This document shows positions 1-64,000 of a DNA stretch of 64,000 nucleotides, piece by piece. Under the pieces are notes generated by a model that saw only the letters and a list, made by a program, of their open reading frames with translations, searched no databases and had not been told where the DNA came from. This stretch comes from Achromobacter sp. UMC46 (GTDB lineage: Bacteria; Pseudomonadota; Gammaproteobacteria; Burkholderiales; Burkholderiaceae_B): positions 62,001 through 126,000 of the forward strand of contig NZ_LZZS01000031.1 of NCBI RefSeq assembly GCF_014170335.1, given 5' to 3'. A program made the position numbers and the translations under genes. Position 1 is the first letter of the stretch; the number at the start of each line of letters is the position of its first letter.

Positions 1-1520
1 CCGTTTGTGTGCTGGAAGCCGGCCCGCCGGACAACAGCCCGTACCTGCACATTCCGGCCGGCTTCATCAAGGCCGTGTTCAACAAGAAATACGCCTGGCA
101 ATTTTCCAGCGAAGGCACGGCGCAAACCAATGGCCGGCGCGTGCCGATTCCGCAGGGCCGCACGCTGGGCGGCTCTACGTCCATCAACGGGCTGGTCTAC
201 AACCGCGGCCAAGCGGCCGACTTCGACCACTGGGCCAGTCTGGGCAACCCCGGCTGGGCGTATGCCGACGTGCTGCCGTATTTCAAGTCGATGGAGCGCC
301 GGGAGGGCGGCGACGACCGCTACCGCGGCCGCCAGGGCGAACTGCCCGTCACCGACATCGACTGGATCCATCCGCTGTGCGAGGCCTTCATCGCCGGCGC
401 GGTCGAGCAGGGCATTCCCCGCAACCCCGATTACAACGGCGCCGAGCAGGCGGGCGTGGGCTACTTCCAGCGCACCATCAGCAACGGCTGGCGCATGAGC
501 ACCGCCAAGTGCTTCCTGAAGCCCGCGATGGCGCGCAAGAACCTGGACGTGCGCACCTATGCGCAGGCCACCCGCGTGCTGTTCGACGGCGCGCGCGCCG
601 TGGGCGTGGCCTATTGCCACCCCGCGCATCCCGCCCGGGTGCGGACCGTCCGGGCCAATCGCGAAGTCATCGTCGCGTGCGGGGCGATCAACACGCCCAA
701 GCTCTTGCAGCTGTCCGGCCTGGGGCCGGCCGAGCTGCTGCGCGAACACGGCATCCCCGTCGTCTGCGACCTGCCGGGCGTGGGTGAAAACCTGAGCGAC
801 CACTACTCCGTGCGCATCGTGGCGCGCGTGAAGAACAGCCAGACCATGAACGAGCTGGTCAGGGGCCTGAACCTGGCCGGCCAGATCAGCCGCTGGTTGT
901 TCAAGCAGCCCAGCATCATGGCGCTGAGCCCGTCGCTGCTGCACTATTTCTGGAAATCCCGGCCGGAATTGAAGGCGCCCGACCTGCAAGGCGTGTTTAC
1001 ACCCGCCAGCTACAAGGAAGGCTATGTCGGCCTGCTGGACGACTTTCCCGGCATGACGGCGGGCGTCTGGCAGCACCGTCCGGACAGCCGCGGCCAGGTC
1101 CGCATCCGGTCGTCGGACCCGCTGCAAGACCCCCTCATCCTGGCCAACTACCTGGCCGACGAGCGCGATCAGGCGACCCTGGTGCGCGGCATCCGGCTGG
1201 CCCGCCGCCTGTTGCAGTCGCAGGCGCTGGCGCCGTACTTCGACAGCGAGGCGCTGCCCGGCCCGCTATGCGAATCCGATTCCGAACTGCTGGACTTCGC
1301 GCGCCGCTTCGGCGTGTCGTCCTATCACGTCAACGGCACGGCCCGCATGGGCCCGGCGGACGACAAGTACGCCGTGGTGGACGCGCAGCTGCGCGTGCAC
1401 GGCGTGCAGAACCTGCGCGTGATTGATTCGTCGGTCATGCCATCCATGCCGTCGGCGAATATTTGCGCCGCGACGATGATGATCGGCAACAAGGCGGCCG
1501 ACCTGATCAGGAATTCCTGA
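1..1520 (+). CDS. GMC-family FAD oxidoreductase, 5' end cut off by window edge
   Basis: Glucose-methanol-choline family flavoprotein, expected to oxidise an alcohol with FAD. The reading frame is open from the first bases (codons in phase with position 3), so the N-terminal FAD GxGxxG segment, about 30 residues, lies outside the window. Visible hallmarks are the first GMC signature around GRTLGGSTSINGLVYNRG, the second around GAINTPKLLQLSGLGP, and the C-terminal active-site region with SYHVNGTARMG and SANICAATMMIGNKAADL. It ends 43 bp before an ABC-transporter receptor on the same strand, so it probably belongs to that catabolic operon. The substrate is not predictable. Confidence 0.9.
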   Translation, partial: VCVLEAGPPDNSPYLHIPAGFIKAVFNKKYAWQFSSEGTAQTNGRRVPIPQGRTLGGSTSINGLVYNRGQAADFDHWASLGNPGWAYADVLPYFKSMERREGGDDRYRGRQGELPVTDIDWIHPLCEAFIAGAVEQGIPRNPDYNGAEQAGVGYFQRTISNGWRMSTAKCFLKPAMARKNLDVRTYAQATRVLFDGARAVGVAYCHPAHPARVRTVRANREVIVACGAINTPKLLQLSGLGPAELLREHGIPVVCDLPGVGENLSDHYSVRIVARVKNSQTMNELVRGLNLAGQISRWLFKQPSIMALSPSLLHYFWKSRPELKAPDLQGVFTPASYKEGYVGLLDDFPGMTAGVWQHRPDSRGQVRIRSSDPLQDPLILANYLADERDQATLVRGIRLARRLLQSQALAPYFDSEALPGPLCESDSELLDFARRFGVSSYHVNGTARMGPADDKYAVVDAQLRVHGVQNLRVIDSSVMPSMPSANICAATMMIGNKAADLIRNS

Positions 1521-1533
1521 AAACCCAAGAGGC

Positions 1534-1549
1534 GGCCACCCGAGTGGCC
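1534..1549. other. Small intergenic hairpin
   Basis: GGCCAC, CCGA loop, GTGGCC inverted repeat between the GMC oxidoreductase stop and the next ribosome binding site. It has no following T run, so it is not a convincing terminator. It may be an RNA-stability or attenuation hairpin inside the operon. Confidence 0.35.
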
Positions 1550-1563
1550 CGTTAGGAGACAAC

Positions 1564-2766
1564 GTGTACACCAAGCATTTCCCCCAGACCATGAAGGCCC
1601 TGCTGCTGTCGGCGGCCCTGATGGGCGCCAGTGGCGCCGCGCTGGCCGACGACATCAAGATCGGCTTCAACAGCGACATGTCGGCCACCGGGTCGGCGGA
1701 CTTCGGCATTTCGGCCCTGGCCGGCGCGCGCCAGGCCGCGGACGACCTGAACGCCGCCGGCGGCGTGCTGGGCAAGAAGGTCGTCATCGTCGAACGCGAC
1801 GACGTCGGCGCCCCGCCCAAGGCGATCCAGAACACCAACGAGCTGGTCGACAACATCAAGGTCAACGCCATGCTGGGCGGCGTGAATTCCGGCAACATGC
1901 TGGCCTGGCTGCACATCGTGCAGCAGAAGAAGATCCCGACGATCTCGCCGGTGGCCACGGCCACCGACATCACGGGCCGCTACGCCAAGACGCCGCCGAA
2001 CTACGTGTTCCGCGTGTCCATGCGCGACCGCGACCAGATCGCGCTGCTGGCCGCCTATGCGGCGCGCGCCAGCAAGACGGGCAAGGTGGCGATCATCGCC
2101 GACACCACCGGCTACGGCCAGCAGGGCGCGAAAGACGCGCTGGAAATCCTGGCGCTGCACAAGATCACGCCGGTGGCCAACGAGAAGTTCGGTCCGAAAG
2201 ACACGGACATGAGCTCGCAGCTGAACAAGATCAAGGGCTCGGGTGCGGACACGCTGATCGTCTACGCGCTGGCCGATTCCAACGCGCACGTCATGCGCAG
2301 CCTGGAGAAGATCAACTATTTCCCGACGACGCTGGCGTCCTGGGCCAACCTGAGCTCGCCGTTCCTGCGCATCGCAGGCCCCGAGCTGGCCGGCAAGATG
2401 ATCTTCACGGCGTCGATCACCGAAGATTCGTCCAAAGAATCCAAGGCGTTGTACGACACGCTGATGAAGCGCGACGGCCGCGTGCCGACCTATGTGATGG
2501 CTGCGCAGGCCTATGACTCGGTCAAGCTGATCGCCGCCGCCATGGAGCAGGCCAAGTCCACCGACGGCCCCGCCGTGCAGGCCGCCTTGCAGCAGCTGTC
2601 GCAGGCGCAGGGCGTCATCAAGACGTACCAGCAGCCGTTCTCGGCGGACAACCACGAGGCGCTGTCGGTGAAGGACTTCCGCCTGGTGCGGTGGATCGAC
2701 GGCAAGGTGGTGACGGTGGACGACGAGGTCACGCGCGCCATCAAGCCCGAAGACCTGAAGCTGTAA
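1564..2766 (+). CDS. Branched-chain amino acid-type ABC transporter substrate-binding protein (LivK-like)
   Basis: Periplasmic receptor of the Peripla_BP_6 (LivJ/LivK) family, about 400 residues. The GTG start at 1564 is chosen because AGGAG lies at 1554-1558; an internal ATG at 1591 (MKALLLSAALMGASG) is the alternative and would give a more compact signal peptide, cleaved near ALADDIKIGF. The mature part shows the family pattern IKIGFNSDMSATGSADFG and a domain-crossing TTGYGQQGAKDALE segment. It heads a livKH(MG)F transporter set. Ligands in this family include amino acids, aromatic acids, amides and other carboxylates; the flanking CoA-transferase and lyase genes suggest an organic acid. 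Confidence 0.88.
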   Translation: MYTKHFPQTMKALLLSAALMGASGAALADDIKIGFNSDMSATGSADFGISALAGARQAADDLNAAGGVLGKKVVIVERDDVGAPPKAIQNTNELVDNIKVNAMLGGVNSGNMLAWLHIVQQKKIPTISPVATATDITGRYAKTPPNYVFRVSMRDRDQIALLAAYAARASKTGKVAIIADTTGYGQQGAKDALEILALHKITPVANEKFGPKDTDMSSQLNKIKGSGADTLIVYALADSNAHVMRSLEKINYFPTTLASWANLSSPFLRIAGPELAGKMIFTASITEDSSKESKALYDTLMKRDGRVPTYVMAAQAYDSVKLIAAAMEQAKSTDGPAVQAALQQLSQAQGVIKTYQQPFSADNHEALSVKDFRLVRWIDGKVVTVDDEVTRAIKPEDLKL

Positions 2767-2773
2767 ACGAGCA

Positions 2774-2845
2774 GTACCGCGGTACATCAAGGATCTCTCC
2801 CCCTGCGGCGGCAGCGCGGCGGGGGGAGTCGTCAAAAGGGGGCCT
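2774..2845. repeat. Intergenic palindromes, likely GC-rich extragenic palindromic repeat
   Basis: Two structures sit between the receptor and permease genes. The first is the perfect 12-bp palindrome GTACCGCGGTAC at 2774-2785. The second is a larger hairpin with arms CTCCCCC (2797-2803) and GGGGGAG (near 2822-2828), followed by a GGGGGCC tail. The C-run/G-run layout and the tail recall the repeats near 37.7 and 52.7 kb, so it may be a diverged member of that family. Confidence 0.5.
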
Positions 2846-2850
2846 TCAGC

Positions 2851-3765
2851 ATGCAAATACTACAAGCCATATTGAGTGGATTGGCCATGGGCAGCGTCTA
2901 TGCCCTGGTCGCGTTCGGTTTCAGCATCACGTACACCACGACCAAGACGTTCAACTTCGGCCAAGGCGCGTTCCTGGCCCTGGCCAGCCTGATCGGCATC
3001 AGCGCGATCCTGCTGGTCACGCAAGGAAAATTGATCGGCTTTCCCAGCCCGGAGGACGTGACCTGGGGATCGTTCCTGTTCGCGCTGCTGGCGGCCATGC
3101 TGGTCCTGGGCCTGCTGGGATTCGTGCTGTACATCACCGCCATCAAGCATTTCGTGGGCGAAGCGGGGCTGTCGTGGGTGATGAGCACCATCGGCTTCGG
3201 CATCATCATCCAGAACCTGGCGCTGCTGATCTGGGGGCCGGCACCGATTGCGGTGGCCTCGCCGCTGGGCGAGGGCATCATCACGATTTTCGGCACCGGC
3301 GTGCGTCCCCAGGAGATCCTGGTGTTCGGCACCACGCTTGTGCTGATGATCGTGTTCGACTGGGCGCTGCACAAGACGAAGATGGGCAAGGCGGTGCGCG
3401 CGGTGGCATTCAGCAAGTCGACCGCCAGCCTGATGGGCATCAACGCCAATGCGGTGGCGGTGGGCGTGTTCGTCATCAGTTCGGCGCTGGCCGCGATCGC
3501 GGGCGTGATGATCGCGCCGATCGCGACCGCGTCCGTGTTCGTGGGCACGCTGCTGTCGCTCAAGGCGTTTTCGGCCGCCATCCTGGGCGGGCTTGAGAAT
3601 CCGCGCGGCTGCATCTTCGGCGGCTTCCTGATCGGGCTGCTGGAATCGCTGATCGGCCTGTGGTATTCGAACCTGCGCGAGATCGCGGTGTTCGCGCTGA
3701 TCATCGTCGTGCTGTATTTCCGCCCGGCCGGCATCCTGGGCCGCGTGCATGCGGAGAAGGTGTGA
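2851..3765 (+). CDS. Liv-type ABC transporter permease (LivH family)
   Basis: Inner-membrane permease of a branched-chain-type ABC importer, 304 residues, usual length for LivH. It is strongly hydrophobic throughout. The N-terminal MGSVYALVAFGFSITYTTTKTFNFGQGAFLAL matches the LivH start pattern, and the C-terminal GGLENPRGCIFGGFLIGLLESL is the conserved segment before the last helices. It ends with PAGILGR. Its stop is 2 nt before the start of the fused permease-ATPase gene, so translation is probably coupled. Confidence 0.93.
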   Translation: MQILQAILSGLAMGSVYALVAFGFSITYTTTKTFNFGQGAFLALASLIGISAILLVTQGKLIGFPSPEDVTWGSFLFALLAAMLVLGLLGFVLYITAIKHFVGEAGLSWVMSTIGFGIIIQNLALLIWGPAPIAVASPLGEGIITIFGTGVRPQEILVFGTTLVLMIVFDWALHKTKMGKAVRAVAFSKSTASLMGINANAVAVGVFVISSALAAIAGVMIAPIATASVFVGTLLSLKAFSAAILGGLENPRGCIFGGFLIGLLESLIGLWYSNLREIAVFALIIVVLYFRPAGILGRVHAEKV

Positions 3766-3767
3766 AC

Positions 3768-5543
3768 ATGTCCAAACTTCTCATTCCGCTGGTCGTCGCG
3801 GCCCTGGCCGTGGGTTTCGCCTATTCGGGGCTGAACGATTTCTATCTGCTGATCCTGTTTAACATCGGGGTCTATTACATCGCCGCCACCGGCTTCAACA
3901 TCCTGGTCGGCCAGACCGGGCAGAAGTCGCTGGGCCATGCCGGCCTGTTCGGCGTGGGCGCCTACACCGTGGCGCTGCTGACCGTGAACTACCAGGTCAA
4001 TCCGTGGCTGGCGCTGCTGTGCGCGGCGGGCGTGTCGGCCGTTTTCGGCGTGGCCATCGCCATCCCGGCCCTGAAAGTGAAAGGGCCCAGCCTGGCCATG
4101 GTCACCATCGCCTTCGGCCTGCTGATCGAAAAGATCGTGTCCGAATGGACCGACGTGTTCAAGGGCCAGGAAGGTTTCTACGGCATTACGGGGCTGACCT
4201 TCAACGGCGCCACGCTGGACAGCCGCCAGTGGGTGGTCGTGGTGGTGCTGCTGGGCCTGGCGCTGCACGCGATGACGTCCTTGCTGTTGAACGGGCGCTT
4301 CGGCCGCGGCTTCGCCGCCGTGCGCACGTCCGAAATCGCCGCGGAAAGCGTGGGCATCAGCGTCTACCGTTTCAAGATCCTGGCGTTCGCGATCAGCGCC
4401 ATCACCTGCGGCATCGCGGGCGGGCTGGTGGCGCAGCAGAACCAGTACATCAACTCGGACTTCGTCAATTTCAACTTGTCGGTGTTCTTCCTGGTGCTGG
4501 TGCTGTTCGGCGGCCGCACGCCGGTGGGCTCGTTCCTGGGAGCAGTCGTGCTGACGGTGCTGGACGCCATGCTGGCGCGCTGGCCGGAAGTGCAGCATTT
4601 CGCCTACGGCCTGATCCTGCTGTTCGCACTGTACGCCATGCCGGAAGGCCTGGCCGGGCTGCTGCGCCGGGTGTTGCCGCAACGCGGCCAGCGGGACGTG
4701 TTGGCGCGCGGCGCGGCGGCCGCCGAATGGACGCCCGAGCGTGCCGTGCAGGCCGCGCAACCCGCCCCGGGCCGGGCCGCGCAGGAATTTCTGGAGGTGA
4801 AGGATTTGTACAAGGCCTTCGGCGGCGTGGTCCCGACCAACAAGGTGTCGTTCTCGCTGGCGCAGGGTTCGATCGTGTCGCTGATCGGCCCCAATGGCGC
4901 CGGCAAGACCACGACCCTGAACCTGCTGTCGGGGCTGGTCTCGCCGGACGCGGGCAGCATCCGCTTCAAGAACAAGCAGATGGTGGGCCTGTCCCCCAAC
5001 GAGATCGCGGCGTCCGGCATCGGCCGCACGTTCCAGAACCTGAAGCTGTTCGACGGCCTGACGGCGCTTGAGAACGTCATGGTCGGGTTCTACCGCGTGC
5101 AGAAATCCGGGTTCTTCTCCAACCTGCTGGGCCTGCCGGCCAGCCTGGCCGAAGAGCGCCGCATGCGCCGGGAGGCATTCGCCATCCTGAAGTTCTTCGA
5201 CCTGGACCGTTACGCGGACGACGCCGCCAACAGCCTGCCCTACGGGTTGCAGCGCCGGCTGGAGATCGCCCGCGCGGTGGCCGCCATGCCTGACCTGCTG
5301 CTGCTGGACGAGCCCGCGGCGGGCCTGAACCCGGCCGAAACCGACCAGCTGACCGACCTGATCGTGAAGCTCAAGGGCATGGGCCTGACCATCCTGCTGA
5401 TCGAACATCATATGGATCTGGTCATGGCGATTTCGGACCACATCGTCGTGCTGGACTACGGCGTGAAGATCGCCTCGGGCCTGCCGAACCACATCCAGGA
5501 GAACCCGAAAGTGATCGAAGCCTACCTGGGCGCGCCCGCATAG
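3768..5543 (+). CDS. Fused LivM permease and LivG ATPase of a Liv-type ABC importer
   Basis: A single 591-residue protein combining two subunits that are usually separate. Residues 1 to about 305 are a LivM-type permease (GFNILVGQTGQKSLGHAGLFGVGAY near the N-terminus). A proline- and alanine-rich linker runs to about residue 339. From there is a LivG-type ATPase with Walker A GPNGAGKTT near residue 374, the LivG signature YGLQRRLEIARA and Walker B LLLLDEP. The start is the ATG 2 nt after the livH stop. No stop codon or frame change separates the halves. The partner ATPase follows at 5553. Confidence 0.95.
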   Translation: MSKLLIPLVVAALAVGFAYSGLNDFYLLILFNIGVYYIAATGFNILVGQTGQKSLGHAGLFGVGAYTVALLTVNYQVNPWLALLCAAGVSAVFGVAIAIPALKVKGPSLAMVTIAFGLLIEKIVSEWTDVFKGQEGFYGITGLTFNGATLDSRQWVVVVVLLGLALHAMTSLLLNGRFGRGFAAVRTSEIAAESVGISVYRFKILAFAISAITCGIAGGLVAQQNQYINSDFVNFNLSVFFLVLVLFGGRTPVGSFLGAVVLTVLDAMLARWPEVQHFAYGLILLFALYAMPEGLAGLLRRVLPQRGQRDVLARGAAAAEWTPERAVQAAQPAPGRAAQEFLEVKDLYKAFGGVVPTNKVSFSLAQGSIVSLIGPNGAGKTTTLNLLSGLVSPDAGSIRFKNKQMVGLSPNEIAASGIGRTFQNLKLFDGLTALENVMVGFYRVQKSGFFSNLLGLPASLAEERRMRREAFAILKFFDLDRYADDAANSLPYGLQRRLEIARAVAAMPDLLLLDEPAAGLNPAETDQLTDLIVKLKGMGLTILLIEHHMDLVMAISDHIVVLDYGVKIASGLPNHIQENPKVIEAYLGAPA

Positions 5544-5552
5544 GAGACCACC

Positions 5553-6275
5553 ATGAGCCGATTACTGGATATCAAAGACCTGGCGGTCAGCTACGGCGCC
5601 GTCAACGCGCTGAAGCGGGTGTCGCTGCATGTGGACACGAACGAGATCGTGACCATCATCGGCGGCAACGGCGCGGGCAAGAGCACGATGATGCGCGCGC
5701 TGTCGGGCATCGAGAAGTCCACGGGATCCATCACGTTCGCCGGGCAGGACCTGGGGGGTGTCAGCGCGCACAAGCGCGTGGGGCTGGGCATCGCCCACGT
5801 GCCGGAAGGCCGCCAGGTGTTCCCGGACCAGACCGTGTTCGACAACCTGATGCTGGGCGCCTTCCTGCGCAAAGAGCCGCCGGCCGAGCTGGCCGCCGAG
5901 ATCGAACGCTGCTTTGCGATGTTCCCGCGCCTGAAAGAGCGCCGGGACCAGTATGCGGGCACGCTGTCGGGCGGCGAACAGCAGATGCTGGCCATCTGCC
6001 GCGCGCTGATGAGCAAGCCGCGCATCCTGATGCTGGACGAGCCATCGTTGGGGCTGGCGCCGCTGATCGTGGCCGAGATCTTCAAGATCATCAAGTCGCT
6101 GAAAGAACGCGGCATGACGATCCTGCTGGTCGAGCAGATGGCCAACCAGGCGCTGGCGATTTCGGACCGCGCCTATGTGCTGGAGGTGGGCTCCATCGTG
6201 ATGGAGGGCACCGGCCAGGAATTGTTGGCCTCCGAGCGCGTGCGCGAGGCCTATCTGGGAAAACACAAGAGCTGA
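5553..6275 (+). CDS. Liv-type ABC transporter ATPase (LivF family)
   Basis: Second ATPase of the importer, 240 residues. It carries Walker A GGNGAGKST, the typical LivF stretch GIAHVPEGRQVFPDQTVFDNL, ABC signature LSGGEQQMLAICRAL, Walker B ILMLDEPSLGLAP and switch VEQ in ILLVEQMANQAL. Start ATG follows AGGAG by a normal distance, 9 nt after the fused permease-ATPase. It would pair with the LivG half of the fusion to power uptake. Confidence 0.94.
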   Translation: MSRLLDIKDLAVSYGAVNALKRVSLHVDTNEIVTIIGGNGAGKSTMMRALSGIEKSTGSITFAGQDLGGVSAHKRVGLGIAHVPEGRQVFPDQTVFDNLMLGAFLRKEPPAELAAEIERCFAMFPRLKERRDQYAGTLSGGEQQMLAICRALMSKPRILMLDEPSLGLAPLIVAEIFKIIKSLKERGMTILLVEQMANQALAISDRAYVLEVGSIVMEGTGQELLASERVREAYLGKHKS

Positions 6276-6285
6276 CGAGGCAATC

Positions 6286-7476
6286 ATGTCATCCAAACCT
6301 TTGAGCGGGATCCGTGTGCTGGAGCTGGGCCAGCTGATCGCCGGGCCGTTCGCCGCCAAGATGCTGGGCGAATTCGGCGCCGAGGTGATCAAGATCGAGC
6401 CGCCCGGCAAGGGCGACCCCCTGCGCAACTGGCGCCTGATCCATGACGGCACGTCCGTCTGGTGGCAGGTGCAGTCGCGCAACAAGAAGTCGGTCAGCCT
6501 GGACCTGCGCCAACCCGAGGCGCAGGACCTGATCCGCGCGCTGGTCAAGGACATCGACGTTGTGGTCGAGAACTTCAAGCCGGGCACGATGGAAGGCTGG
6601 GGGCTGGGTTGGGAAGACCTGCGCGCGATCAACCCGCGCCTGGTGATGCTGCGCGTGTCGGGCTACGGCCAGACGGGCCCCTATCGCGACCTGCCCGGTT
6701 TCGGCGCCATCGGCGAAGCCATGGGCGGCCTGCGCCACCTGAGCGGCGAGCCGGACCGCACGCCCGTGCGCGTAGGCATCTCCATCGGCGATTCGCTGTC
6801 GGCCCTGCATGGCGTGATCGGCATCCTGCTGGCGCTGCGCGCCCGCGACCAGAACGGCCAGGGGCAGATGATCGACGTGGCGCTGTACGAGTCCGTCTTC
6901 AACATGATGGAAAGCCTGCTGCCGGAATATGCCGTGTTCGGCGAAGTGCGCCAGCCGGCGGGCAGCAGCCTGCCGGGCATCGCGCCCAGCAACGCCTACC
7001 GCTGCCAGGACAACAAATACGTGCTGATCGCCGGCAACGGCGACAGCATCTTCAAGCGCCTGATGGGCGTGATCGGACGCCCGGACCTGGCCGACGCGCC
7101 GGAACTGGCGAATAACGCCGGCCGCGTGAAGCACGTGGTGATGCTGGACGACGCCATTTCGCAATGGACCGGCCAGCATCCGCTGGACGAGGTGCTGGTC
7201 CGCCTGAACGAAGGCCAGATACCTGCCGGCAAGATCTACGACGTGGCCGACATCGCCACCGACCCCCATTACCAGGCGCGCGGCATGATCCTGGACGGCG
7301 CCTTGCCCGACGGCACGCCGATCAAGCTGCCGGGCATCGTGCCCAAACTGTCGGAAACGCCGGGCGAGGTGCGCAGTGCCGCGCCCGCCCTGGGCCAGGA
7401 CACGGACGAGGTGCTGGCCGGCCTGGGCGTGGACGACGTGAAGCGCGCCGACTGGCGCGCACGCGGCATCATCTGA
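6286..7476 (+). CDS. Class III (CaiB/BaiF family) CoA-transferase
   Basis: Family III CoA-transferase, 396 residues, moving CoA between carboxylic acids through an aspartyl-CoA intermediate. The N-terminus MSSKPLSGIRVLELGQLIAGPFAAKMLGEFGAEVIKIEPPGKGD is diagnostic. The likely catalytic aspartate is D169 in GISIGDSLSALHG, the same position as in formyl-CoA transferase. It sits 10 nt after livF and 11 nt before an HMG-CoA-lyase-like gene. The pair fits activation of an imported dicarboxylate or hydroxy acid to its CoA ester, then cleavage. Donor and acceptor are not known. Confidence 0.92.
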   Translation: MSSKPLSGIRVLELGQLIAGPFAAKMLGEFGAEVIKIEPPGKGDPLRNWRLIHDGTSVWWQVQSRNKKSVSLDLRQPEAQDLIRALVKDIDVVVENFKPGTMEGWGLGWEDLRAINPRLVMLRVSGYGQTGPYRDLPGFGAIGEAMGGLRHLSGEPDRTPVRVGISIGDSLSALHGVIGILLALRARDQNGQGQMIDVALYESVFNMMESLLPEYAVFGEVRQPAGSSLPGIAPSNAYRCQDNKYVLIAGNGDSIFKRLMGVIGRPDLADAPELANNAGRVKHVVMLDDAISQWTGQHPLDEVLVRLNEGQIPAGKIYDVADIATDPHYQARGMILDGALPDGTPIKLPGIVPKLSETPGEVRSAAPALGQDTDEVLAGLGVDDVKRADWRARGII

Positions 7477-7487
7477 AGAGGACAGCC

Positions 7488-8429
7488 ATGAACGAAGCGA
7501 GCGAAAGCCGCAAGAAGCTCTACATCCAGGACGTGGCGCCCCGGGACGGCTTCCAGAACGAAAAGCAGTTTATCGAGACGCAGGACAAGATCGACTTCAT
7601 CAACGCGCTGTCCCGAAGCGGATTCGCCAAGATCGAGGCCACGTCCTTCACGTCGCCCAAGGCGATTCCCGCGCTGCGCGACGCCGAATCCGTGATGCAC
7701 CAGATCGACCGCAATCCGGACGTGGTCTACACGGTGCTGGTGCCCAATGTGCGCGGCGCGCAGCGGGCGCTGGAATGCAACGTGGACGAGGTCAACCTGG
7801 TGATGTCGGTCAGCGAGACCCATAACCGCGCCAACCTGCGCATGACGCGCGAGCAATCGTTCGAGCAGTTGAGCGACGTGGTCAACGTCGTGCGCGGCAG
7901 CCGGGTGGCGATCAACGTGTCGTTGTCCACCGTGTTCGGTTGCCCGATGGAAGGCGACATCAACGCCTTCGACGTGCTGGAGCTGGTGGGGCGCTTCGCC
8001 GCCCTGGGGGTGGATGGCGTGACCCTGTGCGACACGACCGGCATGGCGTATCCCACGCAGGTGGGCAAGATCAGCCGCGAGGTCCGCCGGCTGTTCCCGG
8101 ACCTGACCACGACCCTGCATTTCCACAACACGCGCGGCATGGCGCTGGCCAACACGCTGGCGGCGCTGGAGGCGGGCATCGACCGCTTCGACGCGTCGCT
8201 GGGCGGTCTGGGCGGCTGCCCCTACGCGCCGGGCGCCAGCGGCAACGTCTGCACGGAAGAACTGGTGCACATGCTGGAGTTGATGGGTTACGACACGGGC
8301 GTGGACCTGACCCGTATCCTGGGCATCGCGGCGACGCTGCCCGCGCTGGTCGGGCACGACATCCCCAGCCAGATCCTGAAGGCGGGGCCGCGCCTGACGC
8401 TGCATCCGGCACCGGAATCGGGCACCTGA
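7488..8429 (+). CDS. Hydroxymethylglutaryl-CoA lyase family protein
   Basis: DRE-TIM metallolyase of 313 residues, expected to split a 3-hydroxy-3-methylglutaryl-CoA-like ester into acetyl-CoA and a keto acid. Start ATG 7488 follows AGAGGACAGCC and gives MNEASESRKKLYIQDVAPRDGFQNEKQFI, where DVAPRDG is the metal-binding first strand. Also visible are CDTTGMAYPTQVG, HFHNTRGMALANT and the family signature loop GGLGGCPYAPGASGNVCTEE with its catalytic cysteine. Close relatives in soil bacteria act on other 3-hydroxyacyl-CoA esters, so the exact substrate should follow the neighbouring CoA-transferase. Confidence 0.88.
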   Translation: MNEASESRKKLYIQDVAPRDGFQNEKQFIETQDKIDFINALSRSGFAKIEATSFTSPKAIPALRDAESVMHQIDRNPDVVYTVLVPNVRGAQRALECNVDEVNLVMSVSETHNRANLRMTREQSFEQLSDVVNVVRGSRVAINVSLSTVFGCPMEGDINAFDVLELVGRFAALGVDGVTLCDTTGMAYPTQVGKISREVRRLFPDLTTTLHFHNTRGMALANTLAALEAGIDRFDASLGGLGGCPYAPGASGNVCTEELVHMLELMGYDTGVDLTRILGIAATLPALVGHDIPSQILKAGPRLTLHPAPESGT

Positions 8430-8515
8430 ACGGCGCGACTGGGCCCGGCGGCTGATGCCCGGGCGGCGGGCGTTGTGCTAAGTTGCCGGGAATGCCGCCC
8501 GGCCCGGAGCCCGCC

Positions 8516-9301
8516 ATGCTGAAATTCGCCGCCAACCTGTCGATGATGTACCCGGAACACGCGTTCCTGGACCGTTACGCCGCTGCGGCGGCGGATGGTT
8601 TTTTGGGTGTGGAATGCATGTTCCCGTACGAAGCCCCCGCGGCCTTCGTGCGCGCGCGCATGGATGCGGCCGGCGTGACGCAAGTACTGTTCAACGCGCC
8701 GCCCGGCGTGGTCAGCCAGGGCGAGCGCGGGCTGGCGGCGCTGCCCGGCCGGCAAGCGGAATTCCAGGCAGGCATCGAACAGGCGCTGTCCTACGCGACC
8801 GCGTTGTCCTGCTCGAACGTCCATGTGATGGCGGGCCTGGCGCCGGCCGACATGCCGCGCGAGGCCCTGCTGGACTGCTACCGCGAGAACCTGGACTGGG
8901 CCGCCCGCCAGGCGCGGTCGGCAGGCGTCACGGTGCTGATCGAACCCATCAACACGCGCGACATCCCCGGCTATATCCTCAACCGCCAAGACGACGCGCA
9001 TGCGGTCGTGCAGGCCGTCAACGCGCCCAATCTGAAGGTACAGATGGACTTGTACCATTGCCAGATCGTCGAGGGCGACGTCACCGCCAAGCTGCGCGAA
9101 TACCTGCCGACCGGGCGGGTAGGCCACTTGCAGATCGCCGGCGTGCCGCTGCGCCACGAGCCGGACCGGGGCGAACTGGATTACGGCTGGGTGTTCAGCG
9201 TGCTGCGCGAGCTGGATTACCGGGGCTGGATCGGTTGCGAATACCGGCCCGCAGGCGACACCTCGGCCGGCCTGCGGTGGCTGTCCGCCGCTCGTGGCTG
9301 A
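8516..9301 (+). CDS. Hydroxypyruvate isomerase family TIM-barrel protein
   Basis: Sugar-phosphate isomerase/epimerase-like TIM barrel of 261 residues. The ATG at 8516 is preferred because GGAG lies at 8506-8509 and the protein then begins [33 protein letters not shown], as in Hyi proteins. Upstream in-frame ATGs at 8483 and 8492 lack support. Candidate metal and acid/base residues appear in [28 protein letters not shown] and [22 protein letters not shown]. It closes the first catabolic operon, 86 nt after the lyase. Its role there (hydroxypyruvate or tartronate semialdehyde interconversion) is inferred from the family only. Confidence 0.85.
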
Positions 9302-9380
9302 TTGCCGCTTCCGCCCCAAGCGCCCAATTCCCCGATGAGAGGCTCCCGCGCGCGAAAACGCGCATGCCGGCGAAAAACTA

Positions 9381-9394
9381 GTTAATATGTTAAC
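9381..9394. promoter_or_regulatory. AT-rich inverted repeat upstream of Bug receptor gene
   Basis: GTTAA, TATG, TTAAC is a short AT-rich inverted repeat standing out from GC-rich surroundings, 40 bp before the start of the next gene. It is a candidate operator or promoter element; no regulator is adjacent. Confidence 0.3.
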
Positions 9395-9434
9395 AAATAA
9401 GAGCACTCAAACGACCGTCGAGGAGACCACGACA

Positions 9435-10415
9435 ATGAGCACGAACTTCGTGCGCCGCGCCTTGCTGGCGGCGGCGCTGGCGGGTGCCGCCGCGCTTTCC
9501 GCCACCGTTTCCGCAGCGGATTTCCCCGACCACCCGATCCGGTGGCTGGTCCCGTTCAGCGCGGGCGGCGGCAGCGATATCGCCACGCGCATCGTCGCCA
9601 AGCATGTCGGCGAATCGCTTGGCCAGGCGGTGGTGGTCGAGAACCGCCCGGGCGCCGCCACCATCGTCGCCGCGCAGGAGACCGCGCGCGCCGCGCCGGA
9701 CGGCTATACGTTGATGACTGCCGGCATGAGCACCCTGGCACTGAACCCCTGGCTGTACAAGAACCTGCCCTATGATCCGGCCAAGAACCTGACGCCGGTA
9801 TCGACGCTGGTGGCGCTGCCCATCGTGCTGGTGGTGTCGCCCGATTCCGGTCTGGCCGACCTGCCCGCCGTGATGGCCTACCTGCGCAGCCCCACACCGG
9901 GCAGCTATGCGTCGCTGGGCGTGGGCAGCCCGCATCACCTGGCCATGGAATTGTTCCTGGAATCGTTCGGGGGCCAGGCGACCGCCATTCCCTATAAGGG
10001 CACGCCGCCCGCCTTGCAGGACGTCGCCTCCGGCGTGGTGCCGATGATGATGGCGGACCTGGCCGCCGCCCGGCCCCTGATCCAGGCGGGCAAGCTGCGC
10101 GCCATTGCGGTGCCGTCGGCGCAGCGGTCGGCGCAATTGCCGGATGTGCCCACGTTCGCTGAAGCGGGCGGTCACACGTTCGAAGCTGCGGCCTGGCAAG
10201 GCGTGGTGGCGCCCGCCGGCACGCCCGCGCCCATCGTTGAAAAACTTAGCCGCGCCATCGTGGCGGCGTTGCGGTCGCCCGATGTGGTCAAGCAGCTGAC
10301 GCTGCAAGGCATGGAGCCCACCGGCAGCACGCCCCAGGCATTCGCCGCCTATGCCGGCGACGAGTACAAGCGCTGGGGGGCGGTGATCCGCCACAAGGGC
10401 ATTTCGGCGGAGTAA
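9435..10415 (+). CDS. Bug/TctC-family periplasmic solute receptor
   Basis: Tripartite tricarboxylate transporter receptor family, 326 residues, with an N-terminal signal peptide (RRALLAAALAGAAALSATVSAADFPDHP). Start 9435 follows AGGAG at 9421-9425; an in-frame ATG at 9387 is less likely because it adds a polar stretch before the signal peptide. The mature N-terminus PIRWLVPFSAGGGSDIATR, ENRPGAATIVAAQETARAAPDGYT and PYKGTPPALQDVASGVVPMMMADL are hallmark segments. No TctA/TctB membrane genes are nearby, so it is an orphan receptor, as is common in Bordetella and its relatives. Confidence 0.92.
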   Translation: MSTNFVRRALLAAALAGAAALSATVSAADFPDHPIRWLVPFSAGGGSDIATRIVAKHVGESLGQAVVVENRPGAATIVAAQETARAAPDGYTLMTAGMSTLALNPWLYKNLPYDPAKNLTPVSTLVALPIVLVVSPDSGLADLPAVMAYLRSPTPGSYASLGVGSPHHLAMELFLESFGGQATAIPYKGTPPALQDVASGVVPMMMADLAAARPLIQAGKLRAIAVPSAQRSAQLPDVPTFAEAGGHTFEAAAWQGVVAPAGTPAPIVEKLSRAIVAALRSPDVVKQLTLQGMEPTGSTPQAFAAYAGDEYKRWGAVIRHKGISAE

Positions 10416-10455
10416 ACGGCAGGAGGCGTGGGCCGGCCCGGCGCCTTCGCCCAGC

Positions 10456-11364
10456 CTAGTCCGGAGCCGGCGGGGCAGTCAGCTTGCGTCCGCGCTGCGC
10501 CGTCGCCGCGCAGCCGGCGGACGCCAGGATGATCCCGCAGATGGCCAGCCACTGCGTCTGGGTCAGGTGTTCATTCAGCACGATCACGCCGGCCAGCGCG
10601 CCCATCGCGGGTTCCATGCTGAGCAGCACGCCGAACGTCTTTTGCGGCAGCCGCCGCAACGCCACCATTTCAAGCGAATACGGCAGCGCGCTGGACAGGA
10701 TGCCCACGCCGATGCCGGCCAGGATCAGCTTGGGGTCAAGCAGCGCCATGCCCGCATGCGCCGCGCCCACGGGCAGCGCCACCATCGTGGCCGCCAGCAA
10801 ACCCAGCGAGGTCGCCTGCCCGCCGTGCACGTTGCCGGCCATCTTGCCGAAGATGATGTAGAGCGCCCAGCAGACCGCGGCGGCCAACGCGTAGGCGATG
10901 CCCGTCGGGTCCAGGTCGTGGATGGATTGGCCGGTGGGGATCAGCAGCACCAGTCCGGCCAGCGCACAGGCGATCCAGACGAAATCGATCGCGCGCCGCG
11001 ACAGCACGACCGCCAGGGTCAGCGGGCCGGTGAATTCGATGGCGATGGCGATACCCAGCGGCAGCGTGCGCAGCGCCATGTAGAACAGCAGGTTCATGCA
11101 GGCCAGCGTGACGCCGTACAGCGCGATCTTGGCCGCGTTCTGGCGGGTCAGTGGAAAGCGCCATGGGCGCCAGAACGCGATCAGGATGATGGCGCCGATG
11201 ACGATGCGGTAGGCGGTCGTGCCCTGCGCGCCCACTTCGGGGAACAGCGACTTGGCGAACGACGTGCCGATGCACAGCGAGGCCATGGCGCCGATCAGCG
11301 ACAGGGTGGGAAGCAGGGTGGAGGCCGAGGCGTTGTGCCCGGAATTCAAGGTGGCGGCGGTCAT
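10456..11364 (-). CDS. EamA/DMT-family exporter, RhtA-like
   Basis: Inner-membrane drug/metabolite transporter of 302 residues with two EamA repeats and about ten predicted helices. It resembles the threonine/homoserine exporter RhtA along its length, for example GTSFAKSLFPEVGAQGTTAYRIVIGAIILIAFWRPWR, MALRTLPLGIAIAIEFTGPL and LPYSLEMVALRRLPQKTFGVLLSMEPAMGALAG. Export of amino acids or related metabolites is likely. It is transcribed convergently with the Bug receptor and lies 44 nt from an amino acid exporter of another family on the same strand. Confidence 0.88.
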   Translation of the reverse strand: MTAATLNSGHNASASTLLPTLSLIGAMASLCIGTSFAKSLFPEVGAQGTTAYRIVIGAIILIAFWRPWRFPLTRQNAAKIALYGVTLACMNLLFYMALRTLPLGIAIAIEFTGPLTLAVVLSRRAIDFVWIACALAGLVLLIPTGQSIHDLDPTGIAYALAAAVCWALYIIFGKMAGNVHGGQATSLGLLAATMVALPVGAAHAGMALLDPKLILAGIGVGILSSALPYSLEMVALRRLPQKTFGVLLSMEPAMGALAGVIVLNEHLTQTQWLAICGIILASAGCAATAQRGRKLTAPPAPD

Positions 11365-11408
11365 GGCGGCGGGGTGAAGCTCAATGCGTGGAAATCAAGG
11401 GCTGGAAA

Positions 11409-12053
11409 TCAGGGGTTCGGATTCGCGGCGGTGGAGTAAAGCACAAACAGGGCCAGCCCGACCATGATGGCGCCCAGCAGGCCTTGCTGCGTGCGCAGGA
11501 ACCACGGATTGCGCCCGACCCAGCCGCGGATGCGCGACGCGCCATAGGCGAAGAAGCTGCCGTAGGGCAGGCTCAGCACCTTCATCGTGATGCCCAGCAC
11601 CAGCATCTGGACCCAGACGGGCCCGTTGTCCGGCGTGGTGAACTGCGGCAGGAAGGCGATCATGAACAGCAGCACCTTCGGGTTCAGCAGATTCGTCATG
11701 AAGCCCTGCCAGAAGGCGTCGCGGGCATCGCCCGGCCGCGCGCTCAAGGACACGTCGGCGGACTGCGCGCAGCGGATGATCGCCTTGACGCCCAGATAGC
11801 CCAGGTACAGGCCGCCCGCCGCCTTGATGCCCACGAACAGCGCCGGAAAGGCGCGCAGCACGGAGGCCAGGCCCAGCACCACGGCCGGCACCTGGATGAA
11901 GCCGGCCGCCACATTGCCTAACACGCTATGGAAGGCGGGGCGGAAGCCCTGTGTCATGCCGCGCGACAGCGTCAGCGCCATGTCCGGGCCGGGCGTGAGT
12001 TTGAGCGCCGCGTCGGCGGCGAGGAAAAGCAGGAAAAGCTGGAGTGAGGGCAT
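11409..12053 (-). CDS. LysE-family amino acid exporter
   Basis: LysE/RhtB translocator, 214 residues, about six transmembrane helices. The N-terminus AADAALKLTPGPDMALTLSRGMTQGFRPAFHSVLGNVAAGF carries the family's TPGPDM motif. It likely exports an amino acid. It is divergent from an Lrp/AsnC regulator 192 bp away, the usual arrangement for regulated LysE-type exporters. Confidence 0.9.
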   Translation of the reverse strand: MPSLQLFLLFLAADAALKLTPGPDMALTLSRGMTQGFRPAFHSVLGNVAAGFIQVPAVVLGLASVLRAFPALFVGIKAAGGLYLGYLGVKAIIRCAQSADVSLSARPGDARDAFWQGFMTNLLNPKVLLFMIAFLPQFTTPDNGPVWVQMLVLGITMKVLSLPYGSFFAYGASRIRGWVGRNPWFLRTQQGLLGAIMVGLALFVLYSTAANPNP

Positions 12054-12245
12054 TGCGGGATACGGCTGGAAATCCCGCGTGGCGGGTGGCAGGCTCCCAG
12101 TGTAAGCAAGCCGCCTGACGAATTCCTGCGTCCGGAGGGGCCGAAATGAAGTTTCCCGTCGAAATGGGGCCGGATTCCGTCGCGGCCGGGATTAGAATCT
12201 GGCGATGGCCCGCTCCGGCCCGATACCCATGTGTTCCGAGACCCC

Positions 12246-12716
12246 ATGGAACTAGACGATTTCGACCTTCAGATCCTGCAAAGCCTGCAGGAAGACAACC
12301 AGCGCACCAGCCAGGACGTCGCCCAGCGCGTGAACCTGTCGCCTGTGTCCTGCCTGCGCCGCATGAAGCGGCTGCGCGAATCCAATGTGGTCACGGCCGA
12401 CGTGTCGGTGGTGGATCCCGCCGCCGTGGGGCGGGGGATCATGATGGTGGTGCTGGTGTCGCTGGAGAGCGAGCGCGCCGACAAGCTCGATCAGTTCAAG
12501 CGCGCGATGCTGGGCGCGCCCGAGATCATGCAATGCCTGTCTGTCACGGGCGAGGTCGATTTCGTGCTGACCCTGACCATGGCCGACATGGCCGAATACG
12601 AGGTCTTCGCCCAGCACCACTTCTGGGGCAACCCCAACGTCAAGCGCTTCTCGACGCTGGTGGTGATGAACCGCGTGAAGAACGGCCTGACGGTGCCGGT
12701 GCCTACATCGGCTTGA
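12246..12716 (+). CDS. Lrp/AsnC-family transcriptional regulator
   Basis: Feast/famine regulator of 156 residues. The N-terminal winged helix-turn-helix is MELDDFDLQILQSLQEDNQRTSQDVAQRVNLSPVSCLRRMKRLRESNVV; the C-terminal RAM ligand domain includes CLSVTGEVDFVLTLTMADMAEYEVFAQ. The ATG at 12246 is chosen over 12231 to match the family start. It is divergent from the LysE exporter and probably controls it in response to an amino acid. A TAGAAT -10-like hexamer at 12193-12198 is the best promoter candidate. The last 14 nt overlap the convergent Bug receptor gene. Confidence 0.9.
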   Translation: MELDDFDLQILQSLQEDNQRTSQDVAQRVNLSPVSCLRRMKRLRESNVVTADVSVVDPAAVGRGIMMVVLVSLESERADKLDQFKRAMLGAPEIMQCLSVTGEVDFVLTLTMADMAEYEVFAQHHFWGNPNVKRFSTLVVMNRVKNGLTVPVPTSA

Positions 12717-13692
12717 TCCCCAGCACCTGGATCATTTCCCGGTACTTGGCCACTTGGGCCGTCGCGTAGGCGTCGGCATCCTGCTGACTCATCGGCCGCA
12801 ACAGCAGCCGCCCCTCGGCTTCCATCCGTTCGCGCAGCTCGGGTTGTTCCAGCGCATAGCCCACCGCGCGGCGCAGCGCGTCCACGGCCGGTGCCGGCGT
12901 ATCCTGGCGCACGTAATAGCCGCCGGCGATCGTGTAGACGAAGTCGGGGATGGTCTTGCTTTGCGAGATCAGCGGCAGCTTGGCCAGCGGCGCGGGCAGG
13001 GTGTTGGAAAAGCTGGTCAGGATCTTCAACTGCTGTTGCGCGGCCATGCCCTCCATCGCCTGCTGGTAGGGCAGGACGGCGAAATCCACCTGGCGGCCGA
13101 TCAGGTCCTGCAAGGCGGGCGCCGCGCCGCGATACGGCACGTGCAGGAATTCGGCGCCCACGCGTCGCCCCAGGTACTCCGTCATGATGTGGTACAGCGA
13201 GCCGATGCCGACGCTGCCGAAGGTCAGGGGCTTGGCGCCGGGCCGCTTTGCGTAGGCGATGAAGTCATCGACGTTCGAGACGGGCAGGTCGGCGCGCGCC
13301 AGCAGCACGATGGTGGCTTCGCTGATGGGCTGGGTCAGCCGGAAATCCTCGGGCTTGTAGCGGGCCGCCGCGTTCAGGAACGGGCTGAGGATGACTTCGT
13401 TGGGCGAACCGTGCAGGAAGGTGTAGCCGTCCGGCGCGCTGGTCAGCACGCGGCGCGCGCCCAGCATGCCGGAACCGCCGCCCACGTTTTCAACGACGAC
13501 CTGCTGCTTGAGCGCATGGGCGATGTGCACGCCGAATTGCCGCGCCGAGGCGTCGCTGGCGCCGCCGGCCGGATAGGGCACGATCAGGCTCAAGGGCTTT
13601 TCGGCGGGGTAGTCCGCAGCCTGCGCCAGCGGGGCGGCGGCGCATGCCGCCAGGCAAACGGCGGCCGCCCGGGCCGGTAGGTTCCAACGCAT
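12703..13692 (-). CDS. Bug/TctC-family periplasmic solute receptor
   Basis: 329-residue receptor with signal peptide AAAVCLAACAAAPLAQA ahead of ADYPAEKPLSLIVPYPAGGASDASAR. It has the typical PYRGAAPALQDLIGRQVDFAVLPYQQ segment. GGGAGAAGC precedes the start. It lies downstream of and co-oriented with a LysR regulator (140 nt gap) that diverges from an M20 amidohydrolase, so it may bring in that hydrolase's substrate or product. No membrane partners are encoded nearby. Confidence 0.9.
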   Translation of the reverse strand: MRWNLPARAAAVCLAACAAAPLAQAADYPAEKPLSLIVPYPAGGASDASARQFGVHIAHALKQQVVVENVGGGSGMLGARRVLTSAPDGYTFLHGSPNEVILSPFLNAAARYKPEDFRLTQPISEATIVLLARADLPVSNVDDFIAYAKRPGAKPLTFGSVGIGSLYHIMTEYLGRRVGAEFLHVPYRGAAPALQDLIGRQVDFAVLPYQQAMEGMAAQQQLKILTSFSNTLPAPLAKLPLISQSKTIPDFVYTIAGGYYVRQDTPAPAVDALRRAVGYALEQPELRERMEAEGRLLLRPMSQQDADAYATAQVAKYREMIQVLGIKPM

Positions 13693-13832
13693 GCTGCTTC
13701 TCCCTTGTCATTGCTGTTTTAGGGCGATCCGGTATTCCGGACGGCTCCGTGCAGTCTAGGCAGCGGCGTTTGCCCGCATCAATGTCGGGCGGCGGGTCGG
13801 ATCATTGTGAATTCCGCAACGATGCGGGCGGT

Positions 13833-14756
13833 TCAGGTCCGCTGGGCCTCCAGTGCGGGGAATGTCTTCAGGATGTGGCGCAGCATGCTGGCGGTCGCCG
13901 GCGGCAGGTGGCGGCCGGCCAGGCTGATGACGTGGGTGCGGCTGTTGTTCAGGATCGGATTGGCCAGCGGCATGGACACCATCTGGCGGAACTGCGTGCC
14001 CTTGAGCGGCATGGACAGCGGGTTCACGACATAGCCCAGCCCCTGGCTGGCGAACTCCCACAGGATCTTGAACGAGTTGGTCAGCAGCGCGGGCTTGAGC
14101 TTGACGTTTTCGTCCAGTTCCGCCGCCTGGATGTGCTGGCGCACGCCGAACGATTCGTCCATCGCGGCCCAGCCGTAAGGTGCCAGGTCCGACAGCCTCA
14201 AGGCCCGGCGCGTGCGTGCCAGCGGGTGGTCCTTGTGGACGTGGACGCGCATCGGGGCGGCGCGCGAATAGTGCGAGCGCAGCCGCACGTCGTTGGGCGG
14301 CTGGAAGGCCAGTGCGATCTGGACGCGCTCTTCCACGATGCAGCGCACGGTTTCATTGGTGCCGGCCACGTGGATGCTGTAGGTGATGTCGGGATGCTTG
14401 CGCACGAACGACAGCAGCACGGGTTCCAGCAGCATGTCGACAAATCCCTCGCCCAGGGCCAGTTCGACGTGGCCGCGGGTGGCGCTCTTCAGGTTGTTGA
14501 CCTCGGCGTGGAAGGATTCGTTCAGGTCCTGTTGCCGGCGTGCGAACAGCGCTACCAGCCGTCCGGCATCGGTCGGCACGACGCCGCGGCCGCGGCGCTC
14601 CAGCAAGGTCAGCCCCGTGTCCGCTTCCAGCCGGGCGATAGCGCGGCTGACGGCCGACGGATCGGTATTCAGCTGGTCGGCCGCAGCGCGCAACGTGCCG
14701 GTCTCGATGACTTGCAGCAGACACAGCGTCCGCTTGAACTCCAGGACATCATCCAT
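13833..14756 (-). CDS. LysR-family transcriptional regulator
   Basis: 307 residues. Start ATG at 14756 gives MDDVLEFKRTLCLLQVIETGTLRAAADQLNTDPSAVSRAIARLEADTGLTLLERRGRGVVPTDAG, a standard LysR winged helix-turn-helix. The open frame upstream of it overlaps the divergent gene and is not coding. The C-terminal effector domain resembles that of the LysR protein at 38.1-39.0 kb, sharing a FGVRQHIQAAE segment and LPLANPIL-like ends, so the two are paralogues. It is divergent from the amidohydrolase at 14907 and probably regulates it. Confidence 0.92.
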   Translation of the reverse strand: MDDVLEFKRTLCLLQVIETGTLRAAADQLNTDPSAVSRAIARLEADTGLTLLERRGRGVVPTDAGRLVALFARRQQDLNESFHAEVNNLKSATRGHVELALGEGFVDMLLEPVLLSFVRKHPDITYSIHVAGTNETVRCIVEERVQIALAFQPPNDVRLRSHYSRAAPMRVHVHKDHPLARTRRALRLSDLAPYGWAAMDESFGVRQHIQAAELDENVKLKPALLTNSFKILWEFASQGLGYVVNPLSMPLKGTQFRQMVSMPLANPILNNSRTHVISLAGRHLPPATASMLRHILKTFPALEAQRT

Positions 14757-14816
14757 CAGGGTCTTCCTTGCCGCGGTCCTGGCTCGGGGGAATCGTTGCA
14801 AAAACCGCATTGATAA

Positions 14817-14868
14817 GCAGTGATCATTGCTATCGGCTTTGTACTCGCGCCTGGCTATAGTCGATAGC
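14817..14868. promoter_or_regulatory. Candidate LysR operator sites in divergent promoter region
   Basis: The 150-bp gap between lysR and the amidohydrolase holds a near-palindrome GCAGTGATCATTGC (14817-14830, one mismatched pair, centre TGATCA). It also holds GCTAT-N5-ATAGC (14854-14868). A third GCTATC lies at 14829. Such dyads are typical LysR recognition and activation sites. Which one overlaps the -35 region is not clear. Confidence 0.5.
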
Positions 14869-14906
14869 GGTATTTCCCCCAAGCCCGCCATCCGGAGACC
14901 CGCCCC

Positions 14907-16079
14907 ATGGCCATTGTCGAATCGCCCGTCAGCCCCGACCTGCTGCGTCAAATGCGCGAATGGCGCCGCGATCTGCACGCGCATCCTGAAACCGCGTTCT
15001 GTGAATTCCGCACCGCCGACCTCGTGGCGCGCGAACTGGAACGGGCCGGCGCCGTCGTGCATCGCGGGCTGGGCCAGACGGGCGTGGTGGGCACGATAGT
15101 GCGGGGCCCGGGGCCGGCGATCGGCCTGCGCGCCGACATGGATGCGCTGGACATGCAAGAGCTGGGCGATGCCTCGCACCGGTCCACCATCGCCGGCAAG
15201 ATGCACGGCTGCGGCCACGACGGCCATACCGCGATGCTGCTGGGGGCGGCCCATCATCTGGCCGGCGACCCCGGCTGGCGGGGCACGCTGCACTTCATCT
15301 TCCAGCCCGCTGAAGAGCACGCGGGTGGCGGCTTGGCGATGGTGCAGGACGGGCTCTTCGACCGCTTCCCGTGCGATGCCGTCTTCGCACTGCACAACTC
15401 GCCCAACCTGCCGTTCGGGACGGTGTCCACGCGCGTGGGCACGGTGATGGCCAATTGCGACACCTACGAAATCACGGTCACCGGCAAGGGCTGCCACGCG
15501 GCCCAACCCGAACATGGGGTGGATCCCATCGTGGCGGCGACGCAGCTTGTCGCCGCCATGCAGACCATCGTCAGCCGCAACGTCAAACCCACCGATGCGC
15601 TGGCCCTGAGCCTCACGCAGATCCATGCCGGCGACACCTGGAACGTGGTGCCCAACAGCGTGATGCTGCGCGGCAGCTGCCGCACGCTGACCGCCGCCAC
15701 GCGCGACCTGGCCGAGCGCCGGCTGCGCGAGGTGTGCGCGGGCGTCGCCGTGACCTCGGGCACGTCAATCGACGTGCAGGTGTTCCGCGGCTATCCGGCT
15801 TGCGTCAACACCGAGGCCGAAGTGCAACTGGCCGCCCGCGCGGCCACGCGGGCGGTGGGGGTGGAAAACGTGGACGCCGCCTGCACGCCGCGCATGGGGT
15901 CCGAAGATTTCGCCTACATGCTGCAGCAGCGGCCGGGCGCTTATGTGTTCATCGGCGCGGCGCGCCCGGGCCACGAAAACCCGCCTGTGCATAACCCGTA
16001 CTACGACTTCAACGACGACATCCTGCCGTTGGGCGCGCATTACTGGGTGGAACTCGTGAAAGAGGCGATGCCGGCGTAG
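14907..16079 (+). CDS. M20-family amidohydrolase (hippurate/AbgB-like)
   Basis: Zinc amidohydrolase/peptidase M20D family, 390 residues. It likely hydrolyses an N-acyl amino acid or similar amide in the cytoplasm. Metal-site motifs are GLRADMDALDMQE, GKMHGCGHDGHTAMLLGAA and FQPAEEHAGGGLAMVQDG (catalytic glutamate pair), with a C-terminal TPRMGSEDFAYMLQQRPGAYVFIGA. RBS CCGGAGACC precedes ATG 14907. It is divergent from its probable LysR regulator and convergent with the MscS gene 14 nt away. Confidence 0.92.
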   Translation: MAIVESPVSPDLLRQMREWRRDLHAHPETAFCEFRTADLVARELERAGAVVHRGLGQTGVVGTIVRGPGPAIGLRADMDALDMQELGDASHRSTIAGKMHGCGHDGHTAMLLGAAHHLAGDPGWRGTLHFIFQPAEEHAGGGLAMVQDGLFDRFPCDAVFALHNSPNLPFGTVSTRVGTVMANCDTYEITVTGKGCHAAQPEHGVDPIVAATQLVAAMQTIVSRNVKPTDALALSLTQIHAGDTWNVVPNSVMLRGSCRTLTAATRDLAERRLREVCAGVAVTSGTSIDVQVFRGYPACVNTEAEVQLAARAATRAVGVENVDAACTPRMGSEDFAYMLQQRPGAYVFIGAARPGHENPPVHNPYYDFNDDILPLGAHYWVELVKEAMPA

Positions 16080-16093
16080 CCAACCGGCGGCGG

Positions 16094-18556
16094 TCAGCCC
16101 GGCGCCGTGCTCCCAGACGGCGGCTGCGTCGCCAGCACGGCGCCGGCGTCGCCGGAAATGCTGCGCAGATGCAGGTCGCGCTGCGGGAACGGGATCTGGA
16201 TGCCGGCCTGCTTCAGCGCGTCGTACAGGGACGTCAGCAGATCGCTGCGGATATCGATCCAGCGGTCGAAATCGGTGGTCCAGGCGCGCAGGCTGAAGTC
16301 CAGCGTGCTGGCGCCGAAGCCCATGAACAGCACGACCGGCGCAGGGTCGGCCTCGATGCCCGAGGTCTGCCGTGCCACGTTTTCCAGCAGCGCGATGACC
16401 TGCTTGGGCTCCGACCCGTAGGCCACGCCGAGACTGATTTCAATGCGCCGGCTGCGGTCCAGCATCGTCCAGTTGGTCAGCTTTTCGGACAGCAGCGTGC
16501 CGTTGGGCACGATCACGTCGGCGCCCTCGAAGGTCTTGATGCGGGTGGCCCGCATGCCGATGTCGCGCACCTGGCCGGAGGTGCCGCTGATGTCGACCAC
16601 ATCGCCCGGTTGGATGGGCCGTTCGAACATCAGGATCAGCCCCGACACGAAGTTGTTCACGACGCCCTGCAGCCCGAAGCCGATGCCCACGCCCAGGGCG
16701 CCGAACACGATGGTCAACTGGCTGGTCTGGAAGCCCGCGGCCGACAGTGCGATGCCCAGCCCCAGCAACAGCACCAGGTAGTACGTCAGCGACGCGATGC
16801 TGTTGCCTACGCCGCGCGGCAGCGCCATGCGGGTCAGCACCTCGTCGTGCAAGACCAGGCGTATCGTGCGCGCCGCCCAGAACGCGATCACGACCGAGAT
16901 CAGGAACACCAGGACGTTGCCCAGGCTGATCGAGATCTCGCCCACGGCCAGCGTGTAGGACAGCACCTCGGCCACGAACGCATAGGTGGCGCGCAGGATG
17001 CGGAAACGGTCCATCGCGTAGACCGCCCAGCCCACGGCCGCGCCGGCCGTCAACAGGCGTATCAGCAGCTGCACCAGCGGCGGCGCATGCTCGCGCGCCA
17101 GCCGGAAACGCGAGATCCCCTGGCGCGCCAGCAACAGCTGCAGCAGCGTGGTGATGACGGTCACGCCCGCGTAGAGCACCAGCCCGAAGTAGCCGCTGCC
17201 GATGACCGCGCTGGTCAGCATTTCGGCCAGGGACACGTTGCCGAACAGGTTGGCGGCCAGCGACACGCACAGCAGCGCGGCCGCGCCCCAGGCGATGGCC
17301 CGCAGGGCGTGCACCAGCCGCGTCGACGCGGTGGGCGCCATCTTGTGGCTGCGGTGCATCAACCACAGGATGGCGGCCAGCGCAGAGGCCGTCAACGCCA
17401 CGGTGGACAGCCGGTAGAACAGGGTGTTGGCCAGGAACAGGAAGCCCAGCCGTTCGGCCAGGAACAAGGCGGTGATCACGTGCGGCCACTGATCCATCAG
17501 CCGGCGCGCGGCAGGCGGCAGCAGGCGCAGCACGGGCACGGCCGCCAGCACCAGCGCAACCTGCTGCACCATCAACGGCGCATCCGGCTCCAGGGCCAGC
17601 ACCCCCAGCATCGACAGCAGCAGCCAGGTGGACAAGGGGCGGCCCAGCACGCCGGCGGCGGTCTCGCTCATGACGCCCGCGCGGATCGCGTCGCGGCTCT
17701 TTCGGGCCAGCCACAGCAAGAGCGGCAGCAGCAGCACCTGCAGCACGCGCAGGGCGCGCTGGTTGCCGCTGTCGGCCGCGCCGTAATCCCGGGCGAAGCG
17801 CACTTCGATGTCCAGTCCCGTCCGCAGCAAAGCCATCGTGTCTTCGCCGGCTTCCTGCGCGCGGCCCAAGTCCCATAGCGGCGCCGAATCCACGCGCATC
17901 AGGCGGGCGTCGATGTAGTCGATGGCGTCGGCGACCGAGCGCTGGCCGGTCCGGATCCGTTCCTCGACGGAATTGGCGCGCTGTTCCAGCTCGACCTGGC
18001 GGGAGAGCGGGCCGGACAAGGCCTGCCCGGCCGCGGTCAGCCGCGCCAGGACCGTATCCACGCGCTCGCTCAACGCGGACGGCAGGCTGGCCGCCTCGGG
18101 AGCATCCTTGATGGCTTGCCAGGCGGTGCGGCGCCGGAACAGGTCGGCCGCGTCGCTGGCGTACCAGGACGTGGCCTGGCGCAGGTCGGCGCGCCAGCGC
18201 GCCAGCCGGCGGGCGTCGAAGAGCCAATGCCGTTCCAGGCTTTCCACCCGCATGATGGGCAGGGTGCGCAGCTGGGCCGGCTGGAATTCATAGAGTTTTT
18301 CGTCGACGGACTTGGCGATGGCGTCCAGCGTGGGCGTGAGCGCGGCGCCCGGGTCGGCCGCCGCCACGCGTTGCAACACGCTTTCGGCGTAGCGCACATC
18401 GGTATCCGCCCGAAGGGGGATGTCGGCCATCTGGATGACGGGCGGAGGCGCCTGCGCAGGAGCGGGCGATGCCGCCGTGGCCTGCGCGTCAGCCTGGGCC
18501 GGCAGGCCCAACAGCAATCCGAACAGACCGTAGAGGATTCGTGCTCGGACGCGCAT
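16094..18556 (-). CDS. MscS-family mechanosensitive channel, large multidomain type
   Basis: 820 residues. A signal peptide (ILYGLFGLLLGLPAQADAQA) leads a periplasmic helical domain of roughly 250 residues, then many transmembrane helices, then the MscS pore and beta domains. The diagnostic stretch is LGALGVGIGFGLQGVVNNFVSGLILMFERPIQPGDVVDISGTSGQVRDIGMRATRIKTFEGADVIVPNG. It probably gates on membrane tension to release solutes at osmotic downshock; the long N-terminal region places it with the large MscK/YbdG-like channels. It stands alone between convergent genes. Confidence 0.93.
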   Translation of the reverse strand: MRVRARILYGLFGLLLGLPAQADAQATAASPAPAQAPPPVIQMADIPLRADTDVRYAESVLQRVAAADPGAALTPTLDAIAKSVDEKLYEFQPAQLRTLPIMRVESLERHWLFDARRLARWRADLRQATSWYASDAADLFRRRTAWQAIKDAPEAASLPSALSERVDTVLARLTAAGQALSGPLSRQVELEQRANSVEERIRTGQRSVADAIDYIDARLMRVDSAPLWDLGRAQEAGEDTMALLRTGLDIEVRFARDYGAADSGNQRALRVLQVLLLPLLLWLARKSRDAIRAGVMSETAAGVLGRPLSTWLLLSMLGVLALEPDAPLMVQQVALVLAAVPVLRLLPPAARRLMDQWPHVITALFLAERLGFLFLANTLFYRLSTVALTASALAAILWLMHRSHKMAPTASTRLVHALRAIAWGAAALLCVSLAANLFGNVSLAEMLTSAVIGSGYFGLVLYAGVTVITTLLQLLLARQGISRFRLAREHAPPLVQLLIRLLTAGAAVGWAVYAMDRFRILRATYAFVAEVLSYTLAVGEISISLGNVLVFLISVVIAFWAARTIRLVLHDEVLTRMALPRGVGNSIASLTYYLVLLLGLGIALSAAGFQTSQLTIVFGALGVGIGFGLQGVVNNFVSGLILMFERPIQPGDVVDISGTSGQVRDIGMRATRIKTFEGADVIVPNGTLLSEKLTNWTMLDRSRRIEISLGVAYGSEPKQVIALLENVARQTSGIEADPAPVVLFMGFGASTLDFSLRAWTTDFDRWIDIRSDLLTSLYDALKQAGIQIPFPQRDLHLRSISGDAGAVLATQPPSGSTAPG

Positions 18557-18600
18557 GTCGCGACTCCGTTGGGTTGCTGCGAATCAGGGTGCTACCCACT

Positions 18601-19380
18601 CTAGCGCATCACCAGTCCGCCGTCCACGAACAGCACCTGCCCGGTCATGAATCCGCTCCAGTCGGACGCCAGGAACAGCACGGGGCCAGCGACGTCCTCG
18701 GGCCGGGCGATGCGGCGCAGCGGGGTGGCGGCGGCCAGTTGTTCGCGGAACGATTCCTGGGCGCCCTCGCTGGCCTGGGTCGGGTAGACCAGGCCGGGGG
18801 CGACGCAGTTCACCCGGATCCCGAATGGGCCCAGCTCCGACGCCAGGTTGCGGCTGAACGCCACCAGCGCGGCCTTTGCGGTGGTGTAGTCGTGGTACGG
18901 CACAACCGGATGCTCGGTAAGGTTGGTGGCGATATTGACGATGCAGCCTTGCGCGCGCTGTTTGAAATGCGGCAGTGCGGCCTGGCAGACGTTGAACGCC
19001 GCACCGACCGCGCCGTCGAACTGCGACTGGTAATCCTGCCAGCCGAGGTCGCCGAACGCGGTGCGCTGGCGGGGATCGAAAGCGTAATGCCGCAAGGCGT
19101 TGTTGACCACGACGTCCAGCCGGCCGGCGTCCTGCACGATGCCGTCGACCATGGCGCGCACCGCGTCCGGCGAACCGACGTCGGCCTGCACGGCCCAGGC
19201 GTCGCCGCCGGCAGCCTGGCATTGCGCCACCACGGCCTCGGCCGCTTCGGCGTTGCTCAGGTAGTTGACGACCACCGTCGCCCCTTCCCGCGCGAATCCG
19301 CGCGCGATCTCGGCGCCGATGCCGCGGCTGGCTCCGGTCACCAGCACCACCTTGCCTGCGAATTTCAGGGCGGCGTTCAT
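18601..19380 (-). CDS. SDR-family oxidoreductase, last gene of the TPP-riboswitch operon
   Basis: 259-residue short-chain dehydrogenase/reductase with NAD(P) motif VLVTGASRGIGAEIARGF and active-site YTTAK. Two departures from the classical family are visible: NNAL replaces NNAG, and the residue 13 before the catalytic tyrosine is threonine (VNIATNL) where serine is usual. Its ATG begins 1 nt after the stop of the ABC receptor gene, so it is translated with the operon. In this context I infer it reduces the aldehyde made by the LuxC-like enzyme to an alcohol. A 3-oxoacyl-ACP reductase role is the generic alternative. Confidence 0.88.
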   Translation of the reverse strand: MNAALKFAGKVVLVTGASRGIGAEIARGFAREGATVVVNYLSNAEAAEAVVAQCQAAGGDAWAVQADVGSPDAVRAMVDGIVQDAGRLDVVVNNALRHYAFDPRQRTAFGDLGWQDYQSQFDGAVGAAFNVCQAALPHFKQRAQGCIVNIATNLTEHPVVPYHDYTTAKAALVAFSRNLASELGPFGIRVNCVAPGLVYPTQASEGAQESFREQLAAATPLRRIARPEDVAGPVLFLASDWSGFMTGQVLFVDGGLVMR

Positions 19381-19381
19381 G

Positions 19382-20416
19382 TCAGGCCGCCGGCAGCAGG
19401 GTGGCGTCGACGGCGGCGGCCACATCGATGGGGCGCTGCACCAGGCCCAGCTCGTGGTAGACATCGGCCGCCTTCTGCAGCGAGTCCAGATCGATCGTGC
19501 CCAGCGGCCGTCCTCCCGAGGCGATCGACGCGGCATTGCGCAGCTTGATCACGTCCAGGTTGATGGCGCGGTCGGTACCGTCGATGGCGCGCTTGCCGGC
19601 CAGCGTGGCGGCCTCTTCGGGCTGGGCGATCATCCACGCGGCGCTGTCGCGGTAGGCCTTCAGGAACGCCCGCAGCAGCGGCTGTTTTTGCTGAAGCACG
19701 GGTTCGCGCACCACGAACAGGTCGCTGGACACGTTGAGGGTGTCGGCGACGTTCATCACGTTGACGTCGCCCAGGCCGCGCCGGCGCCCCACCAGCAGGC
19801 CGGTGTCGGTGGCCGCGGTGGCGTCCACCTGACCCTGCAGCAGCGGCGCGAAGTTCAGCACGCCGGTCACCACGATTTCAACGTCGGATTCGGTCAGGCC
19901 GGCCTGGTGCAGCAGCACCAGCAGGTTCTGGCGCGTGCCGCTGGCCAGGCTGTAGACGCCGATGCGCTTGCCTTTCAGGTCCGCCGGCCGCGTGATGCCG
20001 GCCGGTTTTAACGACACGACGTTGAAGACGTTCTGCGGATAGATGTCGTAGATGGCGCGCAGCTTTTCGCCCTTATCCAAGGCCATGAAGAACGAGCCGG
20101 GGTCGGTGAACGCCACGTCGGCCTGGCCGCTGAGGATGTTGCGGATGGCGTCGCCGCCGCCCGCGCCCGGCAGGTAGACCAGTTCCAGGCCCTGCGCCTT
20201 GAAGAAGCCCTTGTCGGGTTCGGCCAGCAGGTTGGTGATTTCGCTGATCGGCTTGCTCCAGCCGGCCAGCGTGACCTTGCCGGAAGCGGCGTCTTGCGCA
20301 CTATGTGCGCGTGCGGTGAGCGGCGTCAGCGATGTCGCGGCGAGGCTTGCCGCCGCGGCCAGCAGCGCGCGGCGGGTAGGGGACGGGAGCATGGGAAGCG
20401 TCCTGGAAAATGTCAT
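19382..20416 (-). CDS. NMT1/THI5-like ABC transporter substrate-binding protein (ThiY/SsuA type)
   Basis: Periplasmic receptor of 344 residues with a Tat-like or long signal region (TRRALLAAAASLAATSLTPLTARAHS). The mature protein has the NMT1/THI5-like pattern: SEITNLLAEPDKGFFKAQGLELVYLPGAGGGDAIRNILSGQADVAFTDPG and KGKRIGVYSLASGTRQNLLVLL. The start at 20416 overlaps the permease stop as ATGA, favouring it over the ATG at 20392. Family members bind thiamin pyrimidine precursors (ThiY) or sulfonates (SsuA). The upstream TPP riboswitch points to a thiamin-related ligand. Confidence 0.9.
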   Translation of the reverse strand: MTFSRTLPMLPSPTRRALLAAAASLAATSLTPLTARAHSAQDAASGKVTLAGWSKPISEITNLLAEPDKGFFKAQGLELVYLPGAGGGDAIRNILSGQADVAFTDPGSFFMALDKGEKLRAIYDIYPQNVFNVVSLKPAGITRPADLKGKRIGVYSLASGTRQNLLVLLHQAGLTESDVEIVVTGVLNFAPLLQGQVDATAATDTGLLVGRRRGLGDVNVMNVADTLNVSSDLFVVREPVLQQKQPLLRAFLKAYRDSAAWMIAQPEEAATLAGKRAIDGTDRAINLDVIKLRNAASIASGGRPLGTIDLDSLQKAADVYHELGLVQRPIDVAAAVDATLLPAA

Positions 20417-21177
20417 GGGTGATCCGAATAGGGGCGCAGCAGGCGCCGCTCGAGCATCAGGGTGGCCTGATAGCCCAGCAGGCCGATGACGGCGATGGCG
20501 GCCAGCGCCGCGAACATGAGGGGCGTGTCCATCATGCCTTGCGCGGCGATGATGACGGCGCCCAGCCCGCGGCTGGCGCCGATGAATTCGCCCACCACGG
20601 CGCCGACCAGCGCCAGCACCAGCGCCACGCGCAAGCCCGCCAGGATGCCGGGCAGGCCTGCAGGCAGTTTCAGGCGCAGCAAGGTCTGCGCGCGCGAGGC
20701 GCCCAGCATGCGGAACAGTTGCAGCCGGTTCGGATCTACCTGCCGCAGGCTGGTCAGCGTGTTTTCCATCAAGGGGAAAAAGCAGATCAGGGCGGTCATG
20801 CCCACCGTGGGCGCCATGCCGAACCCGAACCACAGCACGAACAGCGGGGCCAGCGCCAGCTTGGGGACAACCTGGCTGACGATGACATAGGGCTTGAGCA
20901 CGCGGTCCAGCAAGGCCGATTCGGCCAGCGCCACGCCCATCGCCAAGCCGGCCGCGCCGCCCAGCGCCAGGCCCAGCAGCATCTCCGCCAGGGTCGCGCC
21001 AATATGCGGCCACAGGTAGCCGGTGGCCAGGCTGGTCCACAGCGTCTTGGCCACGGCGGACGGGGCGGGCAGCACCAGCGCGGAAATGCCCGCTTGCCGC
21101 ACGGCCGCCTCCCAGGCGCCCACCAGGACGACAAGCAGGGCGACCGCCAGGAACCGGGAGGGGAAGGCCTGTTTCAT
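20413..21177 (-). CDS. ABC transporter permease (ThiX/SsuC type)
   Basis: 254-residue BPD_transp_1 inner-membrane permease with about six helices. The cytoplasmic coupling loop is in GLRVALVLALVGAVVGEFIGASRGLGAVIIAAQG. Start ATG at 21177 overlaps the ATPase stop by the four bases ATGA, and its own stop overlaps the receptor start the same way. It forms the membrane channel of the TPP-regulated importer. Confidence 0.93.
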   Translation of the reverse strand: MKQAFPSRFLAVALLVVLVGAWEAAVRQAGISALVLPAPSAVAKTLWTSLATGYLWPHIGATLAEMLLGLALGGAAGLAMGVALAESALLDRVLKPYVIVSQVVPKLALAPLFVLWFGFGMAPTVGMTALICFFPLMENTLTSLRQVDPNRLQLFRMLGASRAQTLLRLKLPAGLPGILAGLRVALVLALVGAVVGEFIGASRGLGAVIIAAQGMMDTPLMFAALAAIAVIGLLGYQATLMLERRLLRPYSDHP

Positions 21178-21938
21178 GGGCGGGCCCCGTTCATGATGTC
21201 GAACACCTGCGCGCAATGCGCATTGAAAGCCGCGCCATGCCGCATCGACTGCGTGCGCGGCGCGGGCAGGTCCACGCGCAGGTCGGCCGCCATGCGCCCC
21301 TGATGCATGACCGCGACGCGGTCGCCCAGGTACACCGCTTCGCCGATGTCATGCGTGACGAACAGCACGGTCGTCTTGCGCAGGCGGCACATCCGCATCA
21401 GGTCGTCTTGCAGTTCGCCGCGCGTGATCGCATCGAGCGCGGCGAAGGGCTCGTCCAACAGCAGCAGGGCGGGGCGCAGGATCAGCGCCCGCGCCAGCGC
21501 GGCCCGGCTTTGCTGGCCGCCGGACAACTGCCGCGGGTAATGCCGCGCATGGTCGGCCAGGCCCAGCATCTCCAGCAGTTCGTATGCGTGTTCGATGTCG
21601 TCCGCCGTGGGCCGGCGTTGCAGCGACACCGGCAGCAGCACGTTGTCGACGACGCGCCGCCATTCCAGCAGCGTGGGCGCCTGGAAGACGTAGCCCAGCT
21701 TCGGGCCGGGCACGGCGGGCGTGCCGTCCCACAGCCGGACGCGGCCCGATTGCGGCGTCAGCAAGCCCGCGGCCAGCTTCAGCAGCGTTGTCTTGCCGCA
21801 GCCGCTGCGGCCGACCAGGCAATGAAATCCGCCGGCATCCAGCCGCCAGTCGATGCCGTCGACGACGGGTGGCCGGCCCGGGTAGGTGTAGACCGCCTGT
21901 TCAATGTCCAGGAAGGGCGCGGACGGGTCGGCGCTCAT
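21174..21938 (-). CDS. ABC transporter ATPase (ThiZ/SsuB type)
   Basis: 254-residue nucleotide-binding subunit. Walker A is GRSGCGKTTLLK, signature LSGGQQSRAALARAL, Walker B LLLLDEPFAALD, and the switch histidine is in VLFVTHDIGEAV. Start 21938 overlaps the luxC-like stop as ATGA. It powers the importer formed with the permease and NMT1-like receptor downstream. Confidence 0.93.
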   Translation of the reverse strand: MSADPSAPFLDIEQAVYTYPGRPPVVDGIDWRLDAGGFHCLVGRSGCGKTTLLKLAAGLLTPQSGRVRLWDGTPAVPGPKLGYVFQAPTLLEWRRVVDNVLLPVSLQRRPTADDIEHAYELLEMLGLADHARHYPRQLSGGQQSRAALARALILRPALLLLDEPFAALDAITRGELQDDLMRMCRLRKTTVLFVTHDIGEAVYLGDRVAVMHQGRMAADLRVDLPAPRTQSMRHGAAFNAHCAQVFDIMNGARP

Positions 21939-23395
21939 GGTTCGTAGCGCGCGAACGGCTCGGCGGCGGCTTCGGCGGATTGCTCGATCTCGGCCATGCG
22001 GACCAGGTCCAGCAGATTGAAGCGGCCATCGTGATGCCATCCGGCTTCGGGCATGCTCATCGCGCCGATGGCGCTCACGCGCGTGACGCCCGCCGCCCCG
22101 AGTTGATCGGCCAGCCGGTACAACTCTTCCGGCGTGGCGGCCACGCCGGCGGTTTGCAGGAATTCGCGGTGGGGCGCGACCCGGGGCGCCACGTCGTCCA
22201 GCGCGTCGATGGCGGCCACGGTGATGCTGCGTTGCAAAGCGGTCGGCGCCAGGGCGCCGGCATCATCGGCATAGGCGACGCTCCATGCCGCGTCTACGTC
22301 GCCGATCAGCGCGTCCGCGCCATCCGGCGCCAGCGTCCATTCGATCGACTGGCGCCACTTCGCGACCGAGGCCGACTCTTCCAGGTCCAGCGCGCGCCGC
22401 GGAAAGCGCCGCTGCAGGTTCGACAGTTCGCCCGCCAGATAGCCGGCGAAGTCGCGCGGCGAAACCGGGCCACCGCGCTGCACGTAGAAAACGTGCGGCG
22501 AATAGCAGCCCTGCTGGTCATAGCGCATCACGTCCCAGGCGGCGCGGCGCGCCAGGGCAGGCGCCTTCTGGGCATCCAGCGCCATCGCGCTGACCACGCC
22601 GAAACCCAGCTTGTGGCCGTGTGCTAGAAAGCGCGTCGTGACCGGCAGGCGCCGCTGGATGGCGTGCAGCGCATCGTTGCCGCCATACGCCACTACCGTG
22701 TCGGCCTGGGCGTAAAGCGCCGACGCGTCCTCGCCGCCCGCGCCGCGCCACCACACCACCGCCAGGCAATCGGCCAGCGGTGGATGCACCTCTGCGAGCA
22801 ATCGTGCGAACCAGCCCGCGAACAACGGCTCGGCGGTGGGCAGTTTTCCGATATTGCCGGCCTTCACCAGCAGGCCGCACACCAGGCTCCACAGCGCCAG
22901 CGCAGGCACGTTGCCGGCCCAGCTGTGCGCCAGCAGCTGCGGACCATAGGCGCGCACCGCGCCGCCTTTGGCCGCAGGCTGGAATGCGTCCAGCACCTTG
23001 GGGTTGGCGAAATCTTCGGCCACGAAGCGATGCAGCTGCGGCGCGCGGAACGTCTTGAAAAAGCCGGTCAGCCCCAGCCGTACCATCTCGGCGTCGTAGC
23101 CGCTGACGACCGGCAGCAGCGCATCGGCCTGCCGCCGGTACGGGTCGTCGGGATCCAGCAGGCGGGCGATGGCGCGGTCGATGACGGTGATGATCTCCGA
23201 TACCGTCATCGTCTTCAGATGCTGCGCGCTGGCGCGTTTGACGCGCTCGGCAAGCGCCTGCATCTGCGGCGCGGACAGCACCGGCACCGCGACGTCGACG
23301 CGCTGGCCGTCCTGCTCGAACGGCAAGACTTGCCATTGGACATCGGCCGGGGCCAGCCCCGGCAGGTATCCCGCCTCGACGCGAAGGGTCTTCAT
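21935..23395 (-). CDS. LuxC-like acyl-CoA/acyl-enzyme reductase
   Basis: 486 residues, LuxC family, an aldehyde-dehydrogenase-related NADPH reductase that turns an activated acyl group into an aldehyde. Typical segments are SWAGNVPALALWSLVCGLLVKAGNIGKLPTAEPLFAGWFARLL (about residues 158-200) and the active-site region DQQGCYSPHVFYVQRGG with the presumed acyl-accepting Cys297. The frame is open upstream, but ATG 23395 is chosen because it overlaps the LuxE-like stop (ATGA). No luxA, luxB or luxD is present, so light production is not its job. With the TPP riboswitch and transporter, I infer reduction of a thiamin-related carboxylate. Confidence 0.9.
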   Translation of the reverse strand: MKTLRVEAGYLPGLAPADVQWQVLPFEQDGQRVDVAVPVLSAPQMQALAERVKRASAQHLKTMTVSEIITVIDRAIARLLDPDDPYRRQADALLPVVSGYDAEMVRLGLTGFFKTFRAPQLHRFVAEDFANPKVLDAFQPAAKGGAVRAYGPQLLAHSWAGNVPALALWSLVCGLLVKAGNIGKLPTAEPLFAGWFARLLAEVHPPLADCLAVVWWRGAGGEDASALYAQADTVVAYGGNDALHAIQRRLPVTTRFLAHGHKLGFGVVSAMALDAQKAPALARRAAWDVMRYDQQGCYSPHVFYVQRGGPVSPRDFAGYLAGELSNLQRRFPRRALDLEESASVAKWRQSIEWTLAPDGADALIGDVDAAWSVAYADDAGALAPTALQRSITVAAIDALDDVAPRVAPHREFLQTAGVAATPEELYRLADQLGAAGVTRVSAIGAMSMPEAGWHHDGRFNLLDLVRMAEIEQSAEAAAEPFARYEP

Positions 23396-24474
23396 GGCGT
23401 GGCCGACCGGATGAACTCTTCGACCGCCAGCGAGCAGCCCTTGGCCTGGGCGCCCTCGGCGCGGCCCAGCAGCAGGAAGCCGCCGTCTGCCGGCAGTCCG
23501 ACGTCTTCCGTCAGGATGGTGTTGACCGAATTGAAGTTGCCCAGGTCGCAGTGCGCCAGGATGCCGCGTTCGCCGGCCGGCACCGTGCGGCCGGTGGCCG
23601 GATCGACCAGGCGCGAACGGATCCAGTGCGGACCCGACTTGACCGACGGCACGACGGCGTTGCCGTCGTCGTAGAACTGCGTGCTGAGTTCCGTCATGCC
23701 ATACATGTTGATGCACAGCGCGCGCGGCACGCCCAGCAGTTCCGAGAGTTCCGAATAGAACGTGTCCAGCGGCAATTCGCGCGACTGGCCCTTGTAGCCG
23801 CCGGTGTCCAGGATGCGGCTGCCCGGCGGTAGCTGGAACGAGCGGCCTTCCTTGCGCAGCGCGTCGATGACGTGCACGAAGCTGAAGCTGGCGCCCAGCA
23901 GCGCATAGGGCTCGCCCCGGCGCTCGGCCTCTTCCAGCCGGCGCCACAGGCCGTCCAGGTCGATGCCCTGCGGCGACATGAAATAGCGGCTGTCTTCGGT
24001 GCCGAAGGCGGACTTCGCCAGCGCCAGGTAGTGCGCCAGCGACGAATTGGGCATCGCGATTTCGTCGGGGAACAAGATGCCCATCGGCAGGCGCGCCGTG
24101 CCCTGCATGACGCGCTTGTCGAAATTGCGGGTCATGGACAGGTCGTAGACGTCCAGATGCGGATGGAAGTGGCGCCCGCGCATGTCCGCGCGCGTCGTGC
24201 CGCTGGTCATGAACACGCGCTCGTCGGGGCGGGCGGGTTCGCAGCGCAGCTCCATCGCCTTGAAGGCGTCGATGGGCACCGCCGGAATGTCGCTCCACGT
24301 CTTCACGTTGCGCACCGTCGCGCCGCGGCGCTGGCAGAAGCTGCGGTAGGGCGCGCTGGCGCCGTACTGATAGGCGAAAAGCCGCAGCGCAAGCTGATCG
24401 AACTGTTCGTCGGTGCAGCCGTCCTGGGCGATGAATTCGAGTAGTTCCGCGACCGGCGCGGCGGCATTGTTCAT
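23392..24474 (-). CDS. LuxE-like acyl-protein synthetase (carboxylate-activating enzyme)
   Basis: 360 residues, acyl-protein synthetase family. It activates a carboxylic acid with ATP as acyl-AMP and passes it to a cysteine for reduction by LuxC. Visible are the adenylation motif VFMTSGTTRADMRGRHFHPHL, the LDTGGYKGQSRELPLDTFYSELSELLGVPRALCINMYGMTELSTQFYDDG core and the C-terminal AKGCSLAVEEFI, where Cys347 matches the acyl-carrier cysteine of LuxE. Start ATG 24474 lies 81 nt after the aptamer, with only a weak ribosome binding site. First gene of the TPP-controlled operon. Confidence 0.9.
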   Translation of the reverse strand: MNNAAAPVAELLEFIAQDGCTDEQFDQLALRLFAYQYGASAPYRSFCQRRGATVRNVKTWSDIPAVPIDAFKAMELRCEPARPDERVFMTSGTTRADMRGRHFHPHLDVYDLSMTRNFDKRVMQGTARLPMGILFPDEIAMPNSSLAHYLALAKSAFGTEDSRYFMSPQGIDLDGLWRRLEEAERRGEPYALLGASFSFVHVIDALRKEGRSFQLPPGSRILDTGGYKGQSRELPLDTFYSELSELLGVPRALCINMYGMTELSTQFYDDGNAVVPSVKSGPHWIRSRLVDPATGRTVPAGERGILAHCDLGNFNSVNTILTEDVGLPADGGFLLLGRAEGAQAKGCSLAVEEFIRSATP

Positions 24475-24555
24475 GGGCGTTCGTTGATTCCAGTACAGGG
24501 AAGCTCCGAAGCCCGCCTGCGCAAGCGGCGCAAGGGCGCGGCAGGACAAGGCGAA
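24475..24555 (-). promoter_or_regulatory. Riboswitch expression platform and leader
   Basis: Between the aptamer and the luxE-like start the minus strand can form a GC-rich hairpin. Its arms are CTTGCGC and GCGCAGG around 24510-24535, with further CCC/GGG pairing outside. No T run follows it, so a classical intrinsic terminator is not seen. Control of translation initiation or Rho-dependent termination is more likely. The ribosome binding site upstream of ATG 24474 is weak. Confidence 0.5.
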
Positions 24556-24630
24556 TGCTCTTCTTACGCCGGCATGAACCGGGTCAAGTTCGCGGGTCTG
24601 AATCTCAGCACTGGCGTGCACCCCGGAGCA
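24556..24630 (-). ncRNA. TPP (THI-element) riboswitch aptamer
   Basis: Read on the minus strand, the conserved THI-box elements occur in order: CCGGGGTGC, a short P3 hairpin GCAC-GCCA-GTGC, CTGAGATT, ACCCGCGAACTTGACC, then CGGTTCATGCCGGCGTAAGA. The closing P1 helix pairs TGCTC at the 5' end (24630-24626) with GAGCA at the 3' end (24560-24556). This matches the thiamin pyrophosphate aptamer consensus very well. It lies in the leader of the LuxE/LuxC/ABC/SDR operon and should switch it off when TPP is abundant. Confidence 0.97.
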
Positions 24631-24636
24631 AGGTCG

Positions 24637-24642
24637 ATTTTA
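24637..24642 (-). promoter_or_regulatory. Candidate -10 element of the TPP-riboswitch operon
   Basis: TAAAAT on the minus strand ends about 7 nt before the 5' edge of the riboswitch P1 helix, where transcription should begin. No good -35 hexamer is seen at the usual spacing. Confidence 0.35.
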
Positions 24643-24740
24643 CCCTGCATTGGGATTCCCCCTTTTCCGGGCAACCATGTCATGGGTTCGGGTTCAGGAT
24701 GCCACCATGGCTTTGCACCAGATAGTTGACGGCGATTCTA

Positions 24741-24760
24741 TGTAATTCAATTGAATTACA
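24741..24760. promoter_or_regulatory. Perfect 20-bp operator palindrome of the toxin-antitoxin operon
   Basis: TGTAATTCAATTGAATTACA is a perfect palindrome in an AT-rich patch, 38 bp before the antitoxin start. A TTGACG hexamer lies at 24726-24731 and TACAAT at 24757-24762 overlaps its right arm. It is the expected autoregulatory site for a RelB/DinJ-type antitoxin. Confidence 0.75.
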
Positions 24761-24798
24761 ATAGAGGGTCCCAAGTCCCGTCCAACAGGAAGCCCGCC

Positions 24799-25104
24799 AT
24801 GCCCGCCACCGCTCTTGTTCAAGCCCGCATCGACCCCGTTCTGAAAGAGCGCGCCACGCAAGTGCTCAACAACATGGGCCTTACCGTGTCGGACGCCGTG
24901 CGCATTCTTTTGACCCGCGTGGCCAACGAAGGAACGCTGCCGTTCAATTTTGCCGTGGACCCCGCCGCGCATGACGCCTGGTTTCGCGCCAAAGTGCAAG
25001 AAGCCTTGATCGACACGCGGCCAGCCGTGCCCAATGAAGAAGCCTCCGCCCATTTCGCCAAACGCCGCGCCGCCGCTCTGCGCAAAGCTGAGGGCAAGAC
25101 GTGA
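24799..25104 (+). CDS. RelB/DinJ-family antitoxin
   Basis: 101-residue antitoxin. The N-terminal ribbon-helix-helix is ALVQARIDPVLKERATQVLNNMGLTVSDAVRILLTRVANEGTLPF, followed by a charged toxin-binding tail (EEASAHFAKRRAAALRKAEGKT). ATG 24799 follows AGGA at 24787-24790; an in-frame start at 24751 falls inside the operator and is rejected. It neutralises the downstream toxin and represses its own promoter through the palindrome at 24741. Its stop overlaps the toxin GTG start. Confidence 0.92.
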   Translation: MPATALVQARIDPVLKERATQVLNNMGLTVSDAVRILLTRVANEGTLPFNFAVDPAAHDAWFRAKVQEALIDTRPAVPNEEASAHFAKRRAAALRKAEGKT

Positions 25105-25391
25105 AGGTGGAGTGGTCAGCGTTTGCGATGGAAGATCGCGGCAGGATTTTTGATTACATCGAATCAGAAAGCCCCAAGGCGGCGGTAGAGGTTGATATCC
25201 GTATCGAAGGGCAGGTCGATCAACTCGTGCAGTTCCCGGAGTTAGGACGGCTTGGTCGCATAGAGGATACCCGCGAATTGGTTATCAGCCAGACGTCGTA
25301 TGTCGTGCCTTATCGGGTCTACGGGAATGTGGTTCGCATTCTGCGTGTGCTGCATTGCGCACAGCAGTGGCCGGATGAACTCAGTGACTGA
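25101..25391 (+). CDS. RelE/ParE-superfamily toxin
   Basis: 96-residue small basic toxin of the RelE/ParE fold: VEWSAFAMEDRGRIFDYIESESPKAAVEVDIRIEGQVDQLVQFPELGRLGRIEDTRELVISQTSYVVPYRVYGNVVRILRVLH. The GTG start overlaps the antitoxin stop (GTGA), giving coupled translation. The conserved C-terminal YRV...RILRVLH strand is present. Sequence cannot tell mRNA cleavage (RelE) from gyrase poisoning (ParE); the RelB/DinJ antitoxin slightly favours RelE/YafQ-like action. Base composition is more AT-rich than its neighbours, suggesting acquisition. Confidence 0.9.
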   Translation: MKVEWSAFAMEDRGRIFDYIESESPKAAVEVDIRIEGQVDQLVQFPELGRLGRIEDTRELVISQTSYVVPYRVYGNVVRILRVLHCAQQWPDELSD

Positions 25392-25420
25392 ATATCGGCG
25401 CTAGGAATGCGGGGAAATGT

Positions 25421-25496
25421 TGGTGGCCTGGGGCGGAATCGAACCACCGACACAAGGATTTTCAATCCTCTGCTCTACCGACTGAGCTACCAGGCC
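25421..25496 (-). tRNA. tRNA-Phe (anticodon GAA), copy 1
   Basis: The minus strand folds as a complete 76-nt tRNA: acceptor GGCCTGG pairing with CCAGGCC, D arm with GGTAGAGC, anticodon stem GAGGA/TCCTT region with loop TTGAAAA (anticodon GAA), T arm GGTTCGATTCC and encoded CCA. It is identical to the copy at 25601. No separate promoter is visible between the two copies. Confidence 0.97.
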
Positions 25497-25520
25497 AATA
25501 CCTGAACAGGTACGTTTGCA

Positions 25521-25547
25521 AAAAGCCCAGCGCGGGGCTGGGCTTTT
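25521..25547. terminator. Bidirectional hairpin terminator between the two tRNA-Phe genes
   Basis: AAAAGCCCAGC, loop GCGGG, GCTGGGCTTTT, with T7 on the plus strand and TTTTT on the minus strand. It lies 54 nt downstream of the upstream tRNA-Phe on the minus strand and just before copy 1. It either ends that transcript or attenuates read-through into copy 1. It also closes the convergent toxin-antitoxin transcript only if that transcript reads through copy 1. Confidence 0.75.
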
Positions 25548-25600
25548 TTTGGGATTCGGTATCGGCGGCCTAGGGGCTACCGCGATCCCAATAATTCTTT

Positions 25601-25676
25601 TGGTGGCCTGGGGCGGAATCGAACCACCGACACAAGGATTTTCAATCCTCTGCTCTACCGACTGAGCTACCAGGCC
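25601..25676 (-). tRNA. tRNA-Phe (anticodon GAA), copy 2
   Basis: Base-for-base identical 76-nt copy of the tRNA-Phe at 25421, with encoded CCA. It is the promoter-proximal copy. Flanking sequences differ, so the duplicated unit is close to the tRNA itself. Confidence 0.97.
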
Positions 25677-25689
25677 AACGAAGTCCGCA

Positions 25690-25695
25690 ACTATA
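25690..25695 (-). promoter_or_regulatory. Candidate -10 of the tRNA-Phe promoter
   Basis: TATAGT on the minus strand, 13 nt before the tRNA 5' end, followed by a GC-rich discriminator (TGCGGAC) as seen in stringently controlled stable-RNA promoters. No clear -35 was found. Confidence 0.5.
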
Positions 25696-25822
25696 CACAA
25701 ATTTTTGGCCGTGCGCCAGCCAGGGCGGAAAAATCGCCATCCCTTACGACGCGGGCGATCGCGCCAAGTGTTGGGTGAATGGCACGCAAGGGTGCGGCGC
25801 AGGGTCGCGGCAGGGGGGCGAA

Positions 25823-25853
25823 TTGGCCTGGGGATAACCCGCAGGGGTATAAT
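25823..25853 (+). promoter_or_regulatory. Candidate hemA promoter
   Basis: A consensus TATAAT at 25848-25853 with TTGGCC at 25823-25828 (19-nt spacing). Predicted start is about 88 nt before the hemA ATG, leaving a leader with no obvious ribosome binding site close to the ATG. Confidence 0.6.
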
Positions 25854-25948
25854 CTTTAACGGTCTGCTGTTACGGCGAGGCGCATTTCGCAGGTTTGCCT
25901 TCTTTCGCGTAACGCATTGTTCTTGGTGGCAGTTCTTCACGCTAACTC

Positions 25949-27223
25949 ATGTCGGTAGCTGTCCTTGCCTTCGGTCTGAATCACACGTCCGCGCCGGTTT
26001 CGGTCCGCGAACGCGTGTCCATGCCCGTCGATCTGGTCAAGCCCGCGCTGGAAGGCCTGCGTTCGGCGTTTGGCGGCTCGGTCCGCGAAGCCGCCATCCT
26101 GTCCACCTGTAACCGCACCGAAATCTACTGCGCCGCTGACGGCCACGTCGCCGATCAACTGCCCGCCTGGCTGGCTGAACACAACCGCCTGGACGCCGGC
26201 ACGCTGCGCCCGCACCTGTACCGCCATCATCAAGACGATGCCGTCCGCCACGCTTTCCGCGTGGCCAGCGGCCTGGATTCCATGGTGCTGGGCGAAACCC
26301 AGATCGTGGGGCAGATGAAGGACGCCGTGCGCGCCGCCGGCGAAGCCGGATCGCTGGGCACCTTGCTGCATCAGATGTTCCAGCGCACCTTCTCGGTCGC
26401 CAAGGAAGTGCGGTCGCAAACCGCCATCGGCGCGCAATCCGTTTCCATGGCCGCCGCCGCCGTCCGCCTGGCCGAACGCGTGTTCGGCAATCTGGACCAG
26501 GCCCGCACGCTGTTCATCGGCGCGGGCGAAATGATCGAATTGTGCGCCACGCATTTCGCCGCGCAGCGCCCGCGCAGCATGGTCGTGGCCAACCGCACGG
26601 CCGAGCGCGCCGAAATCCTGGCCAACCGCTTTTCGGCCAGCACCATGAAACTGTCGGACCTGACCGAGCGGCTGTCGGAATTCGACGTCATCGTGTCCTG
26701 TACGGCAAGCTCCCTGCCCATCCTCGGGTTGGGGATGGTGGAACGGGCCACGCGCCTGCGCCGCCACCGCCCGATGGTCATGATCGACCTGGCCGTGCCG
26801 CGCGACATCGAACCCGAAGTGGGCCGCCTGGACGACGTCTACCTGTACTCGGTGGACGACCTGGGCCGCCTGGTGCAGACCGGCACCGACGCGCGCCGCG
26901 CCGCCGTCGTGCAGGCCGAAGCCATCATCGAAACCCGCGTCCAGGGCTTCATGCACTGGATGCAGTCCCGCGAAGTGGTGCCCGTCATCCGCGACCTGCA
27001 CCAGGCCGCCGAAGACGTCCGCGCCGCTGAACTGGAACGCGCGCGCCGCCTGCTGGCGCGTGGCGAATCGCCCGAAGCCGTGCTTGAGCAACTGGCGCAC
27101 GGCCTGACGCAGAAATACCTGCACGGCCCGCTGGCGGCGTTGAACCGCAGCGAAGGCGACGAGCGCAAGCAGCTGCTTGCGTGGATGCCGCGCCTGTTCC
27201 CCGGCCGCGACTCCCGCCGTTAG
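25949..27223 (+). CDS. hemA: Glutamyl-tRNA reductase
   Basis: First enzyme of the C5 tetrapyrrole pathway: NADPH reduces Glu-tRNA(Glu) to glutamate-1-semialdehyde. 424 residues, full length. The N-terminus has [16 protein letters not shown] and the catalytic cysteine is Cys54 in [12 protein letters not shown]. The nucleotide-binding domain has [21 protein letters not shown], and the C-terminal dimerisation helix contains [12 protein letters not shown]. It heads the hemA-prfA-prmC group; no strong Shine-Dalgarno is seen before ATG 25949. Confidence 0.98.
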
Positions 27224-27307
27224 CGAATCTGTCCCACGTCCCGCCTCCTGGCGGGCGTTCGTCTTGTGGGCGCCCGCTATTCCTGTCTTCTCTTTGGTCA
27301 TTCCCCC

Positions 27308-28390
27308 ATGAAATCTTCCATGCGCAGCCGGCTGGAGCATCTGTGTCACCGCCTGACCGAGGTGGACGCATTGCTCGCCCAGCCGGAAACCGCGTCCGAT
27401 ATGGACCGTTTTCGCAAGCTTTCGCGCGAACGCGCCGAGCTGGAGCCCGTGGTCGAGGCCTTCACCGCCTTTGCCCGTACCGAGGAAGACCTGGCGACGG
27501 CCCAGGAAATGCTGTCCGACCCCGACTTGAAGGCTATGGCCGAAGACGAGATCAAATCGGGCCGCGGCAAGCTGGAAGGCCTGGAAAGCGCGCTGCAGCT
27601 GTTGCTGCTGCCGCGCGATCCCAATGACGGCCGCAGCGTGTTCCTGGAAATCCGCGCGGGCACGGGCGGCGACGAAAGTGCGCTGTTCTCCGGCGACCTG
27701 TTGCGCATGTACACGCGCTACGCGGAAGCACGCGGCTGGCGCGTCGAGCTGATGTCGGAAAGCGCGTCGGAACTGGGCGGCTACAAGGAAGTGATCGCGC
27801 GCATCGACGGCGACGGCGCCTATGGCCGCCTGAAGTTCGAATCCGGCGCGCACCGCGTGCAGCGCGTGCCCGCCACCGAAGCGCAGGGCCGCATCCACAC
27901 GTCGGCCTGCACCGTGGCCGTCATGGCGGAAGCCGACGCGATGTCGGAAATCGTCATCAATCCGAGCGACCTGCGCATCGACACGTTCCGCGCCAGCGGC
28001 GCCGGCGGCCAGCACATCAACAAGACCGATTCGGCAGTTCGCATCACCCACTTGCCGACCGGGCTGGTGGTGGAATGCCAGGACGACCGGTCGCAGCACC
28101 GCAACAAGGACAAGGCCATGCAGGTGCTGGCCGCGCGCCTGAAAGACAAGGAAACCCGCGAACGGCAAAGCAAGGAAGCCGCCGAGCGCAAGAGCCTGAT
28201 CGGCACGGGCGACCGCTCCGAGCGCATCCGCACCTATAACTTCCCGCAGGGCCGCGTGACGGACCACCGCATCAACCTGACGCTGTACAAGCTGCAGCAG
28301 ATCATGGAAGGCGATCTGGAAGAACTGACCGGCGCGCTGATCGCCGAACACCAGGCCGAGCAGCTGGCGGCGCTGGGCGACGACATCTGA
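27308..28390 (+). CDS. prfA: Peptide chain release factor 1
   Basis: 360 residues, recognises UAA and UAG at the ribosomal A site. The codon-recognition PxT motif is PAT at residues 188-190 ([16 protein letters not shown]), distinguishing RF1 from RF2. The peptidyl-tRNA hydrolysis motif GGQ is near residues 233-235 in [22 protein letters not shown] 27308 ([12 protein letters not shown]) is chosen over an upstream in-frame start that adds an unrelated stretch. It follows hemA by 84 nt and is followed 8 nt later by its methyltransferase gene. Confidence 0.98.
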
Positions 28391-28398
28391 GGCGCGCC

Positions 28399-29232
28399 AT
28401 GACAACGCCTCAGCTGAACAGCCTGCTGGCCGACGCCCGGCTGCCGCGCCTGGAAGTGCGGATGCTGCTGGAGCACGTGCTGGGCAAGCCGCGCGCATGG
28501 CTGCTGGCGCATGACACCGATCCGCTGGATCCGCAGGTGGCGGCGGCCTACGAGGCGCTGCTGGCGCGGCGCCTGGCGGGCGAGCCCATGGCCTATCTGC
28601 TGGGCCACCGTGAGTTCATGGGCCACCGGTTCCGCGTGACGCCCGATGTGCTGATCCCGCGCCCCGATACCGAGGTGCTGGTGGAAACCGCGCTGGAATG
28701 CGTGGCCGGCGTGGCGGGCCCCGCCGTGCTGGACCTGGGCACGGGCAGCGGCGCCATCGCGATCTCGATCGCGCTGGCCCGCCGCGATGCGCGGGTAATG
28801 GCCTCGGATGTCAGCGCCGCGGCGCTGGCGGTCGCCGCCGGCAACGCCTGGGAGCTGACCGCGTCGGTGCGCTTCGTGGAAGGCAGCTGGTACGGCGCCG
28901 TGCCCGCGGGCGAAGGCTTCGACCTGATCGTGTCGAATCCGCCCTATGTGGCCAGCGACGATCCGCACCTGGACCAGGGCGACCTGCGTTTCGAGCCGCG
29001 CGGCGCGCTGACCGACGGCGCGGGCGGCCTGGAAGACCTGGGCCGCATCGTGGCAGGGGCCGGCCGGCATCTGAAACCCGGCGGTTCGTTGTGGATGGAG
29101 CACGGCTGGGACCAGGCGCAGGCGGTGCGCGCCCTGTTGGCCGAGGCCGGCTTCGAGGACGTGCGCAGCCGCCAGGACCTGGCCGGGATCGAGCGGATCT
29201 CGGGCGGGCGCTGGCGGGCCACCGGGCGTTGA
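28399..29232 (+). CDS. prmC: Release factor glutamine methyltransferase
   Basis: Methylates the glutamine of the GGQ motif of RF1/RF2 using S-adenosylmethionine. 277 residues: N-terminal helical domain (LLADARLPRLEVRMLLEHVLG), SAM-binding AVLDLGTGSGAIAISIAL, and the catalytic NPPY in IVSNPPYVASDDPHL near residue 180. Translation follows prfA by 8 nt, so substrate and modifying enzyme are made together. Confidence 0.97.
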   Translation: MTTPQLNSLLADARLPRLEVRMLLEHVLGKPRAWLLAHDTDPLDPQVAAAYEALLARRLAGEPMAYLLGHREFMGHRFRVTPDVLIPRPDTEVLVETALECVAGVAGPAVLDLGTGSGAIAISIALARRDARVMASDVSAAALAVAAGNAWELTASVRFVEGSWYGAVPAGEGFDLIVSNPPYVASDDPHLDQGDLRFEPRGALTDGAGGLEDLGRIVAGAGRHLKPGGSLWMEHGWDQAQAVRALLAEAGFEDVRSRQDLAGIERISGGRWRATGR

Positions 29233-29333
29233 TCCGCCCGGCTTGTTACAGATTCTGCCCCTGAATTCCCGGCATAGGCCGGCGCCGCATCCGGGTAATC
29301 CGGGCGGTTTCCCCGGCTGTACCTATAATTGGC

Positions 29334-29339
29334 GTATTC
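29334..29339 (+). promoter_or_regulatory. Candidate -10 of the grxD promoter
   Basis: Consensus TATAAT 26 nt before the grxD ATG, in the 132-bp gap after prmC. A good -35 is not evident. It suggests grxD-ubiX is transcribed separately from hemA-prfA-prmC. Confidence 0.5.
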
Positions 29340-29364
29340 CGTTATGCCTGTCCAAGAGACCACC

Positions 29365-29691
29365 ATGAGCGACGTTCAAGAATTCATCCGCGAAACCGTG
29401 ACCCAGCACCCCGTCGTGCTGTTCATGAAGGGCACCGCCCAATTCCCGCAATGCGGCTTCTCCGGCAAGGCCATCCAGATCCTGAAGGGCTGTGGCGTGA
29501 AGAAGCTGGTGACCGTCAACGTGCTGGAAGACGACGAAGTCCGCCAGGGCATCAAGGAATTCTCCAGCTGGCCCACCATCCCGCAGTTGTACGTGGCGGG
29601 CGAGTTCATCGGCGGCTCGGACATCATGAACGAGATGAACGAATCCGGTGAACTGAAGACGCTGCTGGAGCAATCCGGCGCCACGGCCTAA
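29365..29691 (+). CDS. grxD: Monothiol glutaredoxin, Grx4 family
   Basis: 108-residue monothiol glutaredoxin that carries or delivers [2Fe-2S] clusters. The CGFS active site is at Cys30 ([21 protein letters not shown]), followed by [24 protein letters not shown], the glutathione-binding TIPQ and GGSD motifs. ATG 29365 matches the family N-terminus [12 protein letters not shown]. Seven nt separate it from ubiX. Confidence 0.97.
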
Positions 29692-29698
29692 GCCGCCC

Positions 29699-30262
29699 AT
29701 GCGGCGACTGGTCATCGGCATCACGGGCGCCACCGGCGCGCTCTACGCGGTGCGCATGCTGCAAGCGCTGCGCGGCGTGGACGATGTCGAGACACACCTT
29801 GTCGTGTCGGCGTCCGGCGTGTTGAACATCAAGCATGAATTGGATGTCAGCCGCCACGACATCTACGCGCTGGCCGACCACGTGCACGCCGTGCGCGACG
29901 TGGGCGCCACGCTGGCCAGCGGCGCGTTCCAGACGGCGGGCATGGTGATCGTGCCCTGCTCGATGCGCACGCTGGCGGCCGTGGCCCACGGACTGTCCGA
30001 CAACCTCATCACCCGCGCCGCCGACGTCACCTTGAAGGAACGCCGGCGCCTGGTGCTGATGGTGCGCGAAACGCCCTTCAATCTGGCGCACCTGCGCAAC
30101 ATGACGGCCGTCACTGAAATGGGCGGCATCGTGTTCCCGCCGCTGCCCGCCTTCTACCACCGGCCTTCCTCCATCGAAGAGATGGTGGACCACACGGTGG
30201 CGCGCGTGCTCGAACTATTCGACATCGTCGTGCCCGGCCCGCACTGGGAAGGCATGAAGTAG
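29699..30262 (+). CDS. ubiX: Flavin prenyltransferase UbiX
   Basis: 187 residues; prenylates FMN to make the cofactor used by UbiD-type decarboxylases in ubiquinone synthesis and aromatic acid degradation. Start RRLVIGITGATGALYAVRMLQAL and internal IVPCSMRTLAAVAHGLSDNLITRAADVTLKERRRLVLMVRETPFNLAHLRNM match the family, as does PAFYHRPSSIEEMVDH. No UbiD gene is in the window. Confidence 0.97.
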   Translation: MRRLVIGITGATGALYAVRMLQALRGVDDVETHLVVSASGVLNIKHELDVSRHDIYALADHVHAVRDVGATLASGAFQTAGMVIVPCSMRTLAAVAHGLSDNLITRAADVTLKERRRLVLMVRETPFNLAHLRNMTAVTEMGGIVFPPLPAFYHRPSSIEEMVDHTVARVLELFDIVVPGPHWEGMK

Positions 30263-30278
30263 GGATCCCGCGGGATCC
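30263..30278. other. Perfect 16-bp palindrome between convergent genes
   Basis: GGATCCCGCGGGATCC begins immediately after the ubiX stop and lies 24 bp before the end of the convergent SDR gene. As RNA it could form a 6-bp hairpin with a CGCG loop on either strand, but there is no T run. It may be a weak bidirectional terminator. Confidence 0.4.
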
Positions 30279-30302
30279 GTGCCGCGCCTGGCGGCTTGGC
30301 CG

Positions 30303-31118
30303 TCAGGCGTATTTCCCGGTCAAGCCGCCATCCACGAGCAGTTCGGTGCCCGTGATGTAGGACGCCTCGTCCGAAGCCAGAAACGCCACTGCCTTTGCGA
30401 CTTCCCAAGGCGTGCCCATGCGGCCCATCGGCACCTGCTTGTCGCGCGCGGCAAGCGCCGCTTGAAGGTCGTCGGGATCGAACATGCGCGCGACATTCCG
30501 CGCCACGCGCGGCGTGTCGATCAGGCCGGGGATCACGGTGTTCACCCGGATGCCGTCGGCGGCGTATTGCTGCGCCGCCATGCGTGCGAAATGGATCACC
30601 GCGGCCTTGCTGACGCTGTAGGCCAGATGCGGATAGCCGGTGTACCGGATGCCGGCGATCGACGACACCATGACGATCGCGCCGCCGCCTTGTGCGCGCA
30701 TCAGCGGCGCCAGCAGGCGGATCGCGATCAGCAGGCTGGTCACGTTCACCTGCTGGATGCGGTCCCAGTCTTCCAGCGAGATATCTTCCGGCCCGCCCAC
30801 CTTGCCGATGCCGGCGTTGGCCTGCAGGATGTCGATGCGCCCGTAGCGGCGCAGCGCGGCATCCACCGCCGCCTGCATCGCGTCGGGATCGGCCACGTCC
30901 GCCTCTACCGGCAGGGCGCTGCCGCCGGCCAGCTCCACTTCATGCGCGGCGTCTTCCGCCGCGGCCAGATGGGCGTCCAGCGCCACGACGGCCGCGCCTT
31001 GCCGCGCCAGCGTCACGCAGCTGGCGCGGCCGATGCTCCAGCCGGCGGCCGACGCGCCGGCACCGGCCACCAACGCGACCTTGCCCGCCAGCCGCGTGTC
31101 GGTGCCGGCCGCCGTCAT
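30303..31118 (-). CDS. SDR-family oxidoreductase
   Basis: 271-residue short-chain dehydrogenase with C-terminal TGTELLVDGGLTGKYA. The NAD(P) loop is an extended variant, VALVAGAGASAAGWSIGRASC, rather than TGxxxGxG. Catalytic serine is in MVSSIAGIRYTG and the Tyr/Lys pair in AYSVSKAAV. ATG 31118 overlaps the stop of the citryl-CoA-lyase-like gene (ATGA). It likely oxidises or reduces a hydroxy/keto intermediate of this operon's CoA-ester pathway; substrate unknown. Confidence 0.9.
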   Translation of the reverse strand: MTAAGTDTRLAGKVALVAGAGASAAGWSIGRASCVTLARQGAAVVALDAHLAAAEDAAHEVELAGGSALPVEADVADPDAMQAAVDAALRRYGRIDILQANAGIGKVGGPEDISLEDWDRIQQVNVTSLLIAIRLLAPLMRAQGGGAIVMVSSIAGIRYTGYPHLAYSVSKAAVIHFARMAAQQYAADGIRVNTVIPGLIDTPRVARNVARMFDPDDLQAALAARDKQVPMGRMGTPWEVAKAVAFLASDEASYITGTELLVDGGLTGKYA

Positions 31119-31906
31119 GCGGATTCCCCGCCGTCCTGTTGATGCGTCTTTCCCTTGCCCACGTAGGGGATGGCGTGGTCGATGGTTTCCCATATGTAGC
31201 GGCCCGACGGGCTTTGCTGTTCTTCCGCCACGTGCGACACCAGGCCGGCCGCGCGCGAGATCACGGCGAACCCGCGCATCAGGTCGGTCGGCACGCCGAT
31301 CTCGCTGAGCAGCGCCGCCACCGCGCCCGTGGCATTGATGGTGATGTGCTTGCCATAGGTCTCGTCCACGGCCGCGGCCAGCAGGCGTAGCGCCTTCACC
31401 GACGCGCCGTCCAGGTCCGGCTCGGCCTCGGCCAGCGCCAGCAGCTTGATCGAACGCGGGTCGTCGGGCTTGTGCAGGTGGTGGCCGAAGCCCGGCAGTG
31501 CGCGGCGCTGTTCGCGGAACTCGCGCGCGATGGCCAGCGCTTCCGTCCGGCCGTCCGCCGCCTGCTTGATGCGGTCCAGCAAGCGCGAGCAGTTCTCCAT
31601 GGTGCCGACGAACTGGCTGCCCACCGCCATCAGGCCCGAGGCCACCGCGCCTTGCAGGTTTTCCGGCGCGCTCATGTAGATCAGGCGCGTCGCGATGGCG
31701 CTGGGCGTCATGCCGTGTTCCATCAAGGTCACCAGCACGGCGTCGACGATGCGCATGTCCACCGGGCGCGCGTCGCGGCCCAGGATCTGCATGATCATGA
31801 CTTCGGTGAAGGTCTTCTTGCCGATCAGGTCTTCGACCAGATCGACGTCGCGGTACGACATCCCGGTCAGGTGATGGGCGCACAGGCGGGTTTCGGGCGG
31901 GTTCAT
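31115..31906 (-). CDS. Citryl-CoA lyase / citrate synthase-related protein
   Basis: 263 residues, much shorter than citrate synthase (about 430), matching the citryl-CoA-lyase-like group that works on CoA esters without the large-domain N-terminus. The conserved histidine motif is GFGHHLHKPDDPRSIKLL. The segment where citrate synthase has its catalytic aspartate (NVDFYSG) reads INATGAVAALL, so that aspartate is not evident. It sits between an acyl-CoA synthetase and an SDR with ATGA overlaps on both sides. Activation by the synthetase and carbon-carbon cleavage here is an inference. Confidence 0.82.
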   Translation of the reverse strand: MNPPETRLCAHHLTGMSYRDVDLVEDLIGKKTFTEVMIMQILGRDARPVDMRIVDAVLVTLMEHGMTPSAIATRLIYMSAPENLQGAVASGLMAVGSQFVGTMENCSRLLDRIKQAADGRTEALAIAREFREQRRALPGFGHHLHKPDDPRSIKLLALAEAEPDLDGASVKALRLLAAAVDETYGKHITINATGAVAALLSEIGVPTDLMRGFAVISRAAGLVSHVAEEQQSPSGRYIWETIDHAIPYVGKGKTHQQDGGESA

Positions 31907-33408
31907 GGCGTCTCCTTTTGCGCGGCGTCGCGCACGGCGTTCTTCAGGACCTTGCCGACGCTGGAGCGCGGCAGGCTGTCATGGATATGGAATTGCTTGG
32001 GGGTTGCCACCGGGCCCAGCAAGGCGCGCACGTGGGCCTTGAGCGTATCGGCGTCGGCTTGCGCGCCGGGGTGGAACTGCACCGCGGCGTGGACGGCTTC
32101 GCCCCACTTGTCGTCGGGCAGACCGAAGACCGAGCATTCGTACACGGCGGGGTGCGAGGACAACGCGTTCTCGACATCCACGGGATAGACGTTGAAGCCG
32201 CCGGTGATGATGACGTCGCGCAGGCGGTCCTTCAGGAACAGGTAGCCGCGCGCGTCGATCAGGCCCGTGTCGCCCGTGTGCAGCCAGCCGTCGACCAGCG
32301 TTTCGGCGGTCTTCTCCGGCAGGCGCCAATAGCCCGTCATCGTCAGGTCGCCGTGCACCACGACTTCGCCGATTTCACCGCGCGGCAACAGCGCGCCGTC
32401 CGGGCCCATGATGGCGACGTCGGACAGCCAGGTCGCGCGGCCCACCGAGGCGCGGTTCTGCGGCGCCTCAAGGTCCGCCGGCCGCAGCACGGTGGCGATC
32501 TGCGGCGCCTCGGTCTGGCCGTAGGTGGTGCCCAGCACGGGGCCGAAGAAATCGCGCGCGCGGTCGATCTTTTCGGGCGGCATCGGCGCGCCGCCGTAGA
32601 TCAGGTTGCGCAAGGCGGGGAAGTCCGCGCGCGACACGCCTTCCTGCGCCATGATCATGTAGATCAGCGTGGGCGGCATGAAGCTCAGCGTGCCGCCGCG
32701 CTCGCGGAATGCCGCGGTGATGGTGGCCGGGGTGACGCTGTCCAGCAGCAGATGCGCGCCGCCGCAGGCCAGCACGGGCAACAGGTAGGTGCCCGTGCCG
32801 TGCGTGATGGGGGCGGACACCACGTAGCGGTCGTCGCGGGTCAGCGCCCAGCTGGCGATCTGGTTGATGATGCCGGCGTTCCACGCGCGGTAGGGCTGCA
32901 TCACGCCCTTGGGCAGGCCGGTCGTGCCGCCGGTGAACTTGATGGCTTGCGTGGCGTCGCGGGACAGCGCGTGGCGCACCGGTTCCTGGCCGGCGTATTG
33001 CCGCAGCAAGGCGTCCAGGCGCAGGCCGTCGTGCCCGTCTTCCAGATGGATGCGCGCGCTGTCAGATGGCGGCGCCAAGGGGTCTCCGGCGTGGTCGACG
33101 ATGACGATGGAGGGTTCGGTGGCGTCCAGGATGCGCCCGATCTCCCGCGCGGTGCTGCGGTAGTTGAGCGGCACCCAGACCTTGCCGCTGGCCAGCACGG
33201 CCAGCAGCGCCAATATGTGCCGCGCCGAGTTGCCGGCGCAGATGGCGACGCGGGTCTGCGGTTCGGGGTCCAGGCCTTGCAGCGCGGCCGCCAACGCCCG
33301 CGTGTCGGCCGCCAGCCGCGCATAGGTGACGGCGCCTTCCGGGCCGTCCAGCGCGACGCGCTCGGGATACTGTTCTGCCGCGCGGAAAAAGAAATCGATC
33401 GGGTACAC
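31903..33408 (-). CDS. AMP-dependent acyl-CoA synthetase
   Basis: 501-residue ANL-superfamily ligase making an acyl-CoA from a carboxylic acid, ATP and CoA. Motifs: IKFTGGTTGLPKGVMQPYRAW (P-loop), LGTTYGQTEAPQIATVL (A5), GWLHTGDTGLIDARGYLFLKDRLRDVIITGGFNVYPVDVENAL (A7-A8 hinge) and the catalytic lysine in RSSVGKVLKNAVRDA. The start is GTG at 33408. Its acid substrate is probably brought in by the Bug receptor encoded just upstream. Confidence 0.93.
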   Translation of the reverse strand: MYPIDFFFRAAEQYPERVALDGPEGAVTYARLAADTRALAAALQGLDPEPQTRVAICAGNSARHILALLAVLASGKVWVPLNYRSTAREIGRILDATEPSIVIVDHAGDPLAPPSDSARIHLEDGHDGLRLDALLRQYAGQEPVRHALSRDATQAIKFTGGTTGLPKGVMQPYRAWNAGIINQIASWALTRDDRYVVSAPITHGTGTYLLPVLACGGAHLLLDSVTPATITAAFRERGGTLSFMPPTLIYMIMAQEGVSRADFPALRNLIYGGAPMPPEKIDRARDFFGPVLGTTYGQTEAPQIATVLRPADLEAPQNRASVGRATWLSDVAIMGPDGALLPRGEIGEVVVHGDLTMTGYWRLPEKTAETLVDGWLHTGDTGLIDARGYLFLKDRLRDVIITGGFNVYPVDVENALSSHPAVYECSVFGLPDDKWGEAVHAAVQFHPGAQADADTLKAHVRALLGPVATPKQFHIHDSLPRSSVGKVLKNAVRDAAQKETP

Positions 33409-33435
33409 CCTGTGCTCCTTGTGGTGTCAACGGGC

Positions 33436-34425
33436 CTAGTTGGCCTTGATGTCGGCGCGTTTGACGACGGCGCCCCATTTGCTGATTTCGCTGTCGATCT
33501 TCTTGGCGAAGGTGTCAGGCGTATTGGGCTGGGCGGGCGCGTAGAAACCGGACTGCTGGTAGGACGCCTGCAACGCCGGGCTGGCCAGCGCCTGGTTCAG
33601 CGCTTCGTTCAGGCGGGCGATGACGGGGGCGGGCGTGCCGGCAGGCGCCACCAGGCCGAACCACGACTCCACGTCGAAGCCGGGCAGGCCGGATTCGGCC
33701 AGCGTGGGCACGTCCGGGGTGGCCGGCAGCCGCTGGGGCGACGTGACGCCGATGGCGCGCAGCTTGCCGGCCTGCACGTGCGGCAGCGACGACGGCAGGT
33801 TGTCGAACATGGAATCCACCTGGCCGCCCAGCAGGTCGGCCACGGCGGGGCCGCTGCCCCGGTACGGCACGTGCAGGATGTCGGTGCCCGTTTCCATCTT
33901 GAACAGTTCGCACGACAGGTGGATGGACGAGCCGCTGCCGGAGGATGCGCACGTCAGCTTGCCGGGGTTCTTCTTGGCGTAGGCGATGTATTCCTGCACG
34001 GTCTTGACCGGCACCTTCGGATTGACGACCAGGATGTTGGGGATGGTCGCCACCAGGCCGACGGGCTTGAAGTCCTTGATGAAGTCGTAGTTCAGCTGGC
34101 TGTACAGCGAGCGGTTGATCGTGTTGGCGATGGAGCCCATATACAGCGTGTAGCCGTCGGGCGCGGCGCGCGAGACGATTTCGGCGCCGATGTTGCTGTT
34201 GGCGCCGGTCTTGTTCTCGACCACGAACGTCTGGCCCAGCGCTTCCGACAGCGACTTGGCCATCAGCCGCGCGACGATGTCCGTGGCGCCGCCCGCGGCA
34301 TAGCCGACGACAAGCGTCACGGGCCGTTCGGGATAGGGCTTGGCCGCCAGGGCCGGGGGGGTGACGGCCAGCGCGCCGCCCAGGGCCGCCGCCAAGGCGG
34401 CCAACCGACTGATGAGTGTCTTCAT
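33436..34425 (-). CDS. Bug/TctC-family periplasmic solute receptor
   Basis: 329 residues with signal peptide (AALAAALGGALAVTPPALAAKPYPERPVTLVVGYAAGGATD). Family segments VENKTGANSNIGAEIVSRAAPDGYTLYMG and PYRGSGPAVADLLGGQVDSMFDNLPSSLPHV are clear. ATG 34425 follows GGAGACAAC. First gene of the operon with acyl-CoA synthetase, lyase-like and SDR genes; divergent from an IclR regulator. No membrane TctA/TctB genes follow. Confidence 0.93.
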   Translation of the reverse strand: MKTLISRLAALAAALGGALAVTPPALAAKPYPERPVTLVVGYAAGGATDIVARLMAKSLSEALGQTFVVENKTGANSNIGAEIVSRAAPDGYTLYMGSIANTINRSLYSQLNYDFIKDFKPVGLVATIPNILVVNPKVPVKTVQEYIAYAKKNPGKLTCASSGSGSSIHLSCELFKMETGTDILHVPYRGSGPAVADLLGGQVDSMFDNLPSSLPHVQAGKLRAIGVTSPQRLPATPDVPTLAESGLPGFDVESWFGLVAPAGTPAPVIARLNEALNQALASPALQASYQQSGFYAPAQPNTPDTFAKKIDSEISKWGAVVKRADIKAN

Positions 34426-34450
34426 TGTTGTCTCCGTCCTGTTTTGTCTA

Positions 34451-34463
34451 ATATTTGGACAGA
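34451..34463. promoter_or_regulatory. Operator half of an inverted pair (IclR region, left)
   Basis: ATATTTGGACAGA, the reverse complement of TCTGTCCAAATAT, 25 bp before the Bug receptor start. It matches, inverted and with one base fewer, the element at 34517-34530. It is probably a binding site of the adjacent IclR regulator. Confidence 0.6.
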
Positions 34464-34516
34464 TCTTTGTCTGCCCGATTTCATATTGGGCTTTGATAGG
34501 GCCGTCATCAACGCAA

Positions 34517-34530
34517 TCTGTCCAAAATAT
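34517..34530. promoter_or_regulatory. Operator half of an inverted pair (IclR region, right)
   Basis: TCTGTCCAAAATAT, partner of the site at 34451. Its last two bases are the first two of the regulator's ATG start codon, and no ribosome binding site precedes that ATG. Autorepression by direct blocking, or a leaderless mRNA, is possible. Confidence 0.6.
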
Positions 34531-35335
34531 GAACAAGCCGAAATTGGAAACGTCGGGGCCCGTCGTCCTGCGGCGCGGGCTGCGGGTGCTGGGCGTGTTG
34601 CGCCAGGCCGGGGCGGCCGGCATGCACGTGGTGGACATCGCGCGCGCGGCGGGCATGCAGCGGTCCACCGCCTATCGTTATCTGGATGTGCTGGTGGAAG
34701 AGGGCTACGCGCTGCGCGAGTCCGAGGCGCCGCGCTGGCGCATCGCGGAACTGGGCGTGATGATGGCGGGCGATCCGCACGCGCAGGCGGTGCGCGGGCT
34801 GCGTCCGGTGCTGCGCCAGATCAGCGACGTGACCGGCGATTCCGCGTTCCTCATCTGCCGGGCGGCGAACGATTCGCTATGCCTGCACCGCGAAGTGGGC
34901 AATTACCCGGTGCAGGTGCTGGCGGTGACGGTCGGGCACCGCCAGCCGCTGGGCGTGGGGGCGGCGGGGCTGGCGCTGCTGGCGGCGCTGCCGCCGGCCG
35001 AGTCCGACGAGGTGGTCGCGCAGAACGAGCAGGCGCTGCGCGCCTACGGCGGGATGACGGGCGTGCAGATGCGGCGCCTGGTGGAGAACACGCGGGACCG
35101 GGGCTGGTCGGTGGTGGGCAATGCCGCGGTGCCGGGCGTGCTGGGCGTAGGCGTGGCGCTGTGCGACGCGGGCGGCTACCCGCGCCTGGCGGTCAGCGTG
35201 TCCAGCCTGATCGACCGGATGCAGGCGCCGCGCCAGCGCAGCATCGCGGAACTGATCCGCGGCCAGCTGGCGCAGGACGAGGTCAGGCGGCTGCCGGGGG
35301 CGGCGCCCGGTACGTCTTCTGGTAGTGGACGGTGA
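34529..35335 (+). CDS. IclR-family transcriptional regulator
   Basis: 268 residues. N-terminal winged helix-turn-helix: VVLRRGLRVLGVLRQAGAAGMHVVDIARAAGMQRSTAYRYLDVLVEEGYAL; C-terminal IclR effector domain follows (LCLHREVGNYPVQVLAVTVGHRQPLGVGAAGLALLAALPP). Start ATG 34529 is chosen by homology, although no Shine-Dalgarno precedes it. It diverges from the Bug-acyl-CoA-synthetase operon and likely controls it. The last 53 nt overlap the convergent DUF934 gene, so its C-terminal tail (PGAAPGTSSGSGR) may be poorly conserved. Confidence 0.92.
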   Translation: MNKPKLETSGPVVLRRGLRVLGVLRQAGAAGMHVVDIARAAGMQRSTAYRYLDVLVEEGYALRESEAPRWRIAELGVMMAGDPHAQAVRGLRPVLRQISDVTGDSAFLICRAANDSLCLHREVGNYPVQVLAVTVGHRQPLGVGAAGLALLAALPPAESDEVVAQNEQALRAYGGMTGVQMRRLVENTRDRGWSVVGNAAVPGVLGVGVALCDAGGYPRLAVSVSSLIDRMQAPRQRSIAELIRGQLAQDEVRRLPGAAPGTSSGSGR

Positions 35336-35828
35336 AGGTCTTGAACGCATCCAGGGCCTTCTTCGGATCGTGTCCGGGCTTGACCAGGAAGCTGTTGAAG
35401 CCGACGCGCGCCTGGTAGTGGATGGTGTCGATCATCACGTCGCCGACCGCGCGCAGTTCGCCCGTCCATTGGTATTGCGTGCGCAGCAGCTGCGCCAGAG
35501 AATAGCCGCGGCCGTCGGTGTAGTTGGGGAAGTCCACCGCGATGAAGGCGATGCCGGCAGGGTCCAGCGTGCCGTCGGCCTCGGCCAGTTCACGCAGGTC
35601 GGCGTCCGGTTCCAGCTGCACGGCAACGGGATGCCGATGGCGACGCAAGGCCGCGCGGGACGTCTTCCAGACGGACAGCGGCACGATCCAGCCGGGCTCG
35701 TCGCTGGGCACCTGGCCTTCGGCGGCGACTTCGGGTTCAGGCACGAAGGCGCGCGCCGTGTCGGCTTGCAGGCGGCCGTCGCGGATCAGGTGCGGGCCGG
35801 GAGCGTCGTGGGCGTACAGGTCAGACAT
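35283..35828 (-). CDS. DUF934 family protein associated with sulfite reductase
   Basis: 181-residue DUF934 protein. Conserved parts include PSDEPGWIVPLSVWK, AIVAVDFP-like FIAVDFPNYTDGRGYSLAQLLR and ELRAVGDVMIDTIHYQARVGFNSFLVKPGHDPKKAL. It overlaps the end of cysI by 8 nt, a pairing found in many proteobacteria, so it probably supports sulfite reduction or its electron supply. Its biochemical role is not established. Confidence 0.9.
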   Translation of the reverse strand: MSDLYAHDAPGPHLIRDGRLQADTARAFVPEPEVAAEGQVPSDEPGWIVPLSVWKTSRAALRRHRHPVAVQLEPDADLRELAEADGTLDPAGIAFIAVDFPNYTDGRGYSLAQLLRTQYQWTGELRAVGDVMIDTIHYQARVGFNSFLVKPGHDPKKALDAFKTFTVHYQKTYRAPPPAAA

Positions 35829-37563
35829 GGGCGGGCTCGGCGCTTTGTGCGGGTTTGGCGAAGGCGGGATCGGCGTACACGTCCTGCTTGAAGGGGTCGA
35901 TGCCGACGCGGTCCACCACGTCGATGAAGCGTTCGATTTCGCTGTCGCGCAAGCCCAGGTAGGTGCGGATCAGGCGGTCGACCACGCCGGGCACCTGGTC
36001 GCGGGCGAATGACGGGCCGATGATGCGGCCCACGGCGGCACCGCCGCCGCGCGTGGATTCCAGGTCGGGCAGGGGCTTGGCGCCGCCGTTCTGGCGGCCG
36101 CCCAGCGTGACTTGGTACCACTCTTCGCCGGCCTTATCGACGCCCAGGATGCCGATGTGCCCCACATGGTGGTGGCCACAGGAATTGATGCAGCCCGAGA
36201 TGTTCAGGTCCAGTTCGCCGATTTCGAACAGGTAGTCCAGGTCGTCGAACTGGCGCTGGATGGCTTCGGCGACAGGGATGGAAACCGCATTGGCCAGCGC
36301 GCAGAAGTCCCCGCCCGGACAGGCGATGATGTTGGTCAAGAGACCGATGTTGGGCGTGGCCAGGTTCAGCGCTTCCAGCTTCTGCCAGAGTTCGTGCAGT
36401 TGCGCGCGGCGCACGTCGGCCAGGATCAGGTTCTGCTCGTGCGAGACGCGCAGTTCGCCGAAGCCATAGGCGTCGGCCAGGTCGGCCACGGCATCCATCT
36501 GGTCGGCGGTGATGTCGCCCGGCGGCACGCCGGTGGGCTTGAGCGATACGCTGACGGCGGCGTAGCCGGCAACCTTGTGCGCGTGCACGTTGGTGCGCAG
36601 CCAGCGCGCAAAGCGCTTGTCGCCGGCGGCCAGCGCGTCGGTGTTGTCGGCGTCGGTGGCGGCCGACGCGTCGTATTGCGGCCAGACGAAGCGGGCCTTG
36701 ATGCTGTCGACGAATTCCTGGGTGATGGTGTCGGGGCCGCCCTTGATGAGCTGCCACTGTTCATCGACCTGCTGCGCGTAGACCTCTGGCGTCAGGTCCT
36801 TGACCAGGATCTTGATGCGCGCCTTGTACTTGTTGTCGCGGCGGCCGTGCAGGTTGTAGACCCGCAGCGCGGCCTGCATGTAGGTCAGCAGGTCTTGCCA
36901 TTCGACGAAGGGGTTGATCAGTTTGCCGACGATGGGCGTGCGGCCCATGCCGCCGCCTATCCAGACGCGGAAGCCCAGCTTGCCGTCGCGTTCGACGGCC
37001 TGCAGGCCGATGTCGTGCACGCCGACCGCGGCGCGGTCCTGCACGGCGCCGCTGACGGCGATCTTGAACTTGCGCGGCAGGAAGGCGAATTCCGGGTGCA
37101 GCGTGGACCACTGGCGGATGATCTCGCACCAGACAAGCGGGTCCACCAGTTCGTCCGGCGCGACGCCGGCGAAGTGGTCGGTCGTGGTGTTGCGGATGCA
37201 GTTGCCGCTGGTCTGGATGGCGTGCATCTGGACGGTGGCGAGTTCCGCCAGGATGTCCGGCACGTCTTCCAACTTGGGCCAGTTGAACTGGATGTTCTGG
37301 CGGGTGCTGAAGTGGCCGTAGCCGCGGTCCCATTTGCGCGCGATGTGCGCCAGGGTGCGCAATTGGCGCGAGGCCAGCATGCCGTACGGGATGGCCACGC
37401 GCAGCATGGGCGCATGGCGCTGGATGTACAGGCCGTTCTGCAGGCGCAGAACGCGGAATTCATCTTCGGTGAGCTGGCCGTCGAGGAAGCGGCGCGTCTG
37501 GTCGGCAAACTGCGCCACACGTTGCTCGACAAGCTGCTGGTCGACGGGGTCATACACGTACAT
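35821..37563 (-). CDS. cysI: Sulfite (or nitrite) reductase hemoprotein subunit, CysI-like
   Basis: 580-residue siroheme/[4Fe-4S] enzyme reducing sulfite to sulfide in cysteine synthesis. The substrate-binding half has HFSTRQNIQFNWPKLEDVPDILAELATVQMHAIQTSGNCIRNTTTDHFAG. The cluster ligands are C-x5-C in ACPGGDFCALANA and C-x3-C in ISGCINSCGHHHVGHIGILG. Start ATG 37563 gives MYVYDPVDQQLVEQRV. An upstream in-frame extension is less likely. DUF934 follows, which favours assimilatory sulfite over nitrite reduction. Confidence 0.93.
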   Translation of the reverse strand: MYVYDPVDQQLVEQRVAQFADQTRRFLDGQLTEDEFRVLRLQNGLYIQRHAPMLRVAIPYGMLASRQLRTLAHIARKWDRGYGHFSTRQNIQFNWPKLEDVPDILAELATVQMHAIQTSGNCIRNTTTDHFAGVAPDELVDPLVWCEIIRQWSTLHPEFAFLPRKFKIAVSGAVQDRAAVGVHDIGLQAVERDGKLGFRVWIGGGMGRTPIVGKLINPFVEWQDLLTYMQAALRVYNLHGRRDNKYKARIKILVKDLTPEVYAQQVDEQWQLIKGGPDTITQEFVDSIKARFVWPQYDASAATDADNTDALAAGDKRFARWLRTNVHAHKVAGYAAVSVSLKPTGVPPGDITADQMDAVADLADAYGFGELRVSHEQNLILADVRRAQLHELWQKLEALNLATPNIGLLTNIIACPGGDFCALANAVSIPVAEAIQRQFDDLDYLFEIGELDLNISGCINSCGHHHVGHIGILGVDKAGEEWYQVTLGGRQNGGAKPLPDLESTRGGGAAVGRIIGPSFARDQVPGVVDRLIRTYLGLRDSEIERFIDVVDRVGIDPFKQDVYADPAFAKPAQSAEPAHV

Positions 37564-37651
37564 GTCTACTGCCCTTGAAGTCTTCTCGGTCTGAGTCCCT
37601 TTGCGTCCGGCGCGGAGCGGCGGGAAAAGGGGATTCATAACCGTAACAGGC

Positions 37652-37663
37652 AGCATTAATGCT
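37652..37663. promoter_or_regulatory. Palindrome upstream of cysI, candidate regulatory site
   Basis: AGCATTAATGCT is a perfect 12-bp palindrome in an AT-richer patch 89 bp upstream of the cysI start. It could be an operator for a sulfur regulator (CysB/Cbl type); no consensus test was possible. Confidence 0.35.
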
Positions 37664-37701
37664 CGTCTAAGTCATTCTCGTAATATGGAAATAAGGCCCA
37701 A

Positions 37702-37790
37702 GGCCCCCACGCCGCGCACGCCTTGCGTGTTTGCCGCCCCCCCCGTGGGGGCGCCTTCCCCTTTGGGACGCCTCGGCGGGGGAAGGGCCG
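37702..37790. repeat. GC-rich extragenic palindromic repeat, inverted copy
   Basis: Between cysI and the DUF2970 gene. It has GGCCCCCACGCCGCGCACG at one end, a CCCCCCGTGGGGG palindrome in the middle and CGGCGGGGGAAGG at the other. On the minus strand these parts have the same order as the tandem unit at 52643-52816 (GGCGGGGGAAG-like, C-run/G-run hairpin, GCGTGGGGGCC end). It is a dispersed member of one repeat family. Confidence 0.65.
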
Positions 37791-37805
37791 CTATATAGAG
37801 GGTGC

Positions 37806-37997
37806 TTACAGCGCCGCGTTCACTGCCCAGCGCGCGACGAAGACCAGGATGATCACCAGGCAGGCGGCCAGCAGCAGGCCGGTGGCGATCAGCGGGCCGG
37901 GTTTGTTGTGGGCGATGTCGGCCTGGTAGCCGCGGCCGCGGCGCACGCCGAAAAAACCCCAGAGCACGGAGCGGACCGTGCGCAGGAAACTAAGCAT
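37806..37997 (-). CDS. DUF2970 family small membrane protein
   Basis: 63 residues with one C-terminal transmembrane helix (GPLIATGLLLAACLVIILVFVARW). The N-terminal MLSFLRTVRSVLWGFFGVRRGRGYQADIA fits the DUF2970 pattern of a WGFFGVRR-type motif before a single helix. A strong AGGAGG lies 5 nt before ATG 37997. Function unknown. Confidence 0.85.
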   Translation of the reverse strand: MLSFLRTVRSVLWGFFGVRRGRGYQADIAHNKPGPLIATGLLLAACLVIILVFVARWAVNAAL

Positions 37998-38072
37998 ATG
38001 CGCCTCCTGGCGGATGAAGGGGAGTGGGCACTGTAGGCCTTGCCGCCCGCGCCAGACAGGGGCAGATCCGCG

Positions 38073-39008
38073 TCAACCGACCATATCAGATGCGGCTCCC
38101 TCGGGCGCGCCGATGCCGCGCACGATATGGTCCAGCAGTTCGCGGGCGGCCGGCGAGATGTGGCGGCCCGCGCGGCTCAGCACATGCAGGCTGCCCTGGT
38201 TCAGGATGGGGTTGGCCAGCGGCAGGCTGGCCAGCCGCTGCGCCCGCATGTCGGCGGTGACGGCGATGGGCGGCGTCAATGCGTAGCCGATGCCGGCCGC
38301 GGCGAACTGCCACAGCGCCTTGAAGGAAGAGGTGGTCAGCACATTGCGCAGCCGCACCTGTTCGCTGATCTCGGCGGCCTGGATGTGCTGGCGCACGCCG
38401 AAGCCCTCCTGCATGGACGCGCCGGGATGGTCGGCCAGGTCGGTCAGCAGCAGGGGACGGTTCAGCCGGGTCAGCGGATGGTCCTGGCGGACGATGGCGC
38501 GGATGGGCTCGGGGCGGGAATAGTGAGTCCGCAGGCGGGCGTCGTTGGGCGGCTGGAACACCAATCCTATATAGGCGCGGTCGTCCACGATGCGCTGCAC
38601 GATCTCGGAGGTGCGAGCCACGTCGATGTCCAGCGTGACCTCGGGGTGGCTGCGCCAGTAGCCGGGCAGCACGCGGTCGAACATCAGTTCGACGAAGCCT
38701 TCGCCCAGCACCAGGTCGATATGTCCCCGTTCGGCATTGCGCAGGCTGTCGATTTCGGAAAAGAAGCTCTCCTGGATGTTCTGCTGGCGCTTCACATAGC
38801 GGGCCAGGATGTGGCCGGCGTCGGTGGGCACCACGCCGCGTCCGCGGCGCTCGAACAGCGCCATGCCGCAATCGCGTTCCAGCGCGGCGATGGCGCGGCT
38901 GACGGCGGACGGGTCCATGTCCAGCACTTCGGCGGCGCCGCGCACCGAGCCGCGGCTCATGACCTGCATGAAGTAGTGGGTACGGCGGGCGTCGAGTTTT
39001 TCATCCAT
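38073..39008 (-). CDS. LysR-family transcriptional regulator
   Basis: 311 residues. Helix-turn-helix: MDEKLDARRTHYFMQVMSRGSVRGAAEVLDMDPSAVSRAIAALERDCGMALFERRGRGVVPTDAG. The effector domain shares GFGVRQHIQAAE, FQPPNDARLRTHYSR and SLPLANPILNQGSLHVLSRAGRH with the LysR protein at 13833, so the two are paralogues. It is divergent from the DUF3100 membrane protein gene at 39266 and probably regulates it. Confidence 0.92.
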   Translation of the reverse strand: MDEKLDARRTHYFMQVMSRGSVRGAAEVLDMDPSAVSRAIAALERDCGMALFERRGRGVVPTDAGHILARYVKRQQNIQESFFSEIDSLRNAERGHIDLVLGEGFVELMFDRVLPGYWRSHPEVTLDIDVARTSEIVQRIVDDRAYIGLVFQPPNDARLRTHYSRPEPIRAIVRQDHPLTRLNRPLLLTDLADHPGASMQEGFGVRQHIQAAEISEQVRLRNVLTTSSFKALWQFAAAGIGYALTPPIAVTADMRAQRLASLPLANPILNQGSLHVLSRAGRHISPAARELLDHIVRGIGAPEGAASDMVG

Positions 39009-39115
39009 GGCGGGGCTCTTCAAAGCGGAGTGCGGCGGGAGATCCACAGTGCCTGCCTGGGGTTTACCCGTAAAATGCCGGATACCTTGCAAAATTTTCC
39101 CAGGAAAAGGCTATC

Positions 39116-39134
39116 CGTTGCATTTTACGCAACG
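39116..39134. promoter_or_regulatory. Candidate LysR operator
   Basis: CGTTGC-N7-GCAACG inverted repeat in the lysR/DUF3100 divergent gap, containing a T-N11-A pair (39119 and 39131), the classical LysR box geometry. Confidence 0.6.
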
Positions 39135-39265
39135 CTAATGCGCAAGTGGTGTCATGGTTGCCCGCGCGGCCCACGGGCGAAAATCGCGCCTGCTGCCCGC
39201 GCCGCCGCCTCCGGGCGCCGCCCGCGCCGCGAGGAAAACTTATTCACGTTCATCAGGGGAATTCG

Positions 39266-40603
39266 ATGTCTCACGCCAGCGTCAGCCTGGCCGCGCCCTC
39301 CATGCCGCTATCCGCCCGCATTCGCATGCTGGCCGCCATTTTGCTGGTGGTCGTCATTTCCGAAGCGATCGGCAGCGTCACCTTCGCGGTGGGTCCGGGC
39401 AAGATCGTTCTGCAACCGATGCTTTGGGCGATCTTCATCGGCGCCATCGTGGCCGCCTTCGGCCAGCGCCTGCCAGCAGGCTCGGGCATCGACAAGGCCA
39501 TGCAGACCCGCATCAGCGGCTATCTGCAGTTCGCGCTGCTGCCGTTCCTGGCAAAGCTGGGCCTGATGGTCGGCGGCTCGCTGCCGCAGGTGCGCGAAGC
39601 CGGCTGGGCCCTGGTGTTCCAGGAATTTGGCCACTTCTTCGGCACGATGGCCATCGGCCTGCCGCTGGCGCTGCTGCTGGGCATCAAGCGCGAAGCGATC
39701 GGCGCCACCTTCTCGGTGGGCCGCGAGCCCAGCCTGGCCATCATCGGCGAGCGCTACGGCATGAATTCGCCGGAAGGCCGTGGCGTGATGGCCGAGTACA
39801 TCACGGGTACGGTGATCGGCGCGCTGTTCGTGGCGCTGATGGCCGGCTTCATCACCAGCCTGAACATCTTCGATCCGCGTTCGCTCGCCATGGGCGCCGG
39901 CGTCGGGTCGGGCAGCATGATGGCTGCCGGCGTGGGCGCCATCGCCTCCCAGCAGACGCCCGAAATGGCGCATCAGGTGGCCGCGCTGGCCGCTGCCGCC
40001 AACCTGCTGACGACGGTGGTCGGCGTGTACTTCACGCTGTTCATCTCGCTGCCCACGACCATCTTCCTGTACGGCAAGCTGGAACCCGTGCTGGGCCGCT
40101 TCTCGCGCGGCAAGGCCTCCGAAGCCGTTGTCGACGACAGCGTGTCCGAAGACGTGCCGGCGCATGGCGCCAAGATGGGCTTCGGCGACCGCCTGACCGC
40201 CTATCTGATTTGCGGCCTGTTCGCGCTGGTGGGCAACCGCCTGGGCTACAACGTGCCCTTCATGGACGCGCTGCCGGGCATGGGCATCATCCTGCTGCTG
40301 GTGGTCCTGACCGACCTGATCCTGCGCGTGCTGCCCAAGCTGCCCGCCGTGGCCGTGCTGTCGCTGATCGCCATGACGGCGGGCTGCCCCGGCGTGCTGC
40401 CGTACTCGGACCAGATCATCGCCGCCGTCGGCAAGGTGAACTTCCTGCCGTTCACGACCGTGATCCTGGCCATGGCCGGCCTGTCGATCCTGAAAGACCT
40501 GCCCGCCTTCCGCAAACTGGGCTGGAAGATCGTGGTGGTGTCGCTGGCCGCTAACGCCGGCACCTTCATGGGCGCCACGATGATCGCGGAATTCTTCCAC
40601 TGA
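39266..40603 (+). CDS. DUF3100 family integral membrane protein
   Basis: 445-residue polytopic membrane protein, about 11-12 helices, of the DUF3100 family (VLLVVVISEAIGSVTFAVGPGKIVLQPMLWAIFIGAIVAAF near the N-terminus; FSVGREPSLAIIGERYGMNSPEGRGVMAEYITGTVIGALF centrally; C-terminal TFMGATMIAEFFH). ATG 39266 follows AGGGGAA. A transporter role is likely. Relatives are, as I recall, often encoded with M20 amidohydrolases and LysR regulators; here the paralogous LysR and amidohydrolase pair lies 23 kb away. A strong terminator follows. Confidence 0.88.
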   Translation: MSHASVSLAAPSMPLSARIRMLAAILLVVVISEAIGSVTFAVGPGKIVLQPMLWAIFIGAIVAAFGQRLPAGSGIDKAMQTRISGYLQFALLPFLAKLGLMVGGSLPQVREAGWALVFQEFGHFFGTMAIGLPLALLLGIKREAIGATFSVGREPSLAIIGERYGMNSPEGRGVMAEYITGTVIGALFVALMAGFITSLNIFDPRSLAMGAGVGSGSMMAAGVGAIASQQTPEMAHQVAALAAAANLLTTVVGVYFTLFISLPTTIFLYGKLEPVLGRFSRGKASEAVVDDSVSEDVPAHGAKMGFGDRLTAYLICGLFALVGNRLGYNVPFMDALPGMGIILLLVVLTDLILRVLPKLPAVAVLSLIAMTAGCPGVLPYSDQIIAAVGKVNFLPFTTVILAMAGLSILKDLPAFRKLGWKIVVVSLAANAGTFMGATMIAEFFH

Positions 40604-40631
40604 TCCGGTTCGCCTGACCTCTGGTCAATGG

Positions 40632-40661
40632 AAAAGCCGCCTGATTCAGGCGGCTTTTTCT
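40632..40661 (+). terminator. Rho-independent terminator after DUF3100 gene
   Basis: AAAAGCCGCCTG, loop ATT, CAGGCGGCTTTT, then TC-TTTT: a 12-bp stem with T run, 28 nt after the stop codon. The flanking A run lets it work for the opposite strand too. Confidence 0.9.
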
Positions 40662-40708
40662 TTTGTGGCGGGCATTGCAAAGAGGACGCCCGTGCGGCAG
40701 GAGAGGCG

Positions 40709-41299
40709 TCAGCGCGTGTCGGGCGCGAAACCGGGCCGGTAGCGCGCGTTGTCGGTGACGTTCTCGGTGGCGCCGATGTTGGCCACGGCGGGCACGGCGG
40801 CGCCGGCGGCCTTCATGGCCACAGCGGCCTGCCATTCCTGGACTTGCGGGTTGCCCATCGCGACGCGGTAGGGTTGCAGCGGCGTCAGGCCTTCGATGGT
40901 GCCCAGGTCATTGGCGCTGCCGGCGCGCTGCGCCAGCGGATCGGGGGCTGCGTAAAAATCGTCGACGGCGCGGCGCATGCGCGTGTCGGCATACTGGTCG
41001 CGCAAGGCGTCCAGATTGACCTGGGGGGGTGCGGGCGGCAGGCGCGGGGCGTCGGCGCCCACATGGGCGTTGCGGGCGAAGACCCCAAAGGCGGGGGGGG
41101 GATCGGCGTCGCGAAGGCGGGCGACGCGTTGGGCTTCCCAGGCCGTGGCGGCCTGCGTGGCGCGTTGCGCCTGACGGGCGGCGGCGTTTTGCGCCACGCG
41201 TTCGGCTTCCCAGGCGGGGCGGGTGTCGTCCAGCATCGGGATGCGCGCCGGATAGGGCGCGGCGACGCGGGGAATGGCGGAGATCGCAGCGACGTTCAT
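40709..41299 (-). CDS. Hypothetical Ala/Arg/Pro-rich protein
   Basis: 196 residues from ATG 41299, preceded by GGGAG; the frame is open further upstream but that part has no support. I do not recognise it. It has no signal peptide or membrane helix. The region AWEAERVAQNAAARQAQRATQAATAWEAQRVARLRDADPPP contains a repeated AWEAxRVA unit in a likely helix, and a proline-rich stretch follows (APRLPPAPPQVNLDALRDQYADTRMRRAVDDFYAAPDP). Its neighbours (DUF3100, GST) give no clue. It may be a structural or envelope-linked protein; it could also be of limited conservation. Confidence 0.6.
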   Translation of the reverse strand: MNVAAISAIPRVAAPYPARIPMLDDTRPAWEAERVAQNAAARQAQRATQAATAWEAQRVARLRDADPPPAFGVFARNAHVGADAPRLPPAPPQVNLDALRDQYADTRMRRAVDDFYAAPDPLAQRAGSANDLGTIEGLTPLQPYRVAMGNPQVQEWQAAVAMKAAGAAVPAVANIGATENVTDNARYRPGFAPDTR

Positions 41300-41357
41300 G
41301 CGGGGCTCCCTGTCGTGGTGGGCCAGAAGTTTGGTCTGTCCAGCGGGTGACAAGTTC

Positions 41358-41368
41358 ACTGTAACAGT
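41358..41368. promoter_or_regulatory. Short palindrome upstream of hypothetical gene
   Basis: ACTGTAACAGT, a symmetric 11-bp element 59 bp upstream of the hypothetical gene's start (read on the minus strand). Possible operator or promoter element. Confidence 0.3.
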
Positions 41369-41507
41369 ACCACCACGCCAAAAAAAGGGCCCCTGGCCGA
41401 AGCCCGGGGCCGCGCGGCGCCGCCCGTGAGGTGGCGCCGTACTAGGCGGGCGGCGGGCCGGGACTCCGGCGGGGTTTCCCGACCACGCCGCCTGCCCCAA
41501 AAACCGG

Positions 41508-42107
41508 TCAGGGCTTGGTGGCCTGCATGGACGGGCGCTGGCTGAACGCTTCGTACCAGGCGGCGGTGGCGGGGTGGCCTTCGCGCCAGTTCAGGTCGGG
41601 GAAGCGGAAGTCCAGATAGCCCAGTGCGCAGCCGATCGTGATGACGCCGATGTCCAGGCGGCCTTCGAACGAGGCGGCGTGCTTTTCAACCAATGCCAGG
41701 CCGTCGCGGACCTTGCCCAACTGCCCGTCGACCCAGCCGTCCCAGCGCAGGGCTTCGGGACGCAGCGCGGTTTCATAGCGGGCCAGCAAGGCGGCGCCCA
41801 TCATGCCGTCGGCCATCGATTGTTGCGTCAGCACCTGCCAGCGCGTGCCGTCGGCGGGGAACAGCGTGCCGCCGCCCAGCGCGTTCAGGTATTCGCAGAT
41901 CACGCGGCTGTCGAAGATCGACTGGCCGTCGTCGGTGATGAAGGTCGGCACCTGGCCCAGCGGGTTGTTCGGGATGATGGTCTGGTCGCGGGCGACGGGG
42001 CCGGCGGCGCTGGGCAGCTTTTCGATGCGGTCGGCCAGGCCGAGTTCATGCGCGACGACCATGCATTTGCGCACGAACGGCGAAGCGGGCGAGTGGAAGA
42101 TCTTCAT
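41508..42107 (-). CDS. Glutathione S-transferase family protein
   Basis: 199 residues. Thioredoxin-like N-terminal domain MKIFHSPASPFVRKCMVVAHELGLADRIEKLP with NNPLGQVPTFITDDGQSIFDSRVICEYL (the cis-proline and the glutathione-binding DSR-type turn), then an all-helical C-terminal domain. Likely conjugates or reduces an electrophile, or removes a CoA or glutathione-reactive product of the neighbouring flavoprotein. It is the last gene of the large minus-strand operon, 26 nt after the flavoprotein. Confidence 0.92.
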   Translation of the reverse strand: MKIFHSPASPFVRKCMVVAHELGLADRIEKLPSAAGPVARDQTIIPNNPLGQVPTFITDDGQSIFDSRVICEYLNALGGGTLFPADGTRWQVLTQQSMADGMMGAALLARYETALRPEALRWDGWVDGQLGKVRDGLALVEKHAASFEGRLDIGVITIGCALGYLDFRFPDLNWREGHPATAAWYEAFSQRPSMQATKP

Positions 42108-42133
42108 TGCGGGTCCTTGTCGGAAGAGAGGCG

Positions 42134-43840
42134 TCAGTGTTGTGCATGCGCCAGGTGTTGTCCAGCCACCCAGCCGAATGTCAGGGCCGGGCCCAGCGTG
42201 ATTCCGGGGGCGGGATAGGCGCCGCCCATCACGGACTGCATGTCGTTGCCGGCCACGTACAGGCCGGCGATGGGTGCGCCCGTGGTGTCCACGGCCTGGG
42301 CGTTCGTGTTCGCCGCGATGCCGCAGGCGGTACCGATATCGCCGGCGTAGACCTTGACGGCGTAGCAGGGGCCGGCCGCAAGCGGGGCCAGGCAGGGGTT
42401 GGGCTGATGGCCCGGGTCGCCCAGATAGCGGTTGTAGGCGGTGCCGCCCTTGCCGAAGTCGGGGTCCTGGCCTTGCGCGGCGTAGGTGTTGTAGCGCGCG
42501 ACGGTGGCCTCCAACGCGTCGGCAGGCACGTCGATCTTCGCGGCCAATGCGGCCAGCGTCGGCGCCTGGATCAGATAGCCGGCGTCGATCAGGTGCTGGT
42601 GGGGGCGGCCGCCCGGCAGCGCCAGGCCCAGTCCCCAGGTGTCGATGAAACGCTGGTCGCAGATCAGGAATGCCGGGATACTGGGCGCGGTCTTGTCGCT
42701 GCGGTACATGGCGGCGACAAACTCGTGATACGACGTGGATTCGTTCACGAAACGCTTGCCCGCGCCGTTCACGGCGATCAGGCCGGGCTTGGCGCGGTCC
42801 CACACCAGATGTGGATACGTCAGGGGCTTGCCGCCGCTGGATTCCAGGATGGATACCGGTGCCCAGAAGGCGGGGCTGGCGTAGTCCGTGCCCAGGGCGG
42901 CGCCCGCCTGTTCCGACAGCCGGATGCCGTCTCCGGTGTTGTCTCGCGGCGCCATGGACCAGTCGCCGGTGGGCTGTGGATACGCGCGGGCGCGGCGCTC
43001 GCGGTCCCAGGGGAAGCCGCCGGTCGCCATCACCACGCCGCGCCGCGCGCGCACGTTCAAGGTCTGGCCTCCCTGCGTGACGGATGCGCCCAGCACGCGG
43101 CCGGCGGCGTCGCGGTGCAGGGCCTGCACCGGCGCGTCCAGCCAGTATTCGATGCCGCGCTTGAGCACGCCATGGAACAGTTGCGCGGCCAGTGCGTTGC
43201 CCAGCAGCAGCCGGGTGCCTCGATGGTAGCCGCGCGCGCGGTCCGCCGCGAAGCGCAGCACCAGCTTCATGCTGTGGCGCCAGGCCGCGAAAGACCGCTT
43301 GGCCCGCAGCAGATGGCGCACATCGGTGATGTTGACCATCATGCCGCCCAGCACGGTGAATTCCTTCAGCGGGTCGCGCAGCAGGCGGAAGCGGGGCCCC
43401 AGCTTGCGGCCGTCGAACTCCACCGGGTCCAGCGACCGGCCGCCCATCGCCGCGCCGGGCCGGTCGGGGTAGTAGTCGGGCGACGCGGTGCGGGCGGCGA
43501 CCTCCAGGAAGCCGCGCGACACCAGGTAGTCCATCATGCGCGGACCGGCCTCAAGGTAGGCGCGCTTCATGTCGTCGGATGCCGCGGCGCCGACGGTCTG
43601 CGCAAGGTACGTCCAGACCTTGTCGAAGCTGTCGGGGTGGCCGGCGGCGTCCGTCTGCGAATTCAAGGGTATCCACAGCGCGCCGCCGGAAATCGCCGTC
43701 GACCCGCCAATGCGGCCGGTCTTCTCCACCAGCAGCACGTCCAGCCCTTCCTCATGCGCGGTCAGCGCCGCCGCCATGCCGCCCGCGCCGGAACCGACCA
43801 CCAGCGCGTCGACTTCCTTGTCCCACTTGATGCTGTCCAT
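42134..43840 (-). CDS. FAD-dependent oxidoreductase, 3-ketosteroid-delta1-dehydrogenase/fumarate-reductase-like
   Basis: 568-residue FAD_binding_2 flavoprotein. FAD motif: VDALVVGSGAGGMAAALTAHEEGLDVLLVEKTGRIGGSTAISGGALWIP. Further family segments are RRGVVMATGGFPWDRERRARAYPQPTGDWSMAPRDNTGDGIRLSEQAGAALG and the C-terminal FAD/substrate lid CGIAANTNAQAVDTTGAPIAGLYVAGNDMQSVMGGAYPAPGITLGPALTFGWVAGQHLAH. It probably introduces a double bond next to a carbonyl in a cyclic ketone. The neighbouring SDRs fit alcohol-to-ketone steps before it. Steroid is only one possible substrate. Confidence 0.88.
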   Translation of the reverse strand: MDSIKWDKEVDALVVGSGAGGMAAALTAHEEGLDVLLVEKTGRIGGSTAISGGALWIPLNSQTDAAGHPDSFDKVWTYLAQTVGAAASDDMKRAYLEAGPRMMDYLVSRGFLEVAARTASPDYYPDRPGAAMGGRSLDPVEFDGRKLGPRFRLLRDPLKEFTVLGGMMVNITDVRHLLRAKRSFAAWRHSMKLVLRFAADRARGYHRGTRLLLGNALAAQLFHGVLKRGIEYWLDAPVQALHRDAAGRVLGASVTQGGQTLNVRARRGVVMATGGFPWDRERRARAYPQPTGDWSMAPRDNTGDGIRLSEQAGAALGTDYASPAFWAPVSILESSGGKPLTYPHLVWDRAKPGLIAVNGAGKRFVNESTSYHEFVAAMYRSDKTAPSIPAFLICDQRFIDTWGLGLALPGGRPHQHLIDAGYLIQAPTLAALAAKIDVPADALEATVARYNTYAAQGQDPDFGKGGTAYNRYLGDPGHQPNPCLAPLAAGPCYAVKVYAGDIGTACGIAANTNAQAVDTTGAPIAGLYVAGNDMQSVMGGAYPAPGITLGPALTFGWVAGQHLAHAQH

Positions 43841-43845
43841 GCTGC

Positions 43846-44574
43846 TTATGCTCCCGACCCGCCCAGCGATTTGCCGCCATCCACGAAGAGGACCTGGCCC
43901 GTGATGAAATCCATGTGCGGCGCGGCCAGGAAGGACACGGCATTGGCGATGTCTTGCGGCAGGCCCGCGCGGCCGGTAGGCTGCAAGGCCAGTTGCGCGG
44001 CCAGGCGTTCCGGCGTCAGGTTGCGCAGAAGCGGCGTGTCGATCAGGCCCGGGGCGATGGCGTTGACGAGGATTCCGCGCGCGGCCAGCTCCATGGCGGC
44101 CGCGCGGGTGTAGCCCACCAGCGCCGCTTTCGAGGCCACGTAATGCGGATGGTTCTTCGCGCCCAGATACGCGCGCGACGCGATGTTGACGATCTTGGCG
44201 CCCGCCGCCATGTTGCGTGCGGCTTCCTGGGTCAGTGTGGCCACCGCCAGCAGGTTGACGTCGAACGCGCGGCGGAAGTCGTCCGAGCCGACGTCGAAGA
44301 ACTTGCGCTCGTCGAACAGGCCGGCGTTGTTGACCAGCGCGGCCAGCGGTGGCAGCGACTGGACCAGCGCGCGCGTGGCGGCTTCGTCCGTCAGGTCCAC
44401 GACGCGGTGGGCCACCGTCAGCCCCTGCGCTTGCAGCGCCCCGGATTCCTGTTCCGCCAACGCGCCGTTGCGGTCCGCCATCACGACGCTGAAGCCGTCG
44501 CGGGCCAGGCGCTCGACGATCGCCAGGCCCATGCCGCTTGCGCCGCCGGTGACCAATGCCGTACCCAGATTCAT
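43846..44574 (-). CDS. SDR-family oxidoreductase
   Basis: 242 residues with NAD(P) motif ALVTGGASGMGLAIVERLARDGF, NNAG in ALVNNAGLFDERKF, serine in IASRAYLG and catalytic YVASK (HPHYVASKAALVGYTRA). AAGGAGACATC precedes ATG 44574. Encoded 5 nt before the ketosteroid-dehydrogenase-like flavoprotein; probably acts on the same cyclic substrate family. Confidence 0.93.
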   Translation of the reverse strand: MNLGTALVTGGASGMGLAIVERLARDGFSVVMADRNGALAEQESGALQAQGLTVAHRVVDLTDEAATRALVQSLPPLAALVNNAGLFDERKFFDVGSDDFRRAFDVNLLAVATLTQEAARNMAAGAKIVNIASRAYLGAKNHPHYVASKAALVGYTRAAAMELAARGILVNAIAPGLIDTPLLRNLTPERLAAQLALQPTGRAGLPQDIANAVSFLAAPHMDFITGQVLFVDGGKSLGGSGA

Positions 44575-44583
44575 GATGTCTCC

Positions 44584-45342
44584 TTATACGGCCAGGTAGC
44601 CGCCGTCCACGGGCAGCACCACGCCGTTCACATAGCTGGCCATGTCCGACGCCAGGAACAGGACGGGGCCGACGATTTCATCCGCGCGGCCGGCGCGCGC
44701 CAACGGGGCGCGGTCCATGTACCAGTCGGTGCCGTGGGCTTGCGCGCGCTGGCCCGCCGTCATGTCGGTTTCCATCAAGCCGGGCGCCACCGCGTTCACG
44801 CGCACGCCATGCGGGCCGAGGTCGCGCGCCAGCACTTCGGTGAACGAGCGCACGCCGCCCTTGGACACGACGTAGCCCGCGGTCGAGATGCCGCAGCCGT
44901 ATGCCACGATGGAGCACAGGTTGACGATGGCGCCGCGCGTGGCCTTCAGCTGTTCGACGAAAGCGTGCGTGACGTTGAACGTGCCTTGCAGGTTGACCTG
45001 CATGACGCGGTCCCAGATGGCGGGCGTCTGCGGGTCGTCGAAAGGCGCGCGCGCCGAGATGCCGGCGTTGTTGACCAGGATGTCCAGGTTGCCGTGACGT
45101 GTCGCGCTGCGGGCCGCGAAGGCGCGGACGGCGCCGGCATCGGTCACGTCCAGCGCGGCGTCCGCCGCCCGGCCGCCCGCGTCGCGGATCGCCTGCGCCG
45201 TGCCGGCGGCCAGCGCCGCGTCGATGTCGGCCACGATCACCATGGCGCCCTGGCGGGCGAACCCGTGGGCGATGGTGGCGCCCAGGCCGCGCCCGGCTCC
45301 GGTCACAAGGACCCGCTTGTCTTGCATCATCGTTGTTGTCAT
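44584..45342 (-). CDS. SDR-family oxidoreductase
   Basis: 252 residues, VLVTGAGRGLGATIAHGFARQGA, LVNNAGISARAPFDD and YVVSK (AGYVVSKGGVRSFTEVLARDLGP). The start MTTTMMQDKRV at 45342 follows AAGGAACG. It lies 9 nt upstream of the next SDR and 20 nt after livF, so is in the same operon. Substrate unknown. Confidence 0.92.
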   Translation of the reverse strand: MTTTMMQDKRVLVTGAGRGLGATIAHGFARQGAMVIVADIDAALAAGTAQAIRDAGGRAADAALDVTDAGAVRAFAARSATRHGNLDILVNNAGISARAPFDDPQTPAIWDRVMQVNLQGTFNVTHAFVEQLKATRGAIVNLCSIVAYGCGISTAGYVVSKGGVRSFTEVLARDLGPHGVRVNAVAPGLMETDMTAGQRAQAHGTDWYMDRAPLARAGRADEIVGPVLFLASDMASYVNGVVLPVDGGYLAV

Positions 45343-45362
45343 GGTCGTTCCTTCGCGGCGCG

Positions 45363-46082
45363 TCAGGCGCCCAGATAGGCGCGCTGCACGCCTTCGTCGC
45401 TGGCAAGCCGGGAGGATTCGCCTTCCAGCGCGATCTCGCCGTTCTCCAGGATGTAGGCGTAGCTGGACACCGACAGGGCCAGCTTCACGTTCTGCTCCAC
45501 CAGCAGGATGGTGATGCCCTGTTCGCGGTTCAGCCGCAGCACGATGTCGAAGATCTGCTCGACGACCAGCGGCGACAGCCCCATCGACGGCTCGTCCAGC
45601 AGGATCATGCGCGGGCGCGCCATCATGGCGCGGCCCGTGGCCAGCATCTGCTGTTCGCCGCCGGACAGCGTCGCGGCCTTTTGTTCGAAGCGTTCGCGCA
45701 GGCGCGGGAAGGTGTCGCAGACCATGTCCAGGTCCTGCTTCACCGCCGTGCGGTCGCGGCGCAGGTAGGCGCCCATTTCGAGGTTTTCGCGCACGCTCAT
45801 GTCGCGGAAGATCTCGCGGCCTTCCGGCACCTGCACGATGCCGCGGCCCACCACCGCGTCCGCCGGCAGCCGATGGATGGCCTCGCCCGCGAAACGCACG
45901 CTGCCCGCCGTGGGCGCGACCAGGCGCGACACCACATTGAGCGTGGTGGATTTGCCCGCGCCGTTGGCGCCCAGCAGCGCCACGATGGCGCCTTGCGGCA
46001 CTTTCAGCGACACGTCCTGCAGGGCGCGGATGTTGCCGTAGGCGGCCGAGACCGCGTCGATTTCCAGAAGGATGTCAGCCAC
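45363..46082 (-). CDS. Liv-type ABC transporter ATPase (LivF family)
   Basis: 239 residues, GTG start at 46082 overlapping the livG-like stop by 8 nt. Walker A GANGAGKST, the LivF segment GIVQVPEGREIFRDMSVRENLEMGAYLRRD, signature LSGGEQQMLATGRAMMARPRMILLDEPSMGLSP and switch LLVEQNVKLAL. ATPase of the second Liv importer in the window. Confidence 0.94.
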   Translation of the reverse strand: MADILLEIDAVSAAYGNIRALQDVSLKVPQGAIVALLGANGAGKSTTLNVVSRLVAPTAGSVRFAGEAIHRLPADAVVGRGIVQVPEGREIFRDMSVRENLEMGAYLRRDRTAVKQDLDMVCDTFPRLRERFEQKAATLSGGEQQMLATGRAMMARPRMILLDEPSMGLSPLVVEQIFDIVLRLNREQGITILLVEQNVKLALSVSSYAYILENGEIALEGESSRLASDEGVQRAYLGA

Positions 46083-46839
46083 CTGAGGCTCCCTTGCCCA
46101 GATAGGCTTCGATCACGCGGGGGTTGCTGCGCACCTCCGCGGGCGTGCCTTCCGCGATCTTCTCGCCGAAGGACATGACGGTGATGCGGTCCGAAATGGA
46201 CATCACCAGCTGCATGACGTGTTCCACCAGCAAGACCGTGATGCCGTCGCGTTCGCACAGTTCGGTCAGCAGGCGGTCCAACGTTTCGATCTCGCGGTTG
46301 CGCAGGCCCGCCGCCGGTTCGTCCAGCAGCAGCAGCTTGGGCGAGATCGCCAGCGCGCGCGCCAGCTCCAGCATCTTCTGGCGGCCGAAGTCCAGGCTGC
46401 ACGCCGGCGTGTCCAGGAAGTCGGCCAGGCCCACGCGTTCCAGCAGGTGTTCGGCGCGCTCGCGCGCTTCGGCCGCCGCCGGGCGCAGCAGCTTGCCGGC
46501 GCTGTCGGCGCCATGCGCGTAGGTGCCCAGCAACACGTTTTCACGCACGCTCAGCGCGCCGAACAGTTCCAGGTTCTGGAACGTGCGGGCCACGCCCAGC
46601 GCCGCCATCTCGTGCGGCTTCTTGTTCGTGATGTCCGCGCCGTTGAAGCGGATGCTGCCGCTGCTGGGGCGGTAGTAGCGCGAGATGCAATTGAACGTGG
46701 TGGATTTGCCGGCGCCGTTGGGCCCGATCAGCGCGTGGATGCGGCCGCGCTCGACCTGCATGGACAAGCCGTTGATGGCGGTCAGGCCGCCGAACTTCAC
46801 GGTCAGGCCCTGCACGTCCAGGTAGGGGTGGTCGCTCAT
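46075..46839 (-). CDS. Liv-type ABC transporter ATPase (LivG family)
   Basis: 254 residues from ATG 46839 (ATGA overlap with the permease). Walker A GPNGAGKSTTFNCISRYY, FQNLELFGALSVRENVLLG, Walker B KLLLLDEPAAGLRNREIETLD and switch LLVEHVMQLVMSISDRITVMSFG. The signature region reads CSLDFGRQKMLELARALA, where LSxGQ-type motifs usually stand, as is common in LivG proteins. Confidence 0.93.
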   Translation of the reverse strand: MSDHPYLDVQGLTVKFGGLTAINGLSMQVERGRIHALIGPNGAGKSTTFNCISRYYRPSSGSIRFNGADITNKKPHEMAALGVARTFQNLELFGALSVRENVLLGTYAHGADSAGKLLRPAAAEARERAEHLLERVGLADFLDTPACSLDFGRQKMLELARALAISPKLLLLDEPAAGLRNREIETLDRLLTELCERDGITVLLVEHVMQLVMSISDRITVMSFGEKIAEGTPAEVRSNPRVIEAYLGKGASGG

Positions 46840-47840
46840 GCCGCGCTCCTTTGCGTCGCTTTGGCCGTGCCTGCGCCAGCACGCGAGGCGGCAGGCAGCG
46901 GGGCGGCCGGTGGCGGTGCGCGGCGGCGAGCGTCGCGGCCAGCGAACAGGCCCTTGGGCGCGAACATCATGAAACCCATCAGGATGACGCCATAGATGAT
47001 TTCCTGGAACGACAGCGCCTGGCGCAGCAACTCCGATATCAGGCCGAACGCCAGCGCGCCGGCGATGGCGCCGCGCACCGAGCCGATGCCGCCCACGACC
47101 ACCATCGTGAGGATCAGGATCGTCGTCTGGAAGCCCAGGCTTTCCGGGTGGATGAAGGACGCGAAGGTGGTGTACATGCCGCCCGCGATCCCCGCGTAGG
47201 CGGCCGACAGCGTGAAGGCGGTGCGCTTGATGGCGTTGACGTTCACGCCCATCGCCTGCGCCGCCACGTCGCTTTCCCGCACCGCGCGGAAGGCCGACCC
47301 CAGCTGCGAGCGCGACAGGGCGATGGTGGCCCACAGCAACAGCGCGGCGATCAGCACGACGAAGGGATAGGCCTTCAGGTCCGACACCAGTTCGTAGCCG
47401 AACAGCGTGGCCGGGGATATCCGGAAGCCGTTCGACCCGTTGGTGACCGATTGCCAGTTCAGGAACACCCACTGCATGGCCTCGCCGAACGCGAAAGTCG
47501 ACAACGCCAGGTAGATGTCGCGCATGCGCAGGGCCAGCGCGCCGATCAGATAGCCCAGCGCCGCGGCCAGCAGGCCGCCCGCGATGATCGAAATGAAGAA
47601 CGGCGGATGCCAGAGGTTGTTGATGAGACCCGCGGTGTAGATGCCAACGCCGTAGAACGCGGCGTGCGACAGCGCGAACTGCCCGGTCTCGCCGATGACG
47701 ATATGCAGGCCCAGCGCCAGCACGACGAACACCATCAGCAGATTGACGACGTAGATGACATAGCCGCTGGCCACGAAGGGCAGGGCGGCAAGCGCCACGG
47801 CCATCAGCGCCAGCAAGGTGCGATCGATCTTGTTGCTCAT
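46836..47840 (-). CDS. Liv-type ABC transporter permease (LivM family)
   Basis: 334 residues, about nine to ten helices. LivM hallmark LALGLHIVIGETGQFALSHAAFYGVGIYTAGL and central SQLGSAFRAVRESDVAAQAMGVNVNAIKRTAFTLSAAYAGIAGGMYT. A basic, proline/alanine-rich tail of about 35 residues follows the last helix. ATG 47840 overlaps the livH stop (ATGA). Confidence 0.94.
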   Translation of the reverse strand: MSNKIDRTLLALMAVALAALPFVASGYVIYVVNLLMVFVVLALGLHIVIGETGQFALSHAAFYGVGIYTAGLINNLWHPPFFISIIAGGLLAAALGYLIGALALRMRDIYLALSTFAFGEAMQWVFLNWQSVTNGSNGFRISPATLFGYELVSDLKAYPFVVLIAALLLWATIALSRSQLGSAFRAVRESDVAAQAMGVNVNAIKRTAFTLSAAYAGIAGGMYTTFASFIHPESLGFQTTILILTMVVVGGIGSVRGAIAGALAFGLISELLRQALSFQEIIYGVILMGFMMFAPKGLFAGRDARRRAPPPAAPLPAASRAGAGTAKATQRSAA

Positions 47841-48739
47841 ACTTTCTTCACCTGCAGTTTGCCGCCCAGCAGGCCTTGCGGACGCAGTAGCAGCACGACC
47901 ATGATGGCCACGAATGGGGCGACCACGATGGCGTTGGTCGAAATGAACAGCCCCACCAGGTTCTCGGCCACGCCGATCACGAAACCGCCCACTACGGCGC
48001 CGGGCAGGCTGGTGATGCCGCCGACGATGGCGGCGGCGTAGGCCAGGATGGCGATGTGGCCGATGTCCGGCGTGATGAGGATCTTGGGCGTGATCAGCAG
48101 CGCGGCCACGGCCGAGATCAGGCCGGACAGCGCCCACACCATCATGCGGATGCGGGTCAGGTTCACGCCCGCCAGGCGCGCGGCCTTGGGGTTCATGCCG
48201 ACGGCGCGCATGGCGCGGCCGACGCGGGTGTACCTGAACATCGCGAACAGCAGCAGCATGACGCCCACCGCCACCGCGAAGATCACCATGTCCAGCTGCG
48301 TCAGCACGGCGTCGCCGATGATGACGGCATCGGTCGGCGCCAGCGGCGGCAGCGAGCGCGGCGTGTCGCCCAGGCCCGTCTGCCGCACCAGGCCCTTCAG
48401 GGCATAGGCAAGGCCCAATGTGGCGATGACCATCTGCACGCCCACGCCTTTCGAGGCGATGACGCGTTCCATCACCACGCGCTGGAACAGGCCTGACACG
48501 AGGGCCACGGCGGCCAGCGTCACGGGGATGACGGCCAGGTACGGCCAGCCCATCACCAGTGTGAGGAACAGCGCGATGTAGCCGCCCACCATGAAGATCT
48601 CGCCCTGGGCGAAATTGGGCACGTCGGTGGTCTTGAAGATGATGACGACGGCAACCGCCAGCAGCGCGTACACGCTGCCCGTCACCAGTCCCGACAGCAC
48701 CCCCTGCTGCAGGAACAACCAGAAATCGGCAAAGCTCAT
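47837..48739 (-). CDS. Liv-type ABC transporter permease (LivH family)
   Basis: 300 residues. Start ATG 48739 after GGAGAACATC gives MSFADFWLFLQQGVLSGLVTGSVYALLAVAVVIIFKTTDVPNFAQGEIFMVGGYIAL, standard for LivH; the C-terminus has GGITSLPGAVVGGFVIGVAENLVGLF. Partner of the LivM-type permease. Confidence 0.94.
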   Translation of the reverse strand: MSFADFWLFLQQGVLSGLVTGSVYALLAVAVVIIFKTTDVPNFAQGEIFMVGGYIALFLTLVMGWPYLAVIPVTLAAVALVSGLFQRVVMERVIASKGVGVQMVIATLGLAYALKGLVRQTGLGDTPRSLPPLAPTDAVIIGDAVLTQLDMVIFAVAVGVMLLLFAMFRYTRVGRAMRAVGMNPKAARLAGVNLTRIRMMVWALSGLISAVAALLITPKILITPDIGHIAILAYAAAIVGGITSLPGAVVGGFVIGVAENLVGLFISTNAIVVAPFVAIMVVLLLRPQGLLGGKLQVKKV

Positions 48740-48806
48740 GATGTTCTCCGGCGGCCCGCGCGGTGCTGCGCCACGGCGCGGGCTCGGTCTGTGACAGGAC
48801 GCAGGC

Positions 48807-50021
48807 CTACTTCTGGTATTGCCAGACGCTCTTGAACGCGCCGGGGACAAGCGTCATGCTGGTGCCGTCGAACTTGATATAGATGGCGGATTCCTGCGCG
48901 GCGCGGTCGTTCGGCCCGAACTCGATGGGGCCGGCCATGACGCCCGAGTCGAACTTCATCGTTTCCAGCGCCTGCAAGACCTTCTCGCGCGTGGGCTGCG
49001 GGCCGGCGGCCTTCAGCGCGTTCACCACCGCCATCGCGGGCGGCAGGCCATAGGGCATGTAGGTTTGCGGATGGCCCGGCTTGGCGGCCAGGTCGGGATA
49101 GGACTGCTTGTACATGTCGTACACCCAGGTCAGCTTGGGGCCGCCGGGCAGGTCGGACAGCACGTCCTGGATGTAGACGTTCTTGAAGGCGTCCTTGTTG
49201 CCCACGTTTTCGACCAGTTGCTTCAGGTCGGCGGTGCCGTTCACGGCCAGCACGATGGGCTTGGTCCAGCCCAGTTCCTGCGCCTTCTTGATGATGAGCG
49301 CCGCCGGGCGGGCGTAGGTGGTCAGCAGCAGCACGTCGGGGTTGGCCGCGCGGATCTTCAGCATGGGCGCGGTGACGTCGGTGATGTTCGGGTTCACCGA
49401 TTGCACCTGCAGGCCCAGGTTGCCCAGTTGCTTGGCCTGGGCTTGCGCGGCCTCCAGGTTCCAGCCGCCGTAGGCGTCGTCGTGGTTGATGTAGCCGATC
49501 TTCTTGGCCTTCAGCTGCTCGGACGCGAACTGCACCATGGAACCGCCCACGGCGTGCTGCGAAATCGAGAAGGCGCCGTAGATGTATTTGGACGGCGGAT
49601 ACAGCGCGCCGTCGCCCGAGGCGTTCAGCATGACGAGCGGCACTTTCTCGCGTTCGACGTATTCGCGCGAGGCCACGACGGCGGCCGAGCACGAGCCGCC
49701 GTTCAGCAGGAACACCTTGTCCTGCTCGTTCAGCTTCTTCACGGCGGCGACGAGGTCGTTGGCGTTGCAGCGGTCGTCCTCGATGACGAGTTCGATCTGG
49801 CGGCCATGCACGCCGCCTTCCTTGTTGACCTTGGCGTACCACATCTTGGCGGCGTTCAGCACGTCGAACCCATAGGCCATGCCGCTGCCTGACAGCGGCG
49901 CGAACAGGCCGATCCTGATGGTCTTGTCCGTGATGCCCGGCTCTTGCTGCGCTTGCGCGCCTGTCGAGAAGGCCCACGCGCACAGCGCCGCGGCGGCCGC
50001 GTAGCGACTACGTTGATTCAT
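48807..50021 (-). CDS. Liv-type ABC transporter substrate-binding protein (LivK-like)
   Basis: 404 residues with signal peptide (SRYAAAAALCAWAFSTGAQAQQEPG). The mature protein shows TDKTIRIGLFAPLSGSGMAYGFDVLNAAKMWYAKVNKEGGVHGRQIELVIEDDRC and INHDDAYGGWNLEAAQAQAKQLG. ATG 50021 follows GGGAGA. The cysteine pair in this region (DDRCNAND and GGSCSAAV) is typical of receptors for aromatic or larger carboxylates rather than leucine, a weak hint only. It is upstream of the permeases and ATPases of the same operon. Confidence 0.9.
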   Translation of the reverse strand: MNQRSRYAAAAALCAWAFSTGAQAQQEPGITDKTIRIGLFAPLSGSGMAYGFDVLNAAKMWYAKVNKEGGVHGRQIELVIEDDRCNANDLVAAVKKLNEQDKVFLLNGGSCSAAVVASREYVEREKVPLVMLNASGDGALYPPSKYIYGAFSISQHAVGGSMVQFASEQLKAKKIGYINHDDAYGGWNLEAAQAQAKQLGNLGLQVQSVNPNITDVTAPMLKIRAANPDVLLLTTYARPAALIIKKAQELGWTKPIVLAVNGTADLKQLVENVGNKDAFKNVYIQDVLSDLPGGPKLTWVYDMYKQSYPDLAAKPGHPQTYMPYGLPPAMAVVNALKAAGPQPTREKVLQALETMKFDSGVMAGPIEFGPNDRAAQESAIYIKFDGTSMTLVPGAFKSVWQYQK

Positions 50022-50101
50022 GATTTGTCTCCCGTTCTTTTTGAATGCGCGCCTGTGTGTGCGGCGCTTTGCTGCATAGGCCGGCGAGCCGCCGGATTGC
50101 C

Positions 50102-50896
50102 TTACTGCATGCGGTAGCCGCCGTTCACGTCGATGACGCTGCCGGTGATGTAGCCGGCTTCCTCGGATGCCAGGAAGCGCACCGCGGCGGCCACGTCGTC
50201 CACAGTGCCGATGCGGCCCAGCGGGATCGCCTGGGCGGCAGCCGCAAGCGCGCCGCTGCTGGTGACGGTGCTGCGCAGCATGTCGGTGTCGATCAGGCCC
50301 GGCGCGATGCCGTTGACGGTGACGCCCAGGTGCGCGGACTCGCGCGCCATGGCTTTGGTCAGGCCCAGCACGGCGGACTTGGCGGCGATGTACGACGCGC
50401 TGGATCGGTAGCCGCCAAGCTGGGCGGCCACCGATGTGAAGGTGACGATGCGGCCGTGCGCCAGCGGCGCGGCTTCGCGGCGGCGCAGATAGGCGCGGCC
50501 GCACAGGAATACGCCGCGCGCGTTGACGGCGAAGCTGCGTTCCCAGATGTCCAGCGTGGTGTCTTTGATCAAGGGGCGCTCGCCGTCGGGCTGGAACAGC
50601 AGCAGTCCGGCGGCGCTGACCAGCACGGCGATCGGGCCATGCTGCGATTCGATGGCGTCGAACGCGCCTTCGACGGCGGCCTCGTCGCTGACGTCGAAGG
50701 CGTGGGCGGCATGCGGCGCGCCCAGTTCGGCGGCCACGCGGCTGGCGCGCACGGCATCCACGTCCGACACCACCACGCGGAATCCCGCGCGCGCCAGTTC
50801 CTGGCAGATCGTGGCGCCGATGCCGCCGCCGCCGCCGGTCACCAGCGCAAGACGGGAGGCCGCGCCGTGCGGGGCGGGCGTGGATACATTGGGCAT
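50102..50896 (-). CDS. SDR-family oxidoreductase, first gene of operon
   Basis: 264 residues, LALVTGGGGGIGATICQELARAGFRVVVSDVDAVRA and catalytic YIAAK (SSASYIAAKSAVLGLTKAM); the usual NNAG is replaced by VSAAGLLLFQ. C-terminal TGSVIDVNGGYRMQ. AGGAGACAGC precedes ATG 50896. It is the promoter-proximal gene of the SDR-Liv-SDR-SDR-flavoprotein-GST operon, opposite a GntR regulator. Confidence 0.92.
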   Translation of the reverse strand: MPNVSTPAPHGAASRLALVTGGGGGIGATICQELARAGFRVVVSDVDAVRASRVAAELGAPHAAHAFDVSDEAAVEGAFDAIESQHGPIAVLVSAAGLLLFQPDGERPLIKDTTLDIWERSFAVNARGVFLCGRAYLRRREAAPLAHGRIVTFTSVAAQLGGYRSSASYIAAKSAVLGLTKAMARESAHLGVTVNGIAPGLIDTDMLRSTVTSSGALAAAAQAIPLGRIGTVDDVAAAVRFLASEEAGYITGSVIDVNGGYRMQ

Positions 50897-50964
50897 GCTG
50901 TCTCCTGATTGGCGTGCCGTCTGCCGGGGGAGGCGTGGCCGCTGGTTTGAATTTTTTGCGATTA

Positions 50965-50978
50965 TGTATACATGAAGA
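50965..50978. promoter_or_regulatory. GntR operator, left member of an inverted pair
   Basis: TGTATACATGAAGA, containing the TGTATACA palindrome, 68 bp upstream of the SDR start. Its exact reverse complement lies at 51078-51091. Likely binding site of the divergent GntR regulator. Confidence 0.7.
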
Positions 50979-51077
50979 GTCAGCAGGTATAGGGGCTTTC
51001 CCTGAGCGTCCTTTGATTTAGGACATGGACACTAGGGAAAGTGCGGATACGTGCGATCAGCTCGGTGCCGCATGTAT

Positions 51078-51091
51078 TCTTCATGTATACA
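51078..51091. promoter_or_regulatory. GntR operator, right member of an inverted pair
   Basis: TCTTCATGTATACA, exact inverted partner of 50965-50978, ending 8 nt before the regulator's ATG. The position suggests autorepression and, with the left site, possible looping across the 99-bp spacer. Confidence 0.7.
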
Positions 51092-51099
51092 ATGCGGCC

Positions 51100-51777
51100 A
51101 TGGACACGCTATCTCAACACGTTACCGATACGCTGCGGGACTGGGTGCTGCACGGCCAATTCAGCCCGGGCGCCCGTCTGGAAGAAATCCCGCTGGCCGA
51201 GAAATTGGGGGTGTCGCGCACGCCGGTGCGCGCGGCGCTGGCGACCTTGGGCAACGAAGGCTTGCTGGAACATCTGCCCAAGCGTGGCTACACGGTGCGC
51301 GCCTATGACATTGGCGAGATCGTGGCGGCCTATGAAGTGCGCGCCGCGCTGGAAGGGCTGGCCTGTCGGCAGGCGGCCTTGCGCGGGCTGACCAACGATG
51401 CGGTGGCGGTATTGAAGAACTGCCTGGACGAGGGCGACCGGATCCTGGCGAAAGGGGTGCTGCTGGCCGAAGACCATTTGCCGTACCAGCAGGTGAACAT
51501 CACCTTGCACAACGGCATCCTGGAAGCGGCGGGCAACCCGTGGGTCAAGCGCTTCGCCACGCAGGCGCAGGCCATCCCCTATGCGTCGGACCGCATCATC
51601 CTGTGGGAAGACCACGGAATCATCCTGCGCTCGCACGATGACCATCACCGGATCGTCAACGCGATCATCGCGCGCGACGGCGCGCGCGCCGAAGACCTGA
51701 TGCGCGAACACGTGTACTACGCGGGGATCATCCTGAAGAACAACTACGAGCGGCTGGCGCAGGCTTACCGGGTGTAA
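51100..51777 (+). CDS. GntR-family (FadR/FCD subgroup) transcriptional regulator
   Basis: 225 residues. N-terminal winged helix-turn-helix: TLRDWVLHGQFSPGARLEEIPLAEKLGVSRTPVRAALATLGNEGLLEHLPKRGYTVRAY. The C-terminal FCD domain has potential metal/ligand histidines in TLHNGILEAAGN, SHDDHHRIVNAI and REHVYYAGI. ATG 51100 is preferred to an in-frame start at 51025, which would place the operator inside the gene. It likely represses the divergent SDR-Liv catabolic operon until its pathway substrate appears. Confidence 0.92.
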   Translation: MDTLSQHVTDTLRDWVLHGQFSPGARLEEIPLAEKLGVSRTPVRAALATLGNEGLLEHLPKRGYTVRAYDIGEIVAAYEVRAALEGLACRQAALRGLTNDAVAVLKNCLDEGDRILAKGVLLAEDHLPYQQVNITLHNGILEAAGNPWVKRFATQAQAIPYASDRIILWEDHGIILRSHDDHHRIVNAIIARDGARAEDLMREHVYYAGIILKNNYERLAQAYRV

Positions 51778-51801
51778 GCGCTACGCCTGCCGCGGCGGTG
51801 C

Positions 51802-52452
51802 TTAGCCGCTGATGCCGGTTTCCAGGCAGGGCTGGAATTCGCCGGTTTGCGGGTCGCGCAGGAACAGGACGCCGGTGGCTACGCCGAAGTAGGTGCCATG
51901 CAGTTCCAGGTCGCCCTTTTCCACGCGGCGGCGGATGGACGGGAATGTCATCAGGTTGTTCAGGCTGTGTTCGACCACGGCCAGTTCCAGGCGTTTGAGC
52001 TTGGTCTGGCGGTCGCCGGAGCCGGGACCCAGGCGTTCGGCCATGGGCTCGATCTGCGACATCCACTTGCCGATGAAGTCGCCCTTGGACAGGGGCTTGG
52101 CGTCGTCGAAGAACGAGCGGATGCCGCCGCAGGACGCGTGGCCCAGCACGACGATGTGCTTGACGTTCAGGCCGTTGACCGCGAACTCGATCGCGGCGCT
52201 GGTGCCGTGGTAGGACGATTCAGAGTCGGGCTCACAGGGCGGCACCAGGTTGGCGACGTTGCGGACCACGAACATTTCACCGGGTCCGGCGTCGAAGATC
52301 ACTTCAGGGGACACGCGGGAATCGCAGCAGCCGATCAGCAGGATTTCCGGGTTTTGGCCCAGTTCAGCCAGCTTCTGATAGCGGCTGCTTTCCGAATGGA
52401 AACGGCCTTCCAGGAATGATTGGTAGCCTTCGGTGAGTCTTTTTGGGAACAT
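51802..52452 (-). CDS. Beta-class carbonic anhydrase
   Basis: 216 residues, interconverts CO2 and bicarbonate. Zinc ligands: Cys42 in GCCDSRVSPEVIF, His105 and Cys108 in VVLGHASCGGIRSF; Asp44/Arg46 form the conserved dyad. ATG 52452 (MFPKRLTEGYQSFLEGRF) is preferred; a GTG 9 nt upstream sits too close to the AGGA. Bicarbonate from this enzyme could feed carboxylases such as PEP carboxylase at 62.4 kb, but the genes are not linked. Confidence 0.95.
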   Translation of the reverse strand: MFPKRLTEGYQSFLEGRFHSESSRYQKLAELGQNPEILLIGCCDSRVSPEVIFDAGPGEMFVVRNVANLVPPCEPDSESSYHGTSAAIEFAVNGLNVKHIVVLGHASCGGIRSFFDDAKPLSKGDFIGKWMSQIEPMAERLGPGSGDRQTKLKRLELAVVEHSLNNLMTFPSIRRRVEKGDLELHGTYFGVATGVLFLRDPQTGEFQPCLETGISG

Positions 52453-52642
52453 GATCTTCACATCCTAGTAACAAGGCCAGGCCTGCTGGCACGCCGACAG
52501 ACGCAATAAGGGGCTTCGTGTGGAAGCCCCTGTTATCGAGTCGGCAAGCCGGATTTTCCCATATTTGGACCGACAGGCACCTGTCTAAACCCTGACTACA
52601 GAAGGGTTTTTTTGCTGCCCGCGAGGACAAACCCCGCGCGTA

Positions 52643-52816
52643 GCGTGGGGGCCCCCCCGCCGCCGGGCCGCCCCAAGGCGGGGGAAGCCCCCTCGGGGGG
52701 CAGAGAGCGCGCGCAGCGTGCGAAGCGTGGGGGCCCCCCGCCGCCGGGCCGCCCCAAGGCGGGGGAAGCCCCCTCGGGGGGCAGAGAGCGCGCGCAGCGT
52801 GCGAAGCGTGGGGGCC
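52643..52816. repeat. GC-rich tandem repeat, period 81-82 bp, about two copies
   Basis: Units start with GCGTGGGGGCCCCCC at 52643 and 52725, and a third partial start lies at 52806. Each contains GGGCCGCCCCAAGGCGGGG, then CCCCCTCGGGGGG and GCGCGCGCAGCGTGCGAAG. Internal palindromes would form strong hairpins. Copies differ by one C. It occupies most of the gap between carbonic anhydrase and the next gene; the rest of that gap (52453-52642) shows nothing recognisable. Confidence 0.85.
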
Positions 52817-52827
52817 AATACCCTCTT

Positions 52828-53166
52828 CTATTGCGCGCGGACGTCCAGCACCGTGACCCGGGTGAATTGCAGCGGCGTGATCGCTTTCACCAGCCGGATC
52901 TGGCCTGGGGCCATGGGGCCGATGACGTCGTCGTTGACCCGGCCGACCTCGCGGCCCTGCGCGTCATACAGCACGAAGGTCAGCACGGCGCTGGAAATGG
53001 GCCGGCCCGACTGGTTGGCGAGCGATCCCGTGATGGTGGACACATTCATGTTCGTGTCGCGCACCGCCTGCACGTTGCCCAGGGTGACGCCGTAAGCCAT
53101 GCTTTGGGCGCCGGCGGCGCAGGACAGGCCGGCAAGCAGGACAGCAGAGGCAAGGGCGAGTTTCAT
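52828..53166 (-). CDS. FxLYD-domain exported protein
   Basis: 112 residues. Signal peptide MKLALASAVLLAGLSCAAGAQS, then a small beta-sandwich of the FxLYD type, with ISGSLANQSG-like TITGSLANQSGRPISSAVLTFVLYDAQGREVGRVNDDVIGPMAPGQIRL. AGGAGACTTCC precedes ATG 53166. Presumably periplasmic; function unknown. Confidence 0.85.
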   Translation of the reverse strand: MKLALASAVLLAGLSCAAGAQSMAYGVTLGNVQAVRDTNMNVSTITGSLANQSGRPISSAVLTFVLYDAQGREVGRVNDDVIGPMAPGQIRLVKAITPLQFTRVTVLDVRAQ

Positions 53167-53561
53167 GGAAGTCTCCTGGGGCACGGGCGCCGGGGCGCTT
53201 GCATGTCCGCGCCGCCGTCTTCGCCGTCCGCAACGGGCGCGGACAGCTGTATCTCACACCTTTCCGCAGCCGGGCACAACGGGTCAAAAGGATGAATGGG
53301 TAACAGGTTGCGCGGCTTGTTCCCAGATTCGACGGGGGATGGCACAAATGCATCGGAATGTCTCGAGCTTGAGGATTTCGGCTGTCGGAAAGCTGAACGG
53401 CGGACGCCGGATTCCCTGGCTTTTCTTAACCTTTCCGCGCTTGCGAAGCCCGGCGGATTGTTCGATGATGGCCGTGCCGGCACGTGGCCGGCGGATCGTG
53501 CCGCCCGCCGCCATGCGCGACCCTGCGCCAGGCGGGCGCTTAACGCTCAAGGGAGAAACTC
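53167..53561. other. Intergenic region without recognisable gene
   Basis: About 395 bp between two divergent small exported-protein genes. Open frames here lack ribosome binding sites and family resemblance. It should carry both promoters, but I could not assign convincing -10/-35 pairs. Confidence 0.5.
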
Positions 53562-53900
53562 ATGCTTTCCCGTACTAGCCAGCTGGCCTCGGCCATCGTG
53601 TTGTCCGCATGCTTTTTCGGGGCGTATGCGCAGACCCCTGCCGCGCCTGCCGCCGCGCCCGCCAAGACACCCACGCCACAGCAGCAGCGCATGGCGGACT
53701 GCAACAAGTCGGCGACCGGCAAGACGGGCGACGACCGCAAGACCTACATGAGCAGTTGCCTGAAAGGCGAGGCCCCGGCGCCCGCCAAGCAACTGACGCC
53801 GCAGCAGCAGAAGATGAAGGACTGCAACGCCACGGCCGGCGAGCAGAAGCTGACGGGCGACAAGCGCAAGACCTTCATGAGCACGTGCTTGAAGGGCTGA
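53562..53900 (+). CDS. PsiF-repeat exported protein
   Basis: 112 residues. Signal peptide (SQLASAIVLSACFFGAYAQ), a Pro/Ala-rich linker, then two PsiF repeats: QQQRMADCNKSATGKTGDDRKTYMSSCLKG and QQQKMKDCNATAGEQKLTGDKRKTFMSTCLKG, each with a cysteine pair. GGGAGAAACTC precedes the ATG. PsiF in E. coli is phosphate-starvation induced; the function is unknown. Confidence 0.92.
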   Translation: MLSRTSQLASAIVLSACFFGAYAQTPAAPAAAPAKTPTPQQQRMADCNKSATGKTGDDRKTYMSSCLKGEAPAPAKQLTPQQQKMKDCNATAGEQKLTGDKRKTFMSTCLKG

Positions 53901-53923
53901 TCTGCGAGCGTTGCCGCCGCGAA

Positions 53924-53958
53924 AAAAAAGCGCCAGACATTGCGTCTGGCGCTTTTTT
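53924..53958. terminator. Bidirectional terminator between psiF-like gene and cyclase gene
   Basis: Arms GCGCCAGAC (53930-53938) and GTCTGGCGC (53944-53952), loop ATTGC, with A8 before and T6 after. It serves both convergent genes. Confidence 0.92.
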
Positions 53959-53989
53959 CTTGGGGCGTTCGCCGCTCGCTTTTTTTGCC

Positions 53990-55030
53990 TTAGGCCGTGG
54001 CGATCGGCGTGACCGGCGAACCGATTGCGTGCGGCAGGCGCAGCGGCGGCGCCGTCAGCATGAAGTGGTGGCGGCCGTTGGCGTGCAGGAAGTCCGCCAG
54101 GTCTTTCAGGTACCACAGCTCGGCCAGCGGCAAGCCCAGCTTGAACAGGCAGTGGTGGTGCAGCGGCAGCATGGCGCGCGGGCCCGTCTTTTCCCTGGCC
54201 GGGTAAGCCTCGACCGCATAGTTGTCCGCGCAGATGGCGGCGATGCCGCTGTCCGTGATCCATTGCAGGAGCGCGGCATCGGTGCCGTCCAGCGCGGCGC
54301 CGTAGGTGTGCAGCACCTCGGGGTCGGGCGTGCCGTTCATGGCGACGACGGCTTCGGCGTAACCGGTGCGCAGCACCAGCATGTCGCCGGACTCGATCGT
54401 GATGCCGTCCGTCTGCAGCACGTGCATCAGTTCCGCGTAGCCGATCAGCGTGCGGCCGGGGCCGTAGTGGCGGAACAGGTCCACCAGCACGCCGCGCCCT
54501 TGCATGCCTTTCTGCGCCAGGTTTTCCACGCCCAGCTTCAGCGCGGCCGACGGGCCGCCGCTGTTGCAGCCGCAGCCGGTGTGATCGCCGTCGGCCGGGC
54601 CGATGACATCGACGCCGGCCTGGAAGCCGTTGTAGTAGCGCAGTTCAGGCTTGCCGTCGCCGTCGGCGTCGAACAGCGCGCCCACGTGCGCCAGCGCGTC
54701 CCACTGGGTGGAGTACTGCATGGACAGCAGCACCTGGTCGTCGCTCAGCACGTCCACCGCATCCGGGTTGACGTTGCGTAGCGGGAAGTTCAGGTAGGGC
54801 GTGTCTGCAAGCTTGGTGGGGCTTAACTGCGGCGGATGGCGGCGCGGGTTGAGCACGTTGCCGCCCGGCAGGTCCAGCGGCAGCGACAGGCAGAACGTCT
54901 TGCCGGCGCGGATTTCGCGCGCGCCCTTCAAGACTTGCGCTTCGGTGATGAGGTTCAGGCGGCCAAGTTGGTCGTCGGGTCCGAAGTCGCCCCAGTTGGA
55001 GCCTTCGGGCCGGTGTTTCCAGCGCTGCAT
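53990..55030 (-). CDS. Cyclase / kynurenine-formamidase-like family protein
   Basis: 346 residues, metal-dependent hydrolase of the cyclase family (PF04199 type). Seen: GDFGPDDQLGRLNLITEAQVLKGAREIRAGKTFCLSLPLDLPGG at the N-terminus; TQWDALAHVGALFD, where the WDALAH histidine is a typical metal ligand; GVLVDLFRHYG; and a C-terminal HHHCLFKLGLPLAELWYL. Last gene of the beta-ketoadipate-type operon, 4 nt after the enol-lactonase gene. It probably opens a ring amide or lactone, but the substrate is unknown. Confidence 0.85.
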   Translation of the reverse strand: MQRWKHRPEGSNWGDFGPDDQLGRLNLITEAQVLKGAREIRAGKTFCLSLPLDLPGGNVLNPRRHPPQLSPTKLADTPYLNFPLRNVNPDAVDVLSDDQVLLSMQYSTQWDALAHVGALFDADGDGKPELRYYNGFQAGVDVIGPADGDHTGCGCNSGGPSAALKLGVENLAQKGMQGRGVLVDLFRHYGPGRTLIGYAELMHVLQTDGITIESGDMLVLRTGYAEAVVAMNGTPDPEVLHTYGAALDGTDAALLQWITDSGIAAICADNYAVEAYPAREKTGPRAMLPLHHHCLFKLGLPLAELWYLKDLADFLHANGRHHFMLTAPPLRLPHAIGSPVTPIATA

Positions 55031-55034
55031 GCGA

Positions 55035-55814
55035 TTACTCCGTCAGGAAGTCGACGACCGCGCGGGTGAAGGCTTCCGGTTGCTCCCAGTTCGAAATGTG
55101 GGAGGTGTTCAGTTCGGCGTAGCGGGCGCCCGGGATCGCGGCGGCAAGCTCCTTGCCTTGGGCGGGCGTGGCGGCCAGGTCGTGCGTGCTGCTGATGACG
55201 AGCGTGGGCGCGGTGATGGCGGACACCTGCGGGCGGTAGTCGGCGTCACGCAGGGCCGCGCAGTTGGCCGAGTAGCCGGCGTCTGGCGTGCGGCGCAGCA
55301 TGTCGATCAGCACTTGGGTCAGGCCCGGTTCAGCGGCGCGGTAGCCGTCGGTCAACCAGCGCTCGACCAGCGTGGGCGCCATTTTTTCCAGCGTCTGGTC
55401 GGCCACGGCGGCGATGCGGGTGCTCCAGCCGTCGGCGGAACCGATGCGCGCGGCCGTGTTGCACAAGATCAGCTTGGCGACAAGCTGAGGGTGCGCCAGC
55501 GCCAGCGCGATGCCGGTGGGGCCGCCCATCGACAGGCCGCAGAAGTGGGCCTGCTTGATGTTCAGGTGCGCCAGCAGTTCGGCGACGTCTCCCGCCAGTT
55601 GCGCGAAAGTGTATTCGCCGTCGGGGATCGAGGACTTGCCGTGGCCGCGGGTGTCGTAGCGCAGCACGCGGAAGTGCTTGGCCAGTTCGGGGATCTGGCG
55701 GGCCCACATGTCGGAGCAGGTGCCCAGCGAATTGGAGAGCACGAGCACCGGCGCGTCGGCCGGCCCATCGATGACGTAGAACAGCCGTGCCTGGCTGAGT
55801 TCGGCGTAAGCCAT
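55035..55814 (-). CDS. pcaD: 3-oxoadipate enol-lactonase
   Basis: 259-residue alpha/beta hydrolase converting 3-oxoadipate enol-lactone to 3-oxoadipate, where catechol and protocatechuate branches meet. Nucleophile Ser95 lies in FCGLSMGGPTGIALAL; VLRYDTRGHGKSSIPDGEYTFAQLAGDVAELL and the C-terminal histidine in NTSHISNWEQPEAFTRAVVDFL are typical of PcaD. GAGGTAATCC precedes ATG 55814. The neighbouring muconolactone isomerase and CoA-transferase genes support the assignment. Confidence 0.92.
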   Translation of the reverse strand: MAYAELSQARLFYVIDGPADAPVLVLSNSLGTCSDMWARQIPELAKHFRVLRYDTRGHGKSSIPDGEYTFAQLAGDVAELLAHLNIKQAHFCGLSMGGPTGIALALAHPQLVAKLILCNTAARIGSADGWSTRIAAVADQTLEKMAPTLVERWLTDGYRAAEPGLTQVLIDMLRRTPDAGYSANCAALRDADYRPQVSAITAPTLVISSTHDLAATPAQGKELAAAIPGARYAELNTSHISNWEQPEAFTRAVVDFLTE

Positions 55815-55867
55815 GTGGGATTACCTCGGATGAAACCGCGGCCGCGTGAAGGGCGGCCGCTTAGGGA

Positions 55868-56164
55868 TTACAGATGGCAGGTGCCGTCGACGTAGGCTTT
55901 GCGCCAGCGCGTGATGGTCACGCGGTCGAAGAGGTCGGCCTGCGAAAACGGGTCGGCGTCGATGAATTGCTGCGCGGCGTCGCGCGTGTCCAGGTCGACG
56001 ATGTACAGGCCGCCGCCGGCGTCCTTGCCGTCGTCCTGCAGCTTGGCGCCGCAGGCCAGCAGCAGCTGCTTGTTGGCGTCCAGGTACTCCAGGTGCGCCG
56101 CGCGGTGCTGTTGGCGGACGGCCTGGTGGTCGGGCTTGTCGAACGTTTCGATGATGTAGGGCAT
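55868..56164 (-). CDS. YciI-family protein
   Basis: 98-residue ferredoxin-fold protein: MPYIIETFDKPDHQAVRQQHRAAHLEYLDANKQLLLACGAKLQDDGKDAGGGLYIVDLDTRDAAQQFIDADPFSQADLFDRVTITRWRKAY. The conserved H...D pair of YciI (HRAAHLEYL and DADPF) is present. AGGAG precedes the start. YciI-like proteins are often found as small enzymes in catabolic operons. It sits 12 nt after the muconolactone isomerase gene; an isomerase or dehalogenase-like role is possible. Confidence 0.88.
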   Translation of the reverse strand: MPYIIETFDKPDHQAVRQQHRAAHLEYLDANKQLLLACGAKLQDDGKDAGGGLYIVDLDTRDAAQQFIDADPFSQADLFDRVTITRWRKAYVDGTCHL

Positions 56165-56176
56165 GGAATGCTCCTG

Positions 56177-56452
56177 TCAGATCGCCGAGGGATGGCGCGC
56201 CAGCGCCGTGACGTTGATGTCCATGTACGGGAACAGCGGCAGGGACGCCAGCAGCGTGTGCAATTCGTCGTTGCTTTCCACGTCGAAGATGCTGACGTTG
56301 GCGTAGCGGCCGACCACGCGCCACAATTCCTTCCACTTGCCGTCGCGTTGCAGTTGCTGCGCCAGCGCCTTTTCGTCGGCCTTGAGCTTATCGGCGCGGT
56401 CGGCGGGCATGTCGACGGGAAGATTGACCTGCATTTGAACCATGAACAACAT
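56177..56452 (-). CDS. catC: Muconolactone delta-isomerase
   Basis: 91 residues, CatC family: MLFMVQMQVNLPVDMPADRADKLKADEKALAQQLQRDGKWKELWRVVGRYANVSIFDVESNDELHTLLASLPLFPYMDINVTALARHPSAI. Converts muconolactone to 3-oxoadipate enol-lactone in the catechol branch. ATG 56452 after GGAGAG is used. The upstream in-frame extension is not family-like. catA and catB are not in the window. Confidence 0.94.
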   Translation of the reverse strand: MLFMVQMQVNLPVDMPADRADKLKADEKALAQQLQRDGKWKELWRVVGRYANVSIFDVESNDELHTLLASLPLFPYMDINVTALARHPSAI

Positions 56453-56512
56453 GATGGACTCTCCAGAGAGGCGGCCCCGGCCAGTGCCGGGGCGGCGCAT
56501 CGTCAAAAAAAC

Positions 56513-57157
56513 TCAAGCGGAAAACTTCAGCGGCAGGCCGGTCAGGGTCAGCAGCGCGTCGGCGGTGACGTCGCCGAACATGTCGATGACGGTCACGCCG
56601 TCGGCGCGGATGTCGAACACCGCCACGTCCGTGTACACGCGCGACACGCAGCGCACGCCGGTCAGCGGGTAGGTGCAGGCTTCGACCAGCTTGCTCTGGC
56701 CTTCGCGGGTCTGCAGTTCCATCATCACGAAGACGTCCTTGGCGCCGATGGCCAGGTCCATCGCGCCGCCCACGGCGGGGATGGCGTCGGGCGCACCGGT
56801 GTGCCAGTTGGCCAGGTCGCCGTGCTGCGATACCTGGAAGGCGCCCAGCACGCAGATGTCCAGGTGGCCGCCGCGCATCATGGCGAACGAGTCGGCGTGG
56901 TGGAAGAACGAGCAGCCGGGCAGTTCGGTGACGGGCTGCTTGCCGGCGTTGATCAGGTCGTAGTCCTCTTCGCCCTTGGCGGGCGCGGGGCCCATGCCGA
57001 GCATGCCGTTTTCGGTATGCAGGATGACTTCGCGGTCGGCCGGCAGGTGGTTGGCGACGAGCGTGGGCAGGCCGATGCCCAGGTTGACGTAGGCGCCTTC
57101 AGGGATGTCCTGCGCGACGCGGGCGGCGATCTGGTCGCGGGTCAGTTTGGTGCTCAT
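56513..57157 (-). CDS. pcaJ: 3-oxoacid (3-oxoadipate) CoA-transferase subunit B
   Basis: 214 residues, class I CoA-transferase beta subunit. The catalytic glutamate is in VILHTENGMLGMGP. Also GAYVNLGIGLPTLVANHLP, SFAMMRGGHLDICVLGAFQVSQHGDLANW and GGAMDLAIGAKDVFVMMELQTREGQSK. It transfers CoA from succinyl-CoA to 3-oxoadipate, given the enol-lactonase and CatC context; acetoacetate is the alternative substrate. The start overlaps the A-subunit stop as ATGA and has AAGGAG. Confidence 0.9.
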   Translation of the reverse strand: MSTKLTRDQIAARVAQDIPEGAYVNLGIGLPTLVANHLPADREVILHTENGMLGMGPAPAKGEEDYDLINAGKQPVTELPGCSFFHHADSFAMMRGGHLDICVLGAFQVSQHGDLANWHTGAPDAIPAVGGAMDLAIGAKDVFVMMELQTREGQSKLVEACTYPLTGVRCVSRVYTDVAVFDIRADGVTVIDMFGDVTADALLTLTGLPLKFSA

Positions 57158-57843
57158 TGCTGCTCCTTGGCGGCCGGGGTAGCGTCGATCTGCACGACGC
57201 GCTGCACGAAGATGCCGGGGGTGACGACGGTTTCGGGGTCCAGCGTGCCCAGCTCGACCACTTCGCGCACTTGCGCCACGGCCACGCGCGCGGCGCTGGC
57301 CATAATGGGGCCGAAGTTGCGGGCGGTCTTGCGGTAGACGAGGTTGCCCCAGCGGTCGCCGCGTTCGGCCTTGATCAGCGCGTAGTCGGCGTGCAGGGGA
57401 TATTCCAGCACGTAGTGGCGGCCGTTGATTTCGCGGACTTCCTTGCCGTCGGCCAGCGGCGTGCCGTAGCCGGTGGGCGAGAAGAACGCGCCGATGCCGG
57501 CGCCGGCGGCGCGGATGCGCTCGGCCAGGTTGCCCTGGGGCACCAGTTCCAGTTCGAGCTTGCCGCTGCGGTACAGGCCGTCGAAGATCTGCGAGTCCAC
57601 CTGGCGGGGGAACGAGCAGATGATCTTGCGCACGCGGTTGGCGGCCAGCAGGGCGGCTAGGCCCGTGGTGCCGTTGCCGGCGTTGTTGTTGATGATGACG
57701 AGGTCTTTCGCGCCCTGTTCGAGCAGGGCGTCGATCAATTCCATGGGCTGGCCGGCGGTGCCGAAGCCGCCGATCATGACGGTGGCGCCGTCGGGTACGT
57801 CCGCCAGGGCGGCCGCCGCGCTTGCAACAAGCTTAGAGATCAT
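57154..57843 (-). CDS. pcaI: 3-oxoacid (3-oxoadipate) CoA-transferase subunit A
   Basis: 229 residues, alpha subunit. Glycine-rich ADVPDGATVMIGGFGTAGQPMELIDALLEQGAKDLVIINNNAGNGTTGLAALL and SFPRQVDSQIFDGLYRSGKLELELVPQGNLAERIRAAGAGIGAFFSPTGYGTPLADGKE are diagnostic. Promoter-proximal gene of the operon pcaI-pcaJ-catC-yciI-pcaD-cyclase, divergent from a PcaR-like regulator. Confidence 0.91.
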   Translation of the reverse strand: MISKLVASAAAALADVPDGATVMIGGFGTAGQPMELIDALLEQGAKDLVIINNNAGNGTTGLAALLAANRVRKIICSFPRQVDSQIFDGLYRSGKLELELVPQGNLAERIRAAGAGIGAFFSPTGYGTPLADGKEVREINGRHYVLEYPLHADYALIKAERGDRWGNLVYRKTARNFGPIMASAARVAVAQVREVVELGTLDPETVVTPGIFVQRVVQIDATPAAKEQQ

Positions 57844-57875
57844 GATGTTCGCTCATAGGTGGCGTGTCATAATTT

Positions 57876-57909
57876 GTTCTTCATTAGAACTTTCGTTCTT
57901 CTGAAGAAC
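57876..57909. promoter_or_regulatory. Tandem operator dyads between pcaI and the PcaR-like gene
   Basis: Two dyads spaced 19 bp apart: GTTCT-TCATT-AGAAC (57876-57890) and the perfect GTTCTTC-T-GAAGAAC (57895-57909). They lie 33-66 bp before the pcaI start (minus strand) and over 125 bp from the regulator. Probable binding sites of the IclR/PcaR-type activator. Confidence 0.7.
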
Positions 57910-58036
57910 ATCGTTTCATGGGGACCGCATAGCGTCAAGGCAAGCCGACGCCGCGCGATCTCCAATGTTTTGCGTTGCCTTCGCGGGCAACGGACGGCTC
58001 GCCAGCGGCGAGTTTTTTTCTCGTGAGACCAGACGG

Positions 58037-58819
58037 ATGGCGGAGCAAGACACCCAGCAACCCAGCGACAGTTACGTGCAATCTTTCGCACGCGGCCTGT
58101 CGGTGATCCGGGCTTTCGGCCCGGACCGTTCGCAGATGACGCTGTCCGAAGTGGCCGCCGTCACGGGGCTGACCCGCGCCGGCGCGCGCCGCATCCTGCT
58201 GACGCTCGAACACCTGGGCTACGTCACGGTTGAAGACCGCAAATTCGCGCTGACGCCGCGCATCCTGGAGCTGGGCTACGCCTACCTGTCGGGCACGCCG
58301 CTGTGGAATCTGGCGCTGCCCTACATGGAAGAAGTGGCCGAGCTCACGCGCGAGTCCTGCTCCGTGTCGGTGCTGGAAGGCGCGGACATCGTCTACATCC
58401 TGCGCCTGTCCACGCACAAGGTCATGACCATCAACCTGGCCGTGGGCAGCCGCCTGCCGGCCTGGGTGACGTCGATGGGCCGCGTGCTGCTGGCCGGCCT
58501 GCCGGAGGCGGAGCTGGACCGGGTGCTGGCCATGAGCCAGATCCAGGCCTACACCGCCGACACGGTGACCGGCATCGCCGAACTCAAGCGCGTGCTGGCC
58601 GGCGTGCGCGCCGACGGCTACGCCTGCGTGGCGCAGGAACTTGAACCCGGCTTGCAGTCCGTCGCGGTGCCCATCATCGACCGCAGCGGCCGGGTGATCG
58701 CCGCGATGAACGTCAGCGGGCATTCCAACCGCTTCTCGCGCGAGGCCATGCTGGAAGCCTTCCTGCCGCCCTTGCGCCACGCCGCCGGCCAGATCAACCA
58801 CGCGCTGCTGCGCCGCTAG
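58037..58819 (+). CDS. IclR-family regulator, PcaR/PobR subgroup
   Basis: 260 residues. N-terminal wHTH: SYVQSFARGLSVIRAFGPDRSQMTLSEVAAVTGLTRAGARRILLTLEHLGYVTVEDRKFALTPRILELG, which fits the PcaR/PcaU/PobR subgroup. C-terminal effector domain includes LPAWVTSMGRVLLAGLPEAELDRVL and SVAVPIIDRSGRVIAAMNVSGHSNRFSREAMLEAFLPPLRHAAGQI. It likely senses 3-oxoadipate or a related acid and controls the divergent pca/cat operon. ATG 58037 is preferred over an in-frame start at 57965. Confidence 0.92.
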   Translation: MAEQDTQQPSDSYVQSFARGLSVIRAFGPDRSQMTLSEVAAVTGLTRAGARRILLTLEHLGYVTVEDRKFALTPRILELGYAYLSGTPLWNLALPYMEEVAELTRESCSVSVLEGADIVYILRLSTHKVMTINLAVGSRLPAWVTSMGRVLLAGLPEAELDRVLAMSQIQAYTADTVTGIAELKRVLAGVRADGYACVAQELEPGLQSVAVPIIDRSGRVIAAMNVSGHSNRFSREAMLEAFLPPLRHAAGQINHALLRR

Positions 58820-58872
58820 GCGAACCCGGCGGCAGGGCGGAAGGCGGGGCTGGTCGTGCATGGCGGCCGGGC

Positions 58873-59601
58873 TCAGATCGGGGCCACGCCCAGCGTCGTA
58901 CCGCCGCAGACATACAGCATCTGGCCGGTCACGAAACCATTGTCGGGCGACAGGAAGAACATGGCGGCGCGCGCCACGTCTTCCGGCGTGCCCAGGCGCT
59001 TGACGACGATGCTGTTGATGATGCGTTCGGTCTGCGGGGCGCCAGCCGGGTTGCTCTTCGTGAAGAGGTCCGTGGCGATGGGGCCGGGGCCGATGGCGTT
59101 GACGGTGATGCCGTCGCCGCCCAGTTCCATGGCCAGCGTGCGTGTCAGGCCGACCAGGCCGGCCTTGGTGGCCGAATAGACCACGCGATCCGGCTTGCCC
59201 AGCGCCGCGCGCGACGACATGTTCACGATGCGGCCGAAGCCGGCTTGGCGCATGGCGGGCAGTGCGGCCTGCACCAGGATCAGCGCGGTGCGCAGATGCA
59301 GGTTCACCACATAGTCCAGATCCGCCAGCGTGGCCGTGTCGGCCGTGCCGGGGCGGGTCGCGCCCGCATTGTTCACCAGGCCCACGATGTTGTAGGCGGC
59401 GGTGACTTCCTGCGCGACTTCCTTGGTGCGCGCTTCATCGGTCAGGTCGGCCTGATACGAGACCAGCCCCGCCGGCGGATGCTCGGGCAGGCGGTAGTCG
59501 ATGTTGACCACTTTGTGGCCCGCTTCCAGCAGCATGCGGATGATGGCGGCGCCAATCCCGGCGCTGCCGCCGGTGACGAGATACGCAGTCGGTTTGCTCA
59601 T
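58873..59601 (-). CDS. SDR-family oxidoreductase
   Basis: 242 residues, YLVTGGSAGIGAAIIRMLLEAGH, VNNAGATRPG, serine in NMSSRAALG and YSATK in DRVVYSATKAGLVGLTRTLAMELGGDG. C-terminal TGQMLYVCGGTTLGVAPI. Resembles 3-oxoacyl/acetoacetyl reductases. It lies 35 nt after the short-chain fatty acid transporter gene and may reduce or oxidise short acyl intermediates. Confidence 0.9.
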   Translation of the reverse strand: MSKPTAYLVTGGSAGIGAAIIRMLLEAGHKVVNIDYRLPEHPPAGLVSYQADLTDEARTKEVAQEVTAAYNIVGLVNNAGATRPGTADTATLADLDYVVNLHLRTALILVQAALPAMRQAGFGRIVNMSSRAALGKPDRVVYSATKAGLVGLTRTLAMELGGDGITVNAIGPGPIATDLFTKSNPAGAPQTERIINSIVVKRLGTPEDVARAAMFFLSPDNGFVTGQMLYVCGGTTLGVAPI

Positions 59602-59636
59602 ATCAGTTCCTGTCTGTTCGATGAAAGCGCGGTGGA

Positions 59637-60977
59637 TCAGTGCGTGGCGTAGCCCCAGGCCAGCACGGCGGTGATGTGGATCACGCCCACCCACAGCATC
59701 ATGATGACGGTGTAGCCCATCACGTCGCGCAGCTTCAGCTTGGACAAGGCCAGCGCCGGCAGGATCCAGAAGGGTTGCACCAGATCGTTCCAGGCGTTGC
59801 CCAGCATGACGGCCATCGTCGTCTGGTTCATGGCGCTGCCGATTTCCTTGGCGGCGTCGATCATGAACGGACCCTGGATGACCCAGTGGCCGCCGGCGGA
59901 CGGGGCGAAGAAGTTGATGAAGAACGAGCTGATCAGGCCCCAGAACGGCAGCGTGGCGGGCGTGGCGAAGTCGACGAACACTTGCGAGATCGACGTCACC
60001 AGACCGGAGGCGGCCATGATGGCCATGATGCCGGCGTAGAACGGGTATTGCAGGATGATGCCCGAGATCGTCTTGATGCCTTCGGTCAGCTTGGCCACGT
60101 AGGCGGCCGGCGTGCCCAGCAGAATGATGCCCAGGAACAGGATGATGAAGTTGATCAGGTTCAGGTCCAGCGAGCCGCCGTCCATGAAGTGGAACGTGAC
60201 GTAGGCGATGCCCAGCGCGCCGATCAGCATGGAGAGGATGCGGCTGTTGTTCAGCTTCGAGGCAATGGTGCCCTTTTCCAGCATGTCTTCGGTGGCGTTG
60301 GAAGCGTTGGCGTCGCGGTCGATGCCCGGGTCCACTTCAACGATCTTCTCGCCCTTCTTCGGGTGCAGCCAGGCGTTGAGCAGCGGCAGCGTGATGATGA
60401 TGACCAGGCTGGTGATCAGCATGGGCACCGAGAAGATGGTTTCCGACAGCGGGATGGTGCCCATCTGCTTGGCGGTGGGGTGGCCGGGGGTGGCGACCAG
60501 CACCGGGATGCTGGCGGACAGGCCCAGGCCGTACATCGTGAAGCCGCTATAGGCCGCGGCGATGATCAGCGGGTAGTGCACGCCCTTGACCTTCAGCGCC
60601 AGCTTCTTGGCGACGATGCCGCCGATGACGAGCCCGAAGCCCCAGTTCAGGTAGCTGCCCACGCCGCCGACCAGCGTCGCGACGATGATGGCGGTGTGCG
60701 GGCGGTGCACATGGCTGACGATGCGGTTGAGCAGGCGGTCGGTCAGCGGCGCGGTGGCCAGCACGTAGCCCATGGCCAGAATCACGGCCATCTGCGTCGT
60801 GAAGGCCAAGAGGCTCCAGAAGCCCTTGCCCCAGGCGCGGGTGACGTCGCCGATGCTCTGGCCCTCGATGCCCATGGCGAGCAGAACGGTCAGCAGGGTC
60901 AGCGCGATCGCGAAGACGAAAGGATCGGGCAGATACTTGCGCATCAGCTCGGTAAAGAATGAAGCGAGTTTATTCAT
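59637..60977 (-). CDS. Short-chain fatty acid transporter, AtoE family
   Basis: 446-residue polytopic membrane protein of the AtoE family. It starts MNKLASFFTELMRKYLPDPFVFAIALTLLTVLLAMG and has FTTQMAVILAMGYVLATAPLTDRLLNRI, LNWGFGLVIGGIVAKKLA and FFINFFAPSAGGHWVIQGPFMIDAAKEIGSAMNQTTMAVMLGNAWNDLVQPFWILPALALS. Imports butyrate-type acids. GGAGGCACC precedes ATG 60977. Neighbouring SDR and 3-hydroxyacyl-CoA dehydrogenase genes fit short-chain acid degradation. Confidence 0.93.
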   Translation of the reverse strand: MNKLASFFTELMRKYLPDPFVFAIALTLLTVLLAMGIEGQSIGDVTRAWGKGFWSLLAFTTQMAVILAMGYVLATAPLTDRLLNRIVSHVHRPHTAIIVATLVGGVGSYLNWGFGLVIGGIVAKKLALKVKGVHYPLIIAAAYSGFTMYGLGLSASIPVLVATPGHPTAKQMGTIPLSETIFSVPMLITSLVIIITLPLLNAWLHPKKGEKIVEVDPGIDRDANASNATEDMLEKGTIASKLNNSRILSMLIGALGIAYVTFHFMDGGSLDLNLINFIILFLGIILLGTPAAYVAKLTEGIKTISGIILQYPFYAGIMAIMAASGLVTSISQVFVDFATPATLPFWGLISSFFINFFAPSAGGHWVIQGPFMIDAAKEIGSAMNQTTMAVMLGNAWNDLVQPFWILPALALSKLKLRDVMGYTVIMMLWVGVIHITAVLAWGYATH

Positions 60978-61151
60978 GGTGCCTCCAACAACTCCGTAGG
61001 CGGGTTCTCTTGTGTCTTGCCTTGCCCGCCACCGGGTGGCGGCGCGGGCGGGTGCGACGTCTGTTTTCTTTGTGTGGTTGGGCTCGTGGCCCGTTGGCGC
61101 GGTTGGCCGTGGCCCCCGCGCCTTATTTGTCTTGAATTCGTTGTGGCGCCG

Positions 61152-62087
61152 TCAGGCGTCGCCGGCCTTGCTGTTCAGCCACGCGGCCAGCTCGCCCAGC
61201 GTGGCGCTTTTCTCGCGCAGCACGCGTTCGCGGCGTTCGGGGCTCCAGGTGTAGAAGCCCTGGCCGCTCTTGGCGCCGATCTGCCCGCTTTCGACCTTGC
61301 TTTTGAGCAGCTCGGATGGTTCGGTGCGGTTTTCCAGGTCTTTGTAGAGATAGCTGGCGATCGCGTAGTGCACGTCGATGCCGTTCATGTCGCGCTGTTC
61401 CAGCGGGCCGGACAAGGCCAGGCGGATACCGAGGCTCCACTTGACCACTTCGTCGATGTCTTCGGCGCTGGCCACGCCCTTTTCCAACAGCGAGATCGCT
61501 TCGCGGGCCAGCGCATGCTGGATGCGGTTGGCGATGAAGCCGGGGATGTCCTGGCGCACCAGCACGGGCCGTTTGCCGGCGAAGCGCAGCGTGGCCATGA
61601 CCTGGGCGACGGTGGCTTCCGAGGTGTCGTCGTTGCGCACGACTTCGACCAGCGGAATGACGTCGGCCGGGGTGAAGAAGTGGGTGCCCACGAAGCGGTC
61701 GCGGCGCGTGACCGCGCTGGCGATGGCGTTGATGGACAGGCCCGAGGTATTGGTGGCGAAGAGCGTGTGCGCGGGGCACACGGCGTCAAGCTTGGCGAAG
61801 ATGCCGCGCTTGAGTTCCAGGTTTTCCGGCACGGCTTCGATGACGAGGTCGCAGCTTGCGGCGGCGTCCAGGCCGGGGTCGAAGCGGATGCGCTGGATGG
61901 CTGCCGCCACGCCGTCTGGGGCGTAGACGTTCAATTGCCGTTCGATGGTCTTCAAGGCGCGATCAAGGGCGCCTTCCATCGGGTCGATCAGGACGATGTC
62001 GAGTCCCTTCGAGGCGAATAGCGCGGCGATGCCGCTGCCCATGGCGCCTGCGCCGATGACGGCGAGATTCTTGAGGGGAGTATCCAT
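61152..62087 (-). CDS. 3-hydroxyacyl-CoA dehydrogenase (3-hydroxybutyryl-CoA type)
   Basis: 311-residue NAD(P)-dependent dehydrogenase of beta-oxidation type. N-terminal Rossmann motif LAVIGAGAMGSGIAALFASKGLDIVLID; NTSGLSINAIASAVTRRDRFVGTHFFTPADVIPLVEVV contains the conserved GTHFF histidine region; C-terminal helical domain DEVVKWSLGIRLALSGPLEQRDMNGIDV and GAKSGQGFYTW. The ribosome binding site is weak. A 174-bp gap with no recognised feature separates it from the transporter gene. Confidence 0.93.
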   Translation of the reverse strand: MDTPLKNLAVIGAGAMGSGIAALFASKGLDIVLIDPMEGALDRALKTIERQLNVYAPDGVAAAIQRIRFDPGLDAAASCDLVIEAVPENLELKRGIFAKLDAVCPAHTLFATNTSGLSINAIASAVTRRDRFVGTHFFTPADVIPLVEVVRNDDTSEATVAQVMATLRFAGKRPVLVRQDIPGFIANRIQHALAREAISLLEKGVASAEDIDEVVKWSLGIRLALSGPLEQRDMNGIDVHYAIASYLYKDLENRTEPSELLKSKVESGQIGAKSGQGFYTWSPERRERVLREKSATLGELAAWLNSKAGDA

Positions 62088-62210
62088 GATGGTTCGCTCG
62101 ATGCTTGCTGGCAGGCCGCGGCGGCGCAGGCGGGCTCGAGGGGGAACCAGGGTGATCTCTGTCTCTTCCTCGGGTGCCTTTCTGTGCGCATGGGCCAGAA
62201 AAATCGTTTG

Positions 62211-62242
62211 TTCTATATACGAACATTTGTGCGTATATAGAA
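62211..62242. promoter_or_regulatory. Long inverted repeat upstream of 3-hydroxyacyl-CoA dehydrogenase
   Basis: TTCTATATACG (62211-62221) and CGTATATAGAA (62232-62242), perfect 11-bp arms with a 10-nt spacer, in an AT-rich island 124 bp upstream of the start. A likely operator of a TetR-, IclR- or GntR-type regulator that is not encoded adjacent. The rest of this 321-bp gap (62088-62408) shows no gene. Confidence 0.7.
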
Positions 62243-62408
62243 TTTCTGAGAAAGATAGTACTAAAAGTCATCGGGGGTGGACAAATGGGGTTTTTTTGGC
62301 GTTCATCTGGTGGACGTCTGGGGCGACAGAGGAGGGCACCTTGCGGGTGCGCTGCCCCAGCCGCGCCAATGTCACCAGTGATAGTTCGCCGTGCCGGCAA
62401 TGCGGGCG

Positions 62409-64000
62409 TCAGCCGGAATTGCGCAGCCCCGCCGCGATGCCGTTGATCGTCAGATGGATCGCGCGCTGCACGCGTTCGTCGATGTCGGCGTTGGGATGCT
62501 TGTGCGCCGCGCGGTGGCGGCGGATCAGGTCGATCTGCAGGTAGTTCAGCGGGTCGATGTAGGCGAAGCGTTCACGCAGCGAGTCTTGCAGGGTGGGGTT
62601 GTCGGCCAGCAGTTCGCGCTGGGTCAATAGCTTCAGCATGGCCAGCGTGCGGGCGTGTTCGGCGCTGATGGCGCCGAACACGCGTTCGCGCAGGCCGCGC
62701 TGCGGGACCAGTTGGGCGTAGCGGGCCGCGATGGCCAGATCGGACTTGGCCAGCACCATTTCCATGTTGGACAGCAGCGTGCGGAAGGCGGGCCAGTCGC
62801 GCGCCATCTCGCGCAGCTGCGCCAGGCGGCCGCGGCGCGAGCGCGGCGCATCGGGGGCGCCGGTTTCCAGATAGGCCTCGATGGCCGAGCCCATGCCGTA
62901 CCAGCCCGTCAGCATCAGGCGGCATTGCGCCCACGAGAAGCCCCAGGGAATGGCGCGCAGGTCTTCGATGCGCTGGCCCTTCTTGCGCGACGCGGGGCGC
63001 GAACCGATGTTCAGGCCGGCGATTTCGCTGATGGGCGTGGCGGCGAAGAAGTACTCCGCGAAGCGGGGCGTGTCGTAGACCAGGCCGCGGTAGGTGCGCT
63101 GCGCCATGTCCGACATGAACGACATGGCCGGGCCGTGGTGCGCCATGTGCGCGTCTTCGGCGCTGGTGGCTTCGGCGCGCGGGGCCAGGCTGGATTCCAG
63201 CGTGGCGGCGACCAGCAGTTCCAGGTGCCAGCGGCCGACCTCGGCGTCCTTGTACTTGCTTTGGATCACTTCGCCCTGTTCGGTCAGACGGATCTGCCCG
63301 GCGACGGTGCCCGGGGGCTGGGCCAGGATGGCGTCGAAGCTGGAGCCGCCGCCGCGGCCCACCGAACCGCCGCGGCCATGGAACAGGCGCAGGCGCACGT
63401 GGCGGGCCGAGAACACGTCGACCAGCGCGCGTTCGGCCTGGTAGAGCGACCAGTTCGACGTCAGGAAACCGCCGTCCTTGTTGCTGTCGGAATAGCCCAG
63501 CATGACCTCCTGCGCGCCGTTCTGCGCCAGCTTCACGCGCTGGCGCACTTCGGGCAGGTCCAGCCAGGCGGCCATGATCTCTGCGCCGCGCTGCAAGTCG
63601 GGGATGGTCTCGAACAGCGGCACGACCATCAGGCCGTCTTCCGCCGCGATGTCCTGGCCGGCGGGCGCGATCAGGCCGGCTTCCTTCTGCAGCACCATCA
63701 CTTCCAGCAGGTCGCTGAGCGTCTCGGTGTGCGACACGATGGTCTGGCGCACGGCCTGCTTGCCGTAGCGGGCACGACCGGCGGCAGCGGCGCGCAACAC
63801 CGCCAGCTCTCGCGTGGTGTCTTCGCTGTAGGCGATCCAGGGCGACGCCAGCGGGCGGGCCTGCGCCAGTTCGGCGCGCAGCAGCGCCACGCGCTGGTCT
63901 TCGTCCAGCGCCAGATAGTCCAGCGCCTGGCCGTCGCGCTGCGTGCCGGCGCGGGCGAACAATTCGGCCAGTGCGCGTTCATGCACGTCGGAACTTTGGC
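62409..64000 (-). CDS. ppc: Phosphoenolpyruvate carboxylase, 5' part beyond window edge
   Basis: C-terminal 530 residues or so of a protein usually about 900-950 long; the frame runs off the right edge, and an internal ATG at 63986 is not the true start. It carboxylates PEP to oxaloacetate, refilling the TCA cycle. Signatures: [72 protein letters not shown] and C-terminal [14 protein letters not shown], the variant of the QNTG end involved in catalysis and inhibitor binding. Confidence 0.98.

Follow-up and report, generated by a model that had tools for sequence, protein, structure and literature searches.

What does a cell take up and reduce when LuxE-like and LuxC-like genes are placed, together with an ABC importer, behind a TPP riboswitch? 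This question is raised by a six-gene locus in the window, i.e. the whole stretch of 64,000 nt analysed here (Achromobacter sp. UMC46, contig NZ_LZZS01000031.1, positions 62,001 to 126,000 of the forward strand). The original prediction was that an oxidised thiamin precursor is imported under TPP control and reduced from acid to aldehyde to alcohol, with a pyrimidine carboxylate, thiazole acetic acid and thiamin acetic acid as possible substrates. The general idea fits the results and is partly supported by them; of the three substrates, the pyrimidine carboxylate is favoured and the other two are disfavoured. The locus is organised as follows:

24544..24635, minus strand: TPP riboswitch aptamer (RF00059, cmscan)
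24475..24543, minus strand: leader of 69 nt, from the aptamer to the luxE start codon (read from the sequence)
23392..24474, minus strand: LuxE-like acyl-adenylating / acyl-protein synthetase, 360 aa (PF04443, 65.9 bits)
21935..23395, minus strand: LuxC-like acyl-thioester reductase, 486 aa (PF05893, 287.8 bits)
21174..21938, minus strand: ABC transporter ATPase of the sulfonate/nitrate importer type, 254 aa (PF00005, ABC_tran)
20413..21177, minus strand: ABC transporter permease, 254 aa (PF00528, BPD_transp_1, 105.9 bits)
19382..20416, minus strand: NMT1/THI5-like periplasmic receptor, 344 aa (NMT1, PF09084)
18601..19380, minus strand: SDR, 259 aa (adh_short_C2, PF13561, 205.7 bits)

The minus-strand aptamer predicted ahead of the operon was recovered by RF00059 (24635-24544, 59.9 bits for a gathering score of 54.3, E-value of 3.1e-9 on the whole window), and the same match was obtained at C31:86544-86635 in a scan of the whole genome; only the extent of the region had to be corrected, as the aptamer begins 5 nt beyond the proposed end at 24630. 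Pfam matches follow the expected order (LuxE, LuxC, ATPase, permease, receptor, SDR), and inspection of the sequence gave the tight coupling already described, with ATGA overlaps at junctions 1 to 4 and a 1-nt gap at junction 5. Luciferase and thioesterase genes, said to be absent, were indeed not found among the six operon genes using Pfam profiles. The 161 nt running from the aptamer to the start codon do not fold more stably than their shuffles (z = 0.12), and a simple scan detected no intrinsic terminator in the leader, so that riboswitch control is likely exerted at the level of translation. TPP would presumably repress the operon.

The genes have the same order and strand in 78 of the 79 loci in which the full set of six is present (84 loci examined, many of the compared genomes being MAGs or drafts that are possibly incomplete). 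A TPP aptamer was found upstream, on the operon strand, in 79/82 loci using a covariance model built from 8 seed sequences; seed L111 belongs to the 82-locus set, and L006 and L011 share genomes with L069 and L116, so that 3 of the 79 positives are linked to the seeds and cannot count as independent. Homologous clusters are thus far from consistently lacking the riboswitch, the finding that had been named as contrary to the prediction. In L085 and L088, the operon is present and the covariance-model search gave no TPP match nearby. A conserved order combined with an upstream aptamer is more than chance. Loci L012-L016 carry distant LuxC genes (27-34% identity) with no importer-gene match within a 1.5 kb flank, and L012 and L013, the two among them that were scanned, gave no TPP match above the gathering score. 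The operon occurs in many soil and water bacteria.

Both reductase components are assigned to their families well above the Pfam cut-offs (24.9 for PF04443, 21 for PF05893). The LuxE profile was aligned with the LuxE of PDB 7xc6 (7xc6_E, E-value 1e-27), KGCS falling on KGCS, and the LuxC profile with 7xc6_A (E-value 6e-29), DQQGC falling on DQQAC; Cys347 of LuxE and Cys297 of LuxC, which lie in these motifs, are invariant in the 22 sequences aligned. In these families, the C-terminal cysteine of LuxE is the acyl acceptor and the cysteine of LuxC the nucleophile. The pair resembles the LuxC-LuxE of bioluminescence (7xc6) by its adjacent genes and by these two cysteines at aligned invariant positions, and differs from it by the accompanying importer and thi genes, by TPP control and by a distant sequence: LuxE reached 61.9 bits with NF052244 (long-chain-fatty-acid--protein ligase, equivalog cut-off of 550) and LuxC 82 bits with NF052251 (long-chain-fatty-acyl reductase, equivalog cut-off of 750). 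Among the 50 Foldseek matches listed for the LuxE model, PaaK and other acyl-CoA ligases are the nearest and 7xc6 does not appear; PaaK-type neighbours of a predicted model are too general as a sign of an aryl substrate. The SDR is 3-oxoacyl-ACP reductase-like (NF006393, 292.3 bits for a cut-off of 292). Some database entries for these LuxE proteins bear the name "long-chain fatty acid--CoA ligase".

The importer has the three-gene architecture of the ThiXYZ type, with an ATPase (nearest NCBIfam PRK11247, 193.8 bits, under the cut-off of 395), a permease and a receptor of ThiY-like fold. In a structure search, the receptor model was nearest to ThiY and to a thiamin-binding protein, PDB 3ix1 (ThiY) being first by Z (32.2) and second by Foldseek E-value. 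The receptor is 18% identical to the FAMP-binding ThiY of ThiXYZ (3ix1), and the downstream chemistry of the operon would be reductive (LuxE, LuxC, SDR) whereas that linked to ThiXYZ, namely YlmB/TenA, is hydrolytic. An enzymatic role of the Thi5 type was considered and rejected: the CCCFC stretch important in Thi5 is missing in comparison with 4h6d, the receptor contains no cysteine at all, and an RR-type signal peptide was recognised by eye, features that set it apart from the Thi5 HMP-P synthases (4h6d, 4esx) and argue for a binding protein. Its ligand may be an oxidised thiamin pyrimidine.

Taken as a whole, the operon is probably a TPP-repressed system for salvaging the pyrimidine half of thiamin, in which an imported oxidised pyrimidine is reduced to HMP. 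At low TPP, the ABC importer would take up this compound, most likely 4-amino-2-methylpyrimidine-5-carboxylate (HMP-carboxylate). LuxE would then adenylate the acid with ATP and receive the acyl group on Cys347, LuxC would accept it on Cys297 and, using NAD(P)H, bring it to the aldehyde level, and the SDR would convert the aldehyde into HMP, which ThiD would phosphorylate before ThiE couples the product to the ThiG-derived thiazole. The operon would be an additional pyrimidine source in genomes containing ThiC (including that of the window), and in many ThiC-less Ramlibacter-type genomes the thiD-linked operon would be the only one recognised, the other sources searched being ThiC and CytX.

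The genomic neighbourhood points to the pyrimidine. In a neighbour census based on crude ORF calling, thiD was a recurrent upstream partner (13 loci), the other large clusters of neighbours having mixed positions and strands or being confined to few related loci. In L067, L079, L090 and L096, a wrong choice of ORF caused the census to overlook thiD; upstream of these four and of L010 the gene was recognised by eye, with a ThiD match from the genome search at the upstream position in L067, L079, L096 and L010; among the 20 loci inspected, L085 and L088 have a different upstream gene. In the Ramlibacter group, thiD lies directly upstream of luxE-luxC in 32 of the 34 operon genomes. On the LuxC tree, from which the LuxC of the window was left out, the thiD arrangement requires 4 changes, 3 of them forced by well-supported branches, with L074 and L021 (cut by contig ends) and L085 and L088 (no TPP match) labelled "tpp" by default.

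ThiC was found in 51 of the 59 operon genomes surveyed, so most of these genomes have another pyrimidine source besides the operon. In Ramlibacter montanisoli, which carries the operon, the search detected no ThiC. Within the Ramlibacter group, ThiC is present in 6/34 genomes with the operon (28 of the 34 thus being ThiC-less) and in 8/25 without it (p = 0.23); for these counts, the partial ThiC of G367, G311 and G394 were scored as ThiC, weak LuxC matches in G370 and G380 (<70 bits) were considered as no operon, and G378 and G404, which hold fragments, were counted as having it. A strict replacement of ThiC by the operon was rejected on both grounds, co-occurrence and a ThiC loss unassociated with the operon. 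What holds is the retention of ThiG and ThiD given ThiC loss: among ThiC-less genomes of the group, ThiG was found in 26/28 with the operon versus 2/17 without, and ThiD in 27/28 versus 4/17, the latter being partly trivial since thiD belongs to the operon unit in this group. Such retention is expected of a ThiC-independent supply of HMP, a support that is weak once relatedness is considered. The Fisher test takes genomes as independent, and relatedness weakens its statistics; an RpoB tree of 40 genomes (60 given, 44 matched, G302, G389, G402 and G404 being dropped as fragments) contains 4 well-supported independent pairs, about 3.5 concordant and 0 discordant, which sets a floor of 0.125 on p. 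Joint retention or loss of the operon and ThiG would also be expected of any gene that benefits a cell solely when its thiamin pathway works. Among ThiC-less relatives, G402, G410 and G361 have CytX matches (TIGR02358, below the curated cut-off of 309.85), and G409 keeps ThiG with no match to ThiC, the operon or CytX. CytX, a putative HMP transporter, is a candidate for alternative pyrimidine uptake in such relatives; it is an NCS1-family symporter without reductases, whereas the importer of the operon is of the ABC type and comes with them.

Other readings have to be weighed against these data. HMP or an FAMP-like pyrimidine could be imported while LuxE, LuxC and the SDR repair intracellular HMP acid or aldehyde, or the imported acid could be a larger pyrimidine derivative; the same linkage and ThiG retention are predicted, and N-formyl-aminopyrimidine is the ligand of the nearest receptor fold, but reductases would be superfluous for simple HMP uptake and the six genes stay together in 78/79 loci, which makes this unlikely. 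Import of 4-methylthiazole-5-acetic acid, its reduction to HET and phosphorylation by ThiM would suit TPP control and acid-reducing chemistry, and ThiM reaches 254.1 bits in the window's own genome. However, the thiazole alcohol would need ThiM, for which a match >200 bits is absent in 68/80 operon genomes (operon genomes alone being compared), ThiC-less operon genomes keep ThiG instead of losing it, and the linked kinase gene, thiD, serves the pyrimidine; thiazole salvage is therefore very improbable. We hold it equally doubtful that thiamin acetic acid is imported and reduced to thiamin, a route that would render dispensable the ThiG and ThiD that ThiC-less genomes keep with the operon and rarely without it. 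Action of LuxE-LuxC on fatty or unrelated acids under incidental TPP control (e.g. that of a sulfonate importer) is scarcely credible despite the fatty-acid names of some LuxE entries and a receptor match to the SsuA aliphatic sulfonate family that stops at 94 bits (TIGR01728, curated cut-off 163.5), since both enzymes score far under the fatty-acid equivalog cut-offs, the operon sits between thiD and other thi genes, and the riboswitch recurs in nearly all loci. The pyrimidine is thus favoured by the thiD linkage, by the ThiG kept in ThiC-less operon genomes, by the rarity of a strong ThiM and by the proximity of the receptor model to ThiY and a thiamin-binding protein.

Among the papers listed by the literature searches, none has a title or abstract on this operon; a TPP-regulated reductase, "oarX", was reportedly listed by Rodionov in 2002, so a partial earlier mention is possible. 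The B1 vitamers named in the available part of PMC10881298 are HMP, AmMP, FAMP, HET and cHET, with no pyrimidine-5-carboxylate among them.

In some species, the operon apparently substitutes for the usual synthesis of the pyrimidine half. We lean towards the view that HMP-carboxylate is an unrecognised B1 vitamer of soil and water, and that, in many thiazole-making Burkholderiales, the LuxE-LuxC/importer module takes the place of the radical-SAM enzyme ThiC and is the sole supplier of the pyrimidine. If true, this would add a new salvage route and a new vitamer to the B1 cycle, give a function to proteins some of which are named as fatty acid ligases, and extend LuxE-LuxC chemistry beyond luminescence and the fatty-acid setting; it could also provide an ATP-driven carboxylate reductase with a small water-soluble acid as substrate. 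Given how many operon genomes of the Ramlibacter group are ThiC-less and keep ThiG, genomes scored as thiamin auxotrophs for want of ThiC may be users of a pyrimidine acid.

The operon occupies positions 18601-24635 on the minus strand and comprises a TPP riboswitch and six genes:

Upstream end of 18601-24635, minus strand: TPP riboswitch RF00059 (59.9 bits, gathering score 54.3)
First gene, minus strand: LuxE-like (PF04443)
Second gene, minus strand: LuxC-like (PF05893)
Third gene, minus strand: ABC ATPase
Fourth gene, minus strand: permease
Fifth gene, minus strand: NMT1-type receptor (PF09084)
Sixth gene, minus strand: SDR

The close coupling of these genes, as described in the original prediction, was borne out by the sequence, in which ATGA overlaps form four junctions and a 1-nt gap the fifth. 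The ATG at 24474, 69 nt from the aptamer end, was adopted as the luxE start; the longest listed frame begins at a GTG (24621), from which the coding sequence would run across the aptamer. Since a simple scan found no intrinsic terminator between aptamer and luxE, the riboswitch is likely to control translation. The downstream end of the operon is adjoined by an MscS/MscK-type mechanosensitive channel gene on the same strand (16094-18556, minus). A RelB/DinJ-type antitoxin and RelE/ParE-type toxin pair (24784-25391, plus) is divergent from the operon, and two tRNA-Phe (GAA) genes with identical Rfam scores and matched sequences lie on the minus strand (25421-25496 and 25601-25676), about 100 nt apart.

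A LuxC search of 300 genomes of the order returned 7 close matches (46-100% identity, including the window's own genome) and 5 distant ones, and a scan of one genome per species across 84,980 species returned 168 relatives. Carriers among the best 80 of these 168, which were taken further, belong to Achromobacter, Bordetella, Acidovorax, Comamonas, Delftia, Variovorax, Ramlibacter, Polaromonas, Thauera, Azospirillum, Bosea and others. Together with four loci from genome searches they formed a set of 84, of which 79 hold the complete six-gene set and 5 are interrupted by contig ends. Gene order and strand are identical in 78 of the 79 complete loci, the sole exception (L071) being attributable to the SDR start picked by the script. 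The covariance model was run on 82 loci, the contig-cut L021 and L074 being left out of the 84, and detected a TPP aptamer ahead of the operon and on its strand in 79, three of which are not independent of the model's seeds; none was detected at L085, L088 and L090, the last of which ends close upstream. L085 and L088 have sister LuxC sequences and, by eye, a pcm-like gene upstream of the operon. The operon of Variovorax sp. WS11 (L055) is on a record titled plasmid pVarWS11_2. LuxC from a record titled Pantoea sp. 18069 (L040) clusters with an Acidovorax sequence (support 100/99), possibly through transfer or because the assembly is mislabelled or mixed.

In 20 loci the TPP motif is not directly before luxE; by eye, thiD (HMP kinase) precedes luxE in all of them except L085 and L088 (18/20), and where the sequence extends far enough, the riboswitch found by the covariance model lies farther up, ahead of thiD. 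The two ThiD proteins tested with TIGR00097 (cut-off 204.95) scored 318.1 bits (L066) and 316.7 bits (L112). The SDR is followed by a ThiO homologue in L066 (208.3 bits, under its cut-off of 250.8) and by ThiE homologues in L096 and L112, and ThiG is encoded farther along the same stretch in L111 and L112. Both ThiE homologues (L112:7540-8628, 362 aa; L096:13797-14915, 372 aa) carry an N-terminal extension of about 130 residues.

The Ramlibacter sample consists of 59 genomes from the genus group of Ramlibacter montanisoli. The operon, scored as a LuxC match above 100 bits, is present in 34 of them; in 32 of these 34, thiD is the gene immediately before it, in the same orientation, and in the other two (G317, G404) that stretch is interrupted by contig ends. 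ThiC (PF01964; pyrimidine synthesis) is carried by 6 of the 34 operon genomes and by 8 of the 25 that lack the operon, a difference with p 0.23, and its loss is therefore not associated with the operon in this sample. Among the 45 ThiC-less genomes, ThiG (thiazole synthesis) was found in 26/28 with the operon versus 2/17 without it (Fisher p 4.7e-8), and ThiD in 27/28 versus 4/17 (p 4.0e-7). A thiazole branch retained without ThiC needs another pyrimidine source. For CytX, a putative HMP transporter, matches above 200 bits are confined to G313 and G382 among the 28 ThiC-less genomes that have the operon; G410, which keeps ThiG and has neither ThiC nor the operon, has a CytX-like match of 228.5 bits, under the curated cut-off. 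G409, ThiC-less and operon-free, has no CytX match in its genome, yet retains ThiG and ThiD: either its pyrimidine source is one that ThiC, the operon and CytX do not explain, or the assembly is incomplete. ThiC was likewise not found in G240, G301 and G318, which lie outside the 59 and have the operon with the thiD arrangement. A thiazole alcohol would need ThiM, for which matches above 200 bits were found in 12/80 genomes in a comparison confined to operon genomes.

Relatedness was examined with an RpoB tree of 40 genomes (including G240 and G361), on which the 30 ThiC-less rows show 7 changes for the operon and 6 for ThiG; of four independent well-supported pairs, about 3.5 go in the same direction and 0 in the opposite one. 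Because of these repeated changes and concordant pairs, the operon-ThiG association extends to more than one clade; it is not statistically secured, since with four pairs p cannot fall under 0.125.

If the substrate belongs to the pyrimidine half, it would be 4-amino-2-methylpyrimidine-5-carboxylate, given as a thiamine metabolite in rat urine (Neal and Pearson 1964, cited in PMC7780320). The acid would be taken up by the operon's importer and activated with ATP, the activated acyl moved by thioester transfer, the thioester reduced to the aldehyde and the aldehyde to the alcohol; the HMP so formed would feed ThiD, whose gene accompanies the operon in the Ramlibacter group. According to PMC3164672, R. 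tataouinensis TTB310 lacks key thiamine enzymes and requires growth factors.

Among the matches listed from the open-access literature, none describes the operon by title or abstract. The main text of a riboswitch-regulon survey (PMC3766115) contains no LuxC, LuxE, acyl-CoA reductase or Comamonadaceae, so the operon's main carriers may have gone uncovered there, and PMC2211319, in the part considered, mentions thiXYZ alone. The operon would thus represent a form of thiamin pyrimidine salvage that uses Lux-type carboxylate reduction.

The window's genome (6.68 Mb) is Achromobacter/Bordetella-like, judging by its nearest relatives. It has thiC matches at G000:C3:8228-9607 and G000:C42:143414-144793 (both 613.6 bits), and a TPP match scoring 39.8 bits, which is under the gathering cut-off, precedes each of them; these equal-scoring copies on different contigs reflect either a duplication or an artefact of assembly. 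The top-scoring TPP riboswitch of this genome (77 bits; G000:C24:75319-75426, equal to L113 7427-7320, minus) precedes a gene for a 483-aa sodium/solute symporter (SSF, PanF-like, below equivalog cut-offs), possibly a ThiV-type transporter.

A further set, made up of 59 operon genomes, contains 58 distinct ones (G237 being the same as G362); ThiC is present in 51 of the 59. It is missing from all 7 genomes with the thiD arrangement and from 1 of 52 stand-alone rows, G361 (Variovorax dokdonensis), where a cytX-like gene preceded by a TPP riboswitch lies close to thiO and thiG. Because ThiC is co-present, the operon would be an extra source of pyrimidine in most carriers of this set, including the window's genome.
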